From: Fimbriimonadaceae bacterium
GTDB taxonomy: Bacteria > Armatimonadota > UBA10988
Length of the DNA: 64,000 nt
Assembly (NCBI GenBank): GCA_020850355.1
Contig: JADZEX010000081.1
Location: forward strand, 62,001-126,000
Direction of reading: 5' to 3'
Part shown: one piece after another, positions 1 to 64,000 of the stretch
Layout of the letters: every line of letters begins with the position of its first letter
Numbering within the stretch: position 1 is the stretch's first letter
Position numbers and translations under genes: made by a program
The notes under the pieces: model-generated
What the model saw: the letters and a program-made list of their open reading frames with translations, nothing else
What the model was told of the DNA's origin: nothing
Database searches by the model: none

Positions 1-59
1 ACCGCCTCCTGCGCCACCACGGCGGACAGACAACAGAGACCCAGCCAGGCTGCTCGCAT
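1..59 (-). CDS. Exported protein, N-terminal fragment (partial)
   Basis: Only the first 19 codons lie in the window. They read MRAAWLGLCCLSAVVAQEA, which has a short basic start, a hydrophobic core and an A-V-V-A/Q-E cleavage region, so it looks like a Sec signal peptide. A GGAG motif sits 6 nt upstream of the ATG at 59, which supports the start. The mature protein lies outside the window and its function cannot be told. It is on the same strand as the esterase and small protein upstream and could be the next gene of that unit. Confidence 0.6.
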   Translation of the reverse strand, partial: MRAAWLGLCCLSAVVAQEA

Positions 60-194
60 CACGCACTCCGCGGCGCTTCCTTCGCGTTCGTCCGGGGAGT
101 TCCTTGCAGTGGCCAGGGGGCCGGCCGGTCGAGTGTGGATTGTGTGCGGTATCCACTCCAAGTCCGCGTGGCGAGCGCTGCGGCCCGGCCGAGG

Positions 195-437
195 CTAGCC
201 GTCGCGCTCCGCCAGCACGGCCTCGCGCAGCAGCGGCCACTCGGGGTGATCCGCGGCGATCCGCCAGCGATCCCCAGCGACGGTCCCGCCGAGGGGACCC
301 AGGACCCCGGCCACCGCGGTCACGACCGCCGGCAGGCGGCTGGAGGGCCACAGCTCGATGGTCCCGTCGGGATGCAGCGCCCAGTCCAGATCGTCATGCC
401 GGCGGAGCCGCAGCAGGGCATGGAGCAGGTCTGACAT
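195..437 (-). CDS. Hypothetical 80-residue protein coupled to the esterase gene
   Basis: A small soluble protein starting MSDLLHALLRLRRHDDLDW. It is rich in Leu, Asp, Arg and Trp and has no signal peptide, membrane segment or metal motif. I do not recognise a family. The start at 437 lies 7 nt after the esterase stop codon, so translational coupling is likely; no strong Shine-Dalgarno is visible. An in-frame extension upstream to 488 would run into the esterase gene and is less likely. Its position as the second gene of a two-gene unit is the main support that it is real. Confidence 0.5.
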   Translation of the reverse strand: MSDLLHALLRLRRHDDLDWALHPDGTIELWPSSRLPAVVTAVAGVLGPLGGTVAGDRWRIAADHPEWPLLREAVLAERDG

Positions 438-444
438 CGGCTGG

Positions 445-1746
445 CTACGGCGCGGTGCGTTGCTGCTCCATGAAGGTCCCGTGGGCACTGTAGAAGGCGG
501 CGTGGGCGTTGTTGCCGCCGCCGTGGCCGGCCAGGGGGAGGATCACCAGTTGCTTTGGGCAGGGCAGGGCGTTGTAGGCGGCGATCACGCCGGCTGGGGC
601 GCAGGTGGTGTCGATCAGGCCGACGCCCAGCAGCGCCGCCTTGCACTTCACGCGGCGGGCGAAGTTGACCGCGTCGAAGTACCGACTGACCTCCAGGGCC
701 TTCTCACTGTCGGGCTGGGGCCCCCAGCCGACCAGTCGCGGCCAGCCCGGCGAGCGGTTGGCGAGGTGGCCGGTGTGGTCGCAGAGCGCCGCCACATTGG
801 CGCTGAGGGCGGTCACCGCCGGATGCAGCCCGGCCGTGATCAGCGACTGCCCGCCGCCCTGGCTGCCGCCTTGGACCACCATCGTGCGCTGGTTCCACTC
901 CGGCTGTTTGGTGAGGAAGTCGATGGCGCGATAGCAGGAGAGGTACATCCGCAGGAAGTAGCTGGTCTCGCGATCCTCGCGCCCCTGGCCGCTGTAGCCC
1001 CGCAGCGTCGTGGCGTCGAGGTTCTTGTAGTAGTCGGCAGGCTGGTCGATGGGGCAGTCGTGGGCGATGATGTTGAACATCAGCCAGCCCTGGGTGGCCG
1101 GCCAGATCACCCAGTTGCGGTCGAGCGGGTAGACGCCCGCCCACTGCACCTGCAACTGCGCCGGCAGGTTGGTCTGGCCCTTCGGCCGCGCCAACTGCCC
1201 GTAGATCTTGGTCCCGCGAATGTTGTCGAGGGTGACCTTGAAGTACTCGATGTTGGGCTCGCCGACGTCGACCGGCTCCATCTGCACGTTCAGCGGCACC
1301 GCGGCCAGTTCGGCCAGCTTGGCCGCCCAGAAGGCGTCGAAATCGGCCGGTGGGGGCGCCGAGGGGCCGATCCGGTCGGGATCGAAGACCGCCCCGCCGA
1401 GGGCGTTGACCGGCGGCGCGCCCTCGACCTTGTACTGCACATTGAGCAGCAGCGTCCCGGCGTCGGCCCGCGTGCCGCTGACGGTGGCCTGGCCGTCGAC
1501 CAACGGTGCGGTGCCAGCGCTCAGTTGCGCCAGCCCGCCGTTCTGCACCCGCCACTGCACCTCGCCGGTCGCCGGCTGCCCGTCGGCCGTGGCGGCGATG
1601 CTCCAGGTGACGGTCTCGCCAGGGGCGTAGACCCCGGTTGGGTGATCCGGCGCGACCTCGACCTTGACCTCGGCGGCACAGGCCACCAGCGGGGCGAGCA
1701 GCAACCAGCAGAGCGAAAGGCGACGCAGCATGGCCGAGCGCGGCAC
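445..1746 (-). CDS. Acetyl xylan esterase / cephalosporin-C deacetylase family (AXE1) exported hydrolase
   Basis: An alpha/beta hydrolase expected to remove acetyl groups from plant polysaccharides or related esters outside the cytoplasm. The N-terminus is hydrophobic and ends in a lipobox-like LVAC followed by AAE, so it may be a lipoprotein or a Sec-cleaved protein. A bacterial Ig-like segment (about residues 30-110) precedes the hydrolase domain. The nucleophile Ser lies in GGSQGGG, the acid is probably the Asp of LIDTTCAP, and the His is in LAGHGGG. I chose the GTG at 1746 because AGGAG lies exactly 7 nt upstream; the ATG at 1731 is 22 nt from that motif. The 80-residue gene follows after 7 nt. 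The family is clear; the natural substrate is inferred. Confidence 0.88.
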   Translation of the reverse strand: MPRSAMLRRLSLCWLLLAPLVACAAEVKVEVAPDHPTGVYAPGETVTWSIAATADGQPATGEVQWRVQNGGLAQLSAGTAPLVDGQATVSGTRADAGTLLLNVQYKVEGAPPVNALGGAVFDPDRIGPSAPPPADFDAFWAAKLAELAAVPLNVQMEPVDVGEPNIEYFKVTLDNIRGTKIYGQLARPKGQTNLPAQLQVQWAGVYPLDRNWVIWPATQGWLMFNIIAHDCPIDQPADYYKNLDATTLRGYSGQGREDRETSYFLRMYLSCYRAIDFLTKQPEWNQRTMVVQGGSQGGGQSLITAGLHPAVTALSANVAALCDHTGHLANRSPGWPRLVGWGPQPDSEKALEVSRYFDAVNFARRVKCKAALLGVGLIDTTCAPAGVIAAYNALPCPKQLVILPLAGHGGGNNAHAAFYSAHGTFMEQQRTAP

Positions 1747-1826
1747 GGGCAGACTCCTGCAAGCGCGCCGACGATACCACAGCGGTGGGCCGGCGCCAAG
1801 CCGGGCGAACCGGCCGCGGCGTCCCC

Positions 1827-1861
1827 AAAGCAAACGGCCCGGTTCGGATTGAACCGGGCCG
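1827..1861 (-). terminator. Rho-independent terminator of the tRNA gene
   Basis: An 11-bp perfect stem (CGGCCCGGTTC with its complement) and a 5-nt loop, followed on the minus strand by TTTGCTTT. It starts just downstream of the tRNA 3' end at 1865. It is the only hairpin in the window with a real U-rich tail. Confidence 0.85.
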
Positions 1862-1864
1862 CTA

Positions 1865-1938
1865 TAGCGGGGGCAGGATTCGAACCTGCGACCTGCGGGT
1901 TATGAGCCCGCCGAGCTACCAGACTGCTCCACCCCGCG
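1865..1938 (-). tRNA. Initiator tRNA-fMet (anticodon CAU)
   Basis: A 74-nt cloverleaf with anticodon CAU. The anticodon stem carries the three consecutive G-C pairs (GGG/CCC) of bacterial initiators. The acceptor stem is GCGGGG/CCCCGC with an unpaired first base: C1 faces U72, where E. coli has C1-A72. The D-loop GGTAGCTCG and T-loop GGTTCGAATCC are normal. The 3' CCA is not encoded, because the sequence after A73 runs straight into the terminator, so CCA must be added by a nucleotidyltransferase. It is a stand-alone gene with its own promoter and terminator. Confidence 0.95.
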
Positions 1939-1950
1939 TCGGGGATCATC

Positions 1951-1979
1951 AAGGTAGCACCGCTCGCCGAAGCTGTCAA
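1951..1979 (-). promoter_or_regulatory. Housekeeping promoter of tRNA-fMet
   Basis: Reading on the minus strand there is TTGACA (1979-1974), a 17-nt spacer and TACCTT (1956-1951). Initiation would fall about 5-8 nt before the tRNA 5' end. The -35 is a perfect sigma-70 consensus. The same TACCTT -10 recurs at the mazE promoter. Confidence 0.8.
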
Positions 1980-2084
1980 GAGGGATCGGCGGGCGATTTG
2001 GGTGCGGGGCCGGCGGAGGGCTTGGTGGAGGAGCGCCTGGCTTGGACCGCTCCGCGCTGCCGCGATGCTCGCCAAGAGTGAATA

Positions 2085-2113
2085 TGGACCGGGCCACCTC
2101 CCTGTGTTATAGT
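2085..2113 (+). promoter_or_regulatory. Predicted sigma-70 promoter of the Fic gene
   Basis: TGGACC at 2085-2090, a 17-nt spacer and TATAGT at 2108-2113. The predicted start, near 2120, falls inside the left arm of the inverted repeat that follows directly. Confidence 0.6.
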
Positions 2114-2156
2114 CTGCCTTGAACATGGATCAGATTGGCATCCATGTTCAAGGCAG
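2114..2156. promoter_or_regulatory. 17-bp perfect inverted repeat in the Fic gene leader (operator or RNA hairpin)
   Basis: Left arm CTGCCTTGAACATGGAT (2114-2130), 9-nt spacer, and exact complement at 2140-2156. It abuts the -10 box and ends 7 nt before the Fic start codon. A bound protein here would block both initiation and ribosome access. The Fic protein has its own C-terminal winged-helix domain, so autoregulation is the simplest idea. A stable 5' hairpin in the mRNA is the alternative. Confidence 0.7.
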
Positions 2157-2163
2157 GTGGGCG

Positions 2164-3348
2164 ATGACGATGGGAACGGCCTCAGGTGCTGGCCGCGCGG
2201 GACGGTACGTGCGGCAACTGAGCGGCTACCGGGCATTCGTGCCGGCGCCGCTGCCGCCGCAGCCGGCGGTCCGGCTGGAGGGGGAGCTGGCGGTCGCGCT
2301 GTCGGAGGCTGACCGGGCGCTCGGCCGTCTGGCTGGAGCGGTGCAGACCATTCCAGACCCCGACCTGTTCGTGATGATGTACGTGCGCCGGGAGGCGGTC
2401 CTCTCGAGCCAGATCGAAGGGACCCAAAGCAGCCTGCACGACCTGTTGGCGGCCGAGGCGGCGTTGTATGACGACACCACACCTCGCGACGTCGCCGAGG
2501 TGATCAACTACGTGGCAGCGCTGCGGCTCGGCTTGCAGCGCCTCGCGGAACTGCCCGTCTCGGTCCGACTGATGCGGGAGATCCACGCCCGCCTGCTCGA
2601 AGGCGTGCGCGGCAGCCGGCTGACACCGGGCGAGCTGCGGAGAAGCCAGAACTGGATCGGTCCGGCTGGCTGCACGTTGGCCACGGCCACGTTCGTGCCG
2701 CCGACGTGGGAAGAGGTGCCGGTGGCGCTTGGCCAGTTGGAGCAGTTCCTGCACCACGAGCGTGCGTTGCCGTTGCTGGTGAGGATTGGCCTGGCCCACG
2801 CGCAGTTCGAGACGATTCACCCATTCCTGGACGGCAATGGCCGCCTCGGCCGGCTGCTGATCACCTTTCTGTTGTGCGAGCAGGGCGCTCTCAGCCATCC
2901 GGTGCTCTATCTGTCGCACTACCTCAAGGGCCACCGCGCGGCCTACTACGAGCATCTGCACGCCGTTCGAGAACACGGTGACTGGGAAGGCTGGCTGACC
3001 TTCTTCCTGAGCGGCGTGGCTGCCGTGAGTGCCGAGGCGGCGGCGACCGCCGGCCGAATCCTGGCGCTCTGTGAGGCGCAGCGTAACGCGGTCAACGATC
3101 ACCTGGGCCGGGCCGCGGCGAACGGCCACCGCATTCTGGCAGCACTCTACCGCCGGCCGCTGACGACCGTGTCCAATCTGGCGGCCCTCCTGGGATGCTC
3201 GTTCCAGACCGCCAACACGCTCGCCCGGCGGCTCGTCGAGGCCGATGTGATCAGCGAAACCACCGGCTACGCACGCCACCGGCGGTACCGCAACCACCAC
3301 TACATCGGGCTCTTCACCGACGACCCACCTGCCCACCCCGCCCCCTGA
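2164..3348 (+). CDS. Fic family protein with N-terminal inhibitory motif and C-terminal winged helix
   Basis: Fic enzymes transfer AMP or other nucleotide parts to Ser, Thr or Tyr of target proteins. The core motif HPFLDGNGRLGR is intact (near residue 218), with the catalytic His and the phosphate-binding GNGR. An upstream SSQIEG (about residues 80-86) matches the [ST]xxxE[GN] inhibitory helix placed N-terminal in class II Fic proteins, so activity should be self-restrained. The last 90 residues, around LTTVSNLAALLGCSFQTAN, look like a winged helix-turn-helix, the common Fic/DUF4172-HTH layout. Start at ATG 2164 after AGGTGG; an in-frame ATG at 2170 is also possible, and earlier in-frame starts fall inside the inverted repeat. 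Single-gene unit. Target unknown. Confidence 0.9.
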   Translation: MTMGTASGAGRAGRYVRQLSGYRAFVPAPLPPQPAVRLEGELAVALSEADRALGRLAGAVQTIPDPDLFVMMYVRREAVLSSQIEGTQSSLHDLLAAEAALYDDTTPRDVAEVINYVAALRLGLQRLAELPVSVRLMREIHARLLEGVRGSRLTPGELRRSQNWIGPAGCTLATATFVPPTWEEVPVALGQLEQFLHHERALPLLVRIGLAHAQFETIHPFLDGNGRLGRLLITFLLCEQGALSHPVLYLSHYLKGHRAAYYEHLHAVREHGDWEGWLTFFLSGVAAVSAEAAATAGRILALCEAQRNAVNDHLGRAAANGHRILAALYRRPLTTVSNLAALLGCSFQTANTLARRLVEADVISETTGYARHRRYRNHHYIGLFTDDPPAHPAP

Positions 3349-3394
3349 CAGGACTCCCCACCTCCCACGCGAACAACCCGGCCGGAGCGCGGTG

Positions 3395-4294
3395 ATGATC
3401 CTCTACCGGTACCACGTCCCGGGCAGCGCGCCGCCGGCGATTGGGGTCGGGACGCCCGACGGGCTGGTCGACCTGGCCGGCCGCGATGGCTTCCGCGAGG
3501 TCCAGAGCTGGGCGGCGCTGCTGGCGCTGCCGGAACTGGCGGCGCGGCTGGGTCGCGCCTTTGCGGGCGGGGCGCCGCCGCGGGTGGTGGTGGCCTGGGA
3601 CGAGCTGGCGCCGGGTCCTGATCCGCAGCGGCCGCACCTGTTGGCGCCGGTGGACGAGCAGGAGGTCTGGGGCGCGGGGGTGACCTACCAGATCAGCCGC
3701 CTGGAGCGGATGAAAGAGAGCGAGACCGCCGCCAGCGTCTACGATCAGGTCTACACGGCGCCGCGGCCGGAGCTGTTCTTCAAGGCCGCGCCCCGCCGGG
3801 TGCGGGGGCCGGGAGCGCCGATCCGGGTGCGCGCCGATTCGCGCTGGACGGTGCCCGAGCCGGAGCTGGCGCTGATCTTGGCACCAGACCTGCGGATCGT
3901 CGGCTACAGCCTGGGCAACGACGTCAGCGCGCGGGACATCGAGGGCGTCAACCCGCTTTACCTGCCGCAGGCGAAGATCTACGAAGGCGCCTGCGCGCTG
4001 GGGCCGGGCATGGTCCTGGCCGACGGCTTCGATCCATTGGCCCAGACCCTGGCGGGGCGGATCGTGCGGGGCGGTCAGGATCTCTGGGCCGACCGCACCG
4101 AGGTCAGCCGGCTGAAGCGTCCGCTCACCGAGCTGGTCGAGTACCTCGGGCGCGAGCAGCAGTTCCCCGACGGGGCGGTGCTCTTCACCGGCACCTGCCT
4201 GGTGCCGCCGGAGCCGCTCAGCCTGCAGGTCGGCGACGTCGTCGAGCTGACCCTGTCGGGGCTCGGGACGTTACGCAACCCGGTTGGGCCGTAG
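3395..4294 (+). CDS. Fumarylacetoacetate hydrolase (FAH) family enzyme
   Basis: A 299-residue FAH-fold protein. The family's metal site is visible as the E-x-E of VPEPELALIL and the Asp of GYSLGNDVSARDIEG. The run through PLYLPQAKIYEGACALGPG resembles members that act as 2-keto-3-deoxy sugar acid dehydratases or hydrolases, for example in non-phosphorylative pentose pathways. The exact reaction (C-C bond hydrolysis or dehydration of an acylpyruvate or deoxy-ketoacid) cannot be decided from sequence. Start at ATG 3395 with GGAG 7 nt upstream; a GTG sits one codon earlier. It follows Fic by 46 bp and faces the aminotransferase gene convergently. Confidence 0.85.
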   Translation: MILYRYHVPGSAPPAIGVGTPDGLVDLAGRDGFREVQSWAALLALPELAARLGRAFAGGAPPRVVVAWDELAPGPDPQRPHLLAPVDEQEVWGAGVTYQISRLERMKESETAASVYDQVYTAPRPELFFKAAPRRVRGPGAPIRVRADSRWTVPEPELALILAPDLRIVGYSLGNDVSARDIEGVNPLYLPQAKIYEGACALGPGMVLADGFDPLAQTLAGRIVRGGQDLWADRTEVSRLKRPLTELVEYLGREQQFPDGAVLFTGTCLVPPEPLSLQVGDVVELTLSGLGTLRNPVGP

Positions 4295-4321
4295 CGGGCG
4301 GCGGCACCAGTGGGCGGTGGC

Positions 4322-5503
4322 TCAGAGCCGGGCGACGAAGCGCGTAAGGCGGGTGATGGCCTCACGCAAGTCGTCCAGGCTGGCGGCGTAGGTGGCTCGC
4401 AGGTGGCCCTCGCCGCAGGCGCCAAAGGCGTTGCCGGGCACCACAGCCAGCTTCTCCTCGGTCAGCAGCCGCTGACAGAAGGTCTCGCTGTCGAGCCCCG
4501 TGGCGCGGATGTCGGGGAAGGTGTAGAAGGCCCCGCGCGGCAGGAAGCAGGGTAGGCCGGCGCTGTTGAAGCCGGCGACCAGCAGGCGCCGGCGCTGGTC
4601 GTACGACTTGACCATCTCCTCCACCGCGCGTTCGCCACGCCGCAGGGCCTCGATGGCGGCTTCCTGGCCCATGATGCTGGCGCACATCAGGGCGTACTGG
4701 TGGATCTTAACCATCCCGGCCAAGATGTCGCCCGGGGCGCAGGCGTAGCCGACCCGCCAACCGGTCATCGCATAGGCCTTGCTGAAGCCATTGAACAGGA
4801 TCAGCCGCTCGCGGGCCCCGGGCAGGGCCGCGGCGCAGACATGCGCGGTGCCGTCGTACAGCAGCCGGTCGTAGATCTCGTCGGACAGCAGGATCAGGTC
4901 GTGGGCGGCGGCCAGGTCGGCGATGTCGCGCATCGTCTGGAGCGGGTAGACGGCCCCGGTCGGATTGCTCGGCGAGCCGATCAAGATCGCCCGCGTGCGC
5001 GGCGTGATGGCCGCCTCCAGCAACTCGACGCGCGGCACGAACTCGTCCTCGACGTAGGTCGGCACCGGCACCGGCTGGCCGTGGGCGAGGGTCACGGTGG
5101 GGCCGTAGCTGACGAAGCACGGCTCGGGGATCAGAACCTCGTCGCCCGGCTCCAAGATCGCCCGGAAGGCCAGGTCGAGCGCCTCGCTGACGCCGACCGT
5201 GACCAGGATCTCGCTGGCCCAGTCGTAGCGCACCTGATAGCGCCGCTCGAGATTGTCGGCGATGGCCTGGCGCAGCTCGGGCAGGCCGAGGTTCGAAGTG
5301 TAAGTGGTCCGGCCGGCTTCCAGCCCGGCGATGCTGCGGGTCGAGATCACCCACGGGGTGGCAAAATCGGGTTCGCCGACGCCCAGGCTGATCACGCCCG
5401 GGGTGCCCTGCACCAGGTCAAAGAAACGCCGAATGCCGCTGGGCGGCAGATCTTCTACCAGCCGCGCGACGCGGCGGCGGGTCGGGACCGTGACGTCGCT
5501 CAT
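4322..5503 (-). CDS. Class I/II PLP-dependent aminotransferase
   Basis: A 393-residue fold-type I aminotransferase. The PLP lysine is in FNGFSKAYAMTGWRVGY, the GSPSNPTGAVY motif carries the conserved Asn, and the substrate carboxylate Arg lies in HLRATYA. It resembles the aspartate/alanine aminotransferases of subgroup I-gamma. It overlaps the upstream Lrp/AsnC gene by 4 bp (ATGA), so the two form one operon. The arrangement resembles Bacillus yugG-yugH, where an Lrp-type regulator precedes an aminotransferase. The amino acid substrate is not determined. Confidence 0.9.
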   Translation of the reverse strand: MSDVTVPTRRRVARLVEDLPPSGIRRFFDLVQGTPGVISLGVGEPDFATPWVISTRSIAGLEAGRTTYTSNLGLPELRQAIADNLERRYQVRYDWASEILVTVGVSEALDLAFRAILEPGDEVLIPEPCFVSYGPTVTLAHGQPVPVPTYVEDEFVPRVELLEAAITPRTRAILIGSPSNPTGAVYPLQTMRDIADLAAAHDLILLSDEIYDRLLYDGTAHVCAAALPGARERLILFNGFSKAYAMTGWRVGYACAPGDILAGMVKIHQYALMCASIMGQEAAIEALRRGERAVEEMVKSYDQRRRLLVAGFNSAGLPCFLPRGAFYTFPDIRATGLDSETFCQRLLTEEKLAVVPGNAFGACGEGHLRATYAASLDDLREAITRLTRFVARL

Positions 5504-5994
5504 GGCGCCACCGCCAGACGCTGGGTCTCGGTCTCGTTGAGCATCATCTGGCCATCCAGCTTGTACTTGCGCAGCACGAAGCTGGTGGCGGTGCTCTCGA
5601 CGCCCTTCATCGGCGCCAGCTTCTCGGCCACAAAGAGCGCCACTTCGCGGTAGTCGCGGCCCTCGATCACCAGCAGCAGGTCCTGCCGGCCGCTGATCAG
5701 GTAAAGGCTGTGGACTTCCTCGAAGAGGGCCAGTCGCTTGGCGATGGCGTCGAACCCGAAGTCCGGCTCGGGCTTCACCCGGACATCGACAAAGGCATAG
5801 ATGTGCGGGCCGCCGACCTTGTCCCAGTCGACGATCGCGCGGTAGGCCTTGATCACGCCGGCAGCCTCCAGCCGCTCGATCTCAGCAGCCACCTCAGCCT
5901 CGGCCAGGCCGAGGCGGGTCGCCGCCTCAGCAGCCGCGACGCGGGCGTCGGCTTGCAGAATCTCGAGCAGTTGATGGCGCTGCCGTTCGGTCAT
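5500..5994 (-). CDS. Lrp/AsnC family transcriptional regulator
   Basis: A 164-residue protein with an N-terminal helix-turn-helix (about residues 1-55: RQRHQLLEILQADARVAAAE, then IERLEAAGVIKAYRAIVD) and a C-terminal RAM (ligand-binding) domain. It probably senses an amino acid and controls its own operon, which contains the aminotransferase. The start at 5994 has a GAGAGGTGA Shine-Dalgarno. A 12-bp palindrome lies between the promoter and this site. Confidence 0.9.
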   Translation of the reverse strand: MTERQRHQLLEILQADARVAAAEAATRLGLAEAEVAAEIERLEAAGVIKAYRAIVDWDKVGGPHIYAFVDVRVKPEPDFGFDAIAKRLALFEEVHSLYLISGRQDLLLVIEGRDYREVALFVAEKLAPMKGVESTATSFVLRKYKLDGQMMLNETETQRLAVAP

Positions 5995-6009
5995 CGTAGG
6001 TCACCTCTC

Positions 6010-6021
6010 CGCTCCGGAGCG
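6010..6021. promoter_or_regulatory. 12-bp palindrome in the Lrp/AsnC leader, candidate operator
   Basis: CGCTCCGGAGCG is a perfect palindrome. It lies roughly +11 to +22 from the predicted transcription start and just before the Shine-Dalgarno of the Lrp/AsnC gene. Its place fits autoregulation, but short GC palindromes arise easily in this genome. Confidence 0.35.
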
Positions 6022-6038
6022 TCGCCGGAGGCAGCGGC

Positions 6039-6067
6039 AGTCTACGCCCGCAGCGAGGGTCGGTCAA
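6039..6067 (-). promoter_or_regulatory. Sigma-70 promoter of the Lrp/AsnC-aminotransferase operon
   Basis: On the minus strand: TTGACC (6067-6062), 17-nt spacer, TAGACT (6044-6039). Five of six -35 bases and four of six -10 bases match consensus, with ideal spacing. The -35 overlaps the last codons of the small frame behind mazE. Confidence 0.7.
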
Positions 6068-6192
6068 GGAAGCGGAGCGGTCGGCAGAAACTCGAAGCAG
6101 GCCGGCGGTGAACGGGCAGCCCGCGCCCGCTCCACGGCTCCGAGCCGCCGCGACGCACCCGGACCGATCTGCACGTTGCCCGCGAGCTTCAT
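6064..6192 (-). CDS. 42-codon frame overlapping the mazE stop (doubtful; possible toxin remnant)
   Basis: The frame opens with an ATG that shares ATGA with the mazE stop codon, exactly where a mazF toxin gene normally starts. It encodes 42 residues beginning MKLAGNVQIGPGASRRLG. It shows none of the MazF hallmarks: no RGDVWxVxL start and no RPxxIVS strand. It is far shorter than the usual 100-115 residues. It may be a decayed toxin, an unrelated micropeptide or chance. Confidence 0.25.
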   Translation of the reverse strand: MKLAGNVQIGPGASRRLGAVERARAARSPPACFEFLPTAPLP

Positions 6193-6437
6193 CCCGGCCA
6201 GACCTCGCCGCCGCAAGGCTCGCCCCAGTCGGTCTCGTCATGCCGGTTGTCGGCTGTGATGGCGTTGACCAGCTCGGCGAGACTCGGCGTGCGGCGAGCC
6301 ACCGGCCGCAGCTCCACAGCCCCATCGCGCAGTTCCAGATCCACGGTCATGCCAAGCTGCAGGCCGCAGGCATCCGCCAACGACTTTGGGATTCGATCCG
6401 CCAGGCTGTGGCCCCACCGCGCTGCGCGGGTCTGCAT
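6189..6437 (-). CDS. mazE: MazE-like AbrB-fold antitoxin without a recognisable toxin
   Basis: An 82-residue protein. The N-terminal half is the swapped-hairpin DNA-binding domain (RWGHSLADRIPKSLADACGL, then VDLELRDGAVELRPV). The C-terminal half, TPSLAELVNAITADNRHDE followed by DWGEPCGGEVW, is the segment that normally wraps the MazF toxin. The start at 6437 has GGAG 6 nt upstream. MazE represses its own operon, and direct repeats cover its promoter. No MazF is found on either side, which makes this a solitary antitoxin. Confidence 0.85.
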   Translation of the reverse strand: MQTRAARWGHSLADRIPKSLADACGLQLGMTVDLELRDGAVELRPVARRTPSLAELVNAITADNRHDETDWGEPCGGEVWPG

Positions 6438-6447
6438 CGGTCGCTCC

Positions 6448-6468
6448 GGTAGAGCCTAAGGTAGAGCC
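6448..6468. repeat. Tandem 9-bp direct repeat over the mazE promoter
   Basis: GGTAGAGCC occurs at 6448-6456 and again at 6460-6468, a 12-bp period (just over one helical turn). The repeats cover the -10 box and reach towards the mazE Shine-Dalgarno. They are good candidates for the MazE binding site. Confidence 0.55.
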
Positions 6469-6487
6469 CACGGCCCGCCCGTGTCAA
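6458..6487 (-). promoter_or_regulatory. Sigma-70 promoter of mazE
   Basis: On the minus strand: TTGACA (6487-6482), 18-nt spacer, TACCTT (6463-6458). The -35 is perfect and the -10 is identical to that of the tRNA-fMet gene. Initiation is predicted near 6451, giving a leader of about 14 nt. Confidence 0.7.
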
Positions 6488-6554
6488 CGGCGCTGCTGGG
6501 CGCCTGCGGGAGGAGCCCCAGGCCGGTCCGCCAACCCCTCGCCCGGAGCACGCC

Positions 6555-7352
6555 ATGCGCATCGCTTGTTCGACCAGCTTTCACCGCGGCGACCTGCCCA
6601 CCGCGTTGGCGACCATCGCCCGGCTCGGCTTTCGAGAAGTCGACCTGATCTGCATCCCGCAATGGGAGCACGTCGTGCCGGCCGACCTGGTGTCCAACTT
6701 CGCGGCCACCGCCGACCAGGTGGCCGGGTTGCTGGCCCAGCACGGCCTGACGGCCATCGCCGGCAACCTGGCGCTTGGCCACCTCTACCAGCGCGACTCC
6801 ACGTTGACCGAGCGCCTGGCGCAGGCGGCGGCCGTGGCCCGCCTGATGCAGCGGCTGGGGGTGCGGCTGGTCTCGTGCTACCCCGGCTACCGTACCGACC
6901 AGCCGGCCGGCGAGGTGCTGGCCGCGACCGCGGCGACGTTGCGCGAGCTGCTCGACATCGGCGCGGCGCACGGCGTGCAGTTCCTGGTCGAGCCGCACAA
7001 GGACACGCCGTGGGAGAGTGTCGCCGCGGGCGAGGCGTTGTTGGCCGCGGTGCCCGAGTTGCAGGTCGCCTACGATCCCAGTCACTACGCGATGCAGGGC
7101 ATTCCGCTGGAGGCCACGCGGGGCATTCTGGCGCGGGCCGGGCACGTCCACTTCCGTGGCGCCGCGCCGGGTCGGATGCAGGCGCCGGCCGCCGAGAGCA
7201 CGGTCGACGTCGAGGCGTTGGTGACCGCCCTGCGCCAACAGGGTTACGCGGGTGACGCTTCGTTGGAGTTCCTGCCGGACCTGCCGGAGGTCGCCCAGGA
7301 GTTGACCAGCCTGCGACAGCGCGTCGCCACCGCCTGGGAGGTGAGACCATGA
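6555..7352 (+). CDS. Sugar phosphate isomerase/epimerase-like TIM-barrel protein
   Basis: A 265-residue protein of the xylose isomerase-like (AP endonuclease 2) superfamily. The barrel starts at RIACSTSFHRGDL, and metal-ligand candidates are the Glu of FLVEPHKD, the Asp-His of AYDPSHYA and the His of HVHFRG. The family covers ketose 3-epimerases, inosose isomerases and 2-keto-myo-inositol dehydratases. The start at 6555 follows GGAG by 6 nt. It overlaps the next gene by 4 bp, and the three genes 6555-9312 form a coupled operon likely to process an unusual sugar or cyclitol. Confidence 0.82.
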   Translation: MRIACSTSFHRGDLPTALATIARLGFREVDLICIPQWEHVVPADLVSNFAATADQVAGLLAQHGLTAIAGNLALGHLYQRDSTLTERLAQAAAVARLMQRLGVRLVSCYPGYRTDQPAGEVLAATAATLRELLDIGAAHGVQFLVEPHKDTPWESVAAGEALLAAVPELQVAYDPSHYAMQGIPLEATRGILARAGHVHFRGAAPGRMQAPAAESTVDVEALVTALRQQGYAGDASLEFLPDLPEVAQELTSLRQRVATAWEVRP

Positions 7353-8218
7353 TCTGGGGCTTCGCCGGGCCGTGGTACGGCCAGTTTCTGCGCCAGCCCG
7401 ACGGCACGCTGCCGGCGGGTGAGGAGGCCCAGCTCTGGGCCAAGCTGGAGTTCTTGCGACGCCATGGGCTGCGCTGTCTGGGCCTCGGCCTGACCGCTTT
7501 CGACGCGCTGGCGCCCGACCTGCGAGAGCGGCTCGGTGCCTACCTGGCCGAGCACGACCTGCACCTGACGCTGTACGTCGGCTTCAAGTACCTGGAGGCC
7601 GACGACGCCGAGGCGCAGCGCCAGGCCGACCAGACCGCCGCGCTGCTGGCTCGCCACGCCGCCACAGCGCGCTGTCCGCTGTGCCTCACCACCCCACGGG
7701 CCGGCCACCGCTTCGACCGCCAGCGGCCGCTGCTCGAGAAGTTCGACCGCCTGACCGCCAGCCTGACGCCGTTGGCGGCCGCGGTCCACGCCGCCGGGCT
7801 GCCGTTGGGCATCGAGAATCACGGCGACTACTATGTCGACGAGCTGGTCGGCCTGTGCCGCCGGGTGCCGCACCTGGGGCTGTTCCTGGATACCGGCAAC
7901 TGCTTCCTGATCGGCGAACGCCCGGCGCCCGCCTGTGCCGTCGCCGCGCCGTATGTCGTCGGTACGCATTTCAAGGACCACCTCGTGGCGCCGCGGCACG
8001 ACGCGCGGCCGCTCCACTTCGAGGTCGGCGGCGCCGCCCTGGGCGACGGCGATGTCGGCCTGCGCGAGTGCTGGAACCTGCTGCGGGAGCGCAATCCGCG
8101 CTGGCCGGAGCTGGTCATGGAGATCGAGATGGTGGCCCCCGAGGGCGGCGATCCCGTGGCGGCCTTGGACCGCTCGCTGGCGTTTCTGCGCAGTCTGCCG
8201 GGAGGAGGCCTGGAATGA
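7349..8218 (+). CDS. Second TIM-barrel epimerase/isomerase-like protein of the operon
   Basis: A 289-residue xylose isomerase-like barrel, clearly different in sequence from its neighbour. Metal-site candidates are the Glu-Asn-His of LGIENHGDYY, the Asp of LFLDTGN, the His of THFKDH and the Glu of VMEIEM. It overlaps both neighbours by ATGA. Having two epimerase-like barrels with one Gfo/Idh enzyme suggests successive isomerisation and oxidation of one substrate; the substrate is unknown. Confidence 0.8.
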   Translation: MIWGFAGPWYGQFLRQPDGTLPAGEEAQLWAKLEFLRRHGLRCLGLGLTAFDALAPDLRERLGAYLAEHDLHLTLYVGFKYLEADDAEAQRQADQTAALLARHAATARCPLCLTTPRAGHRFDRQRPLLEKFDRLTASLTPLAAAVHAAGLPLGIENHGDYYVDELVGLCRRVPHLGLFLDTGNCFLIGERPAPACAVAAPYVVGTHFKDHLVAPRHDARPLHFEVGGAALGDGDVGLRECWNLLRERNPRWPELVMEIEMVAPEGGDPVAALDRSLAFLRSLPGGGLE

Positions 8219-9312
8219 GCTACCGCGCCGTCGTGGTCGGTCTCCGGATGGGCCAGGCCCACGCCAAGAGCCTGGCGACTTCGGACCACTTCCACCTGGT
8301 CGGCCTCTGCGACCTGGACCGCGCGCTGGCCGAACGGGTGGCCGCCGCGTTGGGCCAGCCGGCGGTCTACACCGACTACGCCGAGCTGCTGGCGGAGCTG
8401 CAGCCGGAGGTCGTGGCGATTGCCACCCCGACGCAGCTCCACGCGACGCAGACGTTGGCAGCCGTGGCCGCCGGAGCGCGGGCGGTCTGCTGCGAGAAGC
8501 CGATGGCCGTCCAGCCGACGGACGCGCGGGCGATGCTGCAGGCCTGCGAAGCGGCCGGGGTGACGCTGATCGTCAACCACCAGCGGCGCTGTTCCGATGA
8601 TCTGCTGACGGCCCGGCAGTTGATCGCCGACGGCGCGATTGGCGACCTGCTGCAGCTCCGCGGCCAGTGTGCCGGCGATCTGCTGAGTGACGGCACCCAC
8701 GTGCTCGACAGCCTGCTCTACCTGGCGGACGACCGCGAGGCGGCCTGGGTCGCGGGCTGGCTGCACGCCGAGTTCGGCCCGACGCCGCTGCACGGCCACA
8801 CCGCGCCGGGCGTGCGCTTCGGTCACCGGGTCGAGGCCGGCTGCACCGCTGAGGTGCAGTTGGTCGACGGACCGCGCCTCAGCCTGCTCTGTGGCGACGT
8901 CCGCGAGCCGGCGCGCGCCTACCAGGACTACCTGATCGAAGGGACCCACGGCCGCCTCTGGCGCACCGGCGACGCCGACAGCCCGAACCTCTACCTGGCC
9001 GACGGCCACCCCGGCACCCACGCCGCGGGTGTGGTCCAAGGGCGTCTCCAGACAGTCGCCTGCGACGGTGGCCCCTGGCGCGGCGTCGACGGCACCGCCT
9101 GCCGCGGCGGCATCCCGCGGAGCTACGACCTGCTGGCAGCCACCCTCTGTGACGGCGCTACGCACCCGCTGAGCGGCGCCAACAGCCTGCGCAGCTTCGA
9201 GATCCTGACCGCCATCGCCGAGTCCGCCCGCTTCCACCGTCGCCTCACCCCGCCGGTGGCGACGGCCGAGTGGCCGCTGGACTCGATGCTGCGGGCGGGG
9301 GTGTGGGGGTAG
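8215..9312 (+). CDS. Gfo/Idh/MocA family NAD(P)-dependent oxidoreductase
   Basis: A 365-residue protein. The Rossmann domain opens with VVVGLRMGQAHAKS (a G-x-x-x-G variant of the usual GxGxxG). It is followed by the family signature CCEKPMA, with the EKP lysine, and the catalytic DGTHVLDSLLYL (HxxxD-like) in the alpha/beta domain. The start at ATG 8215 overlaps the previous stop and has GGAGGAGG just upstream. Such enzymes oxidise sugars or inositols at a ring hydroxyl. It is the last gene of the epimerase operon. Confidence 0.85.
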   Translation: MSYRAVVVGLRMGQAHAKSLATSDHFHLVGLCDLDRALAERVAAALGQPAVYTDYAELLAELQPEVVAIATPTQLHATQTLAAVAAGARAVCCEKPMAVQPTDARAMLQACEAAGVTLIVNHQRRCSDDLLTARQLIADGAIGDLLQLRGQCAGDLLSDGTHVLDSLLYLADDREAAWVAGWLHAEFGPTPLHGHTAPGVRFGHRVEAGCTAEVQLVDGPRLSLLCGDVREPARAYQDYLIEGTHGRLWRTGDADSPNLYLADGHPGTHAAGVVQGRLQTVACDGGPWRGVDGTACRGGIPRSYDLLAATLCDGATHPLSGANSLRSFEILTAIAESARFHRRLTPPVATAEWPLDSMLRAGVWG

Positions 9313-9385
9313 GGGGGACAGTGGCTGGCAGGGAAAGGAGATGGTCGCCAGCAGTGTAAGCCAGGTCCGGGCGGTGAGGGTGGCG

Positions 9386-10807
9386 ATGTCAGAACTGGTG
9401 GTCGCGCTGGTCGCCGAGGTCGGTACCAACCTGGAGCGCGTGACGGCGCACCTCAAGCGGAAGCTCGGACTGTGCAAGTACGCGGTTGAGGCGCTGAAGG
9501 TCTCCCAACTGGTGATTGAGGCCGAGGCCGGCCTGCAGCCCGCGATCGACCAGCGGGAGCAGGACCGCATCTGGTCTCGAATGAACGCTGGTGACCGCCT
9601 GCGGCGTGACTCCGAGAGGATGGACTACATGGCGCTGGGGATCGCTGCGGCGATCCGGGCCAAGCGCGCCGAAGCCGGACTGGCGAACCAGCCCCTCGGT
9701 CGGAAGGCATTCCTGATCGATTCCCTCAAGAGGCCTGAGGAGGTGGCCCTCCTGCGGGACATCTACGGTCCTGGCTTCTTTCTGATTGGAGTGTCTGCCA
9801 GCGCCGAGACTCGTCGATCCCACCTTGAGAGCCTGGGCGTCAAGGACACCTACGAGTGGAACAAGCTAATGGAGCGGGATCGCCACGGAGAAGAGCCCTA
9901 TGGCCAACGGGTGAGGTCGACGTTCGAACTGGCTGACTTCTTTGTGGAGCTCCATGCCGATGACACAGCCTTGCAGCGGTCTTTGGGTCGGATCGTCGAC
10001 CTGATGTTCGGCCACCCGTTTGAGTCGCCCCGCTTCGATGAGTATGCGATGTTCCTGGCCTTCACGGCGGCGCTCCGGTCGACCGATCTGTCGCGCCAAG
10101 TCGGGGCTGCGATCGCCGTTGGCCGGGAAATCGTGGCGGTCGGCGCGAACGACGTGCCGCGGCCCGGCGGCGGGTTGTACTGGCAGGAAGACATCACAGA
10201 CCCCTCGGAGGATCCGCGCGACTTCGCGCGTGGCCATGACTCGAACCAGCAGGAGCGCCGGCGGATTGCGGAGCGATTGGTCGACGACCTGGGAGAACTC
10301 GATCTGCGGCATGATCGAATGCGGGAGGTGGCCGAGCGCGCCTTGCGGGATGTCACGGAGTACCACCGAGCGGTCCACGCAGAGATGGCCGCGCTGCTGG
10401 CGTGTGCCCGGATGGGCCAGGGAACGCAGGGCGGCACCCTCTACTGCACCACCTACCCGTGTCACAACTGCGCCAAGCACATCATCGCGGCTGGACTGTC
10501 GCGGGTGGTCTTCGTCGAACCCTATCCCAAGAGCCACACAGCGGATCTCTATGGCTACGCCCTCAGTGGGCCCGGTCAGGCTGTGCAGTTCGTACCGTTC
10601 ACCGGCGTCGGCCCGCGACGGTTCTTCGATCTCTTCTCGGTCGGCCTGGGCGCTGGTGAGAAGCTGATCCGCAAGCACCAGGACGGTCGCGCAGTGCAGT
10701 GGGAGGAGCAGACCGCCAAGCTCCGAACACCGCTGCTGCCGACTTCGTTCTTGGATCGCGAGCGAGCGGCGGCGTCGCTGTTCGGGACAGCCCAGAAGGA
10801 CAAATGA
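9386..10807 (+). CDS. AvcD-like anti-phage dCTP/dCMP deaminase
   Basis: A 473-residue two-domain protein. The C-terminal half is a zinc cytidine-deaminase fold with HAEM (H331, E333) and PCHNC (C359, C362). The N-terminal half begins ELVVALVAEVGTNLERV and aligns by eye with the NTPase-like domain of AvcD-type defence proteins, though I see no GKT/GKS Walker A. AvcD enzymes deplete dC nucleotides on phage infection and in Vibrio are held inactive by the AvcI RNA. The start at 9386 follows GAGGG by 6 nt and begins like relatives; an upstream ATG at 9341 directly abuts AAGGAG and is less likely. It overlaps a 64-residue gene by ATGA. Confidence 0.8.
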   Translation: MSELVVALVAEVGTNLERVTAHLKRKLGLCKYAVEALKVSQLVIEAEAGLQPAIDQREQDRIWSRMNAGDRLRRDSERMDYMALGIAAAIRAKRAEAGLANQPLGRKAFLIDSLKRPEEVALLRDIYGPGFFLIGVSASAETRRSHLESLGVKDTYEWNKLMERDRHGEEPYGQRVRSTFELADFFVELHADDTALQRSLGRIVDLMFGHPFESPRFDEYAMFLAFTAALRSTDLSRQVGAAIAVGREIVAVGANDVPRPGGGLYWQEDITDPSEDPRDFARGHDSNQQERRRIAERLVDDLGELDLRHDRMREVAERALRDVTEYHRAVHAEMAALLACARMGQGTQGGTLYCTTYPCHNCAKHIIAAGLSRVVFVEPYPKSHTADLYGYALSGPGQAVQFVPFTGVGPRRFFDLFSVGLGAGEKLIRKHQDGRAVQWEEQTAKLRTPLLPTSFLDRERAAASLFGTAQKDK

Positions 10808-10998
10808 TGGCACCAGAACCGGCTACTCCAGCGACCTTCGATATGCATCGCTGGCGAGAGCAGCTCCGGGCATCCTGCGAGTCAGCGCGGCAAGAGGTGG
10901 CCGACTGGCCGGCTTGGAAGCGCGATGGCAGTTCCACCGCCGCACTTCGCGAAGCCGACGCCAGGGCATCCCGCCAAAGCCAACCCGCCAGCCCTTAG
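10804..10998 (+). CDS. Small protein coupled to the deaminase (64 residues, unknown)
   Basis: It starts inside the deaminase stop (ATGA, with a second ATG at 10807). The middle, MHRWREQLRASCESARQEVA followed by DWPAWKRDG, is predicted helical and amphipathic with regularly placed Trp. The C-terminus is polar and probably disordered. I do not recognise a family. Strict coupling suggests a partner, for example an inhibitor or stabiliser of the deaminase; this is inference. In Vibrio the regulator is an RNA instead. Confidence 0.6.
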   Translation: MMAPEPATPATFDMHRWREQLRASCESARQEVADWPAWKRDGSSTAALREADARASRQSQPASP

Positions 10999-11022
10999 GC
11001 TGGTGCTGCAGCCCAAGCGGCC

Positions 11023-12534
11023 CTACTCCTCCAGCCCCCGCTTCGCCAGGCTGAGGCAGAGGTTGACCAGCGTGCGGGCGCCGTAGCCGGTGGCTCCTTG
11101 CGGTTGGTAGCCCTGCTCGGACTTGGCGATGCCGTGGCCGGCGATGTCGAGGTGGGCCCAGGGGGTGCTGCCGACGAACTCCTGGAGGAACATCGCCGCG
11201 CTGCTGGCGCCGCCGCTGGCTTCGCCCGAGATGTTCTTGAGGTCGCTGATGCTGCCGCGCATCAGCTCGCCGTACTCCTCGTCCAGTGGCAGTTCCCAGA
11301 ACTTCTCGCCGCTCTGCAGCCCGACCTGGCGGATCCGTTCCAGGAGCCGCCGGTCGCTGCCGAAGACGCCCGCGTAGAACGGGCCCAAGGCGCGCATGCA
11401 GGCGCCGGTCAGGGTGGCGATGTCGACCACCGGCGCCAGGCCGAGGGTGGCGGTGGCATAGGTCAGGGCGTCGGCCAGGATCAGTCGCCCCTCGGCGTCG
11501 GTGTTGAGGATCTCGACCGACTTGCCGGCCAGGCCGGTGACCACGTCGCCCGGCATGATGCTGTGCGCGCCGACCAGGTTCTGCACGGCGGCGACCACGC
11601 CGGTGACGTTCAGCGGCACCCGCAGCCGGGCCAGCGCGCCCATCGCGCCGAGTACCGCGGCGGCGCCGGACATGTCGCCCTTCATGGTCATCATGCTGTC
11701 AGCGGACTTGATGCTGAGGCCGCCCGAGTCGAAACAGACGCCTTTGCCAACCAGACCCAGGGTGGGCGCGTCCGTGGCGCCGCCGTGGTGCTCCAGCACG
11801 ATCAACGCTGGCGCGGCTTCGCTGCCGCGGTTGACCGCCAGCAGCAGGTGGCAGCCCGCCGCCCGCAGCGCCGCCTCGTCCAACACGGTACACTGTAGCC
11901 CGGTTTCGGCGGCCAGCGCGCGGGCGGCCGCGGCGAGGTCGACCGGACGCATCTCGGACGGTCCGGTGTTGACCAGATCCCGTGCCAGGTTGGTCGCCGC
12001 GGCCTTCGCCTCGCCCACCACCAAACCGCGCTCGATGGCCTGGCCGGCCGCTGCGTCGAGGCTGTAGACGTGCAACTCCGGCGCGTCCTGGTCCGCCGGC
12101 TGGCGGTAACGGTCGAAGCGGTACTCGGCCAGCAGCGCCGCTTCGACGACCGTCTCGGCGGCCTGCACCGGCTCCAACATGCCCTCGCCACTGGCTCCCG
12201 GCAGGGCCACCACGATGCGCTGCGCGTGCTCGCCGCGGACGGCTCGCCAGGCGGCGCCGACGGCCCGCCGGACGACCTCGAGAGTGACCAGGTCGGGCTT
12301 GCCAAGCCCCACGGTGACGACCCGCCGCAGTGCCGCGCGCGGCGTCTGCACGACCCGCACGGTACCCCGTTGGCCGCTCAACGCACCACTGGCCAGCAGC
12401 TCGCCCAGCAGCCCGTCGAGCGTCGTGTCGACCGCCGCCGCGGCGCCCAGCAGCCCGGCGTCCTGGTACACCGCCACCACCAATGCATCGGCCGACAGGG
12501 CGTCGACCGGACCAGCCACACTGCGCAAGATCAT
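11023..12534 (-). CDS. pepA: Leucyl aminopeptidase (M17 family, PepA)
   Basis: A 503-residue cytosolic aminopeptidase that removes N-terminal residues using two metal ions. The family signature NTDAEGRLILADAL is intact. The metal and catalytic stretch GKGVCFDSGGLSIK followed by MKGDMSGAA is also complete, including the first catalytic Lys. The N-terminal regulatory domain is full length. The start at 12534 has AGGTG 5 nt upstream. The gene ends 24 bp from the convergent small gene. Confidence 0.95.
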   Translation of the reverse strand: MILRSVAGPVDALSADALVVAVYQDAGLLGAAAAVDTTLDGLLGELLASGALSGQRGTVRVVQTPRAALRRVVTVGLGKPDLVTLEVVRRAVGAAWRAVRGEHAQRIVVALPGASGEGMLEPVQAAETVVEAALLAEYRFDRYRQPADQDAPELHVYSLDAAAGQAIERGLVVGEAKAAATNLARDLVNTGPSEMRPVDLAAAARALAAETGLQCTVLDEAALRAAGCHLLLAVNRGSEAAPALIVLEHHGGATDAPTLGLVGKGVCFDSGGLSIKSADSMMTMKGDMSGAAAVLGAMGALARLRVPLNVTGVVAAVQNLVGAHSIMPGDVVTGLAGKSVEILNTDAEGRLILADALTYATATLGLAPVVDIATLTGACMRALGPFYAGVFGSDRRLLERIRQVGLQSGEKFWELPLDEEYGELMRGSISDLKNISGEASGGASSAAMFLQEFVGSTPWAHLDIAGHGIAKSEQGYQPQGATGYGARTLVNLCLSLAKRGLEE

Positions 12535-12582
12535 CGCAACACCTCATCGGACCGCCCCGGAAGTCGGCTGCCGGGCGGCGTC

Positions 12583-13938
12583 TTAGCCTAGTCTGGCACC
12601 GATTTCCGAAACCAGCAGATCGACGGCCCACAACCCCAGCAACCCGGCCACCGCCCAGCCGAGGGCGCGGCGCCGCCGGCGGGGCAGGGCGGCGAGGTCG
12701 GCGCGCCAGGTCGGCCGGGCCAGCAGGGCGCCGGCGCCGAAGCCGTAGAGCAGCAGCAGGGCGCCGAAGCGGTAGCGGCTGTGGCCGTAGCTGGCGGCGT
12801 GGATCAGGGTCAGATAGAGCATCACCAGGACCTGCAACTCGGCCAGCCGGCCCCAGGCCAGGGCCAGGCCGAGCAGTCCGAGCAGCAACAGCGCCAGACC
12901 CTCGGCGCTGTCGAGCGCGGCGGCCAGCAGCGCCAGCGGGGTGCTGGCTGGTCCGTAGAGCCCGCTGGCGACGCCGCCGGCGAGGCCGCGGTTGAGGCCC
13001 CAAAGGTTGGCGGTCTTGAGGGGCAGGCCCAGCAGGAAGCGCGCCGGGAAGGCCCGCACGTAGACCGCAGCGTCGGTCAGCGCAGCGCGTTGCAGCTCGG
13101 CATCCGGAGCGCCGGGACGGACCTGGGGCCAGGGCAGCGGCTGCTGCTCCATCGCCTCCCACGGCCGCAGGCGCGGGGTGCGGGGGTTGTTGCCGTAGAA
13201 GAAGTTGACCGCGCCATTGCTATCGACCAGCACCGGCCCGCCCGCGACGCGGTGGTTGCGGGCGGCCCAGGGGGCGATCACGGCGGCCACCAGCAGCGCC
13301 ACCAGCACCGCCTGGCCCGCCCCGTGGCGCCAGCCGCGCTGGTCGGCGAAGGTCAGCCAGACGAGGGCCGGCGGCAACAGGACCAGGGTCGAGCCACGGG
13401 TCAGACAGGCCAGCGCCAGGGCCAGCCCGGCCAAGAGCGGCCAGCCGCGCCCGCTCTCGCCGCTGGCGCGGAGCAGGGCCAGCAAGCTGAGCGCCAGGCA
13501 GAGCCCGAAGAGCGTCTCGCTGAAGAGGGTGTGGCTGTAGTAGATCAGCGTCGGCGAAAGCGCGGCCCACCAACCTGCCAGGGCGGCCCGGCGGGGATCG
13601 CCGGGGAGTTGCGCCGCCAGCAGCAGGATCAGGCCGACCAGCGCGGTGCCGAGCAGCACGTTAAGCAGGCGGCCGGCGGCGGGTGCTGGGCCGGTGACGC
13701 GGTAGACCGCGGCCAGGGCGGCCGGCCAGAGCGGCGGGCGCCAACAGGTTGGCCGGCCGGCGGTGGTGCTGAAGCCCTGCCCGGCGGCCAGCCGCTGACC
13801 GAGGCTGTGGAAGGCGATCTCGTCGGAAAACGGTGCCGTCGGGAGGGCCGGCACCACCGTCAACAGCCGCACCAGCAGCGCGCCAGCGAGGATCGCCAGG
13901 GGGCGGCGCCAGCGGGGCTGGGGTGGGGCGTCAGGCAT
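12583..13938 (-). CDS. GT39/ArnT-like polyprenol-phosphate glycosyltransferase, multi-pass membrane protein
   Basis: A 451-residue protein with about ten predicted membrane helices. After the first helix, PFSDEIAFHSLGQRLAAGQG carries the acidic residues that GT-C glycosyltransferases use near the membrane surface. A late loop has YGHSRYRFG, similar to the R-Y motif of GT39/ArnT proteins. Such enzymes move a sugar from a lipid carrier to protein or lipid on the outer face of the membrane. Acceptor and sugar are unknown. The start at 13938 has GAGGAG 5 nt upstream. Confidence 0.75.
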   Translation of the reverse strand: MPDAPPQPRWRRPLAILAGALLVRLLTVVPALPTAPFSDEIAFHSLGQRLAAGQGFSTTAGRPTCWRPPLWPAALAAVYRVTGPAPAAGRLLNVLLGTALVGLILLLAAQLPGDPRRAALAGWWAALSPTLIYYSHTLFSETLFGLCLALSLLALLRASGESGRGWPLLAGLALALACLTRGSTLVLLPPALVWLTFADQRGWRHGAGQAVLVALLVAAVIAPWAARNHRVAGGPVLVDSNGAVNFFYGNNPRTPRLRPWEAMEQQPLPWPQVRPGAPDAELQRAALTDAAVYVRAFPARFLLGLPLKTANLWGLNRGLAGGVASGLYGPASTPLALLAAALDSAEGLALLLLGLLGLALAWGRLAELQVLVMLYLTLIHAASYGHSRYRFGALLLLYGFGAGALLARPTWRADLAALPRRRRRALGWAVAGLLGLWAVDLLVSEIGARLG

Positions 13939-14167
13939 CGGATCTCCTCACCGGGGTCCGTTCGGCAAGACGACCTCCAGGCCTCCTGGGCGGCCTTGCC
14001 GATCGGCCGGGCTGTCATCATGATTGGGGGAACCGAACTCCGTCCTGGCTGCCGCCAGCCGCCGCCTGTCGTCAGGCGCCCGGCCCGGCCGGCCGACGGG
14101 GGACGCCGTCCATTTGGCCGGCAGCACGGCCGACCGGGTCGGAGCTGCGTGAGAAGAGGGTAGTTGC

Positions 14168-15331
14168 ATGGCAAAGCCAGAGGCGAGCGCGAAAGCGGAC
14201 AAGCAGGCGGCGGACTTCGCGCGCGGCTTGGAGGGTGTGGTCGCGGCCGAGAGTCGGATCTGCCGGGTCGATGGTGAGACGCCTCGACTGTCGTACAGCG
14301 GTTACGACATCCTCGACCTGGTGGAGCACGCCACCTTTGAGGAGGTGATCTACCTGCTCTGGTTCGATGAGCTGCCGAACCGCACCCAGCTTCAGGAGTT
14401 CATCGCCAAGCTGGCCGCCGAACGGCACCTGCCGACGGGTCTGGTCTACACAATGCGGACCCTGCCGCACACCACCCCGCCGATGGATGCACTGCGCTCG
14501 TGCGTCTCACTGCTCAGCGTCTACGACCCGGAGGACAGCCACGACTGCTCGGTCGAAGCCAACTGGCGGCGCTGCATCCGACTGATGTCGAAGCTGCCCT
14601 CGGTGGTGGCAACGTTCGATCGCCTGCGCCACGGCCACGAGCCGGTCGAGCCGAACCCGCAGCTCGGCCTGGCCGCCAACTTCCTGTACCAGCTCACCGG
14701 CCAGATCCCCAACGACCTCAGCGCCCAGGCGATGGACGTCGGCCTGACGTTGCACGCCGACCACGAGCTGAACGCCAGCACCTTCGCGGCGCGGGTCACC
14801 GTCGGCACGCTGTCCGACCTCTACTCGGGTATCACCTCGGCGGTCGGCTGCCTGAAAGGCCCGCTCCACGGCGGCGCCAACCAGGAAGTGATCAAGATGC
14901 TGCACGAGGTTGGGATGCTCGAGCGGGTCGAGAGCTACATCCTCGAAAAGCTGGCCCGCAAAGAGAAGATCATGGGCTTCGGGCACCGCGTCTACAAGCA
15001 GTGCGACCCGCGAGCCCCGATCCTGCGGACCTGGTCGCGCCGGATGGGTGAGGCGGCCGGCGATCTGCTCTGGTTCCAGATGTCGAAGCGGATCGAAGAA
15101 GTCGTGCTGCGCGAGAAGGGGCTCTTCCCGAACGTCGACTTCTACTCGGCCTCGGTCTACCACACCCTCAACATCCCGCACGACCAGTACACGCCCATCT
15201 TCGCCTGCAGCCGAGTCGCCGGCTGGCTGGCGCACATCATGGAGCAGCTCTCCGACAACCGCCTGATCCGCCCCGTCGCGCAGTGGGTCGGGCACGAGTA
15301 CCGCGACTTCAAGCCGATCGACCAGCGCTGA
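14168..15331 (+). CDS. gltA: Citrate synthase
   Basis: A 387-residue type I citrate synthase that condenses oxaloacetate and acetyl-CoA. The catalytic elements are present: [10 protein letters not shown] and GPLHGGAN with their His, GFGHRVYK for oxaloacetate binding, and the Asp in [11 protein letters not shown]. The length is that of the short bacterial/archaeal type rather than the NADH-inhibited E. coli type. No methylcitrate genes are nearby, so citrate synthase is preferred over 2-methylcitrate synthase. RBS GAGGG, 7 nt before ATG. The 229-bp upstream region shows no convincing promoter. A long hairpin follows the stop. Confidence 0.92.
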
Positions 15332-15347
15332 GGCGCCGCGGCTCCAC

Positions 15348-15380
15348 CGCGGCCCGGACCACCACCCGGTCCGGGCCGCG
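15348..15380 (+). terminator. 13-bp GC hairpin after gltA, no U-tract
   Basis: CGCGGCCCGGACC (15348-15360), 7-nt loop, exact complement at 15368-15380. It starts 17 nt after the gltA stop. It lacks a U-run, so it may be a terminator of the tail-less type or an mRNA 3'-end stabiliser. Confidence 0.5.
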
Positions 15381-15470
15381 CGGCGCTGGCGCAACTTCCT
15401 CGCAGCAACTCGGCAAGACCGTTGCAAGCTTCCGCTTCTGCCGGCCGGACTCGGCCGACAGGAGTATCGG

Positions 15471-16148
15471 ATGGACAGACAGCGCCGCGGCGCCTTTACC
15501 TTGATCGAGCTGTTGGTGGTGATCGCGATCATCGCGATCCTGGCCGCCATTTTGTTCCCGGTCTTCGCGAAGGCCCGCGAAAAGGCTCGGCAGTCGTCTT
15601 GCCAGAGCAACTGCAAGCAGATCGGCCTCGGTCTGATGCAGTACGTCAACGACTACGACGAACGCTACCCCTACGCGCCCTATACCTACCCGGGCGGCGC
15701 GGCTGGCGGGGCCGACAGCCTCGGCTATCTGCTGCAGCCGTACGTCAAGAACAACCAGCTCTGGCGCTGCCCGAGCGACTCGGTCAGCGGCGGGGTGGTC
15801 AATGCCACCTACAAGAACGTCAGCTACGCCTACAACGTGCTCTACCTGGGCGGCACCGGCCTGGCGATGGCCTCGGTCCAGGCGCCGGCCGAGTTGGCCG
15901 CTGTCTGGGGCGCCTGGGGCGGGGGCGCCTACGTGGCTGACCATGTCTGGTCGTCGGCTGGCTCGCCTCGCGAGCGCGGCGAGGGCAACCCCTGGTCGCC
16001 CAACTCGTCGGTCCGCACCGGGCACAACGAGGGCGGCAACTTCTGCTACGCCGACGGTCATGTGAAGTGGCTCGGCACCGGCACCATCGCCGCCGAAAAC
16101 GGCAAGCAGAACGCCACCCCACGCGTCAGCAACATCTTCCAGCCGTAA
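15471..16148 (+). CDS. Type II/IV pseudopilin with H-X9-DG C-terminus (DUF1559-like)
   Basis: A 225-residue protein with a class III prepilin signal: a short basic leader MDRQRRGA, the processing site before FTLIEL, and a hydrophobic helix. The helix ends in [13 protein letters not shown], the shared pattern of this family. The C-terminus has the H-x9-DG motif, ending [12 protein letters not shown] prepilin peptidase should cut before the Phe and methylate it; the protein would sit in the inner membrane or on the cell surface. No pilus assembly genes are nearby. RBS GGAG, 6 nt before ATG. Confidence 0.88.
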
Positions 16149-16167
16149 CCACGGCCCGGCAGGTACC

Positions 16168-16200
16168 ACGGCCGCGGCGGGAGCCTCCCGCCGCGGCCGT
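16168..16200 (+). terminator. Long perfect GC hairpin after the first pseudopilin
   Basis: A 33-nt perfect inverted repeat centred at 16184 (arms 16168-16183 and 16185-16200, starting ACGGCCGCGG). After allowing a loop it leaves about 14 bp. It lies 19 nt after the stop, with no U-tract. Confidence 0.5.
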
Positions 16201-16294
16201 CGCCTGCAGCCAGCCTGACCATCTGGCCAAGACGTTGTAGCGTCGCGGGCGCAGGGGCCCGACCACACAGACCACGCCCCACGGAGGATCGACG

Positions 16295-16903
<609 letters not shown>

Positions 16904-17005
16904 CCGCCGGGGCGGCGGCCGCGGCGGGGCGCAGCTCGTCGCGGCCGTGCCACCTTCGCTGGTTCGGCTGTCTAACCGTTCAACCCACCCCGTTGGAGGG
17001 ACTGG

Positions 17006-18103
17006 ATGGCGACGCCGGCCTTTCGCGACTTCTTGCTGCGAGACAACCTGCTGGGCTGCGCCCGCCGCTTCGTGGCCGGTGGCAGCGCGCGGGTGGCGTT
17101 CCTGGGCGGGTCGGTGACCACCCAGTCGTGGCGGCAGCCGGTGATGGAGTTTCTGCGGCAGCAGTTCCCGGCGACCCGCTTTGACTTCGTGATGGCCGGC
17201 CTCGGCGGCACCGACGCCAACCTGGGGGCGTTCCGACTGGGCGCCGACGTCTTCGCGCGGGGGCCGGTCGACCTGCTCTGGATCGACTTCGCGGTCAACG
17301 GCGGCGGGGTGCGAGCGCTCGAAGGCATCGTCCGCCAGGCCCGGGCGGTCGCGCCGAACATCGACATCGTGCTGCTCTACTTCGCCTCGGCGCCGCATGT
17401 CGAGAGCTTCCGAGCCGGGCAGGCCCCGCGGATTGTCGAAGAGCACGAGAAGGTCGCCACGTGGTACGGTCTGCCGTCGCTGCATCTGTTCCGCGACATC
17501 GCGCGGCGCGTGCTGTCGGGCAGTCTCCGCTGGGAGGACTTCTCGCGGGACAGCGTCCACCCCACCGAAGAGGGCTGCCGGCTCTACGGGGAGGCCGTCT
17601 GCAGCTTCCTGGAACAGGCCTGCACGACCGCCACGCCGGCGCCCAAAGCCAGGCCCGAGCGGCCGCTCGACCCGCGGTGTTACGACCAGGGCCACTTCGT
17701 GCATCCGACCGCGGCGAAGGTCTGGAAGACCTTCCGTTGGGAGCCCGGCTGGACCACCAGCGAGCCAGTCTGCAACTTCCGCCCGCCGTGGGACGTGCTG
17801 GTCGCGACGCAACCCGGCGCAGCGCTCAGCTTCAGCTTTGAGGGCACCGCGGTGGGCCTCTACGGCCTGGTCGGCGGCGACGCCGGGCGGGTGCAGGTAC
17901 AGGTCGACTACCGGCCGGCCAAGGTCTACGACCTGTTCGACAACTACTGCCTCAGCTTCCACCGCCCGCAGCACCTGCTGATCGCCGATGACCTGCCGCC
18001 CGGCAGTCACGAGCTGCAGTTGACGGTCGCCGAGAGCCACCACCCGCAGAGCCGGGGTACGGCGGTGCGGATTGCGCAGTTCCTGGTCAACGGGCCAACC
18101 TGA
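17006..18103 (+). CDS. SGNH/GDSL-type hydrolase with C-terminal beta-sandwich
   Basis: A 365-residue protein without a signal peptide. The nucleophile Ser is in AFLGGSVTTQS, the Gly and Asn of blocks II and III fit MAGLGGTDANLG and DFAVNGGG, and the Asp-His pair is in RDSVHPTEEG. Residues 225-365 form a separate beta-rich domain that may bind carbohydrate. It is probably a deacetylase or esterase for polysaccharide. RBS GGAGGG. It ends directly against the convergent propeller gene (no gap). Confidence 0.82.
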   Translation: MATPAFRDFLLRDNLLGCARRFVAGGSARVAFLGGSVTTQSWRQPVMEFLRQQFPATRFDFVMAGLGGTDANLGAFRLGADVFARGPVDLLWIDFAVNGGGVRALEGIVRQARAVAPNIDIVLLYFASAPHVESFRAGQAPRIVEEHEKVATWYGLPSLHLFRDIARRVLSGSLRWEDFSRDSVHPTEEGCRLYGEAVCSFLEQACTTATPAPKARPERPLDPRCYDQGHFVHPTAAKVWKTFRWEPGWTTSEPVCNFRPPWDVLVATQPGAALSFSFEGTAVGLYGLVGGDAGRVQVQVDYRPAKVYDLFDNYCLSFHRPQHLLIADDLPPGSHELQLTVAESHHPQSRGTAVRIAQFLVNGPT

Positions 18104-20233
18104 TCAGGGCACCCGTCGCCAGGCCAGGCTGTTGCCGCCGGTGCCTGCCAGCAGTCGCGTCGGATCCGTCGGATCCCAGCGCAGGACCTTCACGTTCGGC
18201 GCCGGCAGGTCGCTGGTGAGGTCGGTCCAGGTGGCGCCGCCGTCGCGGGTGAGGTGGACGCCGCAGCCCAGCGGCTCGTCGTGGAAAGGATGATCGGTGC
18301 CGCCGATCGCCGCGACGTTCGGATCCGTCGGATGCGGGGCGAGGGCTTCGATGAAGTGGTTCTCGAAGACCTGGCGGAAGGTCCGCCCGCCGTCGCGACT
18401 GACCCAGGCGCCGCCGGGGCGGAGCTGAGTGCCGACCCACTCCTGCCGGGTGGTCACCCAGACGCACCGCGGATCGGCCGGTGACACGGCGAGCTGTCGG
18501 GCCGAGGCGACGAAAGGCGTCGTGTCGCGGCGCTCCCAGCCCGCGCCGTCCGGCTGCAGCGCGTAGAGCCCGCCGTGGGTCGCCTGCGCCGCGGTGGTCA
18601 ACGCCAGCACCGTCGTCCCCTGCCAGGCCAGGCCAGCCAGCGGGCCGGGCAACGGCGGCAGCGGCTGCCAGCCAGCGGAGTTGCCAACGACCACCGGCTG
18701 CCCGCTCTGGGCGACGTACAGCCGACGGGCGTCGGGCGGCGAGGCGGGGTCGACCAGCAGGTGCTCGACGCGCGCGTCGGGCAGGCCGGCCTGGGCCGTC
18801 CAGCGCTGGCCGGCGTCGTGGCTGAGGTACAGCCCCCCGCGGTTGCTGCCCCACTGGCCGCAACCGGCATAGACCGTGTCGGGCGCCGCGGGGTCGTAGA
18901 CCAGCGCCGTGCCGACGTTGCTGTGGTCGGATGGGACTCCCGCCATGCCGCGTTGCAGGCTGGCGCCCGCGTCGGTGGTGCGCCAGAGGCCGATATCCAT
19001 GTAGCCGAGCAGCCACTCCCCGGCGCGGGTCGGGTGGCAGGCGGCGGTCCAGATGCAGGTCACCTCCAGCCCGTGCCCGTTCCAGCCCTCGCCCGCGCGC
19101 CGGGTGAAGCGCGGCTCCCAGCGCCCCCCGCCGTCGCGGGTTTCGAGCAGGTGGCCGCTGCTGCCCGACATCAACCGCTGCGGCTGCCGCGGGTGGATCG
19201 CCAGACAGGTCACGGACGGCCCCCAGAAGGTCAGGTAGCCCAGGTCGACGTTGCCGGGCTGCTCTTTGGTCGCCCGCCGCAGCACGTCGCGCCAGGTGGT
19301 GCCGGCGTCGTCACTCCGGAAAACCGCGGCGTTGACCCAGGCCGCGCCGCCCACATAGAGGGTCTGGGGGGCCGTCGGGTCGACCACCAGCCGGTCGTAC
19401 TGACAGGTCAGGTTGCGTTCGGTGTGGCCCTCGCGGACCCAGTTCGGCAGGCCGCGCAGGGCCGGCTCCCAATGCTGGCCAGCGTCGCGGCTGCGGTAGA
19501 CCCCGCCGTCGAAGGGCACCTGGCCGGGGCTGCTGAAGAGGGTCAGGTAAAGTAGCGCGCCGTCGCTGCTGGCGGCCAGCCGGCGGACCCGTGGGTGGGG
19601 CAGACCGGTGGCTCGGGCGGCCCAGGTGCGACCGCGATCGGCGCTGGCGTACGGCCCGTGCTGCGTCGCGGTCAGCAGCGTGTCGTCGGGCAGCCAGAGC
19701 AGGTCGGCCAGGATGGCGTCGGCGGGCAGGGCGCCCGGTTGGGCCCAGCGCTCCCAATGCTCGCCCGCGTCGGTCGAGCGGTAGAGCGCCCCGCTGCCAC
19801 CCTTGAACAGCCGCGGCCGGCCGAGGCCGGCATAGACGATGTCGGGGTTGGCCGGGTCGACCGCCAGGCTGGCGATCGGTGCGGTGTAGCTGGACGTACT
19901 GCTCGGCGGGAAGCCGTTGCGGAGCAGCCGCCAGGTGGCGCCGCCGTCGTCGCTGCGGTGGACGCCGCTCTCGGTGCCGATCCAGAGCCGTTGCGGGTTG
20001 GTGGGGTGGGGCAGAATGCACTCGACCCAGCGACAGCGCAGGCCGTGGTTGAGGATCCTCCAGGTGGCACCGCCGTCGTCACTGCGGTAGAAGCCACCGA
20101 CATCGCAGCCGGCGTAGAGGGTCTCGGCGTGGTGCGGCGAGTAGGCCAGGGCCTGGATCCAGCCGCCGCCGCCGGGTCCGACGACGGTCCAAGCGGGGGC
20201 CAGCAGCAGGGTCAACAGGATCAGCGAGGACAC
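18104..20233 (-). CDS. Exported Asp-box beta-propeller protein (GH74/sialidase-like)
   Basis: A 709-residue protein with a signal peptide (MSSLILLTLLLAPAWT). It has about eleven Asp-box repeats of the form S-x-D-x-G-x-T-W (for example RSDDGGATWRIL near the N-terminus), giving a double seven-blade propeller. The early segment YAGCDVGGFYRSDDGG resembles GH74 xyloglucanases, but the catalytic Asp pair cannot be confirmed by eye. It could be a glycosidase or a non-catalytic binding propeller. The start is GTG 20233, with GGAG 6 nt upstream. It follows two small membrane protein genes. Confidence 0.8.
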   Translation of the reverse strand: MSSLILLTLLLAPAWTVVGPGGGGWIQALAYSPHHAETLYAGCDVGGFYRSDDGGATWRILNHGLRCRWVECILPHPTNPQRLWIGTESGVHRSDDGGATWRLLRNGFPPSSTSSYTAPIASLAVDPANPDIVYAGLGRPRLFKGGSGALYRSTDAGEHWERWAQPGALPADAILADLLWLPDDTLLTATQHGPYASADRGRTWAARATGLPHPRVRRLAASSDGALLYLTLFSSPGQVPFDGGVYRSRDAGQHWEPALRGLPNWVREGHTERNLTCQYDRLVVDPTAPQTLYVGGAAWVNAAVFRSDDAGTTWRDVLRRATKEQPGNVDLGYLTFWGPSVTCLAIHPRQPQRLMSGSSGHLLETRDGGGRWEPRFTRRAGEGWNGHGLEVTCIWTAACHPTRAGEWLLGYMDIGLWRTTDAGASLQRGMAGVPSDHSNVGTALVYDPAAPDTVYAGCGQWGSNRGGLYLSHDAGQRWTAQAGLPDARVEHLLVDPASPPDARRLYVAQSGQPVVVGNSAGWQPLPPLPGPLAGLAWQGTTVLALTTAAQATHGGLYALQPDGAGWERRDTTPFVASARQLAVSPADPRCVWVTTRQEWVGTQLRPGGAWVSRDGGRTFRQVFENHFIEALAPHPTDPNVAAIGGTDHPFHDEPLGCGVHLTRDGGATWTDLTSDLPAPNVKVLRWDPTDPTRLLAGTGGNSLAWRRVP

Positions 20234-20295
20234 AAACTACTCCGGGGACGCGGACGTCCCGGGAGCAGTTGGCGGCGGCCGGCGAGGTTCCTGCG

Positions 20296-20535
20296 TTACT
20301 CGGCGACGGTCATCGCCTCGCGAGCGGCGGTGTCCGCGGCTTCCTTGGCGGCCAGGGCGCGGTCCTCGCGGACCTGCACGACGCCGATGAAGAGCATCAT
20401 CACCGCGGCCAGCAGCAGCAGCAGGCCGATCAGGCCGGCCAGCACCAGCAGCACCGCGTGCTTGGCGGCCCAGGCCCAGATCAGGCCGACCAGCAGCAGA
20501 CCCGCGCCGATCAGAATGGTTCGCTTGGCATCCAT
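20296..20535 (-). CDS. Small membrane protein with two helices (79 residues)
   Basis: Starts MDAKRTILIGAGLLLVGLIW, has two adjacent membrane helices (about residues 7-50) and a short charged C-terminal helix rich in Ala, Glu and Arg. No family recognised. The start at 20535 has AGGAGGG 8 nt upstream. It lies between another small membrane protein gene and the propeller gene, probably in one operon. Confidence 0.7.
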   Translation of the reverse strand: MDAKRTILIGAGLLLVGLIWAWAAKHAVLLVLAGLIGLLLLLAAVMMLFIGVVQVREDRALAAKEAADTAAREAMTVAE

Positions 20536-20561
20536 GGCAGGGACCCTCCTGGGGGGCGCGC

Positions 20562-20777
20562 TCAGCTCTTGCTGGCGCTGGCCTTGGCCTCTTTGCGGGC
20601 CGCGTTCAAATCGGAAATGCCCATCCACAAGAACAGCCCGCCGAGGACGATCAAGAGCAGCGGGATGCCCCCGGCGAAGAGCAGCCCGAGACCCGCGAAG
20701 CCCTGTTTGCAGGTGAGCTGCCAGAGGGCGATCAACAGCACCACGATGCCGCCGACGATGGACTTGCCGCCGTTCAC
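20562..20777 (-). CDS. Small membrane protein with two helices (71 residues)
   Basis: A GTG start at 20777 follows AGGAGG by 6 nt. The protein begins MNGGKSIVGGIVVLLIALW, with a second helix around LLFAGGIPLLLIVLGGLFLW and a basic Lys/Ala/Ser tail. Its build matches the next gene, 26 bp away, though the sequences differ. No function can be assigned. In-frame sequence upstream of the GTG is arginine-rich and is not part of the gene. Confidence 0.7.
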   Translation of the reverse strand: MNGGKSIVGGIVVLLIALWQLTCKQGFAGLGLLFAGGIPLLLIVLGGLFLWMGISDLNAARKEAKASASKS

Positions 20778-20980
20778 GAGCCGCCTCCTACTGCGGGCCA
20801 CGAGGCCGGGCGAGGGCATTATACGAACCGCCGCGGGCGGTGTCAACGGCGCCGCCGCGGTCGCCAGCAGCCCGGCAGGAGGCTCCTGACGAGCAGCGAA
20901 GCAGGCGCTGCGCAAGCGTGCCGGCGGGGCGCGGCGGCGGCCGTCGCGGCGCACCCGGCGACCGCCCAGAGGAGTCCGCG

Positions 20981-23905
20981 ATGCTGCCACTGCTGCTGAC
21001 CGTGGCGTTGCTGGCGCCGGCCAACCGCCCGGTGCTGGTTGACCAGGGCGTCCTGCGCTGGGCTGACGACCGCCGCGAGGTGGCCGCCTGCGGCGTCAAC
21101 TACTACCCGCCCTTCAGTATCGACCACGCCCGGCTGCGGGAGCTCGGGCTCGACCACCGCACCGTGATCGACCAGGACCTGCGCCACCTGCAACGGCTCG
21201 GGCTCAACCTGCTGCGGCTGCACTGCTTCGACCGCGAGATCAGCGACCACCAGGGCAACCTGCTCGACAACGCGCAGCTCGCCTTGTTGGACCACCTGAT
21301 CGCCGCGGCCGCGGCGCGCGGGATCTACACCGTACTGACGCCGATCGCCTGGTGGCACGTGCCCGACAGCCCTGGCTTTGCCAACCTCTACACGATTCAG
21401 CAGATGACCGGCGACCCCGGTGCGGCGCGCGCGGCGCAGTGCCGCTTCCTGGCGCAGTTTGTGCAGCACCGTAACCGCGAGACCGGGCGTACCTACGCCG
21501 ACGATCCGGCCGTGCTGGCGTTCGAGACGATCAACGAGCCGATCTACCCGCCCGGCACCACCGACGAGCAGGTCGTCGCCTACGTCAACGCACTGGTCGA
21601 CGCCATCCGCGGCACCGGCTGCCGCAAGCCGGTCTTCCATAGGTACTTCGCCGGTCGCCAGGCGGCGGTGGCGCAGAGCCGGGCCGACGGGATCACCTGG
21701 GGCTGGTACCCCACCGGGCTGGTCGGCGGGCGGCAGATCCTGGAAAACCGTCTGGGGCTGGTCAACGACTTCCCGGCGATGCGCGACCCGGCGCTGGCCG
21801 GCAAGGCCCAGGCGGTCTACGAGTTCGACGCCGCCGACGTGCCGACCGGGGCGATGTACCCGGCGATGGCGCGGGCGCTGCGCAGCGGCGGGGCGCAGTT
21901 TGCGGCGCAGTTTCAGTACGACGCCTGGCCCCTGGCGCGGACCAACGTCAACTGGATGACGCACTTCCTCAGCCTGCCCTACGCCCCCGGCAAGGCCCTC
22001 GGCTTCGCCATCGCGGCCGAGGCGTTCCGCACGTTGCCGCGACATCAGACCTACGGCGCCACCCCGCAGGCCGACCGCTTCGGGCCGTTCCGCGTGAGCT
22101 GGGACGACGACCTTGCCGAACTGGTCAGCGACACGGCCTACCTGCACAGCCACACCACCAGCACGCCGGCGCCGCAGCCGGCTGCCCTGACGCGGCTGGC
22201 CGGCGTCGGCAGCAACCCGCTGGTGAGCTACGACGGCACCGGTGCCTGGTTCCTCGACCGCCTCGCCCCCGGCTGCTGGCAGCTCGAAGTCTACCCCGAC
22301 GCGGTTTGGGTGGCCGATCCGTTTGGACACTCCAGCCTCAGCCGCGAGGTGGCGCGGGTGCTCTGGCGCGAGCGCGCGTTGACCGTCCGGCTGCCCGACC
22401 TGAGCGAGCAGTTCACGGCCGAACCCGTCAATGCCGGCAACGCCCACCACCCGACGGTCGCCGCCGGCCGCCTGACGGTACGGCCGGGGGTCTACCGGCT
22501 GCGCCGCGCCGGGGCCACTGCGGTGCCGGCCGGGGCGGTCGAGTACTTCGCGCCGGCAGAGGATCCGGCCCTGCCGCCGGCGGTCTGGCACGACGCCCCG
22601 GAGGCCCTGGTCGAGGGCGCCGCGCCGGTCTACCGGGCGACGGTCACCGACCCGCAGGCGACCGCCGTGCTGTGGTCACGGACGGCCGCGGGGTGGGTGG
22701 ATACACCGCTCGGGCGCAGCGGACCGTACCAGGTCAGCGGCCCGCTGCCGGCGGCGGCGCTGCGTCCGCCCGCCGCGCGGTACGCCTTGGAGCTGTGCCA
22801 GGGGGACCGCAGTACCTGGTTCCCGGGCGGCCTGGAGGCCGGGCCAGCGACCCGGGAACAGCAGCCCACGACCGTGCTCTGGCAGGCTGGCGACCTGACC
22901 ACCGCGCCGAGCTGTGAGGTACACAACGCTCCGGGCGCCAAGGGTGTGGCGGAGCTGACCGGCGGGGCGCTGCGGCTGGCGGTGGACCGCTTGGACTCGA
23001 CCCGCGACGCGGTCTACGCGGTCCGGCTGCCACTGCGCGCCGCGGCGCTGCAGGGCCCGCTGGCGCTGCGGCTGGAGGCCCGCGCGGCCGCGCCGGCGAC
23101 CTCGCGGGTGGAGCTTGGGCTGCAACAGAGCGACGGCCGGGCCTACGGCTACGACTGGCCGCTGACCAGCGATTGGACCACCTTGACCGTGCCGCTGACG
23201 GCCCTGCGGCCGCTCTGGGGCACGGCCAGCGGGTCGCTCGATCCGAGCCGGTTGCAGACGCTCAGCGTGATCTTTGGGACCTGGCTGTTCAAGCAGGCCG
23301 CCGACCAGCCGCACGGCGTGGAGCTGCGGAAGCTGGAGCTGCTGCCGTTGCCGCCGGCCTGGCAGACGCTGGTCGAGCCGCTCGGCCCGCCGGTGCCGTT
23401 GCTGCGGCCGGCGGCCCTGGCCAAACAGCGGCTGCTCCGTGAGGCCAGTTGGCTGACGGCCCTGCCGACGGCCGATGGTGGTGAGCTGCTCGAGCTGTCT
23501 TGCGCCGCGTTCGATCAGCCCCCGGACTCGGTCGGGGTGTCGGCGCCGCTCGACAGCAGCCCGGCGCGGCGGGCGGCGATGGGGCAGTGCAGCGCCTTGC
23601 GCCTGCGGCTGCGGGCCCTGACCCCGGCGGCCCGCGCGGTGGAGGTGGTGCTGACCGAGTCGGACGGCTGCTCCTGGGGCACCGAGGTGCCGCTGACGGC
23701 GGACTGGCAGACCGTCACGGTGCCGCTGGCGAAGCTGCGCTACTTCCGCCACTGGGCGACCATTGCCGGGCGCGGCGGCGCCGACGACGCGCCGCGGCCG
23801 GCGCAGTTCGTGCAACTGCGGCTGACCTTCGGCAGTTGGCTCAACCCGGCGGCCGCGGGCCAGCCCTGGACCTGGCAGATCGCCGCCGCCGAGTTGCTGC
23901 CGTGA
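20981..23905 (+). CDS. GH5-like glycoside hydrolase with two C-terminal carbohydrate-binding-like repeats
   Basis: A 974-residue secreted enzyme with a short signal peptide ([18 protein letters not shown]). The (beta/alpha)8 domain spans about residues 30-420. The proposed acid/base Glu is in FETINEPIY, and the nucleophile Glu may be that of [10 protein letters not shown], though this is not certain. Two related beta-sandwich domains near the C-terminus share the motif D-G-x-x-x-G then PLT-x-DW-x-T-x-TVPL, each probably a CBM. The start at 20981 follows GGAG by 7 nt. It overlaps rarA by GTGA. A mannanase or glucanase-type activity is likely but unproven. Confidence 0.78.
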
Positions 23906-25284
23906 GCCTCTTCGACGCCGCGGCCGCGGCGGCTCGGGTGGCTCCGCTGGCGGACCGCCTGCGGCCCCGGACGCTGGAGGAGTTTGTCGGCCAGCAGGCG
24001 GTGGTCGGCCCCGGCGCGCCGTTGCGGGTCGAAATCGAGCAGGACCGCCTGCGGAGCTGCATCTTCTGGGGCCCGCCCGGCACCGGCAAGACGACCCTCG
24101 CGCGGATCATCGCCGGCGCCACCGGCGCCGAGTTCGTCGGCCTCTCGGCGATCCAGGCCGGCGTCAAGGAAGTCCGCGACGCCGTCGTGCAGGCCCGCGA
24201 CCGGCTGGCCCTCGACAGCCGCCGGACGGTGCTCTTTCTGGACGAGATCCACCGCTTCAACAAGGCGCAGCAGGACAGTCTGCTGCCCCATGTGGAAGAC
24301 GGCACCCTGCTGCTGATCGGCGCCACCACCGAGAACCCGAGCTTTGCGGTGAACGGAGCGCTGCTCAGCCGGGCGACCGTCTATGTCCTGCAGGCGTTGC
24401 AGCCGGCCGACCTGCTGACGGTGCTGCGCCGGGCCCTGACGGACTCGCCCCGCGGCCTGGGTGCCCGGCGCCTGCAGGTGGCCGAGACGCTGCTGGAGCA
24501 GCTCGCGGCCGCGGCCGACGGCGACGCGCGGGCGGCGCTGAACGCGCTCGAAGCCGCCGCGGCGCTGGCCGTGGGGGAGCCGCCGGCGATCACCGCGGCG
24601 GTGCTGCAACAAGCCCTCGGCCAGCGCCTGCTGCGTTACGACAAAGACGGCGAAGAGCACTACAATCTGATCTCGGCGCTGCACAAGTCGATTCGCGGCA
24701 GCGACCCCGACGCGGCGCTGTACTGGCTGGCGCGGCTGCTGGCGGCTGGCGGCGACCCGTTCTATGTCGCGCGGCGGCTGATCCGGATCGCCACCGAGGA
24801 CGTCGGCCTGACGACCCCCAGTGCGCTGCCGCTTGCCGTGGCGGCGTGGTCGGCGTACCATCGCCTGGGCAGTCCGGAGGGTGACCTGGCACTGGCGGAG
24901 TGCGCCCTGTTCTTGGCCACGGCGCCCAAGTCGAACCGCGTCGAGGTGGCCTGGCTGGCGGCGCAGGCTGCGGCCCGCGAGCACGGTTCGTTGCCGGTGC
25001 CGCTGCATCTGCGGAACGCGCCGACGCGGCTGCTGGAGGGGTTGGGGTACGGATGGGAGTACCGCTACGCGCACGATTACGACGACGCGTTGGTGGCTCA
25101 GGAGCACCTGCCGGAGCGCCTCTTGGGGCAGCGCTTCTACGACCCGTCCGAGCGCGGGGCCGAGGGCCGCATCGCCGAGCGCCTGGCAGCCTGGCGCGCG
25201 ACGCTGGCGGCGCGGCGAGAGGTGAACGAGACGGATGAACCCGACCACGACGGCGGTCGCGACCGCGGCGGGAGAGCGCGCTAA
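23902..25284 (+). CDS. rarA: Replication-associated recombination protein A (RarA/MgsA AAA+ ATPase)
   Basis: A 460-residue AAA+ protein acting at stalled replication forks. It shows [11 protein letters not shown], Walker [12 protein letters not shown], Walker [13 protein letters not shown], sensor 1 [10 protein letters not shown] and the C-terminal tetramerisation domain with [20 protein letters not shown] and [15 protein letters not shown], all typical of RarA. The GTG start at 23902 overlaps the glycosidase stop. Its last 50 bp overlap the start of the dehydrogenase gene in another frame. Confidence 0.95.
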
Positions 25285-26242
25285 GCCGCGTTCCGGGGCG
25301 CACCTGCTGGTGCTGACCCGGCTCGACCCGGCGCAGTGGGAGCGCCTCGCTGCCACCGCCGCCGCGGCCGGCAAGGTGCTGCTCTCGCGCGACGAGGAGT
25401 CGGCGTTGCGCAGCAGTCTGCCGGTCACCGCCATCCTCGGCGGACCACCACCCGAGCTGCTCGACGGGCTCCACCAGGTCGACTGGGTGCAGCTCCGCAC
25501 CGACTGCCTGGAGAGCTGGGGCGACTGCCTGCGCGACCTGCACGAGCGGCGTATCGTGGTCACCCGCACCCGCGGCTCTTACAACGAAACCGCTCCCGAC
25601 CACGCGCTGCTGCTGCTGCTGGCGATGGCCCGCGACCTGCCGACGCTGCTGCGCCAGCAGGCCCTGGCCGAGTGGCGCAACGAGGACGTCCACCCGGTGG
25701 TGCTCAGCCAGGCCACCCTCGGGTTGGTCGGCTTCGGCAGCATCGGCGTGGCCATTGCGCAGCGCGCCGCGGCCTTCGGGATGACCATCCTGGCGACCGA
25801 CCCGGAGCCCTTCGCACGGCCGGAGGGCGTCACCATCTACCCGCCGGAGGAGCTGCCGACGCTCCTGGCGGCCAGCGACTTCGTGGTCGTCACGGTGCCC
25901 TACTGCGAGCGCACCGAGCACCTGCTGGATGCCGCCGCGTTCGCGGCGATGAAGCCTGGCGCCGCGCTGATCAACATCGGCCGCGGCCGGGTGGTCGACA
26001 CCGCGGCCCTGCTGGCGGCGCTCGACCGCGGGCAGCTCGCCGGGGCCGCCCTGGATGTGGTCGACCCGCAGCCTTTGCCGGAGTCCCACCCGCTGTGGCG
26101 CCATCCGCGGGTCCTGCTGACAGCCCACTCGGCGCCGAAGGGCAGCCACTTCGCTGAGGCCCAGTTCGAGCAGATCCTCGACAATGTCGGCCGCTACCTG
26201 CGCGGCGAGCCGCTGCGCCACGTGATTGCGCCACCGATCTGA
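25235..26242 (+). CDS. D-2-hydroxyacid dehydrogenase family protein with catalytic Glu replaced by Gln
   Basis: A 335-residue protein with the NAD-binding GLVGFGSIGVAIAQRAAAFG, the catalytic Arg in INIGRGRVVDTA and the His in TAHSAPKG. In the family the third catalytic residue is the Glu of DVxxxEPLP; here the segment reads DVVDPQPLPES, so Glu is Gln. The enzyme may be slow, altered or non-catalytic. Its start overlaps the 3' end of rarA by 50 bp; the Shine-Dalgarno is weak (GAGAGG about 12 nt away). The DJ-1-like gene follows after 12 bp. Confidence 0.85.
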   Translation: MNPTTTAVATAAGERAKPRSGAHLLVLTRLDPAQWERLAATAAAAGKVLLSRDEESALRSSLPVTAILGGPPPELLDGLHQVDWVQLRTDCLESWGDCLRDLHERRIVVTRTRGSYNETAPDHALLLLLAMARDLPTLLRQQALAEWRNEDVHPVVLSQATLGLVGFGSIGVAIAQRAAAFGMTILATDPEPFARPEGVTIYPPEELPTLLAASDFVVVTVPYCERTEHLLDAAAFAAMKPGAALINIGRGRVVDTAALLAALDRGQLAGAALDVVDPQPLPESHPLWRHPRVLLTAHSAPKGSHFAEAQFEQILDNVGRYLRGEPLRHVIAPPI

Positions 26243-26254
26243 AAGGAGCCTGCG

Positions 26255-26806
26255 ATGGCCGGCGTGCAACTGGGAGCTTTGCGGATCGCTTCGCTGGTCG
26301 AAGAGAGCTTCGAGGACAACGAGTTGTGGTATCCGACCTACCTGGTCCGCAGCCTCGGCTGCGAAGTGCCCCTGGTCGGAGTGCAGGCCGGCGACCGCTA
26401 CCACGGCAAGTACGGCGTGCCGGCGGTGGCCGACCTCGGCCTGGCGGAGCTCGATCCCGATGTCTTCCAGGGCGTCCTGATCCCCGGTGGCTGGGCCCCC
26501 GACCGGCTCCGCCGCCACGACGCGGTGAAGGCCTTCGTGAAGGCGATGGACGACCAGGGCAAGCTCGTGGCGCACATCTGCCACGCCGGCTGGGTGGTTG
26601 CCTCGGCCGGGATCTGCCGCGGGCGCACGATGACCAGCACGCCCGGCATCCGCGACGACCTGGTCAACGCCGGCGCCACCTGGGTCGATGCCGAGTGCTG
26701 CGTCGACCGCAACATGATCTCGTCTCGCCGGCCCGACGACCTGCCGGCCTACGGCAACGCCATCGGCGAGTTTCTGGCGCGCTGGGCGGAGTCCAACCTG
26801 CGGTAG
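26255..26806 (+). CDS. DJ-1/PfpI superfamily protein
   Basis: A 183-residue single-domain protein. The nucleophile Cys is C109 in AHICHAGWV, the nucleophile elbow, and the family acid Glu is probably in LVEESFEDNEL. It resembles the PfpI/YhbO group, with roles in stress defence and glyoxal or glycation repair. RBS AAGGAG, 6 nt before ATG. It is co-directional with the dehydrogenase and faces fhs convergently, 6 bp away. Confidence 0.85.
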   Translation: MAGVQLGALRIASLVEESFEDNELWYPTYLVRSLGCEVPLVGVQAGDRYHGKYGVPAVADLGLAELDPDVFQGVLIPGGWAPDRLRRHDAVKAFVKAMDDQGKLVAHICHAGWVVASAGICRGRTMTSTPGIRDDLVNAGATWVDAECCVDRNMISSRRPDDLPAYGNAIGEFLARWAESNLR

Positions 26807-26812
26807 TCGAGC

Positions 26813-28471
26813 TCAGACCAGCCCGATGATGTTGCCGGCGGCGTCGAGGTCGATCCGTTCGGCGGCCGGCCGGCGCGGCAGGCCGGGCATCGTCAGGAGG
26901 TGGCCGCAGTAGGCCACCAGGAACTCCGCCCCGCGGGCCAGGCGGACCTCCCGGATCGGCAGCACGTGACCGGTCGGCGCACCGCGCAGGTCGGGGTCGC
27001 TCGAGAAGCTGTACTGGGTCTTGGCCAGGCAGACCGGGAAGTGGCCGTAGTCGCCGGAGTACTCGGCGATCTGCCGCCGCACGCGGGTGTCGGCAATCAC
27101 CTCGCTGCAACCGTAGAGCTTCGTCGCCACGGTGGTCAGCTTGTCCCACAAGCTGGTCTCGTCGTGATACAAGAAGCGCAGCTCGCCAGGCTCCTGCTCC
27201 AACTCGCGGAGCACCGTCCGAGCCAGCTCCTCGGCGCCAGCGCTGCCGTCGGCCCAGGCCCGGCTGACCGCCACGGCGACGCCCTGCGCGGTGACCAGCT
27301 CGGCCAACAGGTCCAACTCGGCCGGCGTGTCGGTCTCGAAAGGGTTGATGGCCACCACCACCGGCAACCCGAAGTGGGTCCGCAAGTTGTGCAGGTGGCG
27401 CTTCAGGTTGCTCATCCCGCGGCGCAGTGCCTGCAGGTTCTCGAGGCCGAGGTAAGCGGTGTCGACGCCGCCGTGGTACTTCAGCGCCCGGACGGTCGCC
27501 ACGACCACCGCCAGACTGGGGCGCAAGCCGGTCTTGCGGCACTTGATGTCGATGAACTTCTCCGCTCCCAGGTCGGCCCCGAAGCCGGCCTCGGTGACCA
27601 CGTAATCGGCCAGCCGCAACGCGGTGTGCGTCGCCAGGGCGCTGTTACAGCCGTGGGCGATGTTGGCGAAGGGGCCGCCGTGCACAAAGGCGGGGGTCCC
27701 TTCAAGGGTCTGCACCAGGTTCGGCCGCAGCGCCTCGCGCAAGAGCACCGCCATCGCGCCTTGGGCTTGGAGGTCTTGGACCAGCACGGGCTGGCCTTCC
27801 AGGCGGGTGTACCCGACCAGCATGTTGCCGAGTCGGTCGCGCAGTTCGGCGTGACTCATCGCCAGGCAGAGCACCGCCATCACCTCGCTGGCGACCACGA
27901 TGCCGAAGCTCTCTTCCCGCGGGAAGCCGTTGCCGGTGCCGCCCAGGCCGACCACAACCTGCCGCAGGATGCGGTCGTTGCAGTCCAGCACGCGGTTCCA
28001 GACCAGCCGGCGGAGGTCCAGGCGGAAGGGGTTGTCGAAGTGGATGTGGTTGTCGATCAGCGCGGCGAGCAGGTTGTGGGCGCTGGCGACGGCGTGCATG
28101 TCGCCGGTGAAGTGCAGGTTGATGTCTTCCATCGGCACGACCTGCGCGCGGCCGCCGCCGGCGCCGCCACCCTTCATGCCGAAGCACGGGCCCAGCGCCG
28201 GTTCGCGCAGACAGATCATCGCCCGTTGGCCGACCCGGCTGAGGGCGTCACCGAGGCCGATGGTGGTGGTGGTCTTGCCCTCCCCGGCCGGCGTGGGGTT
28301 CACGGCGGTGACCAGAATCAGCTTACCGGGCGGGCGCTGGCCGATCTCGGCCAGGGCCTCGAGCGACAGCTTGGCCTTGTAGTGGCCATACGGATCCAAC
28401 GCCTCGGCCGACAGGCCGAGCCGCTCGCGCGCGAGGTCGACAATCCGGATGGGTGGTGGGGCGGCACTCAC
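26813..28471 (-). CDS. fhs: Formate--tetrahydrofolate ligase
   Basis: A 552-residue enzyme that makes 10-formyl-THF from formate, ATP and THF in one-carbon metabolism. It has the P-loop [18 protein letters not shown] and family blocks around [20 protein letters not shown] and [13 protein letters not shown]. The length is normal for the family. I chose the GTG at 28471 (AAGGAA 5 nt upstream; next residues [10 protein letters not shown]). A TCTAAT -10 at 28517-28512 on the minus strand with a weak -35 may be its promoter. No acetogenesis genes are nearby, so a biosynthetic role is likely. Confidence 0.95.
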
Positions 28472-28622
28472 GGCTCTTCCTTCACGGCCGCCACGCCGGG
28501 CGACACCGTGGATTAGACACGGCGATCCACCGGGAGTCGCGCAGGATTGGACGGCGGTGGCCCGAACTGCGGTCGTCGCAAGGACGCGGTCGCCGCGGCG
28601 ACTGCGGGAAGAGGGTCTGCTG

Positions 28623-30008
28623 ATGCTGCGAGCTGGGCGCGGACGACTGGCCTGGATGGTCTTGCTGGGACTGCTCCCCGGCCTGGCGGCGGCGGCGCCC
28701 GCGCCGTTCGTGGCGGGCGACCGGGTCTGCTTCGTTGGCGACAGCATCACGCACGGCCGCAAGTGGCACGCCTACCTCTACCTCTACTACCTGACCCGCC
28801 AGCCGCAGGCGCCGCTGCGCTTCCAGAACGCCGGCATCGCCGGCGACAGCGCCGCCGGGGCGGTCTCGCGCTTGGAGTGGGACATCCTCCCTGGCCAGCC
28901 GAACAAGGTCGTGGTGATGCTGGGCATGAACGACATCGGGCGCGGCTACTACGGCAAGCCCGATCCGGTCGACCCAGCCATTCTGCAGCAGCGCGAAGCA
29001 GCGCTCAACGCCCACCGCAACGCCATGGGCACGCTGCTCACGACGCTCCGCGACCGGCTGCAGCCGCAGTTCATCTTGTGTACCCCCAGCCCGTACGACG
29101 ACACCGTGCAGAACACCACGCCGAACCTCTTCGGTTGCAACGCCGCGCTGCAGCGGTGTGGGCAGATGGCCGGCGAGCTGGCGACGCAGTTCGGCGGCAG
29201 CACGGTCGACTTCAACGGCCCGCTGACCGCGCTCAACCTGGCCCGGCAGCGCACCGCGCCGACCTGGACCATCGTCGGCCCCGACCGGGTCCACCCGGGC
29301 GACGTCGGGATGATGCTGATGGCCTGGCTGTTCCTGAAGGCGCAGAGCGCCCCGCCGACGATCAGCGACCTGGCGATCGACAGCACGGCCCGGCAGGTCG
29401 TCCGGGCGGGCAACGCCAGCCTGCGAGACCTGGCGGTGGCTGCCGACGCGGTGACCTTCGAGGCGACCGAGGCGGCACTGCCGTTCCCGGTCGAGCCGAG
29501 CGCCCAGGAGGCGCTGCAACTGGTCAGCCTGGAGGCCGACCTGTGCCAGCAGAAGCTGGCGGTGAGCGGCCTGGCCGCCGGAACCTGGCGTCTGAGCATC
29601 GATGGCCAGGCGGTCCTGGAGGCGCCGGCGGCGGACTGGGCGGCGGGGCGCAACCTGGCGCTGCTCGCCACGACGCCGCAGTACCGGCAGGCGCTGGAGG
29701 TGCACAATCTCAACCTGCAACGCTTCAGCACCGAGGCGCGTCTGCGCAGCGTCAACCAGATCCGCATGATGCTGGAGCGGGCCAAGGTCGGGCTGGACGA
29801 CGCGGCGGCGCAGGAAGCCTACTTCCAGCAGTTCCTGGCGGCCCGCAACGGCGACAACACGGCCTACTTCCGTGGCCAGTTCGACAACTTTCTGAAAACG
29901 AGGCCGATCTACGACGAGGTGCTGCGACAGGTCGACGAGCTGACCGCCCGCTGCTGGCAGCTCAACCAGCCGCGGCCGCACCGCTGGGAGCTGCGCCGGG
30001 TCGGCTGA
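28623..30008 (+). CDS. Exported SGNH/GDSL hydrolase
   Basis: A 461-residue protein with a signal peptide ending ...LAAAAPA. Block I is [13 protein letters not shown] with the catalytic Ser, block III is LGMNDIGRG with Asn, and block V is GPDRVHPGD with Asp-x-x-His. Residues after about 260 form a second, mainly helical and beta domain of unknown role. It is probably a periplasmic or surface esterase on acetylated or methylated glycans. RBS AGAGGG, 7 nt before ATG. Divergent from fhs. Confidence 0.85.
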
Positions 30009-30009
30009 G

Positions 30010-30845
30010 GCTCAAGTCTGCCTGAAGCCCAGCCGCCGCGGGCGCTGGGCGGCGTGGGCGCGGTCAGCCAGGCCTCCACCCGCGCCGCCGCCGGGTCGGC
30101 CCCAAAGCCGGCCCGGGCCACCAGCTTAAGCAGCTGGCCAAGCAGGTCGGGCGTCAACGGCAGGTAGTAGCAGTAGTTGCCGTCGACCGCAGCGCGCCAG
30201 GTCCGGCGGCAAGCCGCGTTCCAGGGCGCACAGGCGTTGGTGCAGCCCCGGGGCCGCATTGGCCTGGTGCACATCGAGGTAGGTCTCGGCGCCCTCCCAG
30301 AGCCAGGTGGTGGCATACTCCAGCCCGGCCCCCAGCTCCAGGCGGTGGTTCAGCAGAATCAGGTCGGGCACCGCTTCGCGACAGGCGCGCAGCATCGCGA
30401 TGAAATGCTCCTGCTGGTCGGGCCGCAGCCCGCCACAGACCGCGTCGAACTTGAACAGCGCGAAGCCGTGGTCGCGGCAGAGGGCGACCATCTGCTCGAT
30501 CCGCGCCGCCGCCGCGGCGGGAGTCTCGCCGAACCCGTCGGGCCCATCCCACAGCCCCTGCCGGATTCCGAGCCCGGCCGCCGTCGCGGCGAGGGGGCCA
30601 AAGCCGTCGGGGAACTGCCGCTGGCAGCGCTCGCTGGCGGTGCTGCCGTAGAACCCGGCCCCATCGACACAGCCGGCGTCGAAGGCGTAGAGGTCGAGCT
30701 GCAGGCCATACTCACGCCGCAGCCAGCCGAGGAACTCCAGGTTGACGGCGGTCTGCGCGGCGGTGGGGCCCTCGTCGGTGTTGTTGGTCCAGGTGAAGTA
30801 CTGCGCCTGCGAGGGCGTGCGGGCGGTGATCGGGCCGGACGGCAT
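30010..30845 (-). pseudogene. Frameshifted and truncated glycosidase-like (alpha-galactosidase clan) remnant
   Basis: From 30845 to about 30195 one frame encodes a TIM-barrel segment resembling clan GH-D proteins: YFTWTNNTDEGPTAAQTAVN, LDLYAFDAGCVDG, FALFKFDAVCGGLRPDQQ and ATTWLWEGAETYLDVH. Near 30195 the sensible coding switches to another frame (VDGNYCYYLPLTPDLLGQLL onwards, to about 30010). The protein lacks the usual N-terminal beta domain and much of the C-terminus. The start is not supported by a Shine-Dalgarno. It is most simply a decaying gene; a sequencing error could explain the shift but not the truncation. The tail may belong to a different ancestor. Confidence 0.6.
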
Positions 30846-30895
30846 GGGCCAACTTCGCCGGCTGGTTGGCCGTCGGCGCCGTAACCCCTGCGCGG

Positions 30896-30924
30896 TTGAG
30901 CGGCGGCCCGAAGTGCGTTAGGAT
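30896..30924 (+). promoter_or_regulatory. Promoter of the two-component operon, likely giving a leaderless mRNA
   Basis: TTGAGC (30896-30901), 17-nt spacer, TAGGAT (30919-30924). The expected start point is 30930-30931, at or next to the ATG of the response regulator. No separate Shine-Dalgarno fits between. Confidence 0.6.
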
Positions 30925-30930
30925 GCGGCC

Positions 30931-31617
30931 ATGCGTGTTCTGGTGGTGGAAGACGAGCCGCGGATCGCCAGTTTCGTGAAGCAGGCGCTCACGGAGCAGG
31001 GCTTCGATGTGCTGGTCGCGGCGACCGGCGACGAAGGCTACGATCTGGCGCAGCACGAGTCCTTCGATCTGCTGGTCCTCGACATCATGCTGCCCGGCCG
31101 CGACGGGCTCAGCATCTTGCGCAACCTGCGGGCCCAGCGGAACCGGGTGCCGGTGATCCTGCTGACCGCCCGGGGTGAGCTGCACGAACGGCTGGAGGGC
31201 CTCGACCTGGGGGCCGACGACTACCTCTGCAAGCCGTTCTTCGTCGAGGAGCTGATCGCCCGGATCCACGCCGTCTTCCGCCGCGCCGCCGGCGATGGGC
31301 TGAGCCTGCGGCAGGCCGGCGCGTTGACGGTCAATCTGTCGACCCGCGAGGTGCGCCGTGAGGGCCGGGCGGTCGACCTGACAGCGCGCGAGTTCGGCTT
31401 GTTGGAATACCTGCTGCGCAGCCCCGGCCGGGTGCTGCCGCGGACGCAGATTCTGGAGCATGTCTGGGGCTACGACTTCGACCCGCAGTCGAACCTGGTC
31501 GACGTGACCATCCGCCGCCTGCGCAAGAAGATCGAAAGCGAGGGCGAGGAGCCGCTGATCGAGACCATCCGCGGCGTCGGGTACCGCTTCCGCGAGACCG
31601 CCGGGAGCCGGCGGTGA
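30931..31617 (+). CDS. OmpR/PhoB-family response regulator
   Basis: A 228-residue regulator. The receiver domain (1-120) has the acidic pocket EDE, the phospho-acceptor D51 in VLDIML, the switch Thr in LLTARG and Lys in CKPF. The C-terminal winged helix (about 130-225) ends VDVTIRRLRKKIE and TIRGVGYRF, typical of the OmpR class. It overlaps the kinase gene by GTGA. Targets are not evident. Confidence 0.95.
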   Translation: MRVLVVEDEPRIASFVKQALTEQGFDVLVAATGDEGYDLAQHESFDLLVLDIMLPGRDGLSILRNLRAQRNRVPVILLTARGELHERLEGLDLGADDYLCKPFFVEELIARIHAVFRRAAGDGLSLRQAGALTVNLSTREVRREGRAVDLTAREFGLLEYLLRSPGRVLPRTQILEHVWGYDFDPQSNLVDVTIRRLRKKIESEGEEPLIETIRGVGYRFRETAGSRR

Positions 31618-33050
31618 GAGTCCGCTCGTTCCGCCTGCGGCTGGCCCTGCTGGCGGTGCTGGCGGCCGCCACCCCGCTGGTGCTGTTCGTGGCGGCCTCC
31701 TACGGCTTGCTGGTGCACCTGGCCAGCAGCCGGGTCAACCACCAGTTGATCGACCAACTGGTCCCGCAACTGCACCATCCCCGGCCGCCCGAGCATTGGG
31801 AGCGCTTCGACGGCGCGGTGCGGCTGGTCGAACAGGACCACGTGGCGCTGCAGATCACCGATGCCGTGGGCCGGCCGCTGTTCAGCCGGGGCTGGCCGGA
31901 CGGCGCGCTGGCCCAGGTGCCCCGGCCCGGCCCGCCCGAGGTGCTGCCCGCCGGGCCCCCGCCGAATCGCCGGGCCGACGGACCGCGGGCGCTCGGCGGC
32001 CGTCCGCCGGGCCGGCCCTTGCCGCTCTCGCGACCGGTCTTCCGGATCCTGCAGACACCCGCCGGGAGGTGGCGCTGCCTGGTGATGTCGAACGGTCTGG
32101 TGACGGCCGCGATGGCCCTCGACCTGCGCCGGATCGATGCGGAGGCCGCTGCCGGGGCGCGGCTCTTTGTGCTGGTGCTGCTGCCGGCGCTGGCGGTGGT
32201 CGCGGTCGGGAGCTGGCTGGTGGCGGGCAGCGCTCTGCGGCCGGTGCGGCGGCTGGCGCAGCAGATCGAGGCGATCACGGCCCACAGCCTGGATCAGCGC
32301 CTGGCGACCAGCGGCGTCGACAGCGAGCTGGTGGTGCTCTGGCAGCACTTCAACGCGCTGCTCGACCGCCTCCACGGCAGTTTCGCGCAGGCCCGCCGCT
32401 TCAGCGCCGACGCGGCCCACGAGCTGCAGACGCCGTTGACTGTCCTGCAGGGCAGCCTGGAGCAGGCGCTGCAGGCAGCACCCGACGAGTCCGCCGAACA
32501 GCAGCGTTACGCCGACCTGCTGGACGAAGTGCAGCGCCTGCGGAGCATCGTGCGCAAGCTGCTGCTGCTGAGCCGCGCCGATGCCGGGCAGCTCAACCCC
32601 GCGCGGGAACCGGTCGACCTGCAGGCGGTGGTCCGCGCGGCAGCCGAAGACGCCAGCCTGCTGGCCGATGACCTGCGGATCAGCGTCGAGGCGGCGCCGC
32701 TGCAGGTCCTGGGCGACCCCGACCTGCTGCGCCAGGCTGTCGCCAACCTGACCAGCAACGCGGTCAAGTACAACCGGCGCGGCGGACAGGTCGAGCTGGT
32801 GCTGCGGCCGATGGACCAGGAGGCCTGGCTGGAAGTCACCAACACCGGGCCGGGGATCCCGGGCGACCGGCAGGAGCAGGTCTTCGAGCGCTTCTGGCGA
32901 GCCGACCCGGCGCGCAGTCGGCAGGTCGGCGGCGCGGGCCTCGGCCTGGCGCTGGTCCGTGAGATCGCCCGCGCCCACGGCGGCGATGTCCGGGTCGTCA
33001 GTGGCCACCCGCAACACACCACCTTCCGGCTGACTCTGCCCCGTGGGTAG
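31614..33050 (+). CDS. Membrane sensor histidine kinase, partner of the upstream regulator
   Basis: A 478-residue kinase with two membrane helices (about 9-36 and 183-205). They enclose a periplasmic domain that contains a Pro/Arg-rich stretch (about residues 100-140). A HAMP region follows, then HisKA with H269 in DAAHELQTPLT, and HATPase_c with NLTSNAVKYN, NTGPGIPG and GGAGLGLAL. The signal is unknown. Start GTG 31614, overlapping the regulator stop. Confidence 0.93.
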   Translation: MRVRSFRLRLALLAVLAAATPLVLFVAASYGLLVHLASSRVNHQLIDQLVPQLHHPRPPEHWERFDGAVRLVEQDHVALQITDAVGRPLFSRGWPDGALAQVPRPGPPEVLPAGPPPNRRADGPRALGGRPPGRPLPLSRPVFRILQTPAGRWRCLVMSNGLVTAAMALDLRRIDAEAAAGARLFVLVLLPALAVVAVGSWLVAGSALRPVRRLAQQIEAITAHSLDQRLATSGVDSELVVLWQHFNALLDRLHGSFAQARRFSADAAHELQTPLTVLQGSLEQALQAAPDESAEQQRYADLLDEVQRLRSIVRKLLLLSRADAGQLNPAREPVDLQAVVRAAAEDASLLADDLRISVEAAPLQVLGDPDLLRQAVANLTSNAVKYNRRGGQVELVLRPMDQEAWLEVTNTGPGIPGDRQEQVFERFWRADPARSRQVGGAGLGLALVREIARAHGGDVRVVSGHPQHTTFRLTLPRG

Positions 33051-33102
33051 CGCCCGGAACCAGCTCGCGACTCGCCGCGGGCCAGCGCAATAGAACCGCA
33101 AT

Positions 33103-33130
33103 CTGACCGCCGCGATGGCTGGTGTAAGAT
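33103..33130 (+). promoter_or_regulatory. Probable promoter of the small Pro-rich membrane protein gene
   Basis: CTGACC (33103-33108), 16-nt spacer, TAAGAT (33125-33130). Four of six bases match consensus in each box. It lies 35 nt before the start codon. Confidence 0.45.
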
Positions 33131-33165
33131 CGACCTCCGAAGCTGTCCGCGGGTGAGAAAGCGGT

Positions 33166-33390
33166 ATGTCATCTGAGCGTGGCGCGGTGCCGGCAGGTCT
33201 CAAGGCGGTCGTCCTGGCGGTGGTGGTGGTCGGGCTGGTGGCGCTGGCGGTGGTCTCGGCTCGCACGGCGCTGCGCGGCCCGAAGGTCGTCTACAAGAGC
33301 CTGCCCCCCAACGTCGAAGCCCCGGAGGTCCTGAAGGCGCCGCCGCGCCCGCCGCAGCCGCCGACTCCCCCGCGACCGCCTGGTCGCTAG
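33166..33390 (+). CDS. Small single-pass membrane protein with proline-rich tail (74 residues)
   Basis: One hydrophobic helix (about residues 12-33, [17 protein letters not shown]) and a tail with [16 protein letters not shown] at the end. It has no cysteine and no lipobox. The Pro-rich end should be extended and could bind cell wall or partner proteins. It lies 43 bp before the third pseudopilin, suggesting a shared surface role. The Shine-Dalgarno is weak (GAGAAAG). Confidence 0.6.
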
Positions 33391-33433
33391 ACAAATAACA
33401 GCCGGGGCACGCGCCCCGATTCAGGAGAGTGGC

Positions 33434-34207
33434 ATGCGACGCACAACCCGGGCGTTCACGCTGATCGAACTGCTGGTGGTGATCGCCATCATCGCGATTC
33501 TCGCCGCGATTCTGTTCCCGGTGTTCGCCAAGGCTCGTGAGAAGGCCCGCCAGTCGAGTTGCGTCTCGAATCTGAAGCAGCTCGGCCTGGCGGTGGCGCA
33601 GTACTGTCAGGACTACGACGAGACCTACCCCTACCTGCGGATCGGCGCCTGGGGCACCCCGACGGGGAGCCCGCGCAGTTGCGCCAACGGCATGGAAGAC
33701 CTGACGGCGCCGTACATCAAGAACGCTCAGGTCTGGGCCTGCCCGTCGGACAACCTGCGGCGCAACACCAACGACGGCAACACCAACTACGACTGCGACG
33801 GCGACGGTGACGGCAAGCCGATCTTGAGCTACACCGGCACCTGGTACCTTTCGACGCAGACCGACTCGGCGGCCTGGGGGATCTTCGGCAACACCCGTGC
33901 CAGCGCTTCGTCGCGCTCCCGCGTGATGGCCCAGATTCCGGCGCCAGCCGAGACCATCATGCTCTACGAGCTGTGGATGGACGCGCAGCGTTGGGAGTCC
34001 TACACCTACTACCGCTGGTACAGCTCCAATCTGTACACCTACGACTCCTATCCGACGGTGCTGCTCTACGGCACCGACGGCCAGATGGCGATGGGCGCGC
34101 ACATGGAGCTGGGCAACTACTGCTTCGCCGACGGCCACGTCAAGGCGATCCGCAACAAGGCGCTGTTCTCGCCGAAGAACCTGATCTCGGTCGACCCCAA
34201 CGACTGA
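33434..34207 (+). CDS. Third pseudopilin with H-X9-DG C-terminus
   Basis: A 257-residue paralogue of the two at 15-17 kb. The leader MRRTTRA is followed by [16 protein letters not shown] and [13 protein letters not shown]. The globular domain is rich in Tyr, Trp and Asn, with an Asp-rich DCDGDGDGK that could bind calcium. The C-terminal motif is [22 protein letters not shown], about 7 nt before ATG. Confidence 0.88.
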
Positions 34208-34238
34208 CGGCGGCTGTCGCCGAGTCCGGAGGATGTCC

Positions 34239-34466
34239 ATGTCTGGCAAGTTGACGGCCCGCCTGGCGGGTGCCGCCGTGCTGCTGCTGGCGGTGGCCGG
34301 GTGCGCCAAGAAGGAAGAACCGATCGCGCCGCCGTCGGCCGAAGCGATGAAGGTGATCGACGCCGAGAAGAGCGGCCCGAAGCCGCAGGCCGACGCGCCG
34401 ACGCCGGGCACCGCGGAGAAGGCCGCCGGCGGGGGCGGCATGGAAGAGCCGCGCAAGGCTCCCTAA
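34239..34466 (+). CDS. Small lipoprotein (75 residues)
   Basis: The signal peptide MSGKLTARLAGAAVLLLAVAG runs into the lipobox AVAG-C; the mature part after the Cys is KKEEPIAPPSAEAM followed by a Pro/Ala/Gly-rich, disordered tail. Start at ATG 34239, with GGAGG 6 nt upstream; another ATG two codons earlier overlaps that motif. Directly after the pseudopilin, probably co-transcribed. Function unknown. Confidence 0.75.
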   Translation: MSGKLTARLAGAAVLLLAVAGCAKKEEPIAPPSAEAMKVIDAEKSGPKPQADAPTPGTAEKAAGGGGMEEPRKAP

Positions 34467-34487
34467 GGCCGGTGCCAGCCAAGTCGA

Positions 34488-34516
34488 GCCGCCGCGACGC
34501 GCCGCGTCGCGGCGGC
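34488..34516 (+). terminator. 13-bp GC hairpin after the lipoprotein gene, no U-tract
   Basis: GCCGCCGCGACGC (34488-34500), 3-nt loop, exact complement at 34504-34516. It begins 21 nt after the stop and separates the pseudopilin unit from the next operon. Same style as the hairpins at 15348 and 16168. Confidence 0.5.
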
Positions 34517-34556
34517 TGCGGTGTTGGGCGCAGCCGGACTCGCGACGGTCTGCATC

Positions 34557-34586
34557 TTGGCGTACGCCGGCCGATGATGGTAGAGT
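34557..34586 (+). promoter_or_regulatory. Probable promoter of the BrxF-like/PglZ-like/kinase operon
   Basis: TTGGCG (34557-34562), 18-nt spacer, TAGAGT (34581-34586). Four of six matches in each box. Initiation near 34593 would leave a leader of only about 12 nt. Confidence 0.45.
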
Positions 34587-34604
34587 CCGGCGACGGGTGA
34601 GGTG

Positions 34605-35060
34605 ATGACGGTCGACGAGGCATTGGCGGCCTGGCTCGCGGCGGGCAGCGGTCCGGCGACGTTGGTGGGCAGTTGGTCGCAGACCGAGCAGGCCGCGGCG
34701 GCGCTCAGCGCGGCAGGCGTGGCGGTGCGGTCTGCGAACCACGAACTCCTGGCGCGGCTGGGCCCGGGCGATCACCGCCTGGCGCAGCAGCGGGCGCTGC
34801 GCGAGGCCTATGAACAGTGGCTGGCGGAGCTGGCGACGGAGCCAGGCCCGCTGGCGATTGGACGGTTTGAGCTGCTGGTTGCCGAACACCTCGACTTGAC
34901 CCGCTTGGCCGACCTCCGGCGGCCGGTCCTGCTGCTGGCCCCGGGCCGGCTCGACGGCCGCGCGGTGCGGCTGTACGCCACGCCCGAGGAGCTGGGCTGG
35001 CCGTGGCCGCCGGCCCTGGCGCCACGCGAGCGCTGCTGGCAGTTGGAGTCGGCCGCATGA
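34605..35060 (+). CDS. BrxF-like small protein lacking the P-loop
   Basis: A 151-residue soluble protein. By eye it follows the layout of the BREX type 3 protein BrxF: a first strand, an N-x-EL stretch (here SANHELLARLGP), a helical middle, an ELL strand (AIGRFELLVAEHLDL), then LADLRRPVLLLAPGRL and a Y-A-x-P-E-E end. Where BrxF has a Walker A, this protein reads LVGSWSQTEQ (residues 20-29), so ATP binding is unlikely. It overlaps the PglZ-like gene by ATGA, matching the BREX association of the two families. The start is ATG 34605 (a GTG is one codon upstream). Family call is moderate. Confidence 0.55.
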   Translation: MTVDEALAAWLAAGSGPATLVGSWSQTEQAAAALSAAGVAVRSANHELLARLGPGDHRLAQQRALREAYEQWLAELATEPGPLAIGRFELLVAEHLDLTRLADLRRPVLLLAPGRLDGRAVRLYATPEELGWPWPPALAPRERCWQLESAA

Positions 35061-37609
35061 CTCCGACCAGCGTCACCGTGGCCCAACTGCAGACCTGGCC
35101 AGCGCCCTGCGCCGTGCTCGCCGATCCGCGCGGCCTGCTCGCTCTGCCGAGTTGCGTCGACCTCGGCGGTCACCCGGCAACGGTCCTGCTGGCGACCGAC
35201 AACGTCACCTTCCGCCAGCTCTATGAGCCGCTCCGCGACAGCCAGGGGGCGGTCGTGGTGGTTCGCCGGCGGGCAGATCTGGTGCTGCCGGACCTGCTCC
35301 ACCGAGCCGGCGGCGAAGTCGCCGTCACACCGCGGGTGATCCTGGCCTGGGCCACCGGCGAGGTGGTCTGGCCGGCCTGGCTGGACGCGGCCGAAGAGCT
35401 GCTGGCCGAGCACCTGGGAGCTATCGCGCAGGCCACCCGGCAGGTGCGGCGGGCGGGCCGCATTTGGAGCGAGGCGCTGGCCGACGAGGTCGTCTTGCGG
35501 GCCGTGGCAGGGTTCGACCTGAGTTCTCCCCACCTCGACCCGGCGGCCGCCTGGCAGGCGCTGGCCGCGCGGGAACGGCTGTGGCGCAAACTGGCGAAGC
35601 GCGGGACGCCGCTGGCCGGCCGCCTGCAGGCCTGGCTGCGCCGCCAACCGCCGCCGCTCGGCTGGCTAGATCTGGCGGACCCCGACCTGGCCGTGCGGCT
35701 AACCTGGATTGTCGCCCTGTTGCTGCCGCACCGGCCCGACCTGGCGGCCTGGCTGCCGCGCGGCTACCCGCCGGCGGCCGCCTTTGGCGAACACGACCTG
35801 ACCGCCGTGGCGCGGGTCGCCTACCGCCTGCAGCGTCTGGCTCCGGAGTTGGCGGCGGCCCAGCGCGACACCGCTGAGCTGGCCTTCCATGGCGCTCTGC
35901 GCGGGCCGCTGGTCGAGTTGCTGCGCCTCGCCGAGCCGGCCGCCGCGGCGGCGGTGGTGCGGCGCGAGACGCGCTCCGGGCACCTGGCGTTGCTGGCGCT
36001 GCGGACCCTGCTCGGTGCCATCGCGCTCGACGAGGTGCCCCACGAGCTGGCCCTGGAACCGCTGCTCGACCAGCTCCTGGAGCGGGTCGAGCGGCTTTCG
36101 CAGGGGGCGGCCGTGCGGGCCCACGCCGAGCTGCTGCGGGCGCTGCTGCGCCTCGACCGGCTGCGGCCGCGGCTGCAGGCCTGGTCGCAGGCCGCGCCCG
36201 CCGAGTTGCCGGCCGAGGCACTGGCTCTGGCGGCTGGCGAAGGGGCGCAGCTGGAGAGCGACCTGGCGGCCGCCCACGATGCTCTGGAAGACAACGCGCT
36301 GCACGAGACGCAGTGGAACCTGCAGGCCGATCCGGCTCGCCACAAGGCCGTGCTGGCCGCCTGGCAGGCGCACCTCGGCGCGGCTGAGCAGGCGCTGGTG
36401 AGCGCCGAGCGGGAGCTGGGCGCGGCCCTGCTGGCGCAGCCGCCGGCTCCGGCGCAGGCGGCCGCGGCGGCCTGGGATGAGTTGCTGACGGCCCGTTGGC
36501 GGGACGAGGGCGACCCGCCCCGGACGCTGGTGCTGGTCGCCGGGCTGAGCTGGGCGGCCTGGTCGGGTCGCCTGGCGCCACGCCTGGCGGGGGTCTACGA
36601 CAGCTTCGCCGAGCCGCTCTGGGCACCGCTGCCGAGCGCCGGGGAGTGGTCGCTGCCGCGGGCGGTGGGCGGCCTGCGCTGGCAGAGCGCCAGTGCGACG
36701 TGGGATGTGGACGAGCTGCTGGGCCGGCTGCGGCCCGAACTCGGCCTGCGGCGGCGCGCGCTGCCAGCGGCCTGGCGCCCGCTGGGCGCAGCCGGTCTGG
36801 TGCGCGGGAGTTGGACCGGCGGTGAGCTGCGGCTGCTGCTGGTCGACCTGTTGGCCGCGGCGCCAGGCGGGCTACCGGCAGAGGCCTATCACGACCGCCT
36901 GGCGGCTCTCGCCGCGGCGCTGGTGACCCAGGCCAGCGGCCGGCAGCGCGACCGGCGGGTGACCCTCTTGGCCTGTTCGGGCGCGGTCCTCTGCCGGCCC
37001 CGCCCGGGGCTGGCGCTGGCTGGCCAGCCCGTCGGCGCGCGGGCCGTGCGGCCCAGCGACGAACCGCCGCCGGTCGAGGCACTGGGCCTGGCGGCGGATC
37101 AACTGGGCCTGCCGGGCCCGGCGCCAGTGCTGCTGGCCTACGGCCGCGGCCGGCTGGTGCCTGCCACCGACCAGGCCGCTTACGCCGCGGGCGGGCTGTC
37201 CTTGGCCGAGCTGGCGGTGCCCTTGGCGCAGCTTACGCCGGTGCCCCGGGGCGAGCGGGCGGTGGTCCGGCTGGACCGCTGGCTGGTGCCCGAACGGGTG
37301 GTCGCGGGGCAGCCGGTCGAGCTGGCGGTGGATGTCACGCTGGTCGCTGGGGCGCTGGCCGACCTGGCGCGGTTGACGGCGGAACTGCCAGACTGCCCGG
37401 TGGGCGAGGCCGTGCTCGACCGCGGTGAGCGGCAGCGGCTGACGTTGGTCTGGACCCCGCAGTTGCCGGCTGGGGCCCGGCGGGCGGAGCAGACCGTGAC
37501 CTTGACCCTGCAGGTCGGCCGGCGCCGGCAGGTGCGGCGCGTCGTCGTCACGGTGGTCGCCGCGACGCCGCAGCCGGCGGCGGTGGCCGTGCCGTTGGAA
37601 GGGGGCTAA
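35057..37609 (+). CDS. PglZ-like pseudo-phosphatase
   Basis: An 850-residue soluble protein. The N-terminal 480 residues are helical and Leu/Ala/Arg-rich. Residues about 485-725 follow the PglZ (alkaline phosphatase superfamily) order: the first strand VLVAGLSWAAW where active members have an Asp at A495; LPSAGEWSLP (525-534) where the nucleophile Thr is expected; a kept Asp in LLLVDLLAA; LLACSGAVL where DHG is expected (C640, S641); and AAGGLSLAEL where HGG is expected (A711). Most metal ligands are lost while the fold motifs remain. A beta-sandwich domain ends the protein (about 740-840). It is coupled to the BrxF-like gene (4-bp overlap) and the kinase gene (1-bp gap). Confidence 0.65.
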   Translation: MTPTSVTVAQLQTWPAPCAVLADPRGLLALPSCVDLGGHPATVLLATDNVTFRQLYEPLRDSQGAVVVVRRRADLVLPDLLHRAGGEVAVTPRVILAWATGEVVWPAWLDAAEELLAEHLGAIAQATRQVRRAGRIWSEALADEVVLRAVAGFDLSSPHLDPAAAWQALAARERLWRKLAKRGTPLAGRLQAWLRRQPPPLGWLDLADPDLAVRLTWIVALLLPHRPDLAAWLPRGYPPAAAFGEHDLTAVARVAYRLQRLAPELAAAQRDTAELAFHGALRGPLVELLRLAEPAAAAAVVRRETRSGHLALLALRTLLGAIALDEVPHELALEPLLDQLLERVERLSQGAAVRAHAELLRALLRLDRLRPRLQAWSQAAPAELPAEALALAAGEGAQLESDLAAAHDALEDNALHETQWNLQADPARHKAVLAAWQAHLGAAEQALVSAERELGAALLAQPPAPAQAAAAAWDELLTARWRDEGDPPRTLVLVAGLSWAAWSGRLAPRLAGVYDSFAEPLWAPLPSAGEWSLPRAVGGLRWQSASATWDVDELLGRLRPELGLRRRALPAAWRPLGAAGLVRGSWTGGELRLLLVDLLAAAPGGLPAEAYHDRLAALAAALVTQASGRQRDRRVTLLACSGAVLCRPRPGLALAGQPVGARAVRPSDEPPPVEALGLAADQLGLPGPAPVLLAYGRGRLVPATDQAAYAAGGLSLAELAVPLAQLTPVPRGERAVVRLDRWLVPERVVAGQPVELAVDVTLVAGALADLARLTAELPDCPVGEAVLDRGERQRLTLVWTPQLPAGARRAEQTVTLTLQVGRRRQVRRVVVTVVAATPQPAAVAVPLEGG

Positions 37610-37610
37610 G

Positions 37611-39749
37611 GTGGCCAGGGCCAAACACCGGCGGATGGCACAGGGCGAGTGGATCGCGGCGCTACGGCGGCTCGCCGGTCTGGTGCATCGGGCGGGCGAG
37701 CTGCCGGGCTTCTCGAAGGCGCTCAACGAGTACCTCTGCGAGACCTTCGAGGCGGGCGCCGCGTCGCTGGTGCTGGTCGACCCGCAGACCAGCGAGTTGG
37801 TCTTCCACACCGCCAGCGGGGTGCCCAGCACCGTGCTCAACCAGGCCCGGCTGCACCGTGGCGAGGGCCTCGCCGGCTGGGTCTGCCAGCACCACGAGCT
37901 GCTCAACATCGTCGACGCCCGCGCCGACCAGCGGTTCTGTGACCGGGTCGACCAGACCACCGGCTTCTTCACCCGCGCCGTGCTCTGCGCGCCGCTCTAC
38001 CGCGCCGGGCAGGTCGAGGGCGCCATTGAGGTCCTGAATCCCCTTGACGGCGGCACTTTCAGTGCGGCCCAGGGCGAGCTGCTGGAGGTGATCGCCGAGC
38101 AGGTCGAGTTGCTGGTCTCCAACGCGCAGTTGATCGAGGGCCTGCAGCGGCGCAATGCCGAGCTGACCACGCTGATCGACATCGACCGCGCGGTCAACGC
38201 CGAGCACGACCTGGAACGGCTGCTGGGCACGATCCTGGGCAGCGCCGCCGAGGTCGCGCAGGCGGCCGGCTCGTCGGTGGTGTTGTGCGACGAGGTCGGC
38301 GATGGGCTGACCTTCTTCCACGCGGTCGGCCCGGCCAAGGACCAGTTGGTGGGCGTCCGGATGCGGGCTGGCCAGGGCATCGTCGGCCAATGTGTCGCCA
38401 CCGGCGAGTCGATCCACGTGCCCGACGCCTACAGCGACAGCCGGTTCTTCAAGCAGATGGATGCCAAGACCGGCTTCCACACCACCTCGTTGATCGCGGT
38501 CCCGCTGCGCGCCGCGGCCGGCATCATCGGCGCGTTGGAGGTGGTCAACCTGCAACGCAGCGAGGAGCCGGATCTGGTGCGGCTGATGGAGGCTTTCGCC
38601 AGCCAGGCGGCCGTGGCCATCGAGCGGGCGCAGCTTTACCAGCGCCTGGAGCGCCGGGTCGACGCGGCCGATGCGCAGTTGCGGGCGACCAACCTCTCGT
38701 TGGAGGCCGAGCGCGCCAAGCTGCGGGCGATGATCGAGCAGATGGCCGACGGCGTGATCATGGTCGACGGCGACGGTCGCGTGCTGCTGGTCAACGAAGC
38801 GGCCCGCGCGATGTTCACGCTCGGCACGCAACGGCTGGAGGGCCTGCCGGCGCTGGAGATCGAAAACGTCAGCCTGGCGGCGACGCTGGCGGTTGGCGAT
38901 ACCGACCCGGCCGGGCTGGAGATCGCCATCGACCAGCCGCGCGCTCGCACGCTGCGGGTGCACGCGGCGACGGTCGCCGCGGCCGAGGGCAAGGTCGGCA
39001 AGGTGGTGGTCTGCGCCGACATCACCGAGCTCAAGGAGCTGGCTGCGATTCGGACCGAGCTGGTGAGCTTCGTGTCGCACGAGCTGCGCACGCCGTTGAC
39101 CAGCATCAAGGGCTTCCTGTCGGCGATGCTGAGCGACGCGCGGCTGAAGGAAGACGACCACCGCACCTTCATCCGGATCATCGACCATGAGTGCGACCGG
39201 CTGCGCCGGATGGTCGCCGACCTGCTGTGCATGACCCGGATCGACTCCGGCCGCGTGCTGGAGGTGCGTTGGACGCGGTTGGACCTGCTGCAGGCCGTGC
39301 AGCACGTCGTCGAGGCGCAGAAGGTCTACTCGCCCGAGCACACCATGGTGATCGACGCCGCGCCAGGTGAGTGGCTGGTCGAAGCCGACCTCGACAAGAT
39401 CGAGCAGATTCTCACCAACCTGCTCAACAACGCCATGAAGTACTCGCCGCGCGGCACCACCGTGACGATCCGGCTGCGCCGCGACGGCGAGTTGGTGGTG
39501 TTGCGGGTTGAGGACTGCGGCTACGGGATCGCGCCCGAGGACATTCCGCATCTCTTCCAGCAGTACGGCCGCCTGCAAGACGCTCAGGCGCGGCGCATTC
39601 CGGGCACCGGGCTGGGGCTCTACCTCGTGAAGCACCTGGTCGAAGCCCACGGCGGCCGGATCACCGTCGAGAGCGAGCTTGGCAAGGGCTCGGCGTTCAC
39701 GCTGACCTGGCCAGCCCGCCGGCCCTGGGGCGACGGCGTCGACGCGTAG
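37611..39749 (+). CDS. Soluble GAF-GAF-PAS sensor histidine kinase
   Basis: A 712-residue cytoplasmic kinase without membrane helices. GAF 1 (about 25-165, with GEGLAGWV) and GAF 2 (about 190-340, with GQGIVGQCVATGE) are followed by a coiled linker, a PAS domain (about 370-470, MADGVIMVDGDGRVLLVNEA), HisKA with H490 in FVSHELRTPLTSIKGF, and HATPase_c with NLLNNAMKYS, EDCGYGIAP and GTGLGLYL. All kinase motifs are intact. The start is GTG 37611, one base after the PglZ-like stop, with GGGGG in front. No response regulator is adjacent. GAF ligands are unknown. Confidence 0.92.
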   Translation: MARAKHRRMAQGEWIAALRRLAGLVHRAGELPGFSKALNEYLCETFEAGAASLVLVDPQTSELVFHTASGVPSTVLNQARLHRGEGLAGWVCQHHELLNIVDARADQRFCDRVDQTTGFFTRAVLCAPLYRAGQVEGAIEVLNPLDGGTFSAAQGELLEVIAEQVELLVSNAQLIEGLQRRNAELTTLIDIDRAVNAEHDLERLLGTILGSAAEVAQAAGSSVVLCDEVGDGLTFFHAVGPAKDQLVGVRMRAGQGIVGQCVATGESIHVPDAYSDSRFFKQMDAKTGFHTTSLIAVPLRAAAGIIGALEVVNLQRSEEPDLVRLMEAFASQAAVAIERAQLYQRLERRVDAADAQLRATNLSLEAERAKLRAMIEQMADGVIMVDGDGRVLLVNEAARAMFTLGTQRLEGLPALEIENVSLAATLAVGDTDPAGLEIAIDQPRARTLRVHAATVAAAEGKVGKVVVCADITELKELAAIRTELVSFVSHELRTPLTSIKGFLSAMLSDARLKEDDHRTFIRIIDHECDRLRRMVADLLCMTRIDSGRVLEVRWTRLDLLQAVQHVVEAQKVYSPEHTMVIDAAPGEWLVEADLDKIEQILTNLLNNAMKYSPRGTTVTIRLRRDGELVVLRVEDCGYGIAPEDIPHLFQQYGRLQDAQARRIPGTGLGLYLVKHLVEAHGGRITVESELGKGSAFTLTWPARRPWGDGVDA

Positions 39750-39860
39750 CGCACCGCGGGGGGCGGGTGCCGTGGCTGATCCGGCCGATCGATCGCGGCC
39801 GCGCGCCAACCCTGCGACCCGCCTGGCACCCGATTTTCGCGATTAGGTGAATCCTGGCCA

Positions 39861-39889
39861 TTTACCCCCGCTCGCCGGCATGACACTAT
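39861..39889 (+). promoter_or_regulatory. Candidate extended -10 promoter of the flhA operon
   Basis: TTTACC (39861-39866), 17-nt spacer, CACTAT (39884-39889) preceded by TGA, which fits an extended -10. It lies within the 199-bp gap before flhA. I found no well-spaced sigma-54 or sigma-28 site there. Confidence 0.45.
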
Positions 39890-39908
39890 CCCCACCAGCG
39901 AGGCGGAC

Positions 39909-39922
39909 TTAAGCCCGCTTAA
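39909..39922. promoter_or_regulatory. Inverted repeat in the flhA leader
   Basis: TTAAGC-CC-GCTTAA, flanked by an imperfect GGCG/CGCC pair. It is AT-rich compared with its surroundings and lies about 13 nt after the predicted start point. A plausible operator for a flagellar regulator. Confidence 0.35.
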
Positions 39923-39948
39923 TCGCCAAACGGGAAGGTAGCAGACCA

Positions 39949-42033
39949 GTGAGCGCTGTGGTGGCCAGCAACAATCAGGGCGGGGGTGGGCTCCGCGGGT
40001 TGTTGGGCCGCACCGAGCTCTGGATGGCCGGCGCCAGCATCGCCCTGGTGGTGATGCTGATCCTGCCGCTCCCGACGGCGGTGATCGACCTGCTGCTGGT
40101 CTTCAACCTGGCGCTCAGCCTGTCGGTGCTGTTGGCGACCACTTACCTGCAGGACCCCCTCGAGCTGAGCAGCTTCCCCTCCCTGCTGCTATTCATGGCG
40201 CTCTACCGCCTGGCGCTGAGCATCTCGGTGATGCGCGCCATTCTCGGCGGCGCCGACGCCGGGTCGGTGGTGGCCAGCTTCGGAAACCTGGTGCTGGCTG
40301 GCAACTACATCATCGGCTTCGTGCTCTTCCTGACGCTGCTGATTGTGCAGTTTGTGGTGGTGATCGGCGGCACCAGCCGGATCGCCGACGTGGTCGCGCG
40401 GTTCACCCTGGACGCGATGCCCGGCAAGCAGATGGCCATCGACGCCGACCTCAACGCCGGGATGATCACCGAAGAAGTGGCCCGCCAGCGCCGCAAGAAG
40501 GTCTCCGCCGAGAGCGACTTCTACGGCGCGATGGACGGTGCCAGCAAGTTTGTCAAAGGCGACGGCCTGGCCTCGCTGATGACCACCGCCATCAACCTGC
40601 TGGGCGGCATCCTGGTCGGCGTGGTGCAGCACGGTCTGGACGTCCGCACCTCGCTCGAAACCTACGCCCTGCTGACCGTCGGTCAGGGCCTGGTGATCCA
40701 AATCCCCGGCCTGCTGATGAGCGCGGCCTCCGGTCTGATTGTGACCCGCGCCGCCAGTGAAGAGAATCTCTCGCACGACCTGGTGAAGCAGCTCACCGCT
40801 CGCCCCGACACGCTGAAGGCCGCGGCGATGGGCTGCTTCCTGCTGGGCGTCGTCCCCGGTCTGCCGAAGCTGCCGCTGCTGGCGCTGGGTCTGGCGCTGA
40901 TGCTGGCGGCCCGCTACGCGCTGCAGTTGCAGGCCGAGCCCGAAGCCGAGGCGACCCCCGAGGCCGAGGCCTCGCCCGACCAGGCCGGCGACATGCGGCA
41001 GCATCTGCCGCTCGACACGCTCTGCCTGGAAGTCGGCTACGGCCTCGTGCCGCTCGCCCTGAAAAGCGAGGGCGGGCTGCTGCTGGAGCGGATCACCGGC
41101 CTGCGCAAGGCGGTCGCGCAAGAGCTGGGGCTGGTGGTGCCGCCCATCCGGGTGCGCGACAACCTGACCATCAACGCCAACGGGTACCTGCTGAAGCTGC
41201 GCGGAGTGGTGATCGCCGAAGGGCAGATCCTGCCGCGCTTCTTCCTGGCCCTCAACGGCGGCGGCGTCCGCAAGCCGCTGGACGGCGAGCACGTTGCTGA
41301 CCCGACCTTCGGGTTGCCGGCGACCTGGGTCTCGCCCGACCAGCGCGGCGAGGCCGAGCGGCGGGGCTACATCGTGATCGACGCTGCCTCGGTCTGCATC
41401 ACGCACCTCGGCGAGGCAGTTCGCCAGCACGCCGCGGCGTTGCTGACGAGGCAAGAGCTGGCCGAGCTGATCGAGGTCGTCAAGGCCGAGAACCCGGCGG
41501 TGGTCAACGATCTGGTGCCCGAGGTGGTCAGCAAGGCGACGCTGCAGGCGGTGCTGCAGAACCTGCTCGAAGAGCGCGTCCCGATCCGTGACCTGGTGAC
41601 CATCTTGGAGGCCCTCGGCGAGGCCAGTCTGCGGACCAACAACCTCGACGAGATGACCGAGCACGTGCGCTGCAAGCTGGCGCGGGTGGTGCTCGGTCCG
41701 CTGCTGGCGGCGGGCGAACTGCCGGCCCTGCAGCTTGACCCGATGCTGGAGCGACGGCTCGCCGACGGGATTGGCGAAACAGCCTTCGGCGCGCAGTTGC
41801 AGATCCCGCCCGATTTGCTCCGCGAGTTTGTCAACACTCTCAGCGACCGCCTCGAACAGGCTGCCGCCGAGGGGTACCAGCCGGTGCTGGCCTGCTCCCG
41901 CCGCCTGCGCCTGCCGCTGCGGCGGATGATGAAGAAGCTGCTCAGTCGCCTGATCGTCGTGTCGTACGATGAGGTTGCCGAGACCGCGGCGCGGCTGAAG
42001 CAGATCGGCACGGTCACGGTGAGCAGCGTATGA
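39949..42033 (+). CDS. flhA: Flagellar export apparatus protein FlhA
   Basis: A 694-residue core membrane component of the flagellar type III export gate. The N-terminal half has about eight membrane helices and the conserved cytoplasmic loop segment FVKGDGLASLMTTAINLLGG. The C-terminal half is the cytosolic ring domain that docks chaperone-substrate complexes (RRMMKKLLSRLIVVSYDEV near the end). GTG start 39949 after GGAAGG (10-nt spacing). Between the two halves is an unusual Glu/Ala/Pro-rich linker (EPEAEATPEAEASPDQ). It overlaps flhF by ATGA. Confidence 0.97.
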   Translation: MSAVVASNNQGGGGLRGLLGRTELWMAGASIALVVMLILPLPTAVIDLLLVFNLALSLSVLLATTYLQDPLELSSFPSLLLFMALYRLALSISVMRAILGGADAGSVVASFGNLVLAGNYIIGFVLFLTLLIVQFVVVIGGTSRIADVVARFTLDAMPGKQMAIDADLNAGMITEEVARQRRKKVSAESDFYGAMDGASKFVKGDGLASLMTTAINLLGGILVGVVQHGLDVRTSLETYALLTVGQGLVIQIPGLLMSAASGLIVTRAASEENLSHDLVKQLTARPDTLKAAAMGCFLLGVVPGLPKLPLLALGLALMLAARYALQLQAEPEAEATPEAEASPDQAGDMRQHLPLDTLCLEVGYGLVPLALKSEGGLLLERITGLRKAVAQELGLVVPPIRVRDNLTINANGYLLKLRGVVIAEGQILPRFFLALNGGGVRKPLDGEHVADPTFGLPATWVSPDQRGEAERRGYIVIDAASVCITHLGEAVRQHAAALLTRQELAELIEVVKAENPAVVNDLVPEVVSKATLQAVLQNLLEERVPIRDLVTILEALGEASLRTNNLDEMTEHVRCKLARVVLGPLLAAGELPALQLDPMLERRLADGIGETAFGAQLQIPPDLLREFVNTLSDRLEQAAAEGYQPVLACSRRLRLPLRRMMKKLLSRLIVVSYDEVAETAARLKQIGTVTVSSV

Positions 42034-43430
42034 AGATCAAGCGCTACGAGGGCCAATACGTGCAGGAAGTGATCGCCCAGATCCGCGACGAGATGGGCCC
42101 CGACGCGGTCGTCCTGCACACCCGCTGGCGGAGCCAGAACGGCCTCAAGCGGCTGCTCGGCAAGCCGCAGGTGGAGGTCTGGGCAGGCACCCGTGAGGAG
42201 GTCGCGAAGGCCGATCTGGCGACCCTCACCGCGGCGGCCCGCGCCGAAGCCGAGGGTGAAGTCACCGCTGGAGCGCCGCTGGCGGGCCTGACGCTCGACG
42301 CCGTGGACGACCCGGAGCCGGCCCGGCCGCGGCCGCAACCGGCTGCCCCGCCGGCCGCGGCGCCCCGCCGGCCGCAGCCGCTGCCCGCGCCAGCCGCGGC
42401 GCGCGACGGCGACGACATCGGCGCCCTGGTGGCGGCCTTCGCCGCCTTCAGCAACGGGCAGCTCCGCGAGCCGACCAACGGGCACCTCGCGGCGCCGGCG
42501 CCGGCGCCCGCGCCGGTGGTTGAGTTGCTCCCGGCGCGGACCGAGCCGCAGCCGGCCGAGGAGTTGCCGGAGACCGCCGACGACCTGACGGTGGCCCTGC
42601 TGGCGCAGTTTGGCGACGCCCTGAACCGCATCGAGGAGAAGGTCGACGCGCTCGCTACACCGGCGGCACCGGCGGTCGAGGAGGTCGAGCCGGAGCGGCT
42701 GACCGCGCTCTTGCAGGCCGGGGTCGACCCGCAGGTGGCCCGCGAACTGCACGACGCCGCGGCCGGCGGGTCGGTCGCCGAGGTGCTCTACGACACCTTC
42801 CAGTGCTGCCCGCCGCTGAACTGGTCGCAGGGCTGCCGAGTGGTCGCCCTGGTCGGCCCGAGCGGCGTTGGCAAGACCACCACGGTCGCCAAGCTGGCCG
42901 GCCACTACGGCATCCGCGAAGGGGCCCGCGTGCTGCTGGCTTCGACCGACGTGCAGCGGATTGGCACCTTCGAGCAGATCAAGGCGCTCGGCCAACTGAT
43001 GGAAGTGGCGACGCTCCCGCTGCGGACGCCGGCCGAGGCGCAGGGCAAGCTGGCCACCGCGCGGCGGCAGTACGACCTGGTGCTGGTCGACACGGCGGCT
43101 TGCCAACCGCAGGAGGGCCCGGCCTGGGAGCACCTCCTGGACACCCTGATTGCGGTCGAGCCGGACGAGATCCACGTCGTGGTCTCGGCGGCGATGAAGA
43201 CCAAGGAAGCGGCGCGGGTGGTGGACTACTTCCGCCAGGTGCTGCCGGTCCACGGCGCGGTGGTCACCAAGCTGGACGAGGCCGCCGACCCCGGGCTGGT
43301 GGTGGACCTGGCCTGGCGCTGTCTGGTGCCGCTGTCTTACCTCGGGGTGGGGCACACCATCCCGGGTGACCTGGAGTTGGCGACGCCGGATCGTCTGCTG
43401 GAGATGATCTGGGCGGCGCGTCAGAGCTGA
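42030..43430 (+). CDS. flhF: Flagellar SRP-type GTPase FlhF
   Basis: A 466-residue GTPase that sets flagellar position and number. A short B domain (MKIKRYEGQYVQEVIAQIRD) is followed by a long Ala/Pro-rich linker (about 90-180), the N domain and the G domain with GPSGVGKTTTVAKLAG, STDVQRIGTFEQ, LVDTAACQ (usual DTAG) and TKLDEAADPG. Its usual partner FlhG (MinD-like) is absent here: the next gene is a zinc-finger membrane protein. Confidence 0.93.
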   Translation: MKIKRYEGQYVQEVIAQIRDEMGPDAVVLHTRWRSQNGLKRLLGKPQVEVWAGTREEVAKADLATLTAAARAEAEGEVTAGAPLAGLTLDAVDDPEPARPRPQPAAPPAAAPRRPQPLPAPAAARDGDDIGALVAAFAAFSNGQLREPTNGHLAAPAPAPAPVVELLPARTEPQPAEELPETADDLTVALLAQFGDALNRIEEKVDALATPAAPAVEEVEPERLTALLQAGVDPQVARELHDAAAGGSVAEVLYDTFQCCPPLNWSQGCRVVALVGPSGVGKTTTVAKLAGHYGIREGARVLLASTDVQRIGTFEQIKALGQLMEVATLPLRTPAEAQGKLATARRQYDLVLVDTAACQPQEGPAWEHLLDTLIAVEPDEIHVVVSAAMKTKEAARVVDYFRQVLPVHGAVVTKLDEAADPGLVVDLAWRCLVPLSYLGVGHTIPGDLELATPDRLLEMIWAARQS

Positions 43431-43446
43431 CGGCAGGGAGGGCCCG

Positions 43447-44115
43447 ATGGACCGCGGTCAACCAACACCACGCCCCAACCTCCCGCGGGAGCGCTTGCTG
43501 GCCGAGCTGCAGAAGCGCCGCCAGGCGCCGCCGCCGGTCGCGGCGCCGGCCTTGCCGGCCCCGGCCCCGGAGCCGCGCGGCGGTCGTCCGGCGCCACTGC
43601 GGGTGGGCGACCTCTGCGGCTACACCGACCCGCTGGCGGCCTCGCCGCAGTGCCTGCCGCCGCGGCAGGTCGAGGAGTTTGTGGCGGGGCGGCTGCGCGG
43701 CGCGAAGCAGGCTGCCGTGCGGACGCACCTGCTGCAGTGCCCGCACTGCCGCGGTTACGCCACGGCGCTCCGCGAAGCCGGTGCCCGGCCGTTCCCGACC
43801 GTGGCGCCCAGCGCGCCCTCCAGGCCGGTCTTAGGCACCTCGCACATCCTCGGCCTGACGGTGGCTTTCGTCCTGCTGCTGCTGGCCAACAGCGCCGTGA
43901 TCGACTATCTTGGGACCCTCGACCAGGCCCCGACGGCGGCGGCCACGGTGGCCGCGCCGGTGGCCAATCAGACGGTCCTGGCGCCGCTGCCAGCGGCGCC
44001 GGTGGCGCCGGTCAGCACGCCCAACGTGCCGGCGGTGACCGCGCCTGACCTCACCACGCTGGCCGCCGCGGACCAGCGCACGCCGGCCAGCCCGGTGGCG
44101 GAGGACCTGCGATGA
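43447..44115 (+). CDS. Membrane protein with anti-sigma-type zinc finger, inside the flagellar operon
   Basis: A 222-residue protein. A Pro-rich N-terminal arm (1-50) leads to a zf-HC2-like module: VEEFVAGRLRGAKQAAVRTH followed by LLQCPHCRGY, giving H-x3-C-x2-C. One membrane helix (about 133-155) follows, then an Ala/Pro/Val-rich outer tail. This build is that of anti-sigma factors of the ZAS type. It stands where flhG usually is, two genes before fliA, and overlaps the PilZ gene by ATGA. A role in sensing or holding a sigma factor is inference; FlgM is also encoded in the window. RBS GGGAGGG, 4 nt before ATG. Confidence 0.75.
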   Translation: MDRGQPTPRPNLPRERLLAELQKRRQAPPPVAAPALPAPAPEPRGGRPAPLRVGDLCGYTDPLAASPQCLPPRQVEEFVAGRLRGAKQAAVRTHLLQCPHCRGYATALREAGARPFPTVAPSAPSRPVLGTSHILGLTVAFVLLLLANSAVIDYLGTLDQAPTAAATVAAPVANQTVLAPLPAAPVAPVSTPNVPAVTAPDLTTLAAADQRTPASPVAEDLR

Positions 44116-44756
44116 GGCCGCTGCAGCGGATTAGCCTGGAGGTGGTTGACGAGCAGCCACCGATGCGCTACCCGAGCCGCATTGAGGGCGTCTTCGGCGA
44201 TTACCTGACGCTCGCCGCGCCGCTCCGCCAAGGCGTCCCGGTGCCGCTGCACGACGGCACCAGCCTGCGCGTGACGCTGTTCCACGCCGGCGGCGCCCAC
44301 GGCTTCGAGACGCAGGTGATCGGCCGCGAACCGGGCCGCGTGCCGCTGCTGCGGGTCAGCCGCCCGCGGCGGATGGAAGCGATTCAGCGCCGCCAGTACT
44401 TCCGCGAGCCGGCCGTCGTGCGGACGCTCTGCGGCAACAGCGGCGAGGACGGGCACGAGATCACCGGGGTGACCCGCAATCTGGGCGGCGGTGGGCTGTG
44501 CATTCGCACCAAAGACCTGCGGGCGTTGCACCGGCTGCTCGCCGAACGCAACCGCGACGACCCGTTGTGGGTCGAGATCGGCCTGCCCGACCGGCCGCTG
44601 CGAGCGGTCGTCAACCTGGCCTGGTGCCAGATCGACGACCACGAAACCTCGGCCGACCTGGCCTTCGAGTTTCTGGACCTGCCGAACGCCGAGCGCGAAC
44701 GGCTGATCAAGTACCTGTTCAGTCTGCAGCGCGCCGCGCTACGAAAGGGACTCTGA
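44112..44756 (+). CDS. YcgR-like PilZ protein (c-di-GMP brake)
   Basis: A 214-residue protein. The N-terminal YcgR-type barrel (1-95) ends in the c-di-GMP arm RRMEAIQRRQYFREP, with the RxxxR motif. The PilZ barrel has TRNLGGGGLCI, which fits the second binding motif ([DN]xSxxG, with Gly for Ser). Such proteins slow or steer the flagellar motor when c-di-GMP is high. It overlaps its upstream neighbour by ATGA and fliA by one base (TGATG). Confidence 0.85.
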   Translation: MRPLQRISLEVVDEQPPMRYPSRIEGVFGDYLTLAAPLRQGVPVPLHDGTSLRVTLFHAGGAHGFETQVIGREPGRVPLLRVSRPRRMEAIQRRQYFREPAVVRTLCGNSGEDGHEITGVTRNLGGGGLCIRTKDLRALHRLLAERNRDDPLWVEIGLPDRPLRAVVNLAWCQIDDHETSADLAFEFLDLPNAERERLIKYLFSLQRAALRKGL

Positions 44757-45523
44757 TGCTGCCACCGACGACCCCCAAAGCGGCCCATCTCGAGGATCTC
44801 TGGGAGACCTACCTGACCTACGGGGACCTCAACTCGAAGAGCGCGCTGGTTGAGGAGTACCTCCCGCTGGTGAAGCGGGCGGTCAGCCGCGTGCGGCCGT
44901 TCCTGCCCGACTTCGTGCAGGAAGAGGACCTGATCGGCTACGGCTTCGTCGGCCTGCTCGAGGCGATCGATCGTTTCGAGCGCGACAAGGGCGTGCCCTT
45001 TGAGGCCTATGCCGTGAAGCGCATCCAGGGTTCGATCCTGGACGGCCTGCGGGCGATGAGCTGGCTGCCGCGTAACCTGCACCGCCAGGCGAAGCACGTC
45101 GAGGACACCATCGAGGACCTGCGCAGCCGGCTCGGCCGCCAGCCGACCGAGGACGAGGTCGCCAGCGGGCTGGGGATGTCGGTGACCGACTACCACATGC
45201 TGCTGAGCGATGTCGGGCCGATCACCTTGATGCCGTTCGACGAGATCACCGAGCACGGCGGCATCGACCAGGACTCGCAGCCGTGGGACAAGGTCGAGCG
45301 GGCCGAGCTGCTGGCCGCCGTGGCGCGCTCCATCGAGGACCTGCCGGAGCGCGAGAAACTGGTCGTGACGCTCTACTTCCACCGCGACCTGACGCTCAAG
45401 GAGATCGCCCAGATCCTGGACGTCTCGGAGGGCCGCGCCTGTCAGCTCAAGACGCAGGCCCTGCTGCGGCTGCGGGCGGCGCTCCACCAGCAGGGCTTCG
45501 CGCACCCGGGAGATGCTTCGTGA
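44756..45523 (+). CDS. fliA: Flagellar sigma factor FliA (sigma-28)
   Basis: A 255-residue sigma factor of the FliA/WhiG group. Region 2 is seen in DLIGYGFVGLLEAIDRFER and FEAYAVKRIQGSILDGLRAM; region 3 includes LGRQPTEDEVASGLGM; region 4 includes LPEREKLVVTLYFHRDLTL and IAQILDVSEGRACQLK. It directs late flagellar genes. A matching promoter lies just after the next gene. RBS AAAGGGA. Coupled on both sides (TGATG and GTGA). Confidence 0.95.
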   Translation: MLPPTTPKAAHLEDLWETYLTYGDLNSKSALVEEYLPLVKRAVSRVRPFLPDFVQEEDLIGYGFVGLLEAIDRFERDKGVPFEAYAVKRIQGSILDGLRAMSWLPRNLHRQAKHVEDTIEDLRSRLGRQPTEDEVASGLGMSVTDYHMLLSDVGPITLMPFDEITEHGGIDQDSQPWDKVERAELLAAVARSIEDLPEREKLVVTLYFHRDLTLKEIAQILDVSEGRACQLKTQALLRLRAALHQQGFAHPGDAS

Positions 45524-45975
45524 ACGCGCCCTGGCTGGCGCCGAGCATTCTCAGCCTGGCGCTGCTGCAGACGCTGTTGCTGCTGGCGCTGTGGCTGCAG
45601 GTGCGCCGCGCCAGCGGCCGGGCCCGCGGCGCGGGCGACTCCCTGACGGCGCTGGCGTCGCAGTTGGAGCCGCCGCTGCGCAAGCTGTTTGGGCAGTTGG
45701 AGGGCGAGCGTGACCGGCTGGCCGACCAGGTCCACGAAGCCGAGCGGCTGGTCGCCGCGCTGAGCCGGCTGACCGCCAAATCGGGCGAGGTCGGCGAGCA
45801 GGCCGAGGCCGACGAGCTGCGTCGCCATGCGGCCCGAGCTACGGCGCGGCGCCTGCTGAGCGGCGGGCAGTCCGCCGAACAGGTCGCCACGCAGACGGGG
45901 TTGCCGCTGGGCGAGGTGCAGGTGCTGGCCAACCTGCAGAGCGCCCGCGAGACGATTGAAGATGCCCTAAAGTAG
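45520..45975 (+). CDS. SwrB/YlxL-like membrane-anchored coiled-coil protein
   Basis: A 151-residue protein with one N-terminal membrane helix (about 8-28), a coiled coil (about 55-110) and a C-terminal helix-turn-helix-like end (SGGQSAEQVATQTGLPLGEVQ). Its place directly after fliA matches Bacillus swrB (ylxL), a single-pass protein that promotes flagellar basal body export. The sequence likeness is weak, so the call rests on build and position. GTG start overlaps the fliA stop. Confidence 0.6.
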   Translation: MNAPWLAPSILSLALLQTLLLLALWLQVRRASGRARGAGDSLTALASQLEPPLRKLFGQLEGERDRLADQVHEAERLVAALSRLTAKSGEVGEQAEADELRRHAARATARRLLSGGQSAEQVATQTGLPLGEVQVLANLQSARETIEDALK

Positions 45976-45994
45976 GGCCGACGGTGGCCGATAG
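45968..45994 (+). promoter_or_regulatory. Sigma-28 (FliA) promoter of flgF
   Basis: TAAAGTAG (45968-45975), exactly 11 nt, then GCCGATAG (45987-45994). The FliA consensus is TAAAGTTT-N11-GCCGATAA, so 13 of 16 positions match with perfect spacing. It overlaps the stop of the SwrB-like gene and lies 53 nt before the flgF start codon. Confidence 0.82.
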
Positions 45995-46047
45995 AGTCGT
46001 AGAGAAGCAGGCGCCTGGCGCCTGGTACCTTGGAAAGGAGGTGCGCC

Positions 46048-46776
46048 GTGACCCGCGGGATGTACGCCGCGGCAGGCGGCATGCTGCTCGGACTGGCCCG
46101 GCAGGAAGTCCTCAGCAACAACCTGGCGAACGTCAACACGCCAGCGTTCCGCGGCGATCGCGTCAGCTTCGGCTCGTATCAGAAGGTGCTCCTGCCCGGA
46201 GTGACCGACGAGAACGGCCAGGCAGCGGCGATCTACCAAAGCGCGACCCTCAACCCGACCACCCTGGACCTGCGGCCCGGGGCGTTGCACGAGACGGGGG
46301 AACCGCTGGACCTGGGAGTGACCGGCGAAGGGTGGTTCGTGCTGCAAACCCCGCAGGGCGAACGGTACACCCGCAACGGACACTTCACTCGCGCCGCGGA
46401 CGGGACGCTGATCAGTGGCGACGGGTTCCCGGTCCTGGGGACCGCCGGCCCGCTGAGCCTGCCCGACTCGGACGTGCTGATCGATGAGCAGGGCAACCTG
46501 CGCAGCGGCGGCACCCAGGTCGGCCAGTTGCGGCTGGTGAGCTTCGGCGACCCGGCGAGCGTCACCAAGGACCCCCTCGGCCTGCTGGCCGGCGGGACCG
46601 CCCAGGAAGGCGCCACCGGGCTGATCCGCCAAGGTCGCCTGGAGAGCAGCAATACCGATACGATGCGAGTGATGGTGGAAATGGTGGCGACGATGCGCAG
46701 CTATGAGATGAACCAGCGGGTGATCCAAGCGCAGGACGCCACAATCCAGACCACGCTCGACACAGCCCGGCGGTAG
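46048..46776 (+). CDS. flgF: Flagellar basal-body rod protein FlgF
   Basis: A 242-residue rod protein. The N-terminal rod motif is [13 protein letters not shown] followed by [15 protein letters not shown]; the C-terminus ends with the conserved helix [20 protein letters not shown]. It is shorter and less FlgG-like than its neighbour, which fits a proximal rod subunit. GTG start 46048, after AAGGAGG with 6-nt spacing; longer starts would run through that site. Confidence 0.9.
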
Positions 46777-46786
46777 CCGGGACCGA

Positions 46787-46871
46787 GGGAAGAGGCAACA
46801 GCCAGGCTGGTCCACTGCGGTGGAAGCCCCCGGGACGCCGAACGAACGACGCGTCCCACCCGCCTCTTCCC
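46787..46871 (+). ncRNA. Candidate branched RNA element in the flgG leader
   Basis: An outer 10-bp perfect stem (GGGAAGAGGC at 46787-46796 with 46862-46871) encloses two hairpins. The first is TCCAC-TGCG-GTGGA (46811-46824), a 5-bp stem with a UNCG-type tetraloop closed by C-G. The second is GGGACGC with GCGTCCC (46832-46838, 46851-46857), a 7-bp stem with a 12-nt loop. The outer stem ends about 8 nt before the flgG Shine-Dalgarno. No known riboswitch class is recognised. Confidence 0.45.
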
Positions 46872-46892
46872 GGGATCGACGGGAGAGAGCTG

Positions 46893-47681
46893 ATGCTACG
46901 AGCTTTGTGGACCGCCGCTTCGGGCATGAATGCCCAGCAGGTCAACATCGACACGATCGCCAACAACCTGGCGAACGTCAATACTGCCGGCTTCAAGCGC
47001 AGCCGGGTCGATTTCCAGGACGTGCTCTACCAAACCGACCGCGTGCCCGGCAGCGCCTCGGCCCGTGGCAGCCAGTTGCCGACCGGTATCCAGGTCGGCC
47101 TCGGCACCCGCCCCGGGGCCGTCTACAAGCTGTTCAGCCAGGGCACCTTCACCGCCACCGGCAACAACCTCGACGTGGCGATTGAGGGCAACGGCTTCCT
47201 GCCGGTGGTGCTGCCGGGCGGCGGCACGGCCTACACCCGCGACGGTGGCCTGAAGCTCGACACCCAGGGCCGCATCGTGACCGCCGACGGCTACCCGCTG
47301 GAGCCCGAGCTGACCATTCCGGCCGAAGCGATGGAAGTCGCCATCGGCCAGGACGGCACCGTCTCGGTGAAACTGCCGGGCCAGGATGCGATGCAGGAGG
47401 TCGGGCAGTTGCAGCTCGCCTCGTTCGTCAACCCGAGCGGGCTCGAGAGCATCGGTCGCAACCTCTTCAGCGGCACCCCGGCCAGCGGCGACGCCCAGAC
47501 CGGCGCTCCGATGACCGGCAACCTCGGGAGCATCGTGCAGGGCTACCTGGAGCAGTCGAACGTCGACGTGGTCCAGGAAATGGTCCAGATGATCGTCGCG
47601 ATGCGCGCCTACGAGGTCAACTCGAAGGCCATCCAGACCTCCGACGAGATGCTGCAGGTCGCCAACCAGGTCCGGCGCTAG
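46893..47681 (+). CDS. flgG: Flagellar distal rod protein FlgG
   Basis: A 262-residue distal rod protein, the standard length. The N-terminal segment [16 protein letters not shown] and [20 protein letters not shown], and the C-terminal [20 protein letters not shown] are diagnostic. RBS GGGAGAGAG before ATG. A 116-bp structured leader separates it from flgF. Confidence 0.96.
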
Positions 47682-47705
47682 GTCGCTGGCTGGTGGAGTG
47701 CGGTC

Positions 47706-48599
47706 ATGAAAGCCCTCTCCCTGATTCCCTGGCTGCTCGCCGGCCCGCTGGTCGCGCAGGAGCTGCTCGAAGCCCCGGTCCTGCCGGTGGTGCCGAGCAT
47801 CGCCCTGCGGGCGACGGCGCAAGTGGCCGGCGAGCAGATCCTGTGCGGCGAGGTCGCCGTGGTCGGCGGGCTCGACGGCCTGGCCGCCCTGGCCCTGGCC
47901 CCGGCGCCGCTGCCCGGAGGCAGCCGGCTGCTGACGCGCGACCAGATCGAAGTGCGGTTGAGCCGCGCCGGTTACCGCCCGGAGACCTTCGCCTGGAGCG
48001 GCGCCGACAGCGTCGTGGTGACCCGCCTCGCGCGGCAGGTGACGATCGCCGAGCTGAACACCGCCATCGCCACCCTGGTGCCGCTCCCGCTGGAGCTGGA
48101 GCGCCTCTCGCCGCGCCGTGCGCTACCGGCTGGGGCGCTCAGCTTCCGGCTCCGCGCAGCGCTGCCGGAACCGCTGCCGGAGCGCTTCAACCTGCTGCTC
48201 GACGTGCTGGTCGACGGCCGCACCGCCGACAGCCTGACGGTGGCGGTCCGCCGCCCGGCACCGCCGGCCGCGCCGCTGGCCACCGAGCCGGCGCCGACCG
48301 TCCCAGCGGCCGACCCGCTGCCAGCGCCAGCCATCCCGCCCGCCCCGGCGGCCAGCAGTGCCACCCCAGCCCCGGCCCCGGCCGCGCCGGCGGCGCCGCG
48401 GCCGACCTGGCAGGTCAAGCGGGGCGACCAGCTGACGGTCCTGGCGATCAGCGGCAAGGTCCGCATCGGCCTGGCCGCCGAGGCCCGTGAAGCGGGCGGC
48501 TACGGCGACACCATCCAGTGCCAGGCGCTGGTCGGGCAGGAGAAGCGGGTCCTGGCGGCTCGCCTCGTGTCGCCCGACACCGCCGTGTTGGAGTTCTGA
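47706..48599 (+). CDS. flgA: P-ring assembly chaperone FlgA
   Basis: A 297-residue periplasmic protein with a signal peptide (MKALSLIPWLLAGPLVAQE). The C-terminal SAF-type domain has VKRGDQLTVLAISGKVRIG and the family end VSPDTAVLEF. An Ala/Pro-rich linker of about 60 residues (roughly 180-240) separates the domains and makes the protein longer than the usual 220-240. FlgA helps FlgI form the P ring. RBS GGAG, 7 nt before ATG. Confidence 0.9.
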   Translation: MKALSLIPWLLAGPLVAQELLEAPVLPVVPSIALRATAQVAGEQILCGEVAVVGGLDGLAALALAPAPLPGGSRLLTRDQIEVRLSRAGYRPETFAWSGADSVVVTRLARQVTIAELNTAIATLVPLPLELERLSPRRALPAGALSFRLRAALPEPLPERFNLLLDVLVDGRTADSLTVAVRRPAPPAAPLATEPAPTVPAADPLPAPAIPPAPAASSATPAPAPAAPAAPRPTWQVKRGDQLTVLAISGKVRIGLAAEAREAGGYGDTIQCQALVGQEKRVLAARLVSPDTAVLEF

Positions 48600-48601
48600 C
48601 G

Positions 48602-49477
48602 ATGACCACCACGCTGTTCCTGCTGGCCCTGCTGCAGAGCGACCCCGCCGCCGCCGCGCCGGCCGTGGCGGCCGCGCCGGCGACCACCGCGGCCCCGGCC
48701 CGGCCGTTGGCGCCGCCGCAGACCGGGGCCGGCCGCAGCGCCGGGCGTCCCACCGCGGCGGGCGAACCCGGCAGCGCCACCCCGACGACGGCCGCCAGCG
48801 ACCACACCGTCGCCGCGCCGCTCGACCGGCCACGCTACGCCGCGCCGGTCGGCCCGCCGCCGCAGGTCGGCTACGCCCCGCAGGCGGGCGCGCCGCTGCC
48901 GGGCTACCCCGGCCTGAGCCCCGCGGCGGCCGGCAGCAGCGGCTACCCCGCGCGCACCAGCGGCAGCGGACCGCTGGTCAGTCTGTTCACCGACCTCAAA
49001 GCCAGCGGCGTGGGCGATGTGATCACCATCGTGATCACCCAGCAGGCGGTGGCCGCCAGCAATGGCAAGAGCGAGAGCAGCAAGGACGCCAGCGCCAGCT
49101 TCGACGGCGGCGCGGGGATCTTCCAGTTGCTGCCCTCGCTAGGCCTGAAGTACGACGGCAAGACCGGCGGCGAAGCCTCCACCAACTCCACCTTCAGCGT
49201 CGCCACGACCTTCACCGCGACGGTCACCGAGGTGCTGCCGAACGGCAACCTGAAAGTCGAGGGGCAGCAGATTGTGAACCTCGGTGGCAAGGACCAGTGG
49301 ACCAAGCTGAGCGGCGAGGTGCGACCGTACGACGTCCGGGCCGACAACAGCATCGACTCCACGAAGGTCGCCAACGTCCGGATCGAGTTCGTCGGGGTGC
49401 GCGACCGCGGCAAGCGCAAGGGACTCTTCGACGTGCTTGGCAACGCGCTCGAGAGCCTCTTCGGCTGGCTCTTCTAA
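48602..49477 (+). CDS. flgH: L-ring protein FlgH without a lipobox
   Basis: A 291-residue protein. The C-terminal two thirds are clear FlgH: GDVITIVITQQAVAASNGKS, TATVTEVLPNGNLKVEGQQ and the Arg/Val-rich DNSIDSTKVANVRIEF. It forms the outer-membrane ring around the rod. FlgH is normally a lipoprotein, but the first 30 residues (MTTTLFLLALLQSDPAAAAP) contain no Cys. A 100-residue Ala/Pro/Gly-rich region follows. RBS GGAG, 8 nt before ATG, leaves little doubt about the start. Confidence 0.92.
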   Translation: MTTTLFLLALLQSDPAAAAPAVAAAPATTAAPARPLAPPQTGAGRSAGRPTAAGEPGSATPTTAASDHTVAAPLDRPRYAAPVGPPPQVGYAPQAGAPLPGYPGLSPAAAGSSGYPARTSGSGPLVSLFTDLKASGVGDVITIVITQQAVAASNGKSESSKDASASFDGGAGIFQLLPSLGLKYDGKTGGEASTNSTFSVATTFTATVTEVLPNGNLKVEGQQIVNLGGKDQWTKLSGEVRPYDVRADNSIDSTKVANVRIEFVGVRDRGKRKGLFDVLGNALESLFGWLF

Positions 49478-49486
49478 GGAACCACG

Positions 49487-50587
49487 ATGAAGCACTTCCT
49501 GAGTCTGCTGCTCCTAACCAGCGCCCTGACCGCCGCCGACCTCAACGTCCCGGTGCGCGACCTGGTCGGACTCGACAACGGCCCGGTCAACTACGTCTTC
49601 GGTTACGGCCTGGTGGTCGGGCTGGACGGCAGCGGCGACAGCCGGCAGGCGCTCTTCGCGCAGCAGTCGCTGAAGAGCATGTTGCGCCGGCTGGGCGTCG
49701 AGCTGGGCGAGGCGCAGTTCCAGACCAAGAACGTCGCCGGGGTGATGCTGACCGCCAGCCTGCGCCCCTTCGGCCGCGCCGGGGACGCCGTCGACCTGAC
49801 GGTCTCGGCGCTCGGCGACTGCCGCAGCCTGCACGGCGGGATGCTGCTGCAGACCCCGTTGCAGGACGCTGCCGGCAGCGTCCGGGCGATTGCCCAGGGA
49901 CCGCTCAGCATCGGCGGGTTCAACGTGCAGTCGGGCGGCGGCAGCGTGCAGAAGAACCACGCCACCGTCGGCCGAGTGCCCAACGGCGCGGTCCTCACCA
50001 ATCATGTCGAAGGCGTCGTGGCGCCGGGCGGCATCGTCAGTCTGCGGCTGCTCAACCCAGATTACGGCACGGCCATCCGCATCGCCGACGCCATCAAGGA
50101 CGCCTTCGGCCTGGAAGCGGCCGCCGTGATGGACCCGCAGCGGGTGACGGTGCGCGTGCCGCTGGAGTATCTCGGTCGTGAGACCCTCTTCGTGGCGCGC
50201 CTGGAGGCGCTCCGCGTACGGCCCGACCAGCGGGCGCGGGTCGTGATCAACGAACGCACCGGCACGGTGGTGGTCAACGGCAACGTGCGCCTGCTGCCGG
50301 TCGCCATCGCCCACGGCGGGCTCCGGATCGAGGTCAGCACGACCCCCCTCATCAGCCAGCCGGGGCCGTTCACCGACGGCAGCAACGCCAGCACGGTGGT
50401 GGTGCCCGACACGGCGATGAACGTCGAGGAAGAGCAGAAGCAGTTGGCGCTGCTGGAGGCCGGCGACAGCGTGCAGGACCTGGTCAAGGTGCTCAACGCG
50501 CTGCAGGTCACCCCGCGGGACCTGATTGCCATCATGCAGGCGCTGAAAGAGGCTGGCGCGCTGCTGGCCGAGCTGGAGACGATGTGA
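49487..50587 (+). CDS. flgI: P-ring protein FlgI
   Basis: A 366-residue periplasmic P-ring subunit. It has a signal peptide (MKHFLSLLLLTSALTAADLN) and the family core VNYVFGYGLVVGLDGSGDS, NVAGVMLTASLRPFGRAGD and RARVVINERTGTVVVNGNVR. RBS AAGGA, 6-7 nt before ATG. It overlaps flgJ by one base. Confidence 0.97.
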   Translation: MKHFLSLLLLTSALTAADLNVPVRDLVGLDNGPVNYVFGYGLVVGLDGSGDSRQALFAQQSLKSMLRRLGVELGEAQFQTKNVAGVMLTASLRPFGRAGDAVDLTVSALGDCRSLHGGMLLQTPLQDAAGSVRAIAQGPLSIGGFNVQSGGGSVQKNHATVGRVPNGAVLTNHVEGVVAPGGIVSLRLLNPDYGTAIRIADAIKDAFGLEAAAVMDPQRVTVRVPLEYLGRETLFVARLEALRVRPDQRARVVINERTGTVVVNGNVRLLPVAIAHGGLRIEVSTTPLISQPGPFTDGSNASTVVVPDTAMNVEEEQKQLALLEAGDSVQDLVKVLNALQVTPRDLIAIMQALKEAGALLAELETM

Positions 50588-50955
50588 TGGCGACCTGGAC
50601 CAACGCCGCCAACGGGGCCCTGGGGCCGAGCGAGGCGCTCTTGCCAAGCAACGGTCGGCTGGCCGCCAAGGCCAGCCGCGCCGCGAAGCTGTGGCAGGGC
50701 TGCTGCCAGTTCGAGGGCCTGCTGCTGAAGCAGATGCTGCAGCAGATGCGGTCCACCGTGCCCGAGGGCGAGGGGCTCTTCGAGCGCTCGCAGGGCCGGC
50801 GGATGATGGAGGACAACTACGACCAGACCCTCGCCGACACGCTTTCGCAGCGCGGCGCGGCGGGGTTGGCCGACAGCCTCTACGGCAACTACTTCCGGCA
50901 GGCGCTGCAGCCGGCGCCATCGGACTCGTCGCCAGCGCTGCTGGCGCAGGCCTAA
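50587..50955 (+). CDS. flgJ: Rod-binding protein FlgJ (rod domain only)
   Basis: A 122-residue protein equal to the N-terminal rod-capping domain of FlgJ: WQGCCQFEGLLLKQMLQQMR, then MMEDNYDQTLADTLSQRG and GLADSLYGNYFRQ. The C-terminal peptidoglycan hydrolase domain of the enterobacterial type is missing, as in many phyla. Start at ATG 50587 with GGAG upstream; a GTG one codon earlier is possible. Confidence 0.88.
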   Translation: MATWTNAANGALGPSEALLPSNGRLAAKASRAAKLWQGCCQFEGLLLKQMLQQMRSTVPEGEGLFERSQGRRMMEDNYDQTLADTLSQRGAAGLADSLYGNYFRQALQPAPSDSSPALLAQA

Positions 50956-51002
50956 AGGAACCGGGGAGCTGGACGATGATCCAACCGGACGGACCCCTCG
51001 AT

Positions 51003-51021
51003 AGTGGCGGTAGTCGCCACT
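51003..51021 (+). promoter_or_regulatory. Hairpin upstream of flgM
   Basis: AGTGGCG, 5-nt loop, CGCCACT (7-bp perfect stem), 26 nt before the flgM start codon. It lies inside an in-frame upstream extension that could start at ATG 50976. It could modulate flgM translation. Confidence 0.4.
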
Positions 51022-51047
51022 GGGAGCGAGGTCAGGAGGCGAATGCG

Positions 51048-51350
51048 ATGAGAATCCCACCAGAGACAATCCGTGGCCTGGTGGGCCTGCACACCCAGCG
51101 TGTCGGGAAGAGTCAGGCGATCGGCCAGGCGGCCGGGGTGGCCAGCGTCTTCCGGCCGATGAGCGCCGACACCGTCAGTCTGTCGGAGCAGGCCGAGATG
51201 CTGAACACCCTCAAGCAGGGCGTCAAGGCGATGCCGGACGTCGACCCGAACCGAGTGCAGCAGGTTCGCCAAGAGCTGGCGGCGGGGACCTTCCAAGTCA
51301 ACTCGGCGCAGGTCGCTGAAGGCCTGGTGCTCGAGTTGGGTGGAGTATGA
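51048..51350 (+). CDS. flgM: Anti-sigma-28 factor FlgM
   Basis: A 100-residue protein. The C-terminal half carries the FlgM signature: DTVSLSEQAEMLNTLKQGV, then MPDVDPNRVQQVRQELAAGT and VNSAQVAEGLV. FlgM holds FliA inactive until it is exported through the finished hook. Start at ATG 51048, with AGGAGG 8 nt upstream; an in-frame ATG at 50976 with GGGAG would add 24 residues. It overlaps flgN by ATGA. Confidence 0.9.
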   Translation: MRIPPETIRGLVGLHTQRVGKSQAIGQAAGVASVFRPMSADTVSLSEQAEMLNTLKQGVKAMPDVDPNRVQQVRQELAAGTFQVNSAQVAEGLVLELGGV

Positions 51351-51664
51351 CGATGGTACCTGACGAGCGAATCGAGTGGCTCAGCGGCGTGGCGAGTCTG
51401 CTGGAGAACCAGCGGCTGGCGATGCTGTCCCAGGATGTGACCGCGTTCTGCGCTGCCTCGGATGCCCTCCAGGCGACGCTCAACCGGGGCACGCCGCCAC
51501 TCGATTCGCCCGCCGGGCCCCGTGAGCGTTCCCACCTGCGGATTCTGGCGCGGGGCGTGCGCAGCAACCGGCGGCTCCTGAGCAGTTTGCGGGAGCCCTT
51601 GGAGGAGCTGGGCGAGCTGGCCGCGGTGCAGGACCGCAGCATCGCGCTGGACGCCCAGGCCTGA
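51347..51664 (+). CDS. flgN: FlgN-like flagellar chaperone
   Basis: A 105-residue all-helical protein between flgM and flgK, the classic place of FlgN, the export chaperone for the hook-associated proteins FlgK and FlgL. Sequence features are only general: RIEWLSGVASLLENQRLAML and a C-terminal helix with SLREPLEELGELAAV. The call depends on length, helical pattern and the 4-bp overlap with flgM. Confidence 0.7.
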   Translation: MTMVPDERIEWLSGVASLLENQRLAMLSQDVTAFCAASDALQATLNRGTPPLDSPAGPRERSHLRILARGVRSNRRLLSSLREPLEELGELAAVQDRSIALDAQA

Positions 51665-51683
51665 CGGCGGCTGTGAGAGACCC

Positions 51684-53024
51684 ATGAACAGCTCGCTCGA
51701 GGTGGCCCTCTCCGGGATGCGCGCGGCGATGGTCGGGCTCGACGTCACCTCGCACAACGTCGCCAACGTCAACACCGAAGGCTACACCCGGCAGCGCGTC
51801 AACCAGGTCGCTCGCAAGGCGCTGCTGACCACCGTTGGCCTGAAGGGCGCCGGCACCGACGTGAAGTCGGTCGAGCGCGTCACCGACCGCTTCGTAGCCC
51901 GCCAGATCCGCATGAACCTCGGCGAGAAGGGCTACTACGAGGGACTCACCGCGCGCCTCGGCGAGGTCGAGACGATCCTCAACGAGAGCCTCGACGGTGG
52001 CCTGGCCGACGCCTTCAACGAGTTCTTCAGCGGCATGTCGCAGGTCTCGGCGAGCCCCGAGAACCGCGGCACGCGGGTCACCACCATCAACAGCGCCACC
52101 TTGCTGGCCTCCAAACTGCGCTCGGTGCGCGAACGGCTGCACTCGGTCGAAGCCGAGAACCACCGCGAACTCGACTATGCCGTCACCGAGTTCAACACCG
52201 AGCTCGACCGCCTGGCCCAGATCAACGGCAAGATCGCCTCCGGGGTCAGCACCGACGGCAACGTCAGCGACCTGCAGGACGAACGCGACCGGGTGCTGTC
52301 ACGGATCGGCAGCCTGTTGGATGTCAGCACCACCATCGAGGGCAACGACGGCCAGGCCGCGGTCAGCATCAACGGCCAGGCCGTGGTGCTCGGGGCGGCG
52401 GCGGTCCACCTGCAGATCAACTCGTCGGGGCTGTTCCTGACTGGCAGCACCACGCCGCTGACGGTCACCTCTGGCGAGATCGCCGCCAAGATGGACCTCC
52501 GCGACGACATTCTGCCGCAGTTCAAGGGCGACATCGACACCCTGGCCGCGACAATGATCACGCAGTTCAATGCCGTCCACAGCGCCAACTACGGCCTCGA
52601 TGGCAGCACCGGGCTGGACTTCTTCACCGGCAGCGACGCCCAGGACATCGCGGTCAACACCGTCCTGACCGGGGATCCCGCGAAGCTGGCGGCTTCGGGT
52701 ACCGGCTCGCCCGGCGACAACGCCGGCGCCGAGGCGCTGCTCGGCCTGCGCGAGGCCGGCGTGCTGAGCGGTGCCACCTTCGAGGAGTGGCACCAGCAGA
52801 TCGTCGGCGGGATCGGCGCGGAGATGCAGTCGGCCGATGGCCACATGACTTCCATCGACGCTGTGCTGACGCAGCTCTACAACCGCCGCGACAGCGTGCA
52901 GGGGGTCTCGATCGACGAGGAGATGGCCAACCTGATCCGCTTTCAGCAGGCCTACAACGCGTCGGCGCGGATCGTCGCGATGATCGACGAGCTGACCACC
53001 ACGACCTTGCAGCTCGGCCGCTAA
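51684..53024 (+). CDS. flgK: Hook-associated protein FlgK
   Basis: A 446-residue hook-filament junction protein. The N-terminus reads NSSLEVALSGMRAAMVGLDV and SHNVANVNTEGYTRQRV; the C-terminus reads SIDEEMANLIRFQQAYNASA and IDELTTTTLQLGR. It is at the short end of the family (often 450-650), with a reduced central domain. Confidence 0.95.
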   Translation: MNSSLEVALSGMRAAMVGLDVTSHNVANVNTEGYTRQRVNQVARKALLTTVGLKGAGTDVKSVERVTDRFVARQIRMNLGEKGYYEGLTARLGEVETILNESLDGGLADAFNEFFSGMSQVSASPENRGTRVTTINSATLLASKLRSVRERLHSVEAENHRELDYAVTEFNTELDRLAQINGKIASGVSTDGNVSDLQDERDRVLSRIGSLLDVSTTIEGNDGQAAVSINGQAVVLGAAAVHLQINSSGLFLTGSTTPLTVTSGEIAAKMDLRDDILPQFKGDIDTLAATMITQFNAVHSANYGLDGSTGLDFFTGSDAQDIAVNTVLTGDPAKLAASGTGSPGDNAGAEALLGLREAGVLSGATFEEWHQQIVGGIGAEMQSADGHMTSIDAVLTQLYNRRDSVQGVSIDEEMANLIRFQQAYNASARIVAMIDELTTTTLQLGR

Positions 53025-53044
53025 GGCGCCTGGAGGGAGAGACG

Positions 53045-53941
53045 ATGCGCGTCACCGATGGCATCAAGTTCCGGCAGTCGCTCTCGGACCTCGACACGAT
53101 CAACGCCGAGAACGCCGAGCTGCTGCTGCAGGCCGGGACCGGCCGGCGGATCCACAAGCCCTCCGACGACCCGGCCGGCGCCGTGCGGCAGATGCGCCTC
53201 AAGAAGGACATCCGGCAGCAGGCCGACCAGATCGACCGGATCACCGTCGCCGCCGAAGAGGTGCGCCGCACCGAGCTGGCGATGGACGACTCCATCCACA
53301 TCTTCGAGCGGGCGCGCGAGTTGGCGGTACAGGGCACCAGCAGCGCCCGCACCGACACCGACTTCGGGGCGATTGCCGAAGAGGCCGACCAGTTGCTGCA
53401 CGACCTGGTGGCCATCGGCAACCGCCAGGTGGCCGGCAAGTTCGTCTTCGGCGGCACCCAGACCACCGCGCAGCCGTTCACGATGACCGGCTCGCCGGTC
53501 AGCGCGGTGACCTACAACGGCGACGGCAATAGCCGCACCGTCAGCCCCTCGCCGGGGCTCAGCATCAGCGTCAACCTGCCGGGTGACGAGGTCTTCGTGA
53601 ACGGCACCGACACTTTCCAGGCGCTGATCGACCTGCGCGACGCGGCCCGCTCGCAGGATGTGCAGCAGCTTGGCACGCTGGTCAGCGGCGGGCTCGACGA
53701 CGGCCTCGACAAGTTCATCAACCAGCGCACCCAGGTCGGCGCCATCTACGGCTCGTTGGACAGCGCCATCGACTCGCTGGAGCTGCAGAAGGTCGACCAG
53801 GAAGCGCTGCTGGCCGATGTCGAGGACGTCGACCTGGTGGACGTGCTGGTGCGCCTGAAGAGCACCGAGACGCAGCGCACCGCGGCGCTGCAGGCGGCCG
53901 CCCGGGTGGTGCAGGCGTCGCTGCTCGACTTCATGGCGTGA
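53045..53941 (+). CDS. flgL: Hook-associated protein FlgL
   Basis: A 298-residue flagellin-like junction protein. The N-terminal coiled helix has LLLQAGTGRRIHKPSDDPAG, then AMDDSIHIFERARELAVQGT; the C-terminus reads VLVRLKSTETQRTAALQAAA. RBS GGAGGGAGAG. It ends only 4 bp before the convergent sulfatase gene; flagellin and fliW/csrA are not present after it. Confidence 0.93.
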   Translation: MRVTDGIKFRQSLSDLDTINAENAELLLQAGTGRRIHKPSDDPAGAVRQMRLKKDIRQQADQIDRITVAAEEVRRTELAMDDSIHIFERARELAVQGTSSARTDTDFGAIAEEADQLLHDLVAIGNRQVAGKFVFGGTQTTAQPFTMTGSPVSAVTYNGDGNSRTVSPSPGLSISVNLPGDEVFVNGTDTFQALIDLRDAARSQDVQQLGTLVSGGLDDGLDKFINQRTQVGAIYGSLDSAIDSLELQKVDQEALLADVEDVDLVDVLVRLKSTETQRTAALQAAARVVQASLLDFMA

Positions 53942-53945
53942 GCCG

Positions 53946-55949
53946 TTACTCCAGCAACTCGACTGCGGTGACGGCGCCAGCGGTGCGCGTGATCCGTAAC
54001 TTGGCCAGGTCCACGGCGTTGTTGTTGGCCCGCGGTCCGACGATCTGTCCCGGCCCGCGCCGCGCCTCCGGGTCGTAGAGCCCCAAGCGGATCTGCAGCA
54101 CGCCCGCCAGACCGGCCGGAATGGTCAGCTTCAGTGGCCCAATGCGCACGGTCTGCCCGGCTTGCCACTGGGGCGTCGGCGGGTCGGGCCAGGTGGTGTT
54201 GCGGAACGCGATCGAGGCATCACCGGCCAACGCCGGGTTGACGAACTGCGCGTAACACCAACACTTCTCCCGGTAGGTCAACGGCGCTTCGACGGCCCAC
54301 TCGTAGGCCAGCTCGAGCTGGTCGCCGCCCAGCCAGCGGCAGCTCGTGATCTTGGGCCGGGCCAGCACCAGGGCGATCGCCTCGTTGCGGCGGGCGCTGG
54401 TCGGCTCGGCATAGGGGTGGTGCGTCTGGCGCAACCAGTCGCCCAGCCGGCCGTGCAGGTCCTCGGCGGTGCGCTGCCCGGCGGCGGTCGGCGCCAGGTT
54501 GTGCAGCTCGCCCGGGTCCGCGACCAGGTCGTAGACCTCGTCCAAGTCGCGTGGGCTGTGGTTGAAGACCAGCTTCTGCTGTTTGGTGCGAACCACCAGT
54601 CCCTGTTCCATCCAGTTGCAGACGACCGCCTCGCGATGCTCCGTAGCGCTGCCGCGCAAGACGTTGCCGAAGCTCCGGCCGTCCAACTCGGCCGGGCGTG
54701 GCAGGCCGATCAGGTCGAGCAGGGTCGGCACCAGGTCGACCGTCGCGCAGAGCGCGCCGCTGTGACTCCCGGCGGGCACCCGGCCGGGATAGCTCAGCAA
54801 CAGCGGCACGTTCAGCAGCTCCTCGTAGCCGCAGGTGCCGAGCTTGTGGATCATGCCGTGCGCGGCGACCATGTCGCCGTGGTCGCTGGTCCACAAGACG
54901 ATGGTGTCGTCGGCCCGGCCGGAGTCATCGAGCGCCTGCAACACCTGTGCGGCGCACTGCTCCAGGAAGCCGCAGTAACCCCAGTAGCGCCGTACATAGC
55001 CGCGGAACTGCTCTTCGCTCCACTCCGGCAGCACATAGCACTCGCTGTTCTGGCGCTGCCGGAAGGGCTTGCCGCGGAGGTCGTCGCGGTGGTTGGCGGG
55101 GAGGGCCGCTTGCTCGAGCGTGTACCGTTCGTGCCACGGCTGCGGCGGCGCCACCGGATGGTGCGGTGCGTAGAAGCTGAGGATGGCGCCGAACGGCCCC
55201 GGCCGCTGGGCCCGCTGGCGCACGAAGTCGGCGGCCTGCCCGGCCAGGTACTGCTCGACATGGAACTCGGCCGGCACCTGCGAGAAGGCGTGGCTGCTGT
55301 CGGGCCCCGACGGCAGAATGGCGTGGTTGCCGAACAGCCGCTGCTCGAGCAACTGCCCCTGACCGGAGCGACGCAGCCACTGGTGGTAGGTGGCCCAGCC
55401 GCCGGCCCAGGGCGCGAAGCCGTGGACGGGCGCGTCCTCGCCGGTGCCGCCGCTGATCTGGTCGTAGGCGAAGCGCCCGGCGTCGGCGCGGCGCACTCTC
55501 TGCCAGTTGCTCTCGGGCTGGCCACCGGGCTGGCGGTACATGTTGCCCGCCAGGTGGTACTTGCCGAAGTAGCCCAGGTCGTAGCCGACGCCGCGAAGCA
55601 GTTCGGCGATGGTCGGCACGTCGGCCGGCAGGGTCACATCGTTCTGGGTGACGCCCGCGCTGTGCGCCTCGCGGCCGGTCAGCAGGCAGGTCCGGCTCGG
55701 CCCGCAGGGGAAAGCCGAGAGGTGGAAGTTGCCGAGCCGCATGCCACGGGCCGCCAGGCGGTCGGTGACCGGCGTGCTGACCACCGGATTGCCGTAGCTG
55801 CGCAGCGTGCTGACCGGTTGCTGGTCGGTCATGATCCAGAGCAGGTTGGGCATCGGCCGGTCCAGCTCGGCCGCCGGCAAGCGGCGGGCCGCCGCTGCCA
55901 GCAGGCCGCTGCCGGCCGCGCCCAGAAACTCCCGCCGGCTCACCGCCAT
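53946..55949 (-). CDS. Tat-exported sulfatase
   Basis: A 667-residue enzyme with a twin-arginine signal (SRREFLGAAGSG). The N-terminal metal site is NLLWIMTDQQPV and the formylglycine motif is CGPSRTCLLTGR (C-x-P-S-R form). Other sulfatase blocks are FGKYHLAGN and LWTSDHGDM. A C-terminal beta domain follows (about residues 540-667). It likely removes sulfate esters from external glycans. It needs a formylglycine-generating enzyme, not seen in the window. RBS GGAGG, 5-6 nt before ATG. Confidence 0.92.
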   Translation of the reverse strand: MAVSRREFLGAAGSGLLAAAARRLPAAELDRPMPNLLWIMTDQQPVSTLRSYGNPVVSTPVTDRLAARGMRLGNFHLSAFPCGPSRTCLLTGREAHSAGVTQNDVTLPADVPTIAELLRGVGYDLGYFGKYHLAGNMYRQPGGQPESNWQRVRRADAGRFAYDQISGGTGEDAPVHGFAPWAGGWATYHQWLRRSGQGQLLEQRLFGNHAILPSGPDSSHAFSQVPAEFHVEQYLAGQAADFVRQRAQRPGPFGAILSFYAPHHPVAPPQPWHERYTLEQAALPANHRDDLRGKPFRQRQNSECYVLPEWSEEQFRGYVRRYWGYCGFLEQCAAQVLQALDDSGRADDTIVLWTSDHGDMVAAHGMIHKLGTCGYEELLNVPLLLSYPGRVPAGSHSGALCATVDLVPTLLDLIGLPRPAELDGRSFGNVLRGSATEHREAVVCNWMEQGLVVRTKQQKLVFNHSPRDLDEVYDLVADPGELHNLAPTAAGQRTAEDLHGRLGDWLRQTHHPYAEPTSARRNEAIALVLARPKITSCRWLGGDQLELAYEWAVEAPLTYREKCWCYAQFVNPALAGDASIAFRNTTWPDPPTPQWQAGQTVRIGPLKLTIPAGLAGVLQIRLGLYDPEARRGPGQIVGPRANNNAVDLAKLRITRTAGAVTAVELLE

Positions 55950-55968
55950 GGCTGCCTCCCACGCCCGC

Positions 55969-56958
55969 TCAGGCCGGGCGCCAGGCTTCGATCAGGCCGT
56001 CCATGCGCTGGTCTTCGCGCAGTTGCTGAACTCGTTCGAAACCCACCGACTCCAGAGCCGCCGCGGTCTCGGCGAGGGTGAAGCAGTCGCCGCCCGGTGT
56101 GGCCGCCAGCATGTTGACCGCAAAGATGGCCCCCAGCTTGGGCTGGGTGCGAGTCTCGTCGAGGACATGGTCGCGGATCACGATCCGGCCGCCGGGCAGC
56201 AGCGCGGCGAAGCACTTGGCGTACAGCTCGCGGTTCTGCGCGTCGCTGTTCTGATGGATGATCGCCGACAGCAGCAGCAGGTCGTGCCCGTCCGGCAGCG
56301 GGTCGGTGTAGAAGTCGCCCGGCGCGAGGTTGACCCGCGCCAGGTAGCCGTCGGCGGCCAGCCGGGCGCGGGCCATCTCGATCACCGGCGGCCGGTCGAA
56401 GAGCGTCGCGCGGAGGGTGGGCGAGAGGTCGAGACAGGCCATCGTCCAGGTGCCGGAAGCACCGCCGACGTCGAGCAGGCGGGTCGCCGCCCCGACGCCG
56501 AACGCCGCGCAGAGCGGCGGCGCGGTGCGTTGGCTGACGACATGCATCGCGCCGATGAAGGCCGCCAGATCGAAGCTGCGCTGCCGCGCCGGCGGCTCGG
56601 GCAGCGGCTCGCCGCAGGCCCGGTCGACCAGTTGCGCCCAGCGCTGTGAGATCACCGCGGCGTGCAGCACCATCGGCAGCACGGACTCCGGTGAAGCGGC
56701 ACTCAGCCAGCGGGCCACCTCCGGCGGGCAGGCGTACTGCTCGCCAGCCTTGACCAGCAGCTCCAGCGCCGTCAGCGCGTCGAGCAGAATCCGCAGCGCG
56801 CGGGCGTCCCAGCCCTCGGCGACGCACAGCTCGGCCACCGTCGCCGGCCGGGTAGCGAGCTTGCTGAACAGGTCGAGTTCGGCCCCGGTCAGCAGAAGGC
56901 GGGGCTCCATGAAGCCGCGCGCCAGTTGCAGCAGTTGGTCGCCAGTCCACTCCGCCAT
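55969..56958 (-). CDS. SAM-dependent O-methyltransferase with dimerisation domain
   Basis: A 329-residue protein of the plant/actinobacterial O-methyltransferase type. A winged-helix dimerisation domain (about 1-95) precedes the Rossmann domain with LLDVGGASGTWTMACLDL (motif I). It also has LAPGDFYTDPLPDGHDLLLL and GGRIVIRDHVLDE. The family methylates hydroxyl groups on aromatic or polyketide-like small molecules. No biosynthetic cluster is visible. It follows lptD and precedes the sulfatase by 19 bp. RBS GGGAG, 6 nt before ATG. Confidence 0.85.
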   Translation of the reverse strand: MAEWTGDQLLQLARGFMEPRLLLTGAELDLFSKLATRPATVAELCVAEGWDARALRILLDALTALELLVKAGEQYACPPEVARWLSAASPESVLPMVLHAAVISQRWAQLVDRACGEPLPEPPARQRSFDLAAFIGAMHVVSQRTAPPLCAAFGVGAATRLLDVGGASGTWTMACLDLSPTLRATLFDRPPVIEMARARLAADGYLARVNLAPGDFYTDPLPDGHDLLLLSAIIHQNSDAQNRELYAKCFAALLPGGRIVIRDHVLDETRTQPKLGAIFAVNMLAATPGGDCFTLAETAAALESVGFERVQQLREDQRMDGLIEAWRPA

Positions 56959-57014
56959 CAGCCACTCCCAGCTCGCTATGCCACGCGGACGTCCCGATTC
57001 CTGCCGCCGCGCCG

Positions 57015-59381
57015 CTAGAACTGGAAGCCCTGGCTGGTCGAGAACTGCTGCCCGAAGCGGCCGGTGCCGAACAGCGAGGCGAGGCCTGGGAAGGCCGTCA
57101 GGTTGATGTCGACCCGGAACTCCTTGGCCTGCTGGCGGTAGGTGCCGAGCAACTGCACGCAGCCCAGGTCGTAGGTCAGCAGGATGTCGTTGAAGCTAAC
57201 CCGGCCGCGGTCCCCGTCAAAGGTCAGGGCGTTCTGGACGCTGATCCGCGGCAGCGGCTCGATGGTCAGCAGGCTGTCGACGTTCTGCAGCTTGCCATTG
57301 CGGCTGTCGTAGGTGAAGCCGATCTGGTGCTGGTACCGTCGCCCGCCGTCGTAGCTGATTTCGCCCCGCAGGCTGCGGAAGCCGACGTCGCCAAAGCCGC
57401 GGCTGTCCAGGGCGTAGCTGGTGTTGAGCGTGATCAGCAGCGGGTCGAGGGGCTGGATCCGCGCCCCGATGCGGAGGTCGCGGTGGGCACCGCGGAGCAG
57501 GTCGTAGCCGCCGTTGAAGGTCAGCGCCAGGACCCCATTGCGCGGACGGGCGCGGTCGGGCAGGAAGAAGCTGGCGGTGTAGTCGAAGTCGTTGATGGTC
57601 TGTTCGAAGTCGAAGCGGCTGAGCGGCGAGTAGCCGGCGACCTCCTGCCAGCGGTACCGCAGGTCGAACCGGGTGTTGGCGAACGGGCGCATCTCGAAGG
57701 TCGGCCCGACGGCGACGACATACTTGGCGGCCGGGTCGGGGTGGTCGAAGATGCTCTGGCTGTAGCGGAAGTCGGTCAAGAAGCGTGTCCGCGGGCCGAA
57801 GTTGACTCGCGCCAGGCTGCCTTGGACATCGAAGTTGGCACGCAACACGGTGCTGCGGCTGGCGGTGCCGCCGCCCGGTGGCGTGATGAACTCGCGGTAC
57901 TGCCCGATGTTGGTGGTCAGCCGCAGGTCGACCAGATCGCCGAGCCGCGCGCCGAGCCGGCGGGAGTCGGTGGTCAGGCTGAGCTGCGGGACGATCTCGG
58001 TGACCGGCCGGTTGTCATCGGCGGCGAACTTGCTGCCCTCGATGTCGAAGCGGCGCTGGTCGGTGAGTTCCCAGTCGAACAGCGTCCAGCGGCCGTTGAA
58101 CTTCAGGCGGGTCTCCAGCTCGTGGTCGGTGGCCTGGCTGGAGGACTGCCGCCGCGAGTAGTCGGCGTTCAGGTCGGCGCCGAAGATCGGCCCGAGGTTC
58201 AGCCGCTGGCTGAAGGTGTAGCGGGTGAAGTTGCTGCTCTGCGCCCCGCTGCGGGACTCCGAGCGGTTGTACCCGAAGATGGTGCTGCCGAGGTCGAAGG
58301 TGTGGGTCAGGGTGCTCGTGTAGTTGCTCTGCAGGCTGGTGCTGCTGAACCCCGAGTTCTGGCTGAAGGAGCCGTTGGCCCGCAGCGCCGTGTCGGCGCC
58401 GAGGGCTTGTTGCAGGTCGCCGCGCAGACTCAACTCGGCGTTGCGCGTGCCGTACTCCAGATCGACCTGCCCCTGCCCCCGGCCGCTGCCGCGGCCCCAG
58501 CCGTAGTCGTGCTCCAGGCCCAGAAAGGCGCCGCGCTTCTCGGTCATCATCCCGGAGACGTTGCCGTACTGGCTGTCGGCGAGGTCGTAGAAGTAGCGCA
58601 TCCGGGTGTAGACGCCGTAGGTGTCGTTGCGCCCGAACTCCGGCAGCCACTCGCTGCGCCGGCAGCGCCGCAGCGGCAGCGTCAGCTTGCCCCAGGCGAA
58701 GATCGGCACGCCGAACAGGTAAGCCTTGGCGCTCCGCAGGATCAGCTTCTTGTTGGGCACCACGGCGATCGTCTTGGCCGCCAGGGCGTACTTCAGGTCG
58801 CTGGGCGAGCAGCCCGAGAGCCAGGCTTCGTGGGCGGCGAAGTAATGGTCCTCGCGCGCGAGACTGTCGTGGCCCCAGATGTTGATCGGCTCGGCGGTGC
58901 CGTAGCCAACGACCTCGGGCGGCAAGACGGCCTGGAAGGGTCCGGTCTCGACCCAGTTCTTACGCGGATGCAGGGTGAACGCCTCGGCCGTGATGGTGGT
59001 GCCGTCGGCCTTCGTGGCGCGGGTCGGGCCGGTCAGGGTGACGCGGCCCGCAAGCTGTTCGAATAGCGCGCGCTGGCCGGAGATGGTCCAAGTGCGCCAA
59101 ACCACCCGCAGGTCGCCCTCGGCAAAGACCGTCTTGGTGCGGTCGTCCTGCTTGACGTACCGCGCGCTGACCTCGGCCTGCTGGTCGTTCAGCTTCGGCG
59201 GCTCCGACCCTGTCACGGTGCCGGCCGGGTCGGTCGGGTTGAGTTGCGGTGGGGCGTCAGTGGTCGGCGGCGCCGGCCCGAGTTGGGGCCGGGCCGGCGT
59301 CTGGGCACTCACCGGCCTCACGGCCAACAGGGCCGCGACGAGGGTCAGCGCCCAGGTCGAAGCCCGTCGGCCAGCCCGCAT
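57015..59381 (-). CDS. lptD: LptD/OstA-like LPS-assembly outer-membrane protein
   Basis: A 788-residue protein with a signal peptide ending VSAQ. The N-terminal OstA-like beta-jellyroll (about 60-170) has ARYVKQDDRTKTVFAEGDLR. The barrel follows, with the early LptD segment SGCSPSDLKYALAAKTIAVV and AYLFGVPIFAWGKL, and ends YDLGCVQLLGTYRQQAKEF plus NLTAFPG, the LptD closing strands. Only single Cys residues are seen at the two sites where E. coli has pairs, so fewer disulphides can form. It implies a lipopolysaccharide-bearing outer membrane. RBS GAGGAG, 5 nt before ATG. Confidence 0.85.
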   Translation of the reverse strand: MRAGRRASTWALTLVAALLAVRPVSAQTPARPQLGPAPPTTDAPPQLNPTDPAGTVTGSEPPKLNDQQAEVSARYVKQDDRTKTVFAEGDLRVVWRTWTISGQRALFEQLAGRVTLTGPTRATKADGTTITAEAFTLHPRKNWVETGPFQAVLPPEVVGYGTAEPINIWGHDSLAREDHYFAAHEAWLSGCSPSDLKYALAAKTIAVVPNKKLILRSAKAYLFGVPIFAWGKLTLPLRRCRRSEWLPEFGRNDTYGVYTRMRYFYDLADSQYGNVSGMMTEKRGAFLGLEHDYGWGRGSGRGQGQVDLEYGTRNAELSLRGDLQQALGADTALRANGSFSQNSGFSSTSLQSNYTSTLTHTFDLGSTIFGYNRSESRSGAQSSNFTRYTFSQRLNLGPIFGADLNADYSRRQSSSQATDHELETRLKFNGRWTLFDWELTDQRRFDIEGSKFAADDNRPVTEIVPQLSLTTDSRRLGARLGDLVDLRLTTNIGQYREFITPPGGGTASRSTVLRANFDVQGSLARVNFGPRTRFLTDFRYSQSIFDHPDPAAKYVVAVGPTFEMRPFANTRFDLRYRWQEVAGYSPLSRFDFEQTINDFDYTASFFLPDRARPRNGVLALTFNGGYDLLRGAHRDLRIGARIQPLDPLLITLNTSYALDSRGFGDVGFRSLRGEISYDGGRRYQHQIGFTYDSRNGKLQNVDSLLTIEPLPRISVQNALTFDGDRGRVSFNDILLTYDLGCVQLLGTYRQQAKEFRVDINLTAFPGLASLFGTGRFGQQFSTSQGFQF

Positions 59382-59506
59382 CCACGCTCCTCACAGCAGG
59401 TTGGACTCTGCCGGACCGGCGGATCTTCAGGTCGCCGCGGCCGGGCCCAGCGGCTGAACCGCGCTGGCCCAACCGCCCGCCATCATAGCACGAGGCGCCT
59501 CGCCGC

Positions 59507-61597
59507 TCAGAAGTCGAACCGGTCGACATTGGCCTTGTTGAACACAAACGGCTTGCCGAGCAGCACCTCCGAGCCCTGCACCGCATACTCCCCACGGCTG
59601 CCGGCGGTCAGGGTGGTACTGCCGGGCTGGAGCGTGCCGTCGTGCAGGGCCTTGGCCGCATAGACCGTCAGGTAGCCCAGGTCGCCGGTGTTCCAGAGCA
59701 CGATGCAGTCGACGATGCCCTGGTGAATGTAGGGCTTGCACATGTTGGGAAGCGAGAGGCCGATCACCTTGACGTCGGTCCGCCCCGACTGCTTCACCGC
59801 CTCCGCCGCACCGGGCACCGCCGGGGCCGAGATGGCCATCACCAGCTTCACCTGCGGGTAGCCCTTGAGCACGTTCTGGGTCGACGTCAGGGCGCGGTCG
59901 AGCAGGTCCTCGCCCGGCTTGATGGTCACCAGCTTCAGCCCTGGGTACTTCTCCAGGCGGCGCTTGATGTGCTTGATCCAGTCGTTCTGGTTGGCGGCCG
60001 TCAAGGTCGAGGTGATGATCGCGAAGTCGCCCTGGCCGCCCAGCACGCGGTTCGCCTCGTCGACCAGCGTGCAGCCGATCCCTTCGGGGGTAGCCTGGTT
60101 GATCAGAAAGTCGCGCGCGTCGGGCAGCGCGTCGGCGTCCCAGGTGAGCACCTTGATGCCCTTCGCGCGGGCCTTGCGCAGGACCGTCGAGATCGCCTCC
60201 TGGTTCTGCACGCTGACGGCGATCACGTCGACGCCTTTGGTGATCCAGGCCTCGACTACTTCGTTCTGCTTCGCCGCATCGGTCTCGGTCGGCCCGTCCC
60301 AGAGCAGCTCGATGCCGAGCTCCTTGGCGGCCTTGGCGGCGCCGGCGCGGCAACTCACGAAGTAGGGGTCGCCCTTGCTCTTGGGCATCATCGCCACGGT
60401 CAGCCCGCCGGCGGCCACCGGGGTGCTGGCCGGACTGCTGGCAGCCGCCGCGGCTGGGGCGGCGGGGGCCGGCGGCGCCGGGGCGACCTGGGCGGTCTGC
60501 TCGGCCAGCGAGCTGACCAGCATCCAGTTGCTGCCGGCGACCAGCGCGCCAGCCGCCAAGACCGCCGCGCAAAGCACGGCAACCTGTGAGTTCTTCACGG
60601 TGAAGTCTCCCGTTTCCCCGGCCGGTGCCGCCAGCAGGCGCGGCAGGCCGATGGCGCCGATCAGCAACAGACCGACCAGGATGCCCGCCAGCTCGGCCGG
60701 CAAGGCCGCCAGCCGCAGGCCGGTCTCCAAACAGGTCAGGCAGGCCAACCCCAGCAGACTGCCCCCAAGGGTGCCCCGCCCACCGAAGATGGAAGTGCCG
60801 CCCAGCACCACCGCGGTGATCGCCAGCAGCTCGTAGTCGGTACCGGCGTCGGCTTTGGCCTGGCCCAGGCGGGCCACGTAGATCACCGTCGCCAGTGCGG
60901 CGAGGGCGCCGCTGAGCACGTAGGCGGCGGTGACGGCGCGGCGCACCGGCAGGCCGGCATGGAGCGCCGCGGCCGGCGAATGGCCCACCGCGTAGAGCGT
61001 GCGGCCCCAGGCCGTGCGATGCAGCAGCACGCCGCAGGCCAGTACCACCACGGCAAACAGCGGCAGTTGTTGCGGCAGGCCGCCCGGCAGGTCGCCCTGG
61101 CCCCAGGCCAGGAACCCCGGCCCAAAGTCGGAGTAGTTGGCAATCGCCCCGGTGAGCCCCTCGGCGAGGCCCCGCCAGAGCGACCAGGTGGCCAGGGTGA
61201 CGATCAGCGCGGGCAGCCGCAGCCGGGCGATCAGCAGGCCGTTGACCGCCCCGCAGGCCGCGCCCAACAGCAGCGTCAGCAGCGCGGCCAGCGGCCACGG
61301 CAGGCCAACCACCGTCGCCAGCCAGCCGAAGCAGACCGCCGCCAGGCCCATCAGCGAGCCGACCGCCAGATCGATGCCGCCGCTGATGATCACCGGCGTG
61401 AGGGCCGTCGCCAGCAGCCCGACCTCGACCGCCTGCCGGGCCATCTGGAAGGCGTTGGTGGCCGTTAGGAAGCGGTCGCTGAGCAGTCCGAAGACCGCAC
61501 ACTCGGCGGCCAGCACCACCAGCAGCAGCCACTCGCGGTTCGGGAACCAGCGCTGCGGCCACGGCTGGAAGGTCGCGATGCGGGTCGGCTCACTCAT
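59507..61597 (-). CDS. Sugar ABC permease fused to substrate-binding protein (RhaQ-RhaS type)
   Basis: A 696-residue protein. Residues 1-330 are an RbsC/RhaQ-type permease with about ten helices and the loop IISGGIDLAVGSLMGLAAVC. An extra helix (about 335-360) and an Ala/Pro linker (about 370-400) lead to a complete periplasmic binding protein: AMMPKSKGDPYFVSCRAGA, WDGPTETDAAKQNEVVEAWI, LSLPNMCKPYIHQG. It resembles the rhamnose-binding RhaS. At 60598-60596 an in-frame GTG with GGGAG 8 nt upstream starts VKNSQVAVLCAAVLAAGAL, a normal signal peptide. So the binding protein (363 residues) may also be made separately. The start overlaps the upstream permease by 8 bp. Confidence 0.85.
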   Translation of the reverse strand: MSEPTRIATFQPWPQRWFPNREWLLLVVLAAECAVFGLLSDRFLTATNAFQMARQAVEVGLLATALTPVIISGGIDLAVGSLMGLAAVCFGWLATVVGLPWPLAALLTLLLGAACGAVNGLLIARLRLPALIVTLATWSLWRGLAEGLTGAIANYSDFGPGFLAWGQGDLPGGLPQQLPLFAVVVLACGVLLHRTAWGRTLYAVGHSPAAALHAGLPVRRAVTAAYVLSGALAALATVIYVARLGQAKADAGTDYELLAITAVVLGGTSIFGGRGTLGGSLLGLACLTCLETGLRLAALPAELAGILVGLLLIGAIGLPRLLAAPAGETGDFTVKNSQVAVLCAAVLAAGALVAGSNWMLVSSLAEQTAQVAPAPPAPAAPAAAAASSPASTPVAAGGLTVAMMPKSKGDPYFVSCRAGAAKAAKELGIELLWDGPTETDAAKQNEVVEAWITKGVDVIAVSVQNQEAISTVLRKARAKGIKVLTWDADALPDARDFLINQATPEGIGCTLVDEANRVLGGQGDFAIITSTLTAANQNDWIKHIKRRLEKYPGLKLVTIKPGEDLLDRALTSTQNVLKGYPQVKLVMAISAPAVPGAAEAVKQSGRTDVKVIGLSLPNMCKPYIHQGIVDCIVLWNTGDLGYLTVYAAKALHDGTLQPGSTTLTAGSRGEYAVQGSEVLLGKPFVFNKANVDRFDF

Positions 61598-62534
61598 CGC
61601 CGCCCTCCCGCCGCGCCGCCTCCAGCGCCACCGCGCCGAGGATCACCAGCCCCTGCAACGCACGTTCCCAGGCCGGGTTGACGTGCAGGAAGGTGAGCTG
61701 CGTGCCGATGGTGCCGAGCAGTAGCACGCCCAGCAAGGTGCCGACCAGGGTGCCGCGGCCGCCCATCACGGCCGTGCCGCCGACCACCACCGCGGCGACC
61801 ACCCGTAGTTCGAGCCCTAGCCCGGCCGTCGGCTGGACGGCCTCGAAACGGACGCTGTGCAGTAGCGCCGCGAGGCCGGTGAGGGCCCCCAGCAGCACGA
61901 AGGTGCCGGCGGTCACGCGACTCGGCGAGAGCCCCACCAGCCGCGCCGCCTCGGCGTCGCAACCAACCGCGTAGACCGCCCGCCCGGCCGCCAGGCGCGC
62001 CGCCGCCCAGACCGCAACGCCGAAGACCACCGCGGTGAGGCCGACCAGCAGGGCCTGCCCCGCCGCCTGGCCCATCCCGAACCAGAGGAAGTCGGGCGGC
62101 AGGTCGCGGACCCAGGCGCCCTGGGTGACCCACTTGATGGCCGCCCGCCAGGCAACCATCGTGCCCAACGTGACGATGATGCTAGGGATCTGCAGCCCGG
62201 CCACCAGCGCGCCGTTGAGCCAGCCCAGCAGGCCGCCCAGCAGCGGCGCCAGCAGCAGCAGCGTCCAGCTCGGCGCGCCGGCTTTGGAGAGCAGGCCGCA
62301 GGCCAGGCCGACGACGGCAAACTGCGAGCCAATCGAGATGTCGATCTGCCGCGCCAGCAGCACCGCCGTCATGCCGATGGCGGGGAGCAGGTAGAGCGAG
62401 TTGGCGACCAGCAGGTCACGGGCGTTGTCCCAGGCCAGAAACCCCGGCGCCAGGGCCCCGACCAGCAGCAGCAAGGCCAGCCAGGCGGCCGCCACGGCAC
62501 TCTCGCGCGGGTGGCGGGCTAAGAGCTGCCGCAC
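61590..62534 (-). CDS. Sugar ABC transporter permease (RbsC/RhaP type)
   Basis: A 314-residue inner-membrane permease with eight to ten helices. The family loop is ARQIDISIGSQFAVVGLACG; another conserved stretch is VVVGGTAVMGGRGTLVGTLL. It should pair with the permease half of the next gene to form the channel. GTG start 62534, with AGGAGG 7 nt upstream, overlaps the ATPase end by 16 bp. Confidence 0.9.
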   Translation of the reverse strand: MRQLLARHPRESAVAAAWLALLLLVGALAPGFLAWDNARDLLVANSLYLLPAIGMTAVLLARQIDISIGSQFAVVGLACGLLSKAGAPSWTLLLLAPLLGGLLGWLNGALVAGLQIPSIIVTLGTMVAWRAAIKWVTQGAWVRDLPPDFLWFGMGQAAGQALLVGLTAVVFGVAVWAAARLAAGRAVYAVGCDAEAARLVGLSPSRVTAGTFVLLGALTGLAALLHSVRFEAVQPTAGLGLELRVVAAVVVGGTAVMGGRGTLVGTLLGVLLLGTIGTQLTFLHVNPAWERALQGLVILGAVALEAARREGGDE

Positions 62535-64000
62535 GCGGGCACCTCCTGCCCCAGCGCTAGCGCCAGCACCCGCTCCGGGGTCGCCGCGGCGCGGTCGAGC
62601 GTCGCCACAATCCGGCCGCCCGCCATCACCGCCACGCGGTCGCTCAGGCCAAGCACCTCGGGCAGCTCGCTGGCAATCAGCAGCACTGCCTTACCAGCCG
62701 CAGCGAGGTCGCTCAGCAAGCGGTGTATCTCGGCCTTCGCGCCAACATCGATGCCCTGCGTTGGCTCGTCCACGATGATCAGGTCGGGCTCGCGCAGCAA
62801 CCACCGCGCCAGGGCTACCTTCTGCTGGTTGCCGCCCGAGAGGCTGCCGACCGGGGTGTGCCAGGAGGGCGTCCGGATCGCCAGCCGCTCGCCAAACGGC
62901 GCCGCCGCCTGCAGCTCGGCCACCGGTTGCAGCAGGCCGCGCCGGGTGAAGGTCGCCAGGCTGGCCAGGGTGATGTTCGCGAGGCAGCTCAGCGCGCCGA
63001 CCACCCCGTGGCGGCGGCGGTCTTCGGGCAGATAGGCCAGCCCCAGCGCCACCGCGTCGCGGGGCGAGCGGATCGACACCGGGCGGCCGTGGACCAGGAT
63101 CCGCCCGCCGTCGGCCGGGGTCAGGCCAAACAGCGTGCGGGCCAGCTCGGTGCGGCCGGCGCCGACCAGGCCGGCCAGCCCGAGAATCTCGCCCCGCCGC
63201 AACTCCAGGCTGCTGGCCCGCAGGCCGCCCGCGGCGGAGGTCAGGTGGTCGACCTGCAGCAAGACCTCGCCCGGCGCCGTGTCGCGCGGCGGATACTCCA
63301 AGCCAACCTCGCGGCCGACCATCCGGCGGATCAGCTCGGCCGGACCGGCCTCGGCGGCCGGCAGACAGCCCACGCTGCGACCGTCACGCAGCACCGTGAC
63401 GCGGTCGGCCCGGCCGGCCAGCTCGTCGAGCCGGTGGGTGATGTAGACGATGCCGACGCCCGCGGTGCGGAGTTGGCGGAGCAGGCCGAGCAGCCGGTGC
63501 GCCTCACGGTCGGGCAGGCAGGCCGTCGGCTCGTCGAGTATCAGCACCCGCGCCTGCGCGCCGAGGGCACGGGCCAGGGCCACCAGTTGTTGCTCGGCCA
63601 TCGACAGGCTGCTGGTGCTGCGGTCGGGGTCGAGGTCGCAGTCCAGCCGGGCCAGCAACTCGCGCGCCCGGGCGCGCCGGGCCCGCGGGTCGACGCGCCG
63701 CCAGAGCCCCGTCGGCTCCAGGCCGAGGGCCAGGTTCTCCGCCACCGTCAGGCTGCCGAAGAGCGTCGGCTGCTGGTAGATCACGGCGATCCCAGCGGCC
63801 CGGGCGGTGTCGGGAGTCAGCCCGCTGACGACGGTGCCGTGCAGCGTGAGGTGTCCCTGATCGGGCTGCTCAGCCCCCGTCAGCAAACGGATCAGCGTCG
63901 ACTTGCCGGCGCCGTTTTCCCCGACCAGCGCATGCACCTCGCCCGCGGCGACCGCGAAGTCGACCCCAGCGAGGGCCTGCACGCCGGGGTAGGCGCGGCG
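62519..64000 (-). CDS. Sugar ABC transporter ATPase, two nucleotide-binding domains (RbsA/RhaT type; 5' end outside window)
   Basis: At least 493 residues. Domain 1 has Walker A GENGAGKSTLIRLL, signature LSMAEQQLVALAR and Walker B VLILDEPTA. Domain 2 has GLVGAGRTELARTLFGLTP in place of a Walker A, LSGGNQQKVALARWL and LIIVDEPTQGIDVG, the usual RbsA-type pattern with one degenerate site. Sequence before the GTG at 63982 reads RRAYPGVQALAGV in frame, which is the normal family start region, so the true start lies beyond 64000. First gene of the transporter operon within this window. Confidence 0.92.
   Translation of the reverse strand, partial: RRAYPGVQALAGVDFAVAAGEVHALVGENGAGKSTLIRLLTGAEQPDQGHLTLHGTVVSGLTPDTARAAGIAVIYQQPTLFGSLTVAENLALGLEPTGLWRRVDPRARRARARELLARLDCDLDPDRSTSSLSMAEQQLVALARALGAQARVLILDEPTACLPDREAHRLLGLLRQLRTAGVGIVYITHRLDELAGRADRVTVLRDGRSVGCLPAAEAGPAELIRRMVGREVGLEYPPRDTAPGEVLLQVDHLTSAAGGLRASSLELRRGEILGLAGLVGAGRTELARTLFGLTPADGGRILVHGRPVSIRSPRDAVALGLAYLPEDRRRHGVVGALSCLANITLASLATFTRRGLLQPVAELQAAAPFGERLAIRTPSWHTPVGSLSGGNQQKVALARWLLREPDLIIVDEPTQGIDVGAKAEIHRLLSDLAAAGKAVLLIASELPEVLGLSDRVAVMAGGRIVATLDRAAATPERVLALALGQEVPACGSS

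Follow-up and report, generated by a model that had tools for sequence, protein, structure and literature searches.

A small WPxWK protein encoded directly behind anti-phage dCTP deaminases and its putative role in their control

The member of the known anti-phage dCTP deaminase family that is encoded in the 64,000-nucleotide stretch of DNA analysed here (the window) has a previously undescribed protein partner, the product of a small gene that overlaps the end of the deaminase gene. As a whole, the pair is best explained as an antiphage module with a restraining small subunit, a reading to which we give an even chance. If it is true, the best-known family of nucleotide-depleting deaminases comes with two designs of control for the same effector, one made of RNA and one of protein, and experiments can directly address how these deaminases sense infection. 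Annotations overlook the partner or list it as "hypothetical," and single-gene tests in this clade therefore omit half of the system. The pair also occurs in Escherichia coli, which makes it testable in the laboratory.

The deaminase and the small gene in the window

The deaminase gene had been picked out from the letters alone by its HAEM and PCHNC motifs, and both motifs and the coordinates proved right when compared with the translation and the window sequence (Table 1). The protein scored 427.7 bits against the NCBIfam family NF041025 (anti-phage dCTP deaminase), above the curated cutoff of 400, which it also passed in the genome search, and 504.8 bits against the PADLOC dCTPase model. These scores place it in the anti-phage dCTP deaminase family, and dC depletion and protection against phages are predicted for it. 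HAEM and PCHNC were invariant across a 52-row alignment of deaminases (alignment A3). The enzyme combines a nucleotide-kinase-like N-terminal half with a zinc deaminase C-terminal half. A kinase-like N-terminal half is supported, as the NF041025 alignment starts at residue 3 of the window deaminase and at position 1 of the family model, and as residues 9 to 214 in the structure model of a relative (a homologue rather than the window protein) align with the adenylate-kinase-like structure 3lw7 (Z 16.3, rmsd 2.5, 170 aligned). Residues 220 to 448 of the same model align with the dCMP deaminase 2w4l (Z 18.0), and both alignments lie in the deaminase part of the model rather than in its partner part.

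Table 1. Features of the deaminase locus (positions within the window)
Feature	Position	Strand	Basis
Predicted anti-phage dCTP/dCMP deaminase, 473 aa	9386..10807	+	NF041025, PADLOC dCTPase, Pfam PF00383
HAEM zinc/proton-transfer motif, residues 331-334	10376..10387	+	translation
PCHNC zinc motif, residues 358-362	10457..10471	+	translation
AGAAGGA, putative Shine-Dalgarno-like element ahead of the small ORF, within the 3' end of the deaminase gene	10794..10800	+	sequence; function inferred
ATGA overlap of small-ORF start and deaminase stop (TGA 10805-10807)	10804..10807	+	sequence
Small partner protein, 64 aa (63 from second ATG at 10807)	10804..10998	+	held-out profile, conserved position in relatives
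Partner core, residues 15-40: amphipathic helix and WPAWK turn (WPAWK 10906-10920)	10846..10923	+	alignment A2, models of relatives

The deaminase and the small gene stand alone, flanked by a Gfo/Idh-type oxidoreductase gene (end at 9312) and, on the opposite strand, a leucyl-aminopeptidase-like gene (end at 11023); both neighbours were named by eye. Elsewhere in the window, positions 15471-16148 encode a prepilin-like secreted protein of a type that we take to be common in Armatimonadota and Planctomycetota and that may hint at the phylum of the host.

For the small gene, both the ATGA overlap and the 64-residue frame had been read correctly, and the second ATG is better spaced from AGAAGGA than the first. 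The description of its product as a Trp-rich amphipathic helix was fair, with tryptophans at W17, W35 and W38 and a helix in the models of relatives. In alignment A2 the residues of the family signature W35-P36-x-W38-K39 were invariant or nearly so (W35, P36, W38 and K39), and across relatives the pattern is F..hL..A...V..WP.WK, followed by a variable tail. The models of relatives give the core as a helix, the WPxWK turn and a short helix.

The small ORF is almost certainly a real gene, and the pair a real pair. A held-out profile trained on Pseudomonadota partners only gave the window's small protein 27.1 bits (E 2.5e-6), while the best of 11,740 background ORFs reached 11.2 bits. Among relatives from the window's own phylum, a comparable ORF follows the deaminase in L009 and L010 and was weak in the same test (9.9 and 12.4 bits, respectively), and a third, L011, gave no score with the held-out profile. 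Among six close groups, the core had a pN/pS of 0.04, 0.10, 0.25, 0.31 or 0.32 in five and of 0.71 in the one that consists of a single pair; the tail was mostly less constrained than the core. The partner is thus under purifying selection in most of the close groups tested. A short ORF in a GC-rich genome with many spurious ORFs could be a chance reading frame, but the margin of the held-out match over the best background ORF, the conserved position and the selection on the protein make this explanation extremely improbable.

No description of the partner family was found in Pfam, NCBIfam, PADLOC or the open-access literature, a search outside which the earliest AvcID/dCTPase papers lie. The 44 partner proteins compared with Pfam and NCBIfam gave no match at convincing E-values, and the search of solved structures with the family likewise gave no convincing match. 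At E-values up to 0.1, 35 of the 44 matched PHROG 38465 and 15 matched PHROG 29728; both are phage families of unknown function, and their records carry no link to a deaminase.

Distribution of the partner along the deaminase family

When homologues were sought beside other deaminases, as the sequence-only reading had proposed, the frame was intact and conserved behind most close relatives. The sample comprised deaminases from 80 bacterial contigs, chosen as the best of 470 relatives, together with those from 29 viral contigs. The partner core immediately followed 54 of the 80 bacterial deaminases and 6 of the viral-contig ones; beyond the 54 there were one natural fusion and one degenerate copy. 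Partner-bearing genomes belong to at least six phyla (Planctomycetota, Myxococcota, Acidobacteriota, Fibrobacterota, Bacillota and Pseudomonadota). With the window included, the partner started between -59 and +6 nt from the deaminase stop in 59 of 61 pairs, 19 of which had exactly the ATGA overlap; starts were the longest listed, and the more negative values are therefore upper limits of the overlap. Mapped onto a tree of 107 deaminases, partner presence required 8 changes, compared with 35 when the labels were shuffled, and a sister clade of 19 rows and the deeper AvcD-like rows had no partner gene. The coupling that had been called strict consequently applies to the window's deaminase clade but not to the whole family, since the AvcD-type enzymes and the sister clade are without the gene; because such partnerless relatives exist, the family as such does not depend on the partner.

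Searches with the partner profile placed it almost exclusively behind deaminases. Each of 39 partner-bearing genomes had one strong match behind its deaminase, and the additional strong matches were second pairs in L167 and L263 and one orphan duplicate, L262. Among 198 genomes of one class, three partner matches had an E-value of 1e-4 or better, and all three were paired; the one true partner match in 369 genomes of another class was paired as well, and four genomes of that class had a deaminase match without a partner match. Six weaker matches in the latter class (E 5e-6 to 9e-4) were antisense or within unrelated ORFs and were judged to be due to chance. The distances between partners correlated with those between their deaminases (r of 0.36 over 42 pairs), and only 2 of 5,000 permutations gave a value as high. 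A rule that the partner occurs only with the deaminase was dropped because of phage orphans and of the orphan L262/L269, in the genome of L107. This orphan (L262:1441-1632, minus strand, in L269, G889:C83:4000-18000) has no deaminase beside it and stands in a defence island, surrounded by genes that by eye are DUF262-like, HEPN-like, a methyltransferase and HsdR-like. At L098:6001-7377, in Morganella psychrotolerans, the deaminase is shortened by an apparent frameshift and the partner ORF behind it is intact. An unrelated small ORF of the type LELDF...EIVRSVEHI overlaps or lies just behind distant viral-contig deaminases (L134/L272, L132/L273, L145, L139 and L275), and these ORFs are perhaps a second small partner family.

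In the partnerless sister clade, the deaminases begin with an additional in-frame domain of some 110 aa at the N terminus, with the pattern FTG..EELK.KL..L.G.W....KKVLR..GG..NW..STGTI.FQGK, and they keep all catalytic motifs in alignment A3. Some enzymes have both this domain and the partner, and most partnered ones, the window's included, have the partner alone. Among deaminases without the extra N-terminal domain, the partner was present in 44 of 51 as counted by script. The seven exceptions were the fusion L069, the degenerate partner of L050, a contig end in L086, an in-frame stop in L101, another N-terminal extension in L114 and in L115, and L080, which alone remains once the six others are accounted for. 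The N-terminal domain and the partner may be alternative means of control, in a pattern that follows clades and is not made of independent cases. The extension of L115 gave a weak match to a cold-shock domain (E 0.002, below the Pfam cutoff), and L114 is likewise extended. By eye, the deaminases with the 110-aa domain often stand directly behind an HsdS-like gene (L068, L070, L076, L081, L082, L089, L061 and L052), and in L068 the next gene is HsdR (by Pfam), which puts the deaminase inside a type I restriction operon.

Copies in phages and mobile elements

The partner core also occurs by itself in phages. Two jumbo phages, Erwinia phage Kaldavass and Xanthomonas phage XbC2, encode ORFs of 38 and 37 aa, respectively, that contain little beyond the core (MTDFFKYLEEASKIVESWPKWKQ...), with no annotated deaminase nearby. 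In a scan of IMG/VR the core motif matched 49 contigs, compared with 8 for a control motif with reversed codon order, and the partner profile gave more than 25 bits to 28 of the ORFs. In the phage stretches examined no deaminase was found except in L180, a contig that belongs to the annotated phage set and holds a deaminase-partner pair. The orphan copies are placed, by eye, in small-gene arrays or near terminase genes. Several of the terminase-side orphans (L205, L209, L183, L193 and L228) have a slightly different signature, RA..IV..WP.WKRE..LT, and this small-protein type gave one weak match only in the annotated phage set. We tentatively propose, at somewhat below even chances, that the phage orphan cores serve in counter-defence, and they could then form a new counter-defence class of proteins with fewer than 40 residues; a function of their own for the phage is possible as well.

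In E. coli, the pair was present in 12 of 5,426 complete genomes, with both genes covered over their full length at an identity of at least 99.8%. The one copy inspected lies in a P4-like satellite, beside psu, an ogr/Delta-like gene, an integrase gene and tRNA-Sec. This element (L284:1841-3536) carries the deaminase, annotated as WP_044686932.1, together with the 57-aa partner WP_000021256.1. In Vibrio nigripulchritudo the partner is present in the DNA and missing from the gene table, which is incomplete.

Contact with the deaminase and possible modes of control

The small protein probably binds the deaminase physically, as the natural fusion suggests. In Methylocucumis oryzae (L069) the partner core is fused to the C terminus of the deaminase (SDELTGLIKKLGAHVKQWPNWKKNVLGTF), and the AlphaFold2 model of this fusion had a pTM of 0.91, with pLDDT values of 92, 94 and 80 for the blocks of the partner and two short helices on either side of the WP turn. 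When the pair of L102 was joined artificially by read-through of the stop, the modelled core had pLDDT values of 77 and 84 and the tail values of 31 to 53. These are mean values only, and short helices can score high when unbound, so no docked position is claimed for the partner. Specificity-determining positions, compared between partnered and partnerless deaminases, showed no clustering.

The partner travels with the deaminase through many phyla and occurs alone in some phages, a pattern that suggests a switch for turning the enzyme either off or on. In the reading that we prefer, the two genes would form one antiphage module, in which the first encodes a deaminase of the family that drains dCTP/dCMP and the second a small subunit whose helix-WPxWK-helix core would bind the deaminase, with the variable tail disordered. 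The translational overlap would keep the two proteins in proportion, and the partner would hold the deaminase inactive until infection removed or displaced it, as a protein counterpart of what AvcI is for AvcD; phages with the core alone would keep the deaminase shut with their own copy. We infer inhibition rather than activation as the likelier direction of control, with overall chances about even. Restraint is favoured because the enzyme family is normally restrained, because the tail is disordered and variable, and because phages would gain most from copying a brake. The stronger proposition, that the WPxWK protein is a dedicated brake on the whole deaminase clade and that phages, the two jumbo phages included, carry core copies as inhibitors, is unlikely. 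Against restraint speak the gene order, with the effector first, the existence of partnerless relatives and the orphan partner in a defence island.

The same linkage, overlap, fusion and phage mimics would be expected of a positive subunit without which the deaminase would not assemble or become active, or which activates it upon sensing a phage product, with the phage cores acting as competitive blockers. The effector-first gene order fits such a subunit, as does the nearly obligatory presence of the partner where the extra N-terminal domain is absent. However, a deaminase that has to be restrained needs a brake, for which no other candidate was visible in the window, and the catalytic motifs kept by the partnerless sisters indicate that catalysis does not in general depend on the partner; a positive subunit, the main rival, is possible but less likely than not. 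A phage-derived passenger, or a regulator of expression only (for instance a translational coupling leader or an mRNA stabiliser) that makes no contact with the deaminase, would agree with how common the module is in phages without a deaminase and with the location of some pairs in satellites and viral contigs, but it is made highly improbable by the fusion into one chain in L069, the protein-level conservation seen in pN/pS, the correlated divergence of partner and deaminase and the near absence of the partner elsewhere in bacterial genomes.

Tal et al. reportedly presented the dCTP deaminase in 2022 as a single-gene antiphage system. The NF041025 and PADLOC dCTPase entries also describe one gene, to which the window's clade adds a constant second gene that is unannotated or "hypothetical." In the AvcID system of Vibrio, AvcD is restrained by the labile RNA AvcI, which is shorter than 300 nt, has a minimal form of 171 nt and is lost when transcription is shut off (PMC10511110). 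The two systems share a homologous effector, with a kinase-like N-terminal and a zinc deaminase C-terminal half, and the form of an antiphage module of two adjacent elements. In contrast, AvcD-type enzymes are only about 30 to 35% identical to the window deaminase and fall into a different clade of the tree, and the window deaminase, unlike its AvcD-type relatives, is followed by a gene for a small protein. The space upstream of the window deaminase is 73 nt (9313-9385), compared with the 171 nt of minimal AvcI (PMC10511110). An Rfam scan of the window found only a tRNA, although Rfam may have no AvcI model and an RNA could overlap coding sequence.

By analogy with AvcID, a protein in place of the AvcI RNA is plausible. 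The sequence-only reading had offered a protein partner as a different control design for the same effector; the partner itself was upheld by the 54 relatives and the fusion, but a division into RNA there and protein here is too simple, because no AvcI-like RNA is visible upstream in the nearest clade without a partner, where an N-terminal domain is coded instead. A constant stretch of 327 to 380 nt upstream in the sister clade had been a candidate for such an RNA and was rejected when the alignment showed it to be this in-frame domain; because the stretch codes for protein, an upstream-gap statistic was likewise abandoned.

Other defence systems resemble the pair in its proposed control. In CapRel, RpnL/RpnS (PMC10327210) and Sofic with its short protein (PMC12249575), which are phage-defence toxins that are fused to or regulated by a small protein, a C-terminal segment or short protein, acting in cis or trans, reportedly restrains the effector, and the effector enzymes differ from the deaminase. 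CapRel, RpnL/RpnS and Sofic are likened to the pair by control design, from their descriptions and not by sequence. The pair also recalls type II toxin-antitoxin systems in its two overlapping genes, which share ATGA in the window and keep a conserved arrangement in relatives, and in its small protein partner. Type II antitoxins commonly, but not universally, have a DNA-binding domain, and the antitoxin gene usually precedes the toxin gene; in the pair this order is reversed, with the effector gene first.

Follow-up and report, generated by a model that had tools for sequence, protein, structure and literature searches.

The closest described relatives of the locus reported here are PglZ, the nuclease of BREX phage defense, and PorX. 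In BREX type 1, PglZ forms a complex with a small protein, BrxB. In a hybrid model of the BrxB:PglZ complex from Salmonella (PDB 9nv3, where chain C is PglZ), residues 1-98 of PglZ bear the BrxB interface (PMC12205998). Passages of a BREX survey describe a C-terminal beta-sandwich in type 1 PglZ and a type 1 BrxB that lacks Walker motifs; according to the same passages, type 3 PglZ reportedly has no C-terminal domain (PMC12839542). A puzzle of BREX is that PglZ is needed for methylation yet its nuclease activity is dispensable, which raises the question of what PglZ and its small partner do beyond catalysis. As for PorX, the two-zinc site of the F. johnsoniae protein is formed by T271, D237, D414, and H415, together with H364, H499, and D360 (PMC10951265).

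We analyzed a 64,000-nucleotide stretch of a genome from the phylum Armatimonadota, which we will call the window. An earlier note on its sequence described a BrxF-like protein (gene 1), a PglZ-like protein (gene 2), and a histidine kinase (gene 3), and related them to BREX type 3. Our tentative reading, which we put just short of an even chance, is that the trio is a novel system of Armatimonadota: a BrxB/BrxF:PglZ complex that has lost its nuclease and now acts upon a soluble histidine kinase as its sensor or regulator.

Three translationally coupled genes

The gene coordinates (Table 1) agree exactly with the earlier note, which had proposed three coupled genes. Gene 1 overlaps gene 2 by 4 bp (ATGA), a gap of 1 bp separates gene 2 from gene 3, and the three genes are translationally coupled. 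The G+C content of the region is very high, and there are antisense open reading frames of over 500 amino acids, so the length of the reading frames is weak support for the reality of the genes. The three proteins are 34-60% identical to counterparts that are encoded in the same order in two further genera, so these are not chance reading frames. We found no sigma-70-like promoter at the trio, and terminator matches were at chance level, so coupling is the sole basis for the limits of the operon.

Table 1. Features of the three-gene locus. Positions are those of the window; PorXFj is PorX from F. johnsoniae.
Feature	Position	Strand	Basis
Gene 1, BrxF/BrxB-like (iSTAND-type) protein without Walker A, 151 aa	34605..35060	+	
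LVGSWSQTEQ in gene 1, in place of the missing Walker A	34662..34691	+	direct reading
Gene 2, PglZ relative, predicted to be catalytically dead, 850 aa	35057..37609	+	
Gene 2 N-terminal domain, aa 1-110, counterpart of the BrxB-binding domain of PglZ	35057..35386	+	
Gene 2 PglZ/alkaline-phosphatase-like core, aa 485-735	36509..37261	+	
A495, lost Zn1 ligand Asp (PorXFj D237); Ala in all three genera	36539..36541	+	
G529, lost nucleophile Thr (PorXFj T271); Gly/Ala/Ala in the three genera	36641..36643	+	
A600 and G604, lost Zn2 ligands Asp and His (PorXFj D360, H364); T/A at 600 and A/T at 604 in the other two genera	36854..36868	+	
C640-S641, lost Zn1 ligands Asp-His (PorXFj D414-H415); C/T/T and S/S/S in the three genera	36974..36979	+	
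A711, lost Zn2 ligand His of HGG (PorXFj H499); A/D/D in the three genera	37187..37189	+	
Gene 2 C-terminal beta-sandwich (Ig/macroglobulin-like) domain	37262..37561	+	predicted model, Foldseek
Gene 3, soluble GAF-GAF-PAS-HisKA-HATPase_c histidine kinase, 712 aa	37611..39749	+	Pfam

Gene 2 is a relative of PglZ

Genes 1 and 2 had no match among the models of Pfam, PADLOC, PHROGs, or NCBIfam, and searching the PDB sequences with profiles gave no match for either gene. For PF08665 specifically, gene 2 had no match over the Pfam or PADLOC cut-off. A three-sequence profile of gene 2 did match a 968-aa PglZ from another Armatimonadota genome, G242 (E = 7.5e-22). The G242 protein is above the Pfam cut-off for PglZ, matches structures of PorX, and has all seven active-site residues.

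Profile-profile comparisons with hhalign link gene 2 to PglZ with a probability of 97.7% across the N-terminal 294 columns, and to a set of six PglZ proteins with a probability of 95.5% across 693 columns. Amino acids 470-745 also match PglZ on their own, with a score of 42.8 (null maximum 20.6; 0/40 column shuffles). With the G242 protein (L012) removed from the PglZ set, this region still scored 37.2 (null maximum 21.2; 0/40 shuffles), and amino acids 1-330 scored 40.2 (null maximum 22.0 from 40 column-shuffled controls).

Gene 2 has an N-terminal domain, a long helical region, the PglZ core, and a C-terminal beta-sandwich. In the predicted structure, the N-terminal, helical, and C-terminal parts are well modeled and the core is modeled poorly (pLDDT under 50 at amino acids 638-743). 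The top Foldseek match of this model in the PDB was 9nv3_C (E = 2.5e-4, probability 1.00, 598 columns). Seven strands are predicted in the beta-sandwich (amino acids 736-834), and the modeled C-terminal 100 residues matched CARDB, complement, Ig-like, and macroglobulin or macroglobulin-like domains.

Given its homology in sequence and fold, and the domain order of a BREX PglZ, gene 2 is a true PglZ relative. This bears out the earlier note, which had called gene 2 PglZ-like: Foldseek finds the Salmonella PglZ and the profiles agree. As for the BREX type 3 frame, the kinship with PglZ stands and the type 3 layout does not, since gene 2 is built like a type 1 PglZ.

The G242 protein (L012:5033-7939, L033) is the nearest relative of gene 2 that bears the active site. 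It adjoins a Ser/Thr-kinase-like protein (mad6-like in PADLOC), an adenine methylase, and a BrxL-like gene.

The active site of gene 2 is lost

We drew the correspondence between PorX and gene 2 residues through the G242 protein. The window's gene 2 keeps 0/7 of the active-site residues of PorX and PglZ (Table 1). The other two copies of gene 2 also keep none of the seven, apart from an aspartate at one of the histidine positions. The earlier note had reported that most metal ligands were lost; its examples (A495, C640-S641, and A711) hold, and "most" should read as all seven active-site residues. The losses beyond its list are the nucleophile threonine (position 529) and the Zn2 ligands at positions 600 and 604.

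The gene 2 proteins from the three genera are full-length, and their alignment has hundreds of invariant positions. Because the active-site residues are unconserved in all three genera, with A495 and S641 invariant, their loss predates the split of the genera. Judging from these sequences, gene 2 is a conserved pseudo-enzyme, predicted to be catalytically dead, and not a decaying gene. The earlier note had also argued against decay, and the full-length frames, gene order, and coupling that are kept across the three genera agree with this.

Gene 1 is probably a member of the BrxB/BrxF group

We compared a profile of gene 1 and three relatives with ten BrxF-type proteins. The hhalign alignments were collinear over 112-114 columns and scored 22-25, with an HH-suite probability of 3-8%. 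This score was matched by 1/100 column shuffles, and by 0/60 when the comparison was with the seven closer BrxF proteins. Gene 1 did not match the BrxF family model (NF033453). Against BrxB it scored 18, from a match of 12 columns alone; BrxF scored 19 against BrxB. Taken alone, the apparent similarity of gene 1 to BrxF is weak.

The AlphaFold2 model of gene 1 (pLDDT 77, pTM 0.76) has alternating alpha and beta elements with a strand pair after strand 4. Foldseek matched it mostly to P-loop NTPases; an entry for an ORC-Cdc6 complex came first (E = 0.02, probability 0.82), and none had E <= 0.001. We conclude that gene 1 is probably a member of the BrxB/BrxF group of "inactive STAND" (iSTAND) proteins.

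In the relatives of gene 1, the stretches equivalent to LVGSWSQTEQ also lack the GxxxxGK[ST] motif: they are AVGGWPDLAE in G002, LLTAPERAAM in G001, and LIGEWELLAE in G004. Walker A is also missing from an annotated BREX-3 BrxF on a plasmid of E. faecium (L067:15989-16447) and from a BrxF relative on a plasmid of Klebsiella (L066:529-1041). Since BrxB and these two BrxF-type proteins have no Walker A, its absence is ordinary for the BrxB/BrxF group. The earlier note was right that LVGSWSQTEQ stands in place of a Walker A, and the BrxF layout that it saw is compatible with our results, but the missing P-loop is not a special feature of gene 1. The L067 and L066 proteins also make "P-loop-containing protein BrxF" an inaccurate name for the family as a whole.

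In genomes of the genus g18 (L013 and L017), PglZ loci also encode a methylase and BrxF-like proteins. These BrxF-like proteins have Walker A and score under the NCBIfam cut-off for BrxF.

Gene 3 is an intact histidine kinase

Gene 3 is the intact soluble histidine kinase that had been described, as judged by its Pfam domains and its H, N, and G boxes. The motifs are intact in all three genera: SHELRTPL (H-box), NLLNNAMKYSP (N-box), GYGI, and GTGLGL. Similar kinases are common among Armatimonadota, and the nearest from beyond the family belongs to G004; it is 40% identical, has the same domains, and does not adjoin genes 1 and 2. Given these unlinked kinases, gene 3 probably joined the gene 1-2 pair from a stand-alone family. 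Between the same genomes, genes 1 and 2 are 34-49% identical and the kinase is 57-60% identical. No response regulator adjoins the trio, and Pfam finds neither a receiver nor an HPt domain in gene 2.

The trio is conserved in three genera of one family

To find relatives of gene 2, we searched 61 related genomes, then 291 genomes across the phylum with a profile, and then a collection of 84,980 species. The related genomes contained two relatives (48% and 44% identity), both from the same family, and neither the phylum-wide profile search nor the scan of the collection turned up further copies. A match in G255 (E = 9e-4) was rejected as chance; it lies in a phage-like gene cluster and has an in-frame stop.

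In the other two genomes (G001 and G002), gene 1 is directly upstream of gene 2 and the kinase is directly downstream. Gene order is thus identical in 3/3 Armatimonadota genomes with gene 2, which represent three genera, and the spacing consists of overlaps or gaps within 1-3 bp. The earlier note had made its reading depend on whether the trio stays together in relatives from the phylum; it is intact in every genome that has gene 2. So far, the trio is known from just one family, in three of its genera, which is a narrow distribution.

The surrounding genes vary. In the window, a DUF1559 pilin-like protein is encoded upstream of the trio and flhA is downstream; in G002, a MetE-like gene is upstream and guaA is downstream; and in G001, a chemotaxis receptor gene lies further upstream. 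A flagellar cluster (flhA, flhF, a zinc-finger protein, a YcgR/PilZ protein, and a sigma factor; window 39949-45523) starts 200 bp past the kinase. We dropped a link between the trio and these flagellar genes because the neighborhood differs in the other two genera.

Across the three genomes, the ten genes that flank the trio included no defense genes; the sole PADLOC match was weak and was in a two-component kinase. BREX demands BrxC, a PglX-type methylase, and an active PglZ in one locus, and this combination does not occur at the trio: no BREX gene was recognized among the genes flanking any copy, and there are no PF08665 matches above the Pfam cut-off elsewhere in the three genomes. This fits the statement in the earlier note that no other BREX gene is present, as none is recognized beside the trio and the genome has no second PglZ. 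We found no relative of the trio in collections of plasmid and viral sequences.

In a fourth member of the family (G003, 80% complete), gene 1, gene 2, and a close match to the kinase were all absent at the thresholds used. G004, from the same order, has a relative of gene 1 and a gene-3-like kinase on separate contigs, and gene 2 was undetectable. Repeating the search for gene 2 in G003 and G004 at E <= 10 gave no match. The G004 kinase has other genes as its neighbors. The gene 1 relative is at the end of its contig, with the gene downstream of it unassembled, so that copy speaks neither for nor against linkage. No diverged relatives of genes 1 and 2 were found upstream of the gene-3-like kinases in G004, G019, G032, G022, or G008.

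The gene 1 relative from G004 (L054:5342-6100) is larger, lies behind a DEAD-like helicase gene, and has a long insert and no Walker A. In G003, the sibling that lacks the trio, there is a BREX type 1-like locus with BrxA, BrxB, BrxC, PglX, PglZ, and BrxL (L029, L070).

Proposed mechanism and alternatives

We give an even chance to the view that the operon encodes a BREX-derived, nuclease-dead complex that is wired to a two-component kinase. Gene 1, which is iSTAND-like and has no motif for nucleotide hydrolysis, would bind gene 2 at its N-terminal domain, in the manner of BrxB and PglZ. By this analogy, a complex of gene 1 and gene 2 is probable. Gene 2 would retain the PglZ scaffold and the beta-sandwich, leave the two metals unbound, and not attack phosphodiesters. 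It would serve for scaffolding and recognition, the latter through surfaces on its helical and beta-sandwich parts. Regulation would run from the complex to the co-translated kinase, a cytoplasmic GAF-GAF-PAS histidine kinase, or the other way, and the kinase would hand its phosphate to an unlinked response regulator. We infer both the contact of the kinase with genes 1 and 2 and the signaling role. That three genera have kept the trio suggests that defense parts (a dead PglZ and its small partner) were reused as a signaling device.

The main rivals are a defense-type signaling system and a scaffold with no tie to the kinase other than a common operon; a decoy and a decaying locus are less likely. 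In the first, the trio would be a stripped-down phage sensor: the recognition domains of the iSTAND and PglZ proteins detect invaders and the kinase triggers a transcriptional or dormancy response, for a defense without a nuclease. We consider this unlikely. The parts do descend from defense proteins, whose non-catalytic domains are thought to be sensors of invaders, according to passages of the BREX survey (PMC12839542). Also, genes 1 and 2 diverge faster than the kinase, but this may also reflect loose constraint. The ten flanking genes are not defense genes, no copy was found on plasmids or viral contigs, and there is no effector gene.

Under the second rival, which we also consider improbable, the kinase would be just a co-transcribed neighbor, and the BrxB:PglZ-like complex of genes 1 and 2 would play a structural part elsewhere, for instance by scaffolding a methylase or a DNA-binding partner whose gene lies at a different locus. 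Nuclease mutants of type 1 BREX PglZ still support methylation, which implies a structural role for PglZ (PMC12205998), and the kinase of G004 is not on the same contig as the relative of gene 1. However, the kinase is directly behind gene 2 in 3/3 genomes even though the other neighbors have changed, and no BREX gene was found near any copy.

The dead PglZ and the iSTAND protein could instead titrate phage-encoded inhibitors of BREX or sequester incoming BREX subunits. Non-catalytic homologs of defense enzymes can serve as decoys, and the N-terminal (BrxB-binding) domain is among the best conserved parts, but the genomes with the trio have no PglZ-bearing BREX to protect and a kinase in the operon would be unexplained, so we think this very unlikely. 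Least credible of all is that genes 1 and 2 are relics of a decaying BREX locus: the lost active site, rapid divergence, and lack of family-model matches would fit, but three genera retain full-length frames, hundreds of invariant residues (including A495 and S641), and the same gene order and coupling, and third codon positions differ more than first and second positions do, despite saturation at GC3 of ~0.9.

If the trio is indeed a BREX-derived complex wired to a kinase, then it would be a clear case of defense parts turned into signaling parts, in which phage-defense machinery has come to serve as the input module of a two-component system. After PorX, it would be the second case that ties the PglZ fold to histidine kinases. 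A natural nuclease-less version that keeps the partner and the scaffold would isolate the non-catalytic role of PglZ from the rest of BREX.

Comparison with known systems

In the literature that we searched (which excluded preprints and most subscription journals), PglZ and histidine kinases appeared together in work on PorX-bearing bacteria and in one BREX survey alone, and the relevant passages of that survey describe neither such an operon nor an inactive PglZ. The individual parts are familiar; what appears to be new is their combination, along with the dead PglZ.

The trio resembles the BREX type 1 PglZ:BrxB pair of Salmonella (PDB 9nv3; PMC12205998) in that gene 2 matches PglZ over ~600 columns and has its domains in the same order, gene 1 has some likeness to the BrxB/BrxF iSTAND group, and the gene for the small protein adjoins the gene for PglZ. 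Unlike BREX type 1, the trio has lost the active site, has no BrxA, BrxC, PglX, or BrxL, and has a histidine kinase added, and gene 1 scores higher with BrxF than with BrxB.

Gene 1 is like the BrxF of BREX type 3 in its weak collinear profile alignment, its similar length, and its place in a PglZ-containing operon. It differs in having no family-model match and no Walker A, although some BrxF proteins also lack the latter. Also, the PglZ partner of gene 1 has a type 1 layout, and no BREX-3 genes are present. The BREX-related type 3 systems, as described in passages of the survey (PMC12839542), likewise recruit separate PglZ and iSTAND genes outside canonical BREX, but their PglZ is active and is accompanied by a DUF499 ATPase, a methylase, and a helicase, none of which the trio has.

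PorXY of the Bacteroidetes is the only well-known link between the PglZ fold and histidine-kinase signaling. PorX combines a receiver domain with an active two-zinc phosphodiesterase, and gene 2 has neither. Furthermore, the porX and porY genes are not adjacent, whereas gene 2 adjoins the gene for its putative kinase partner.
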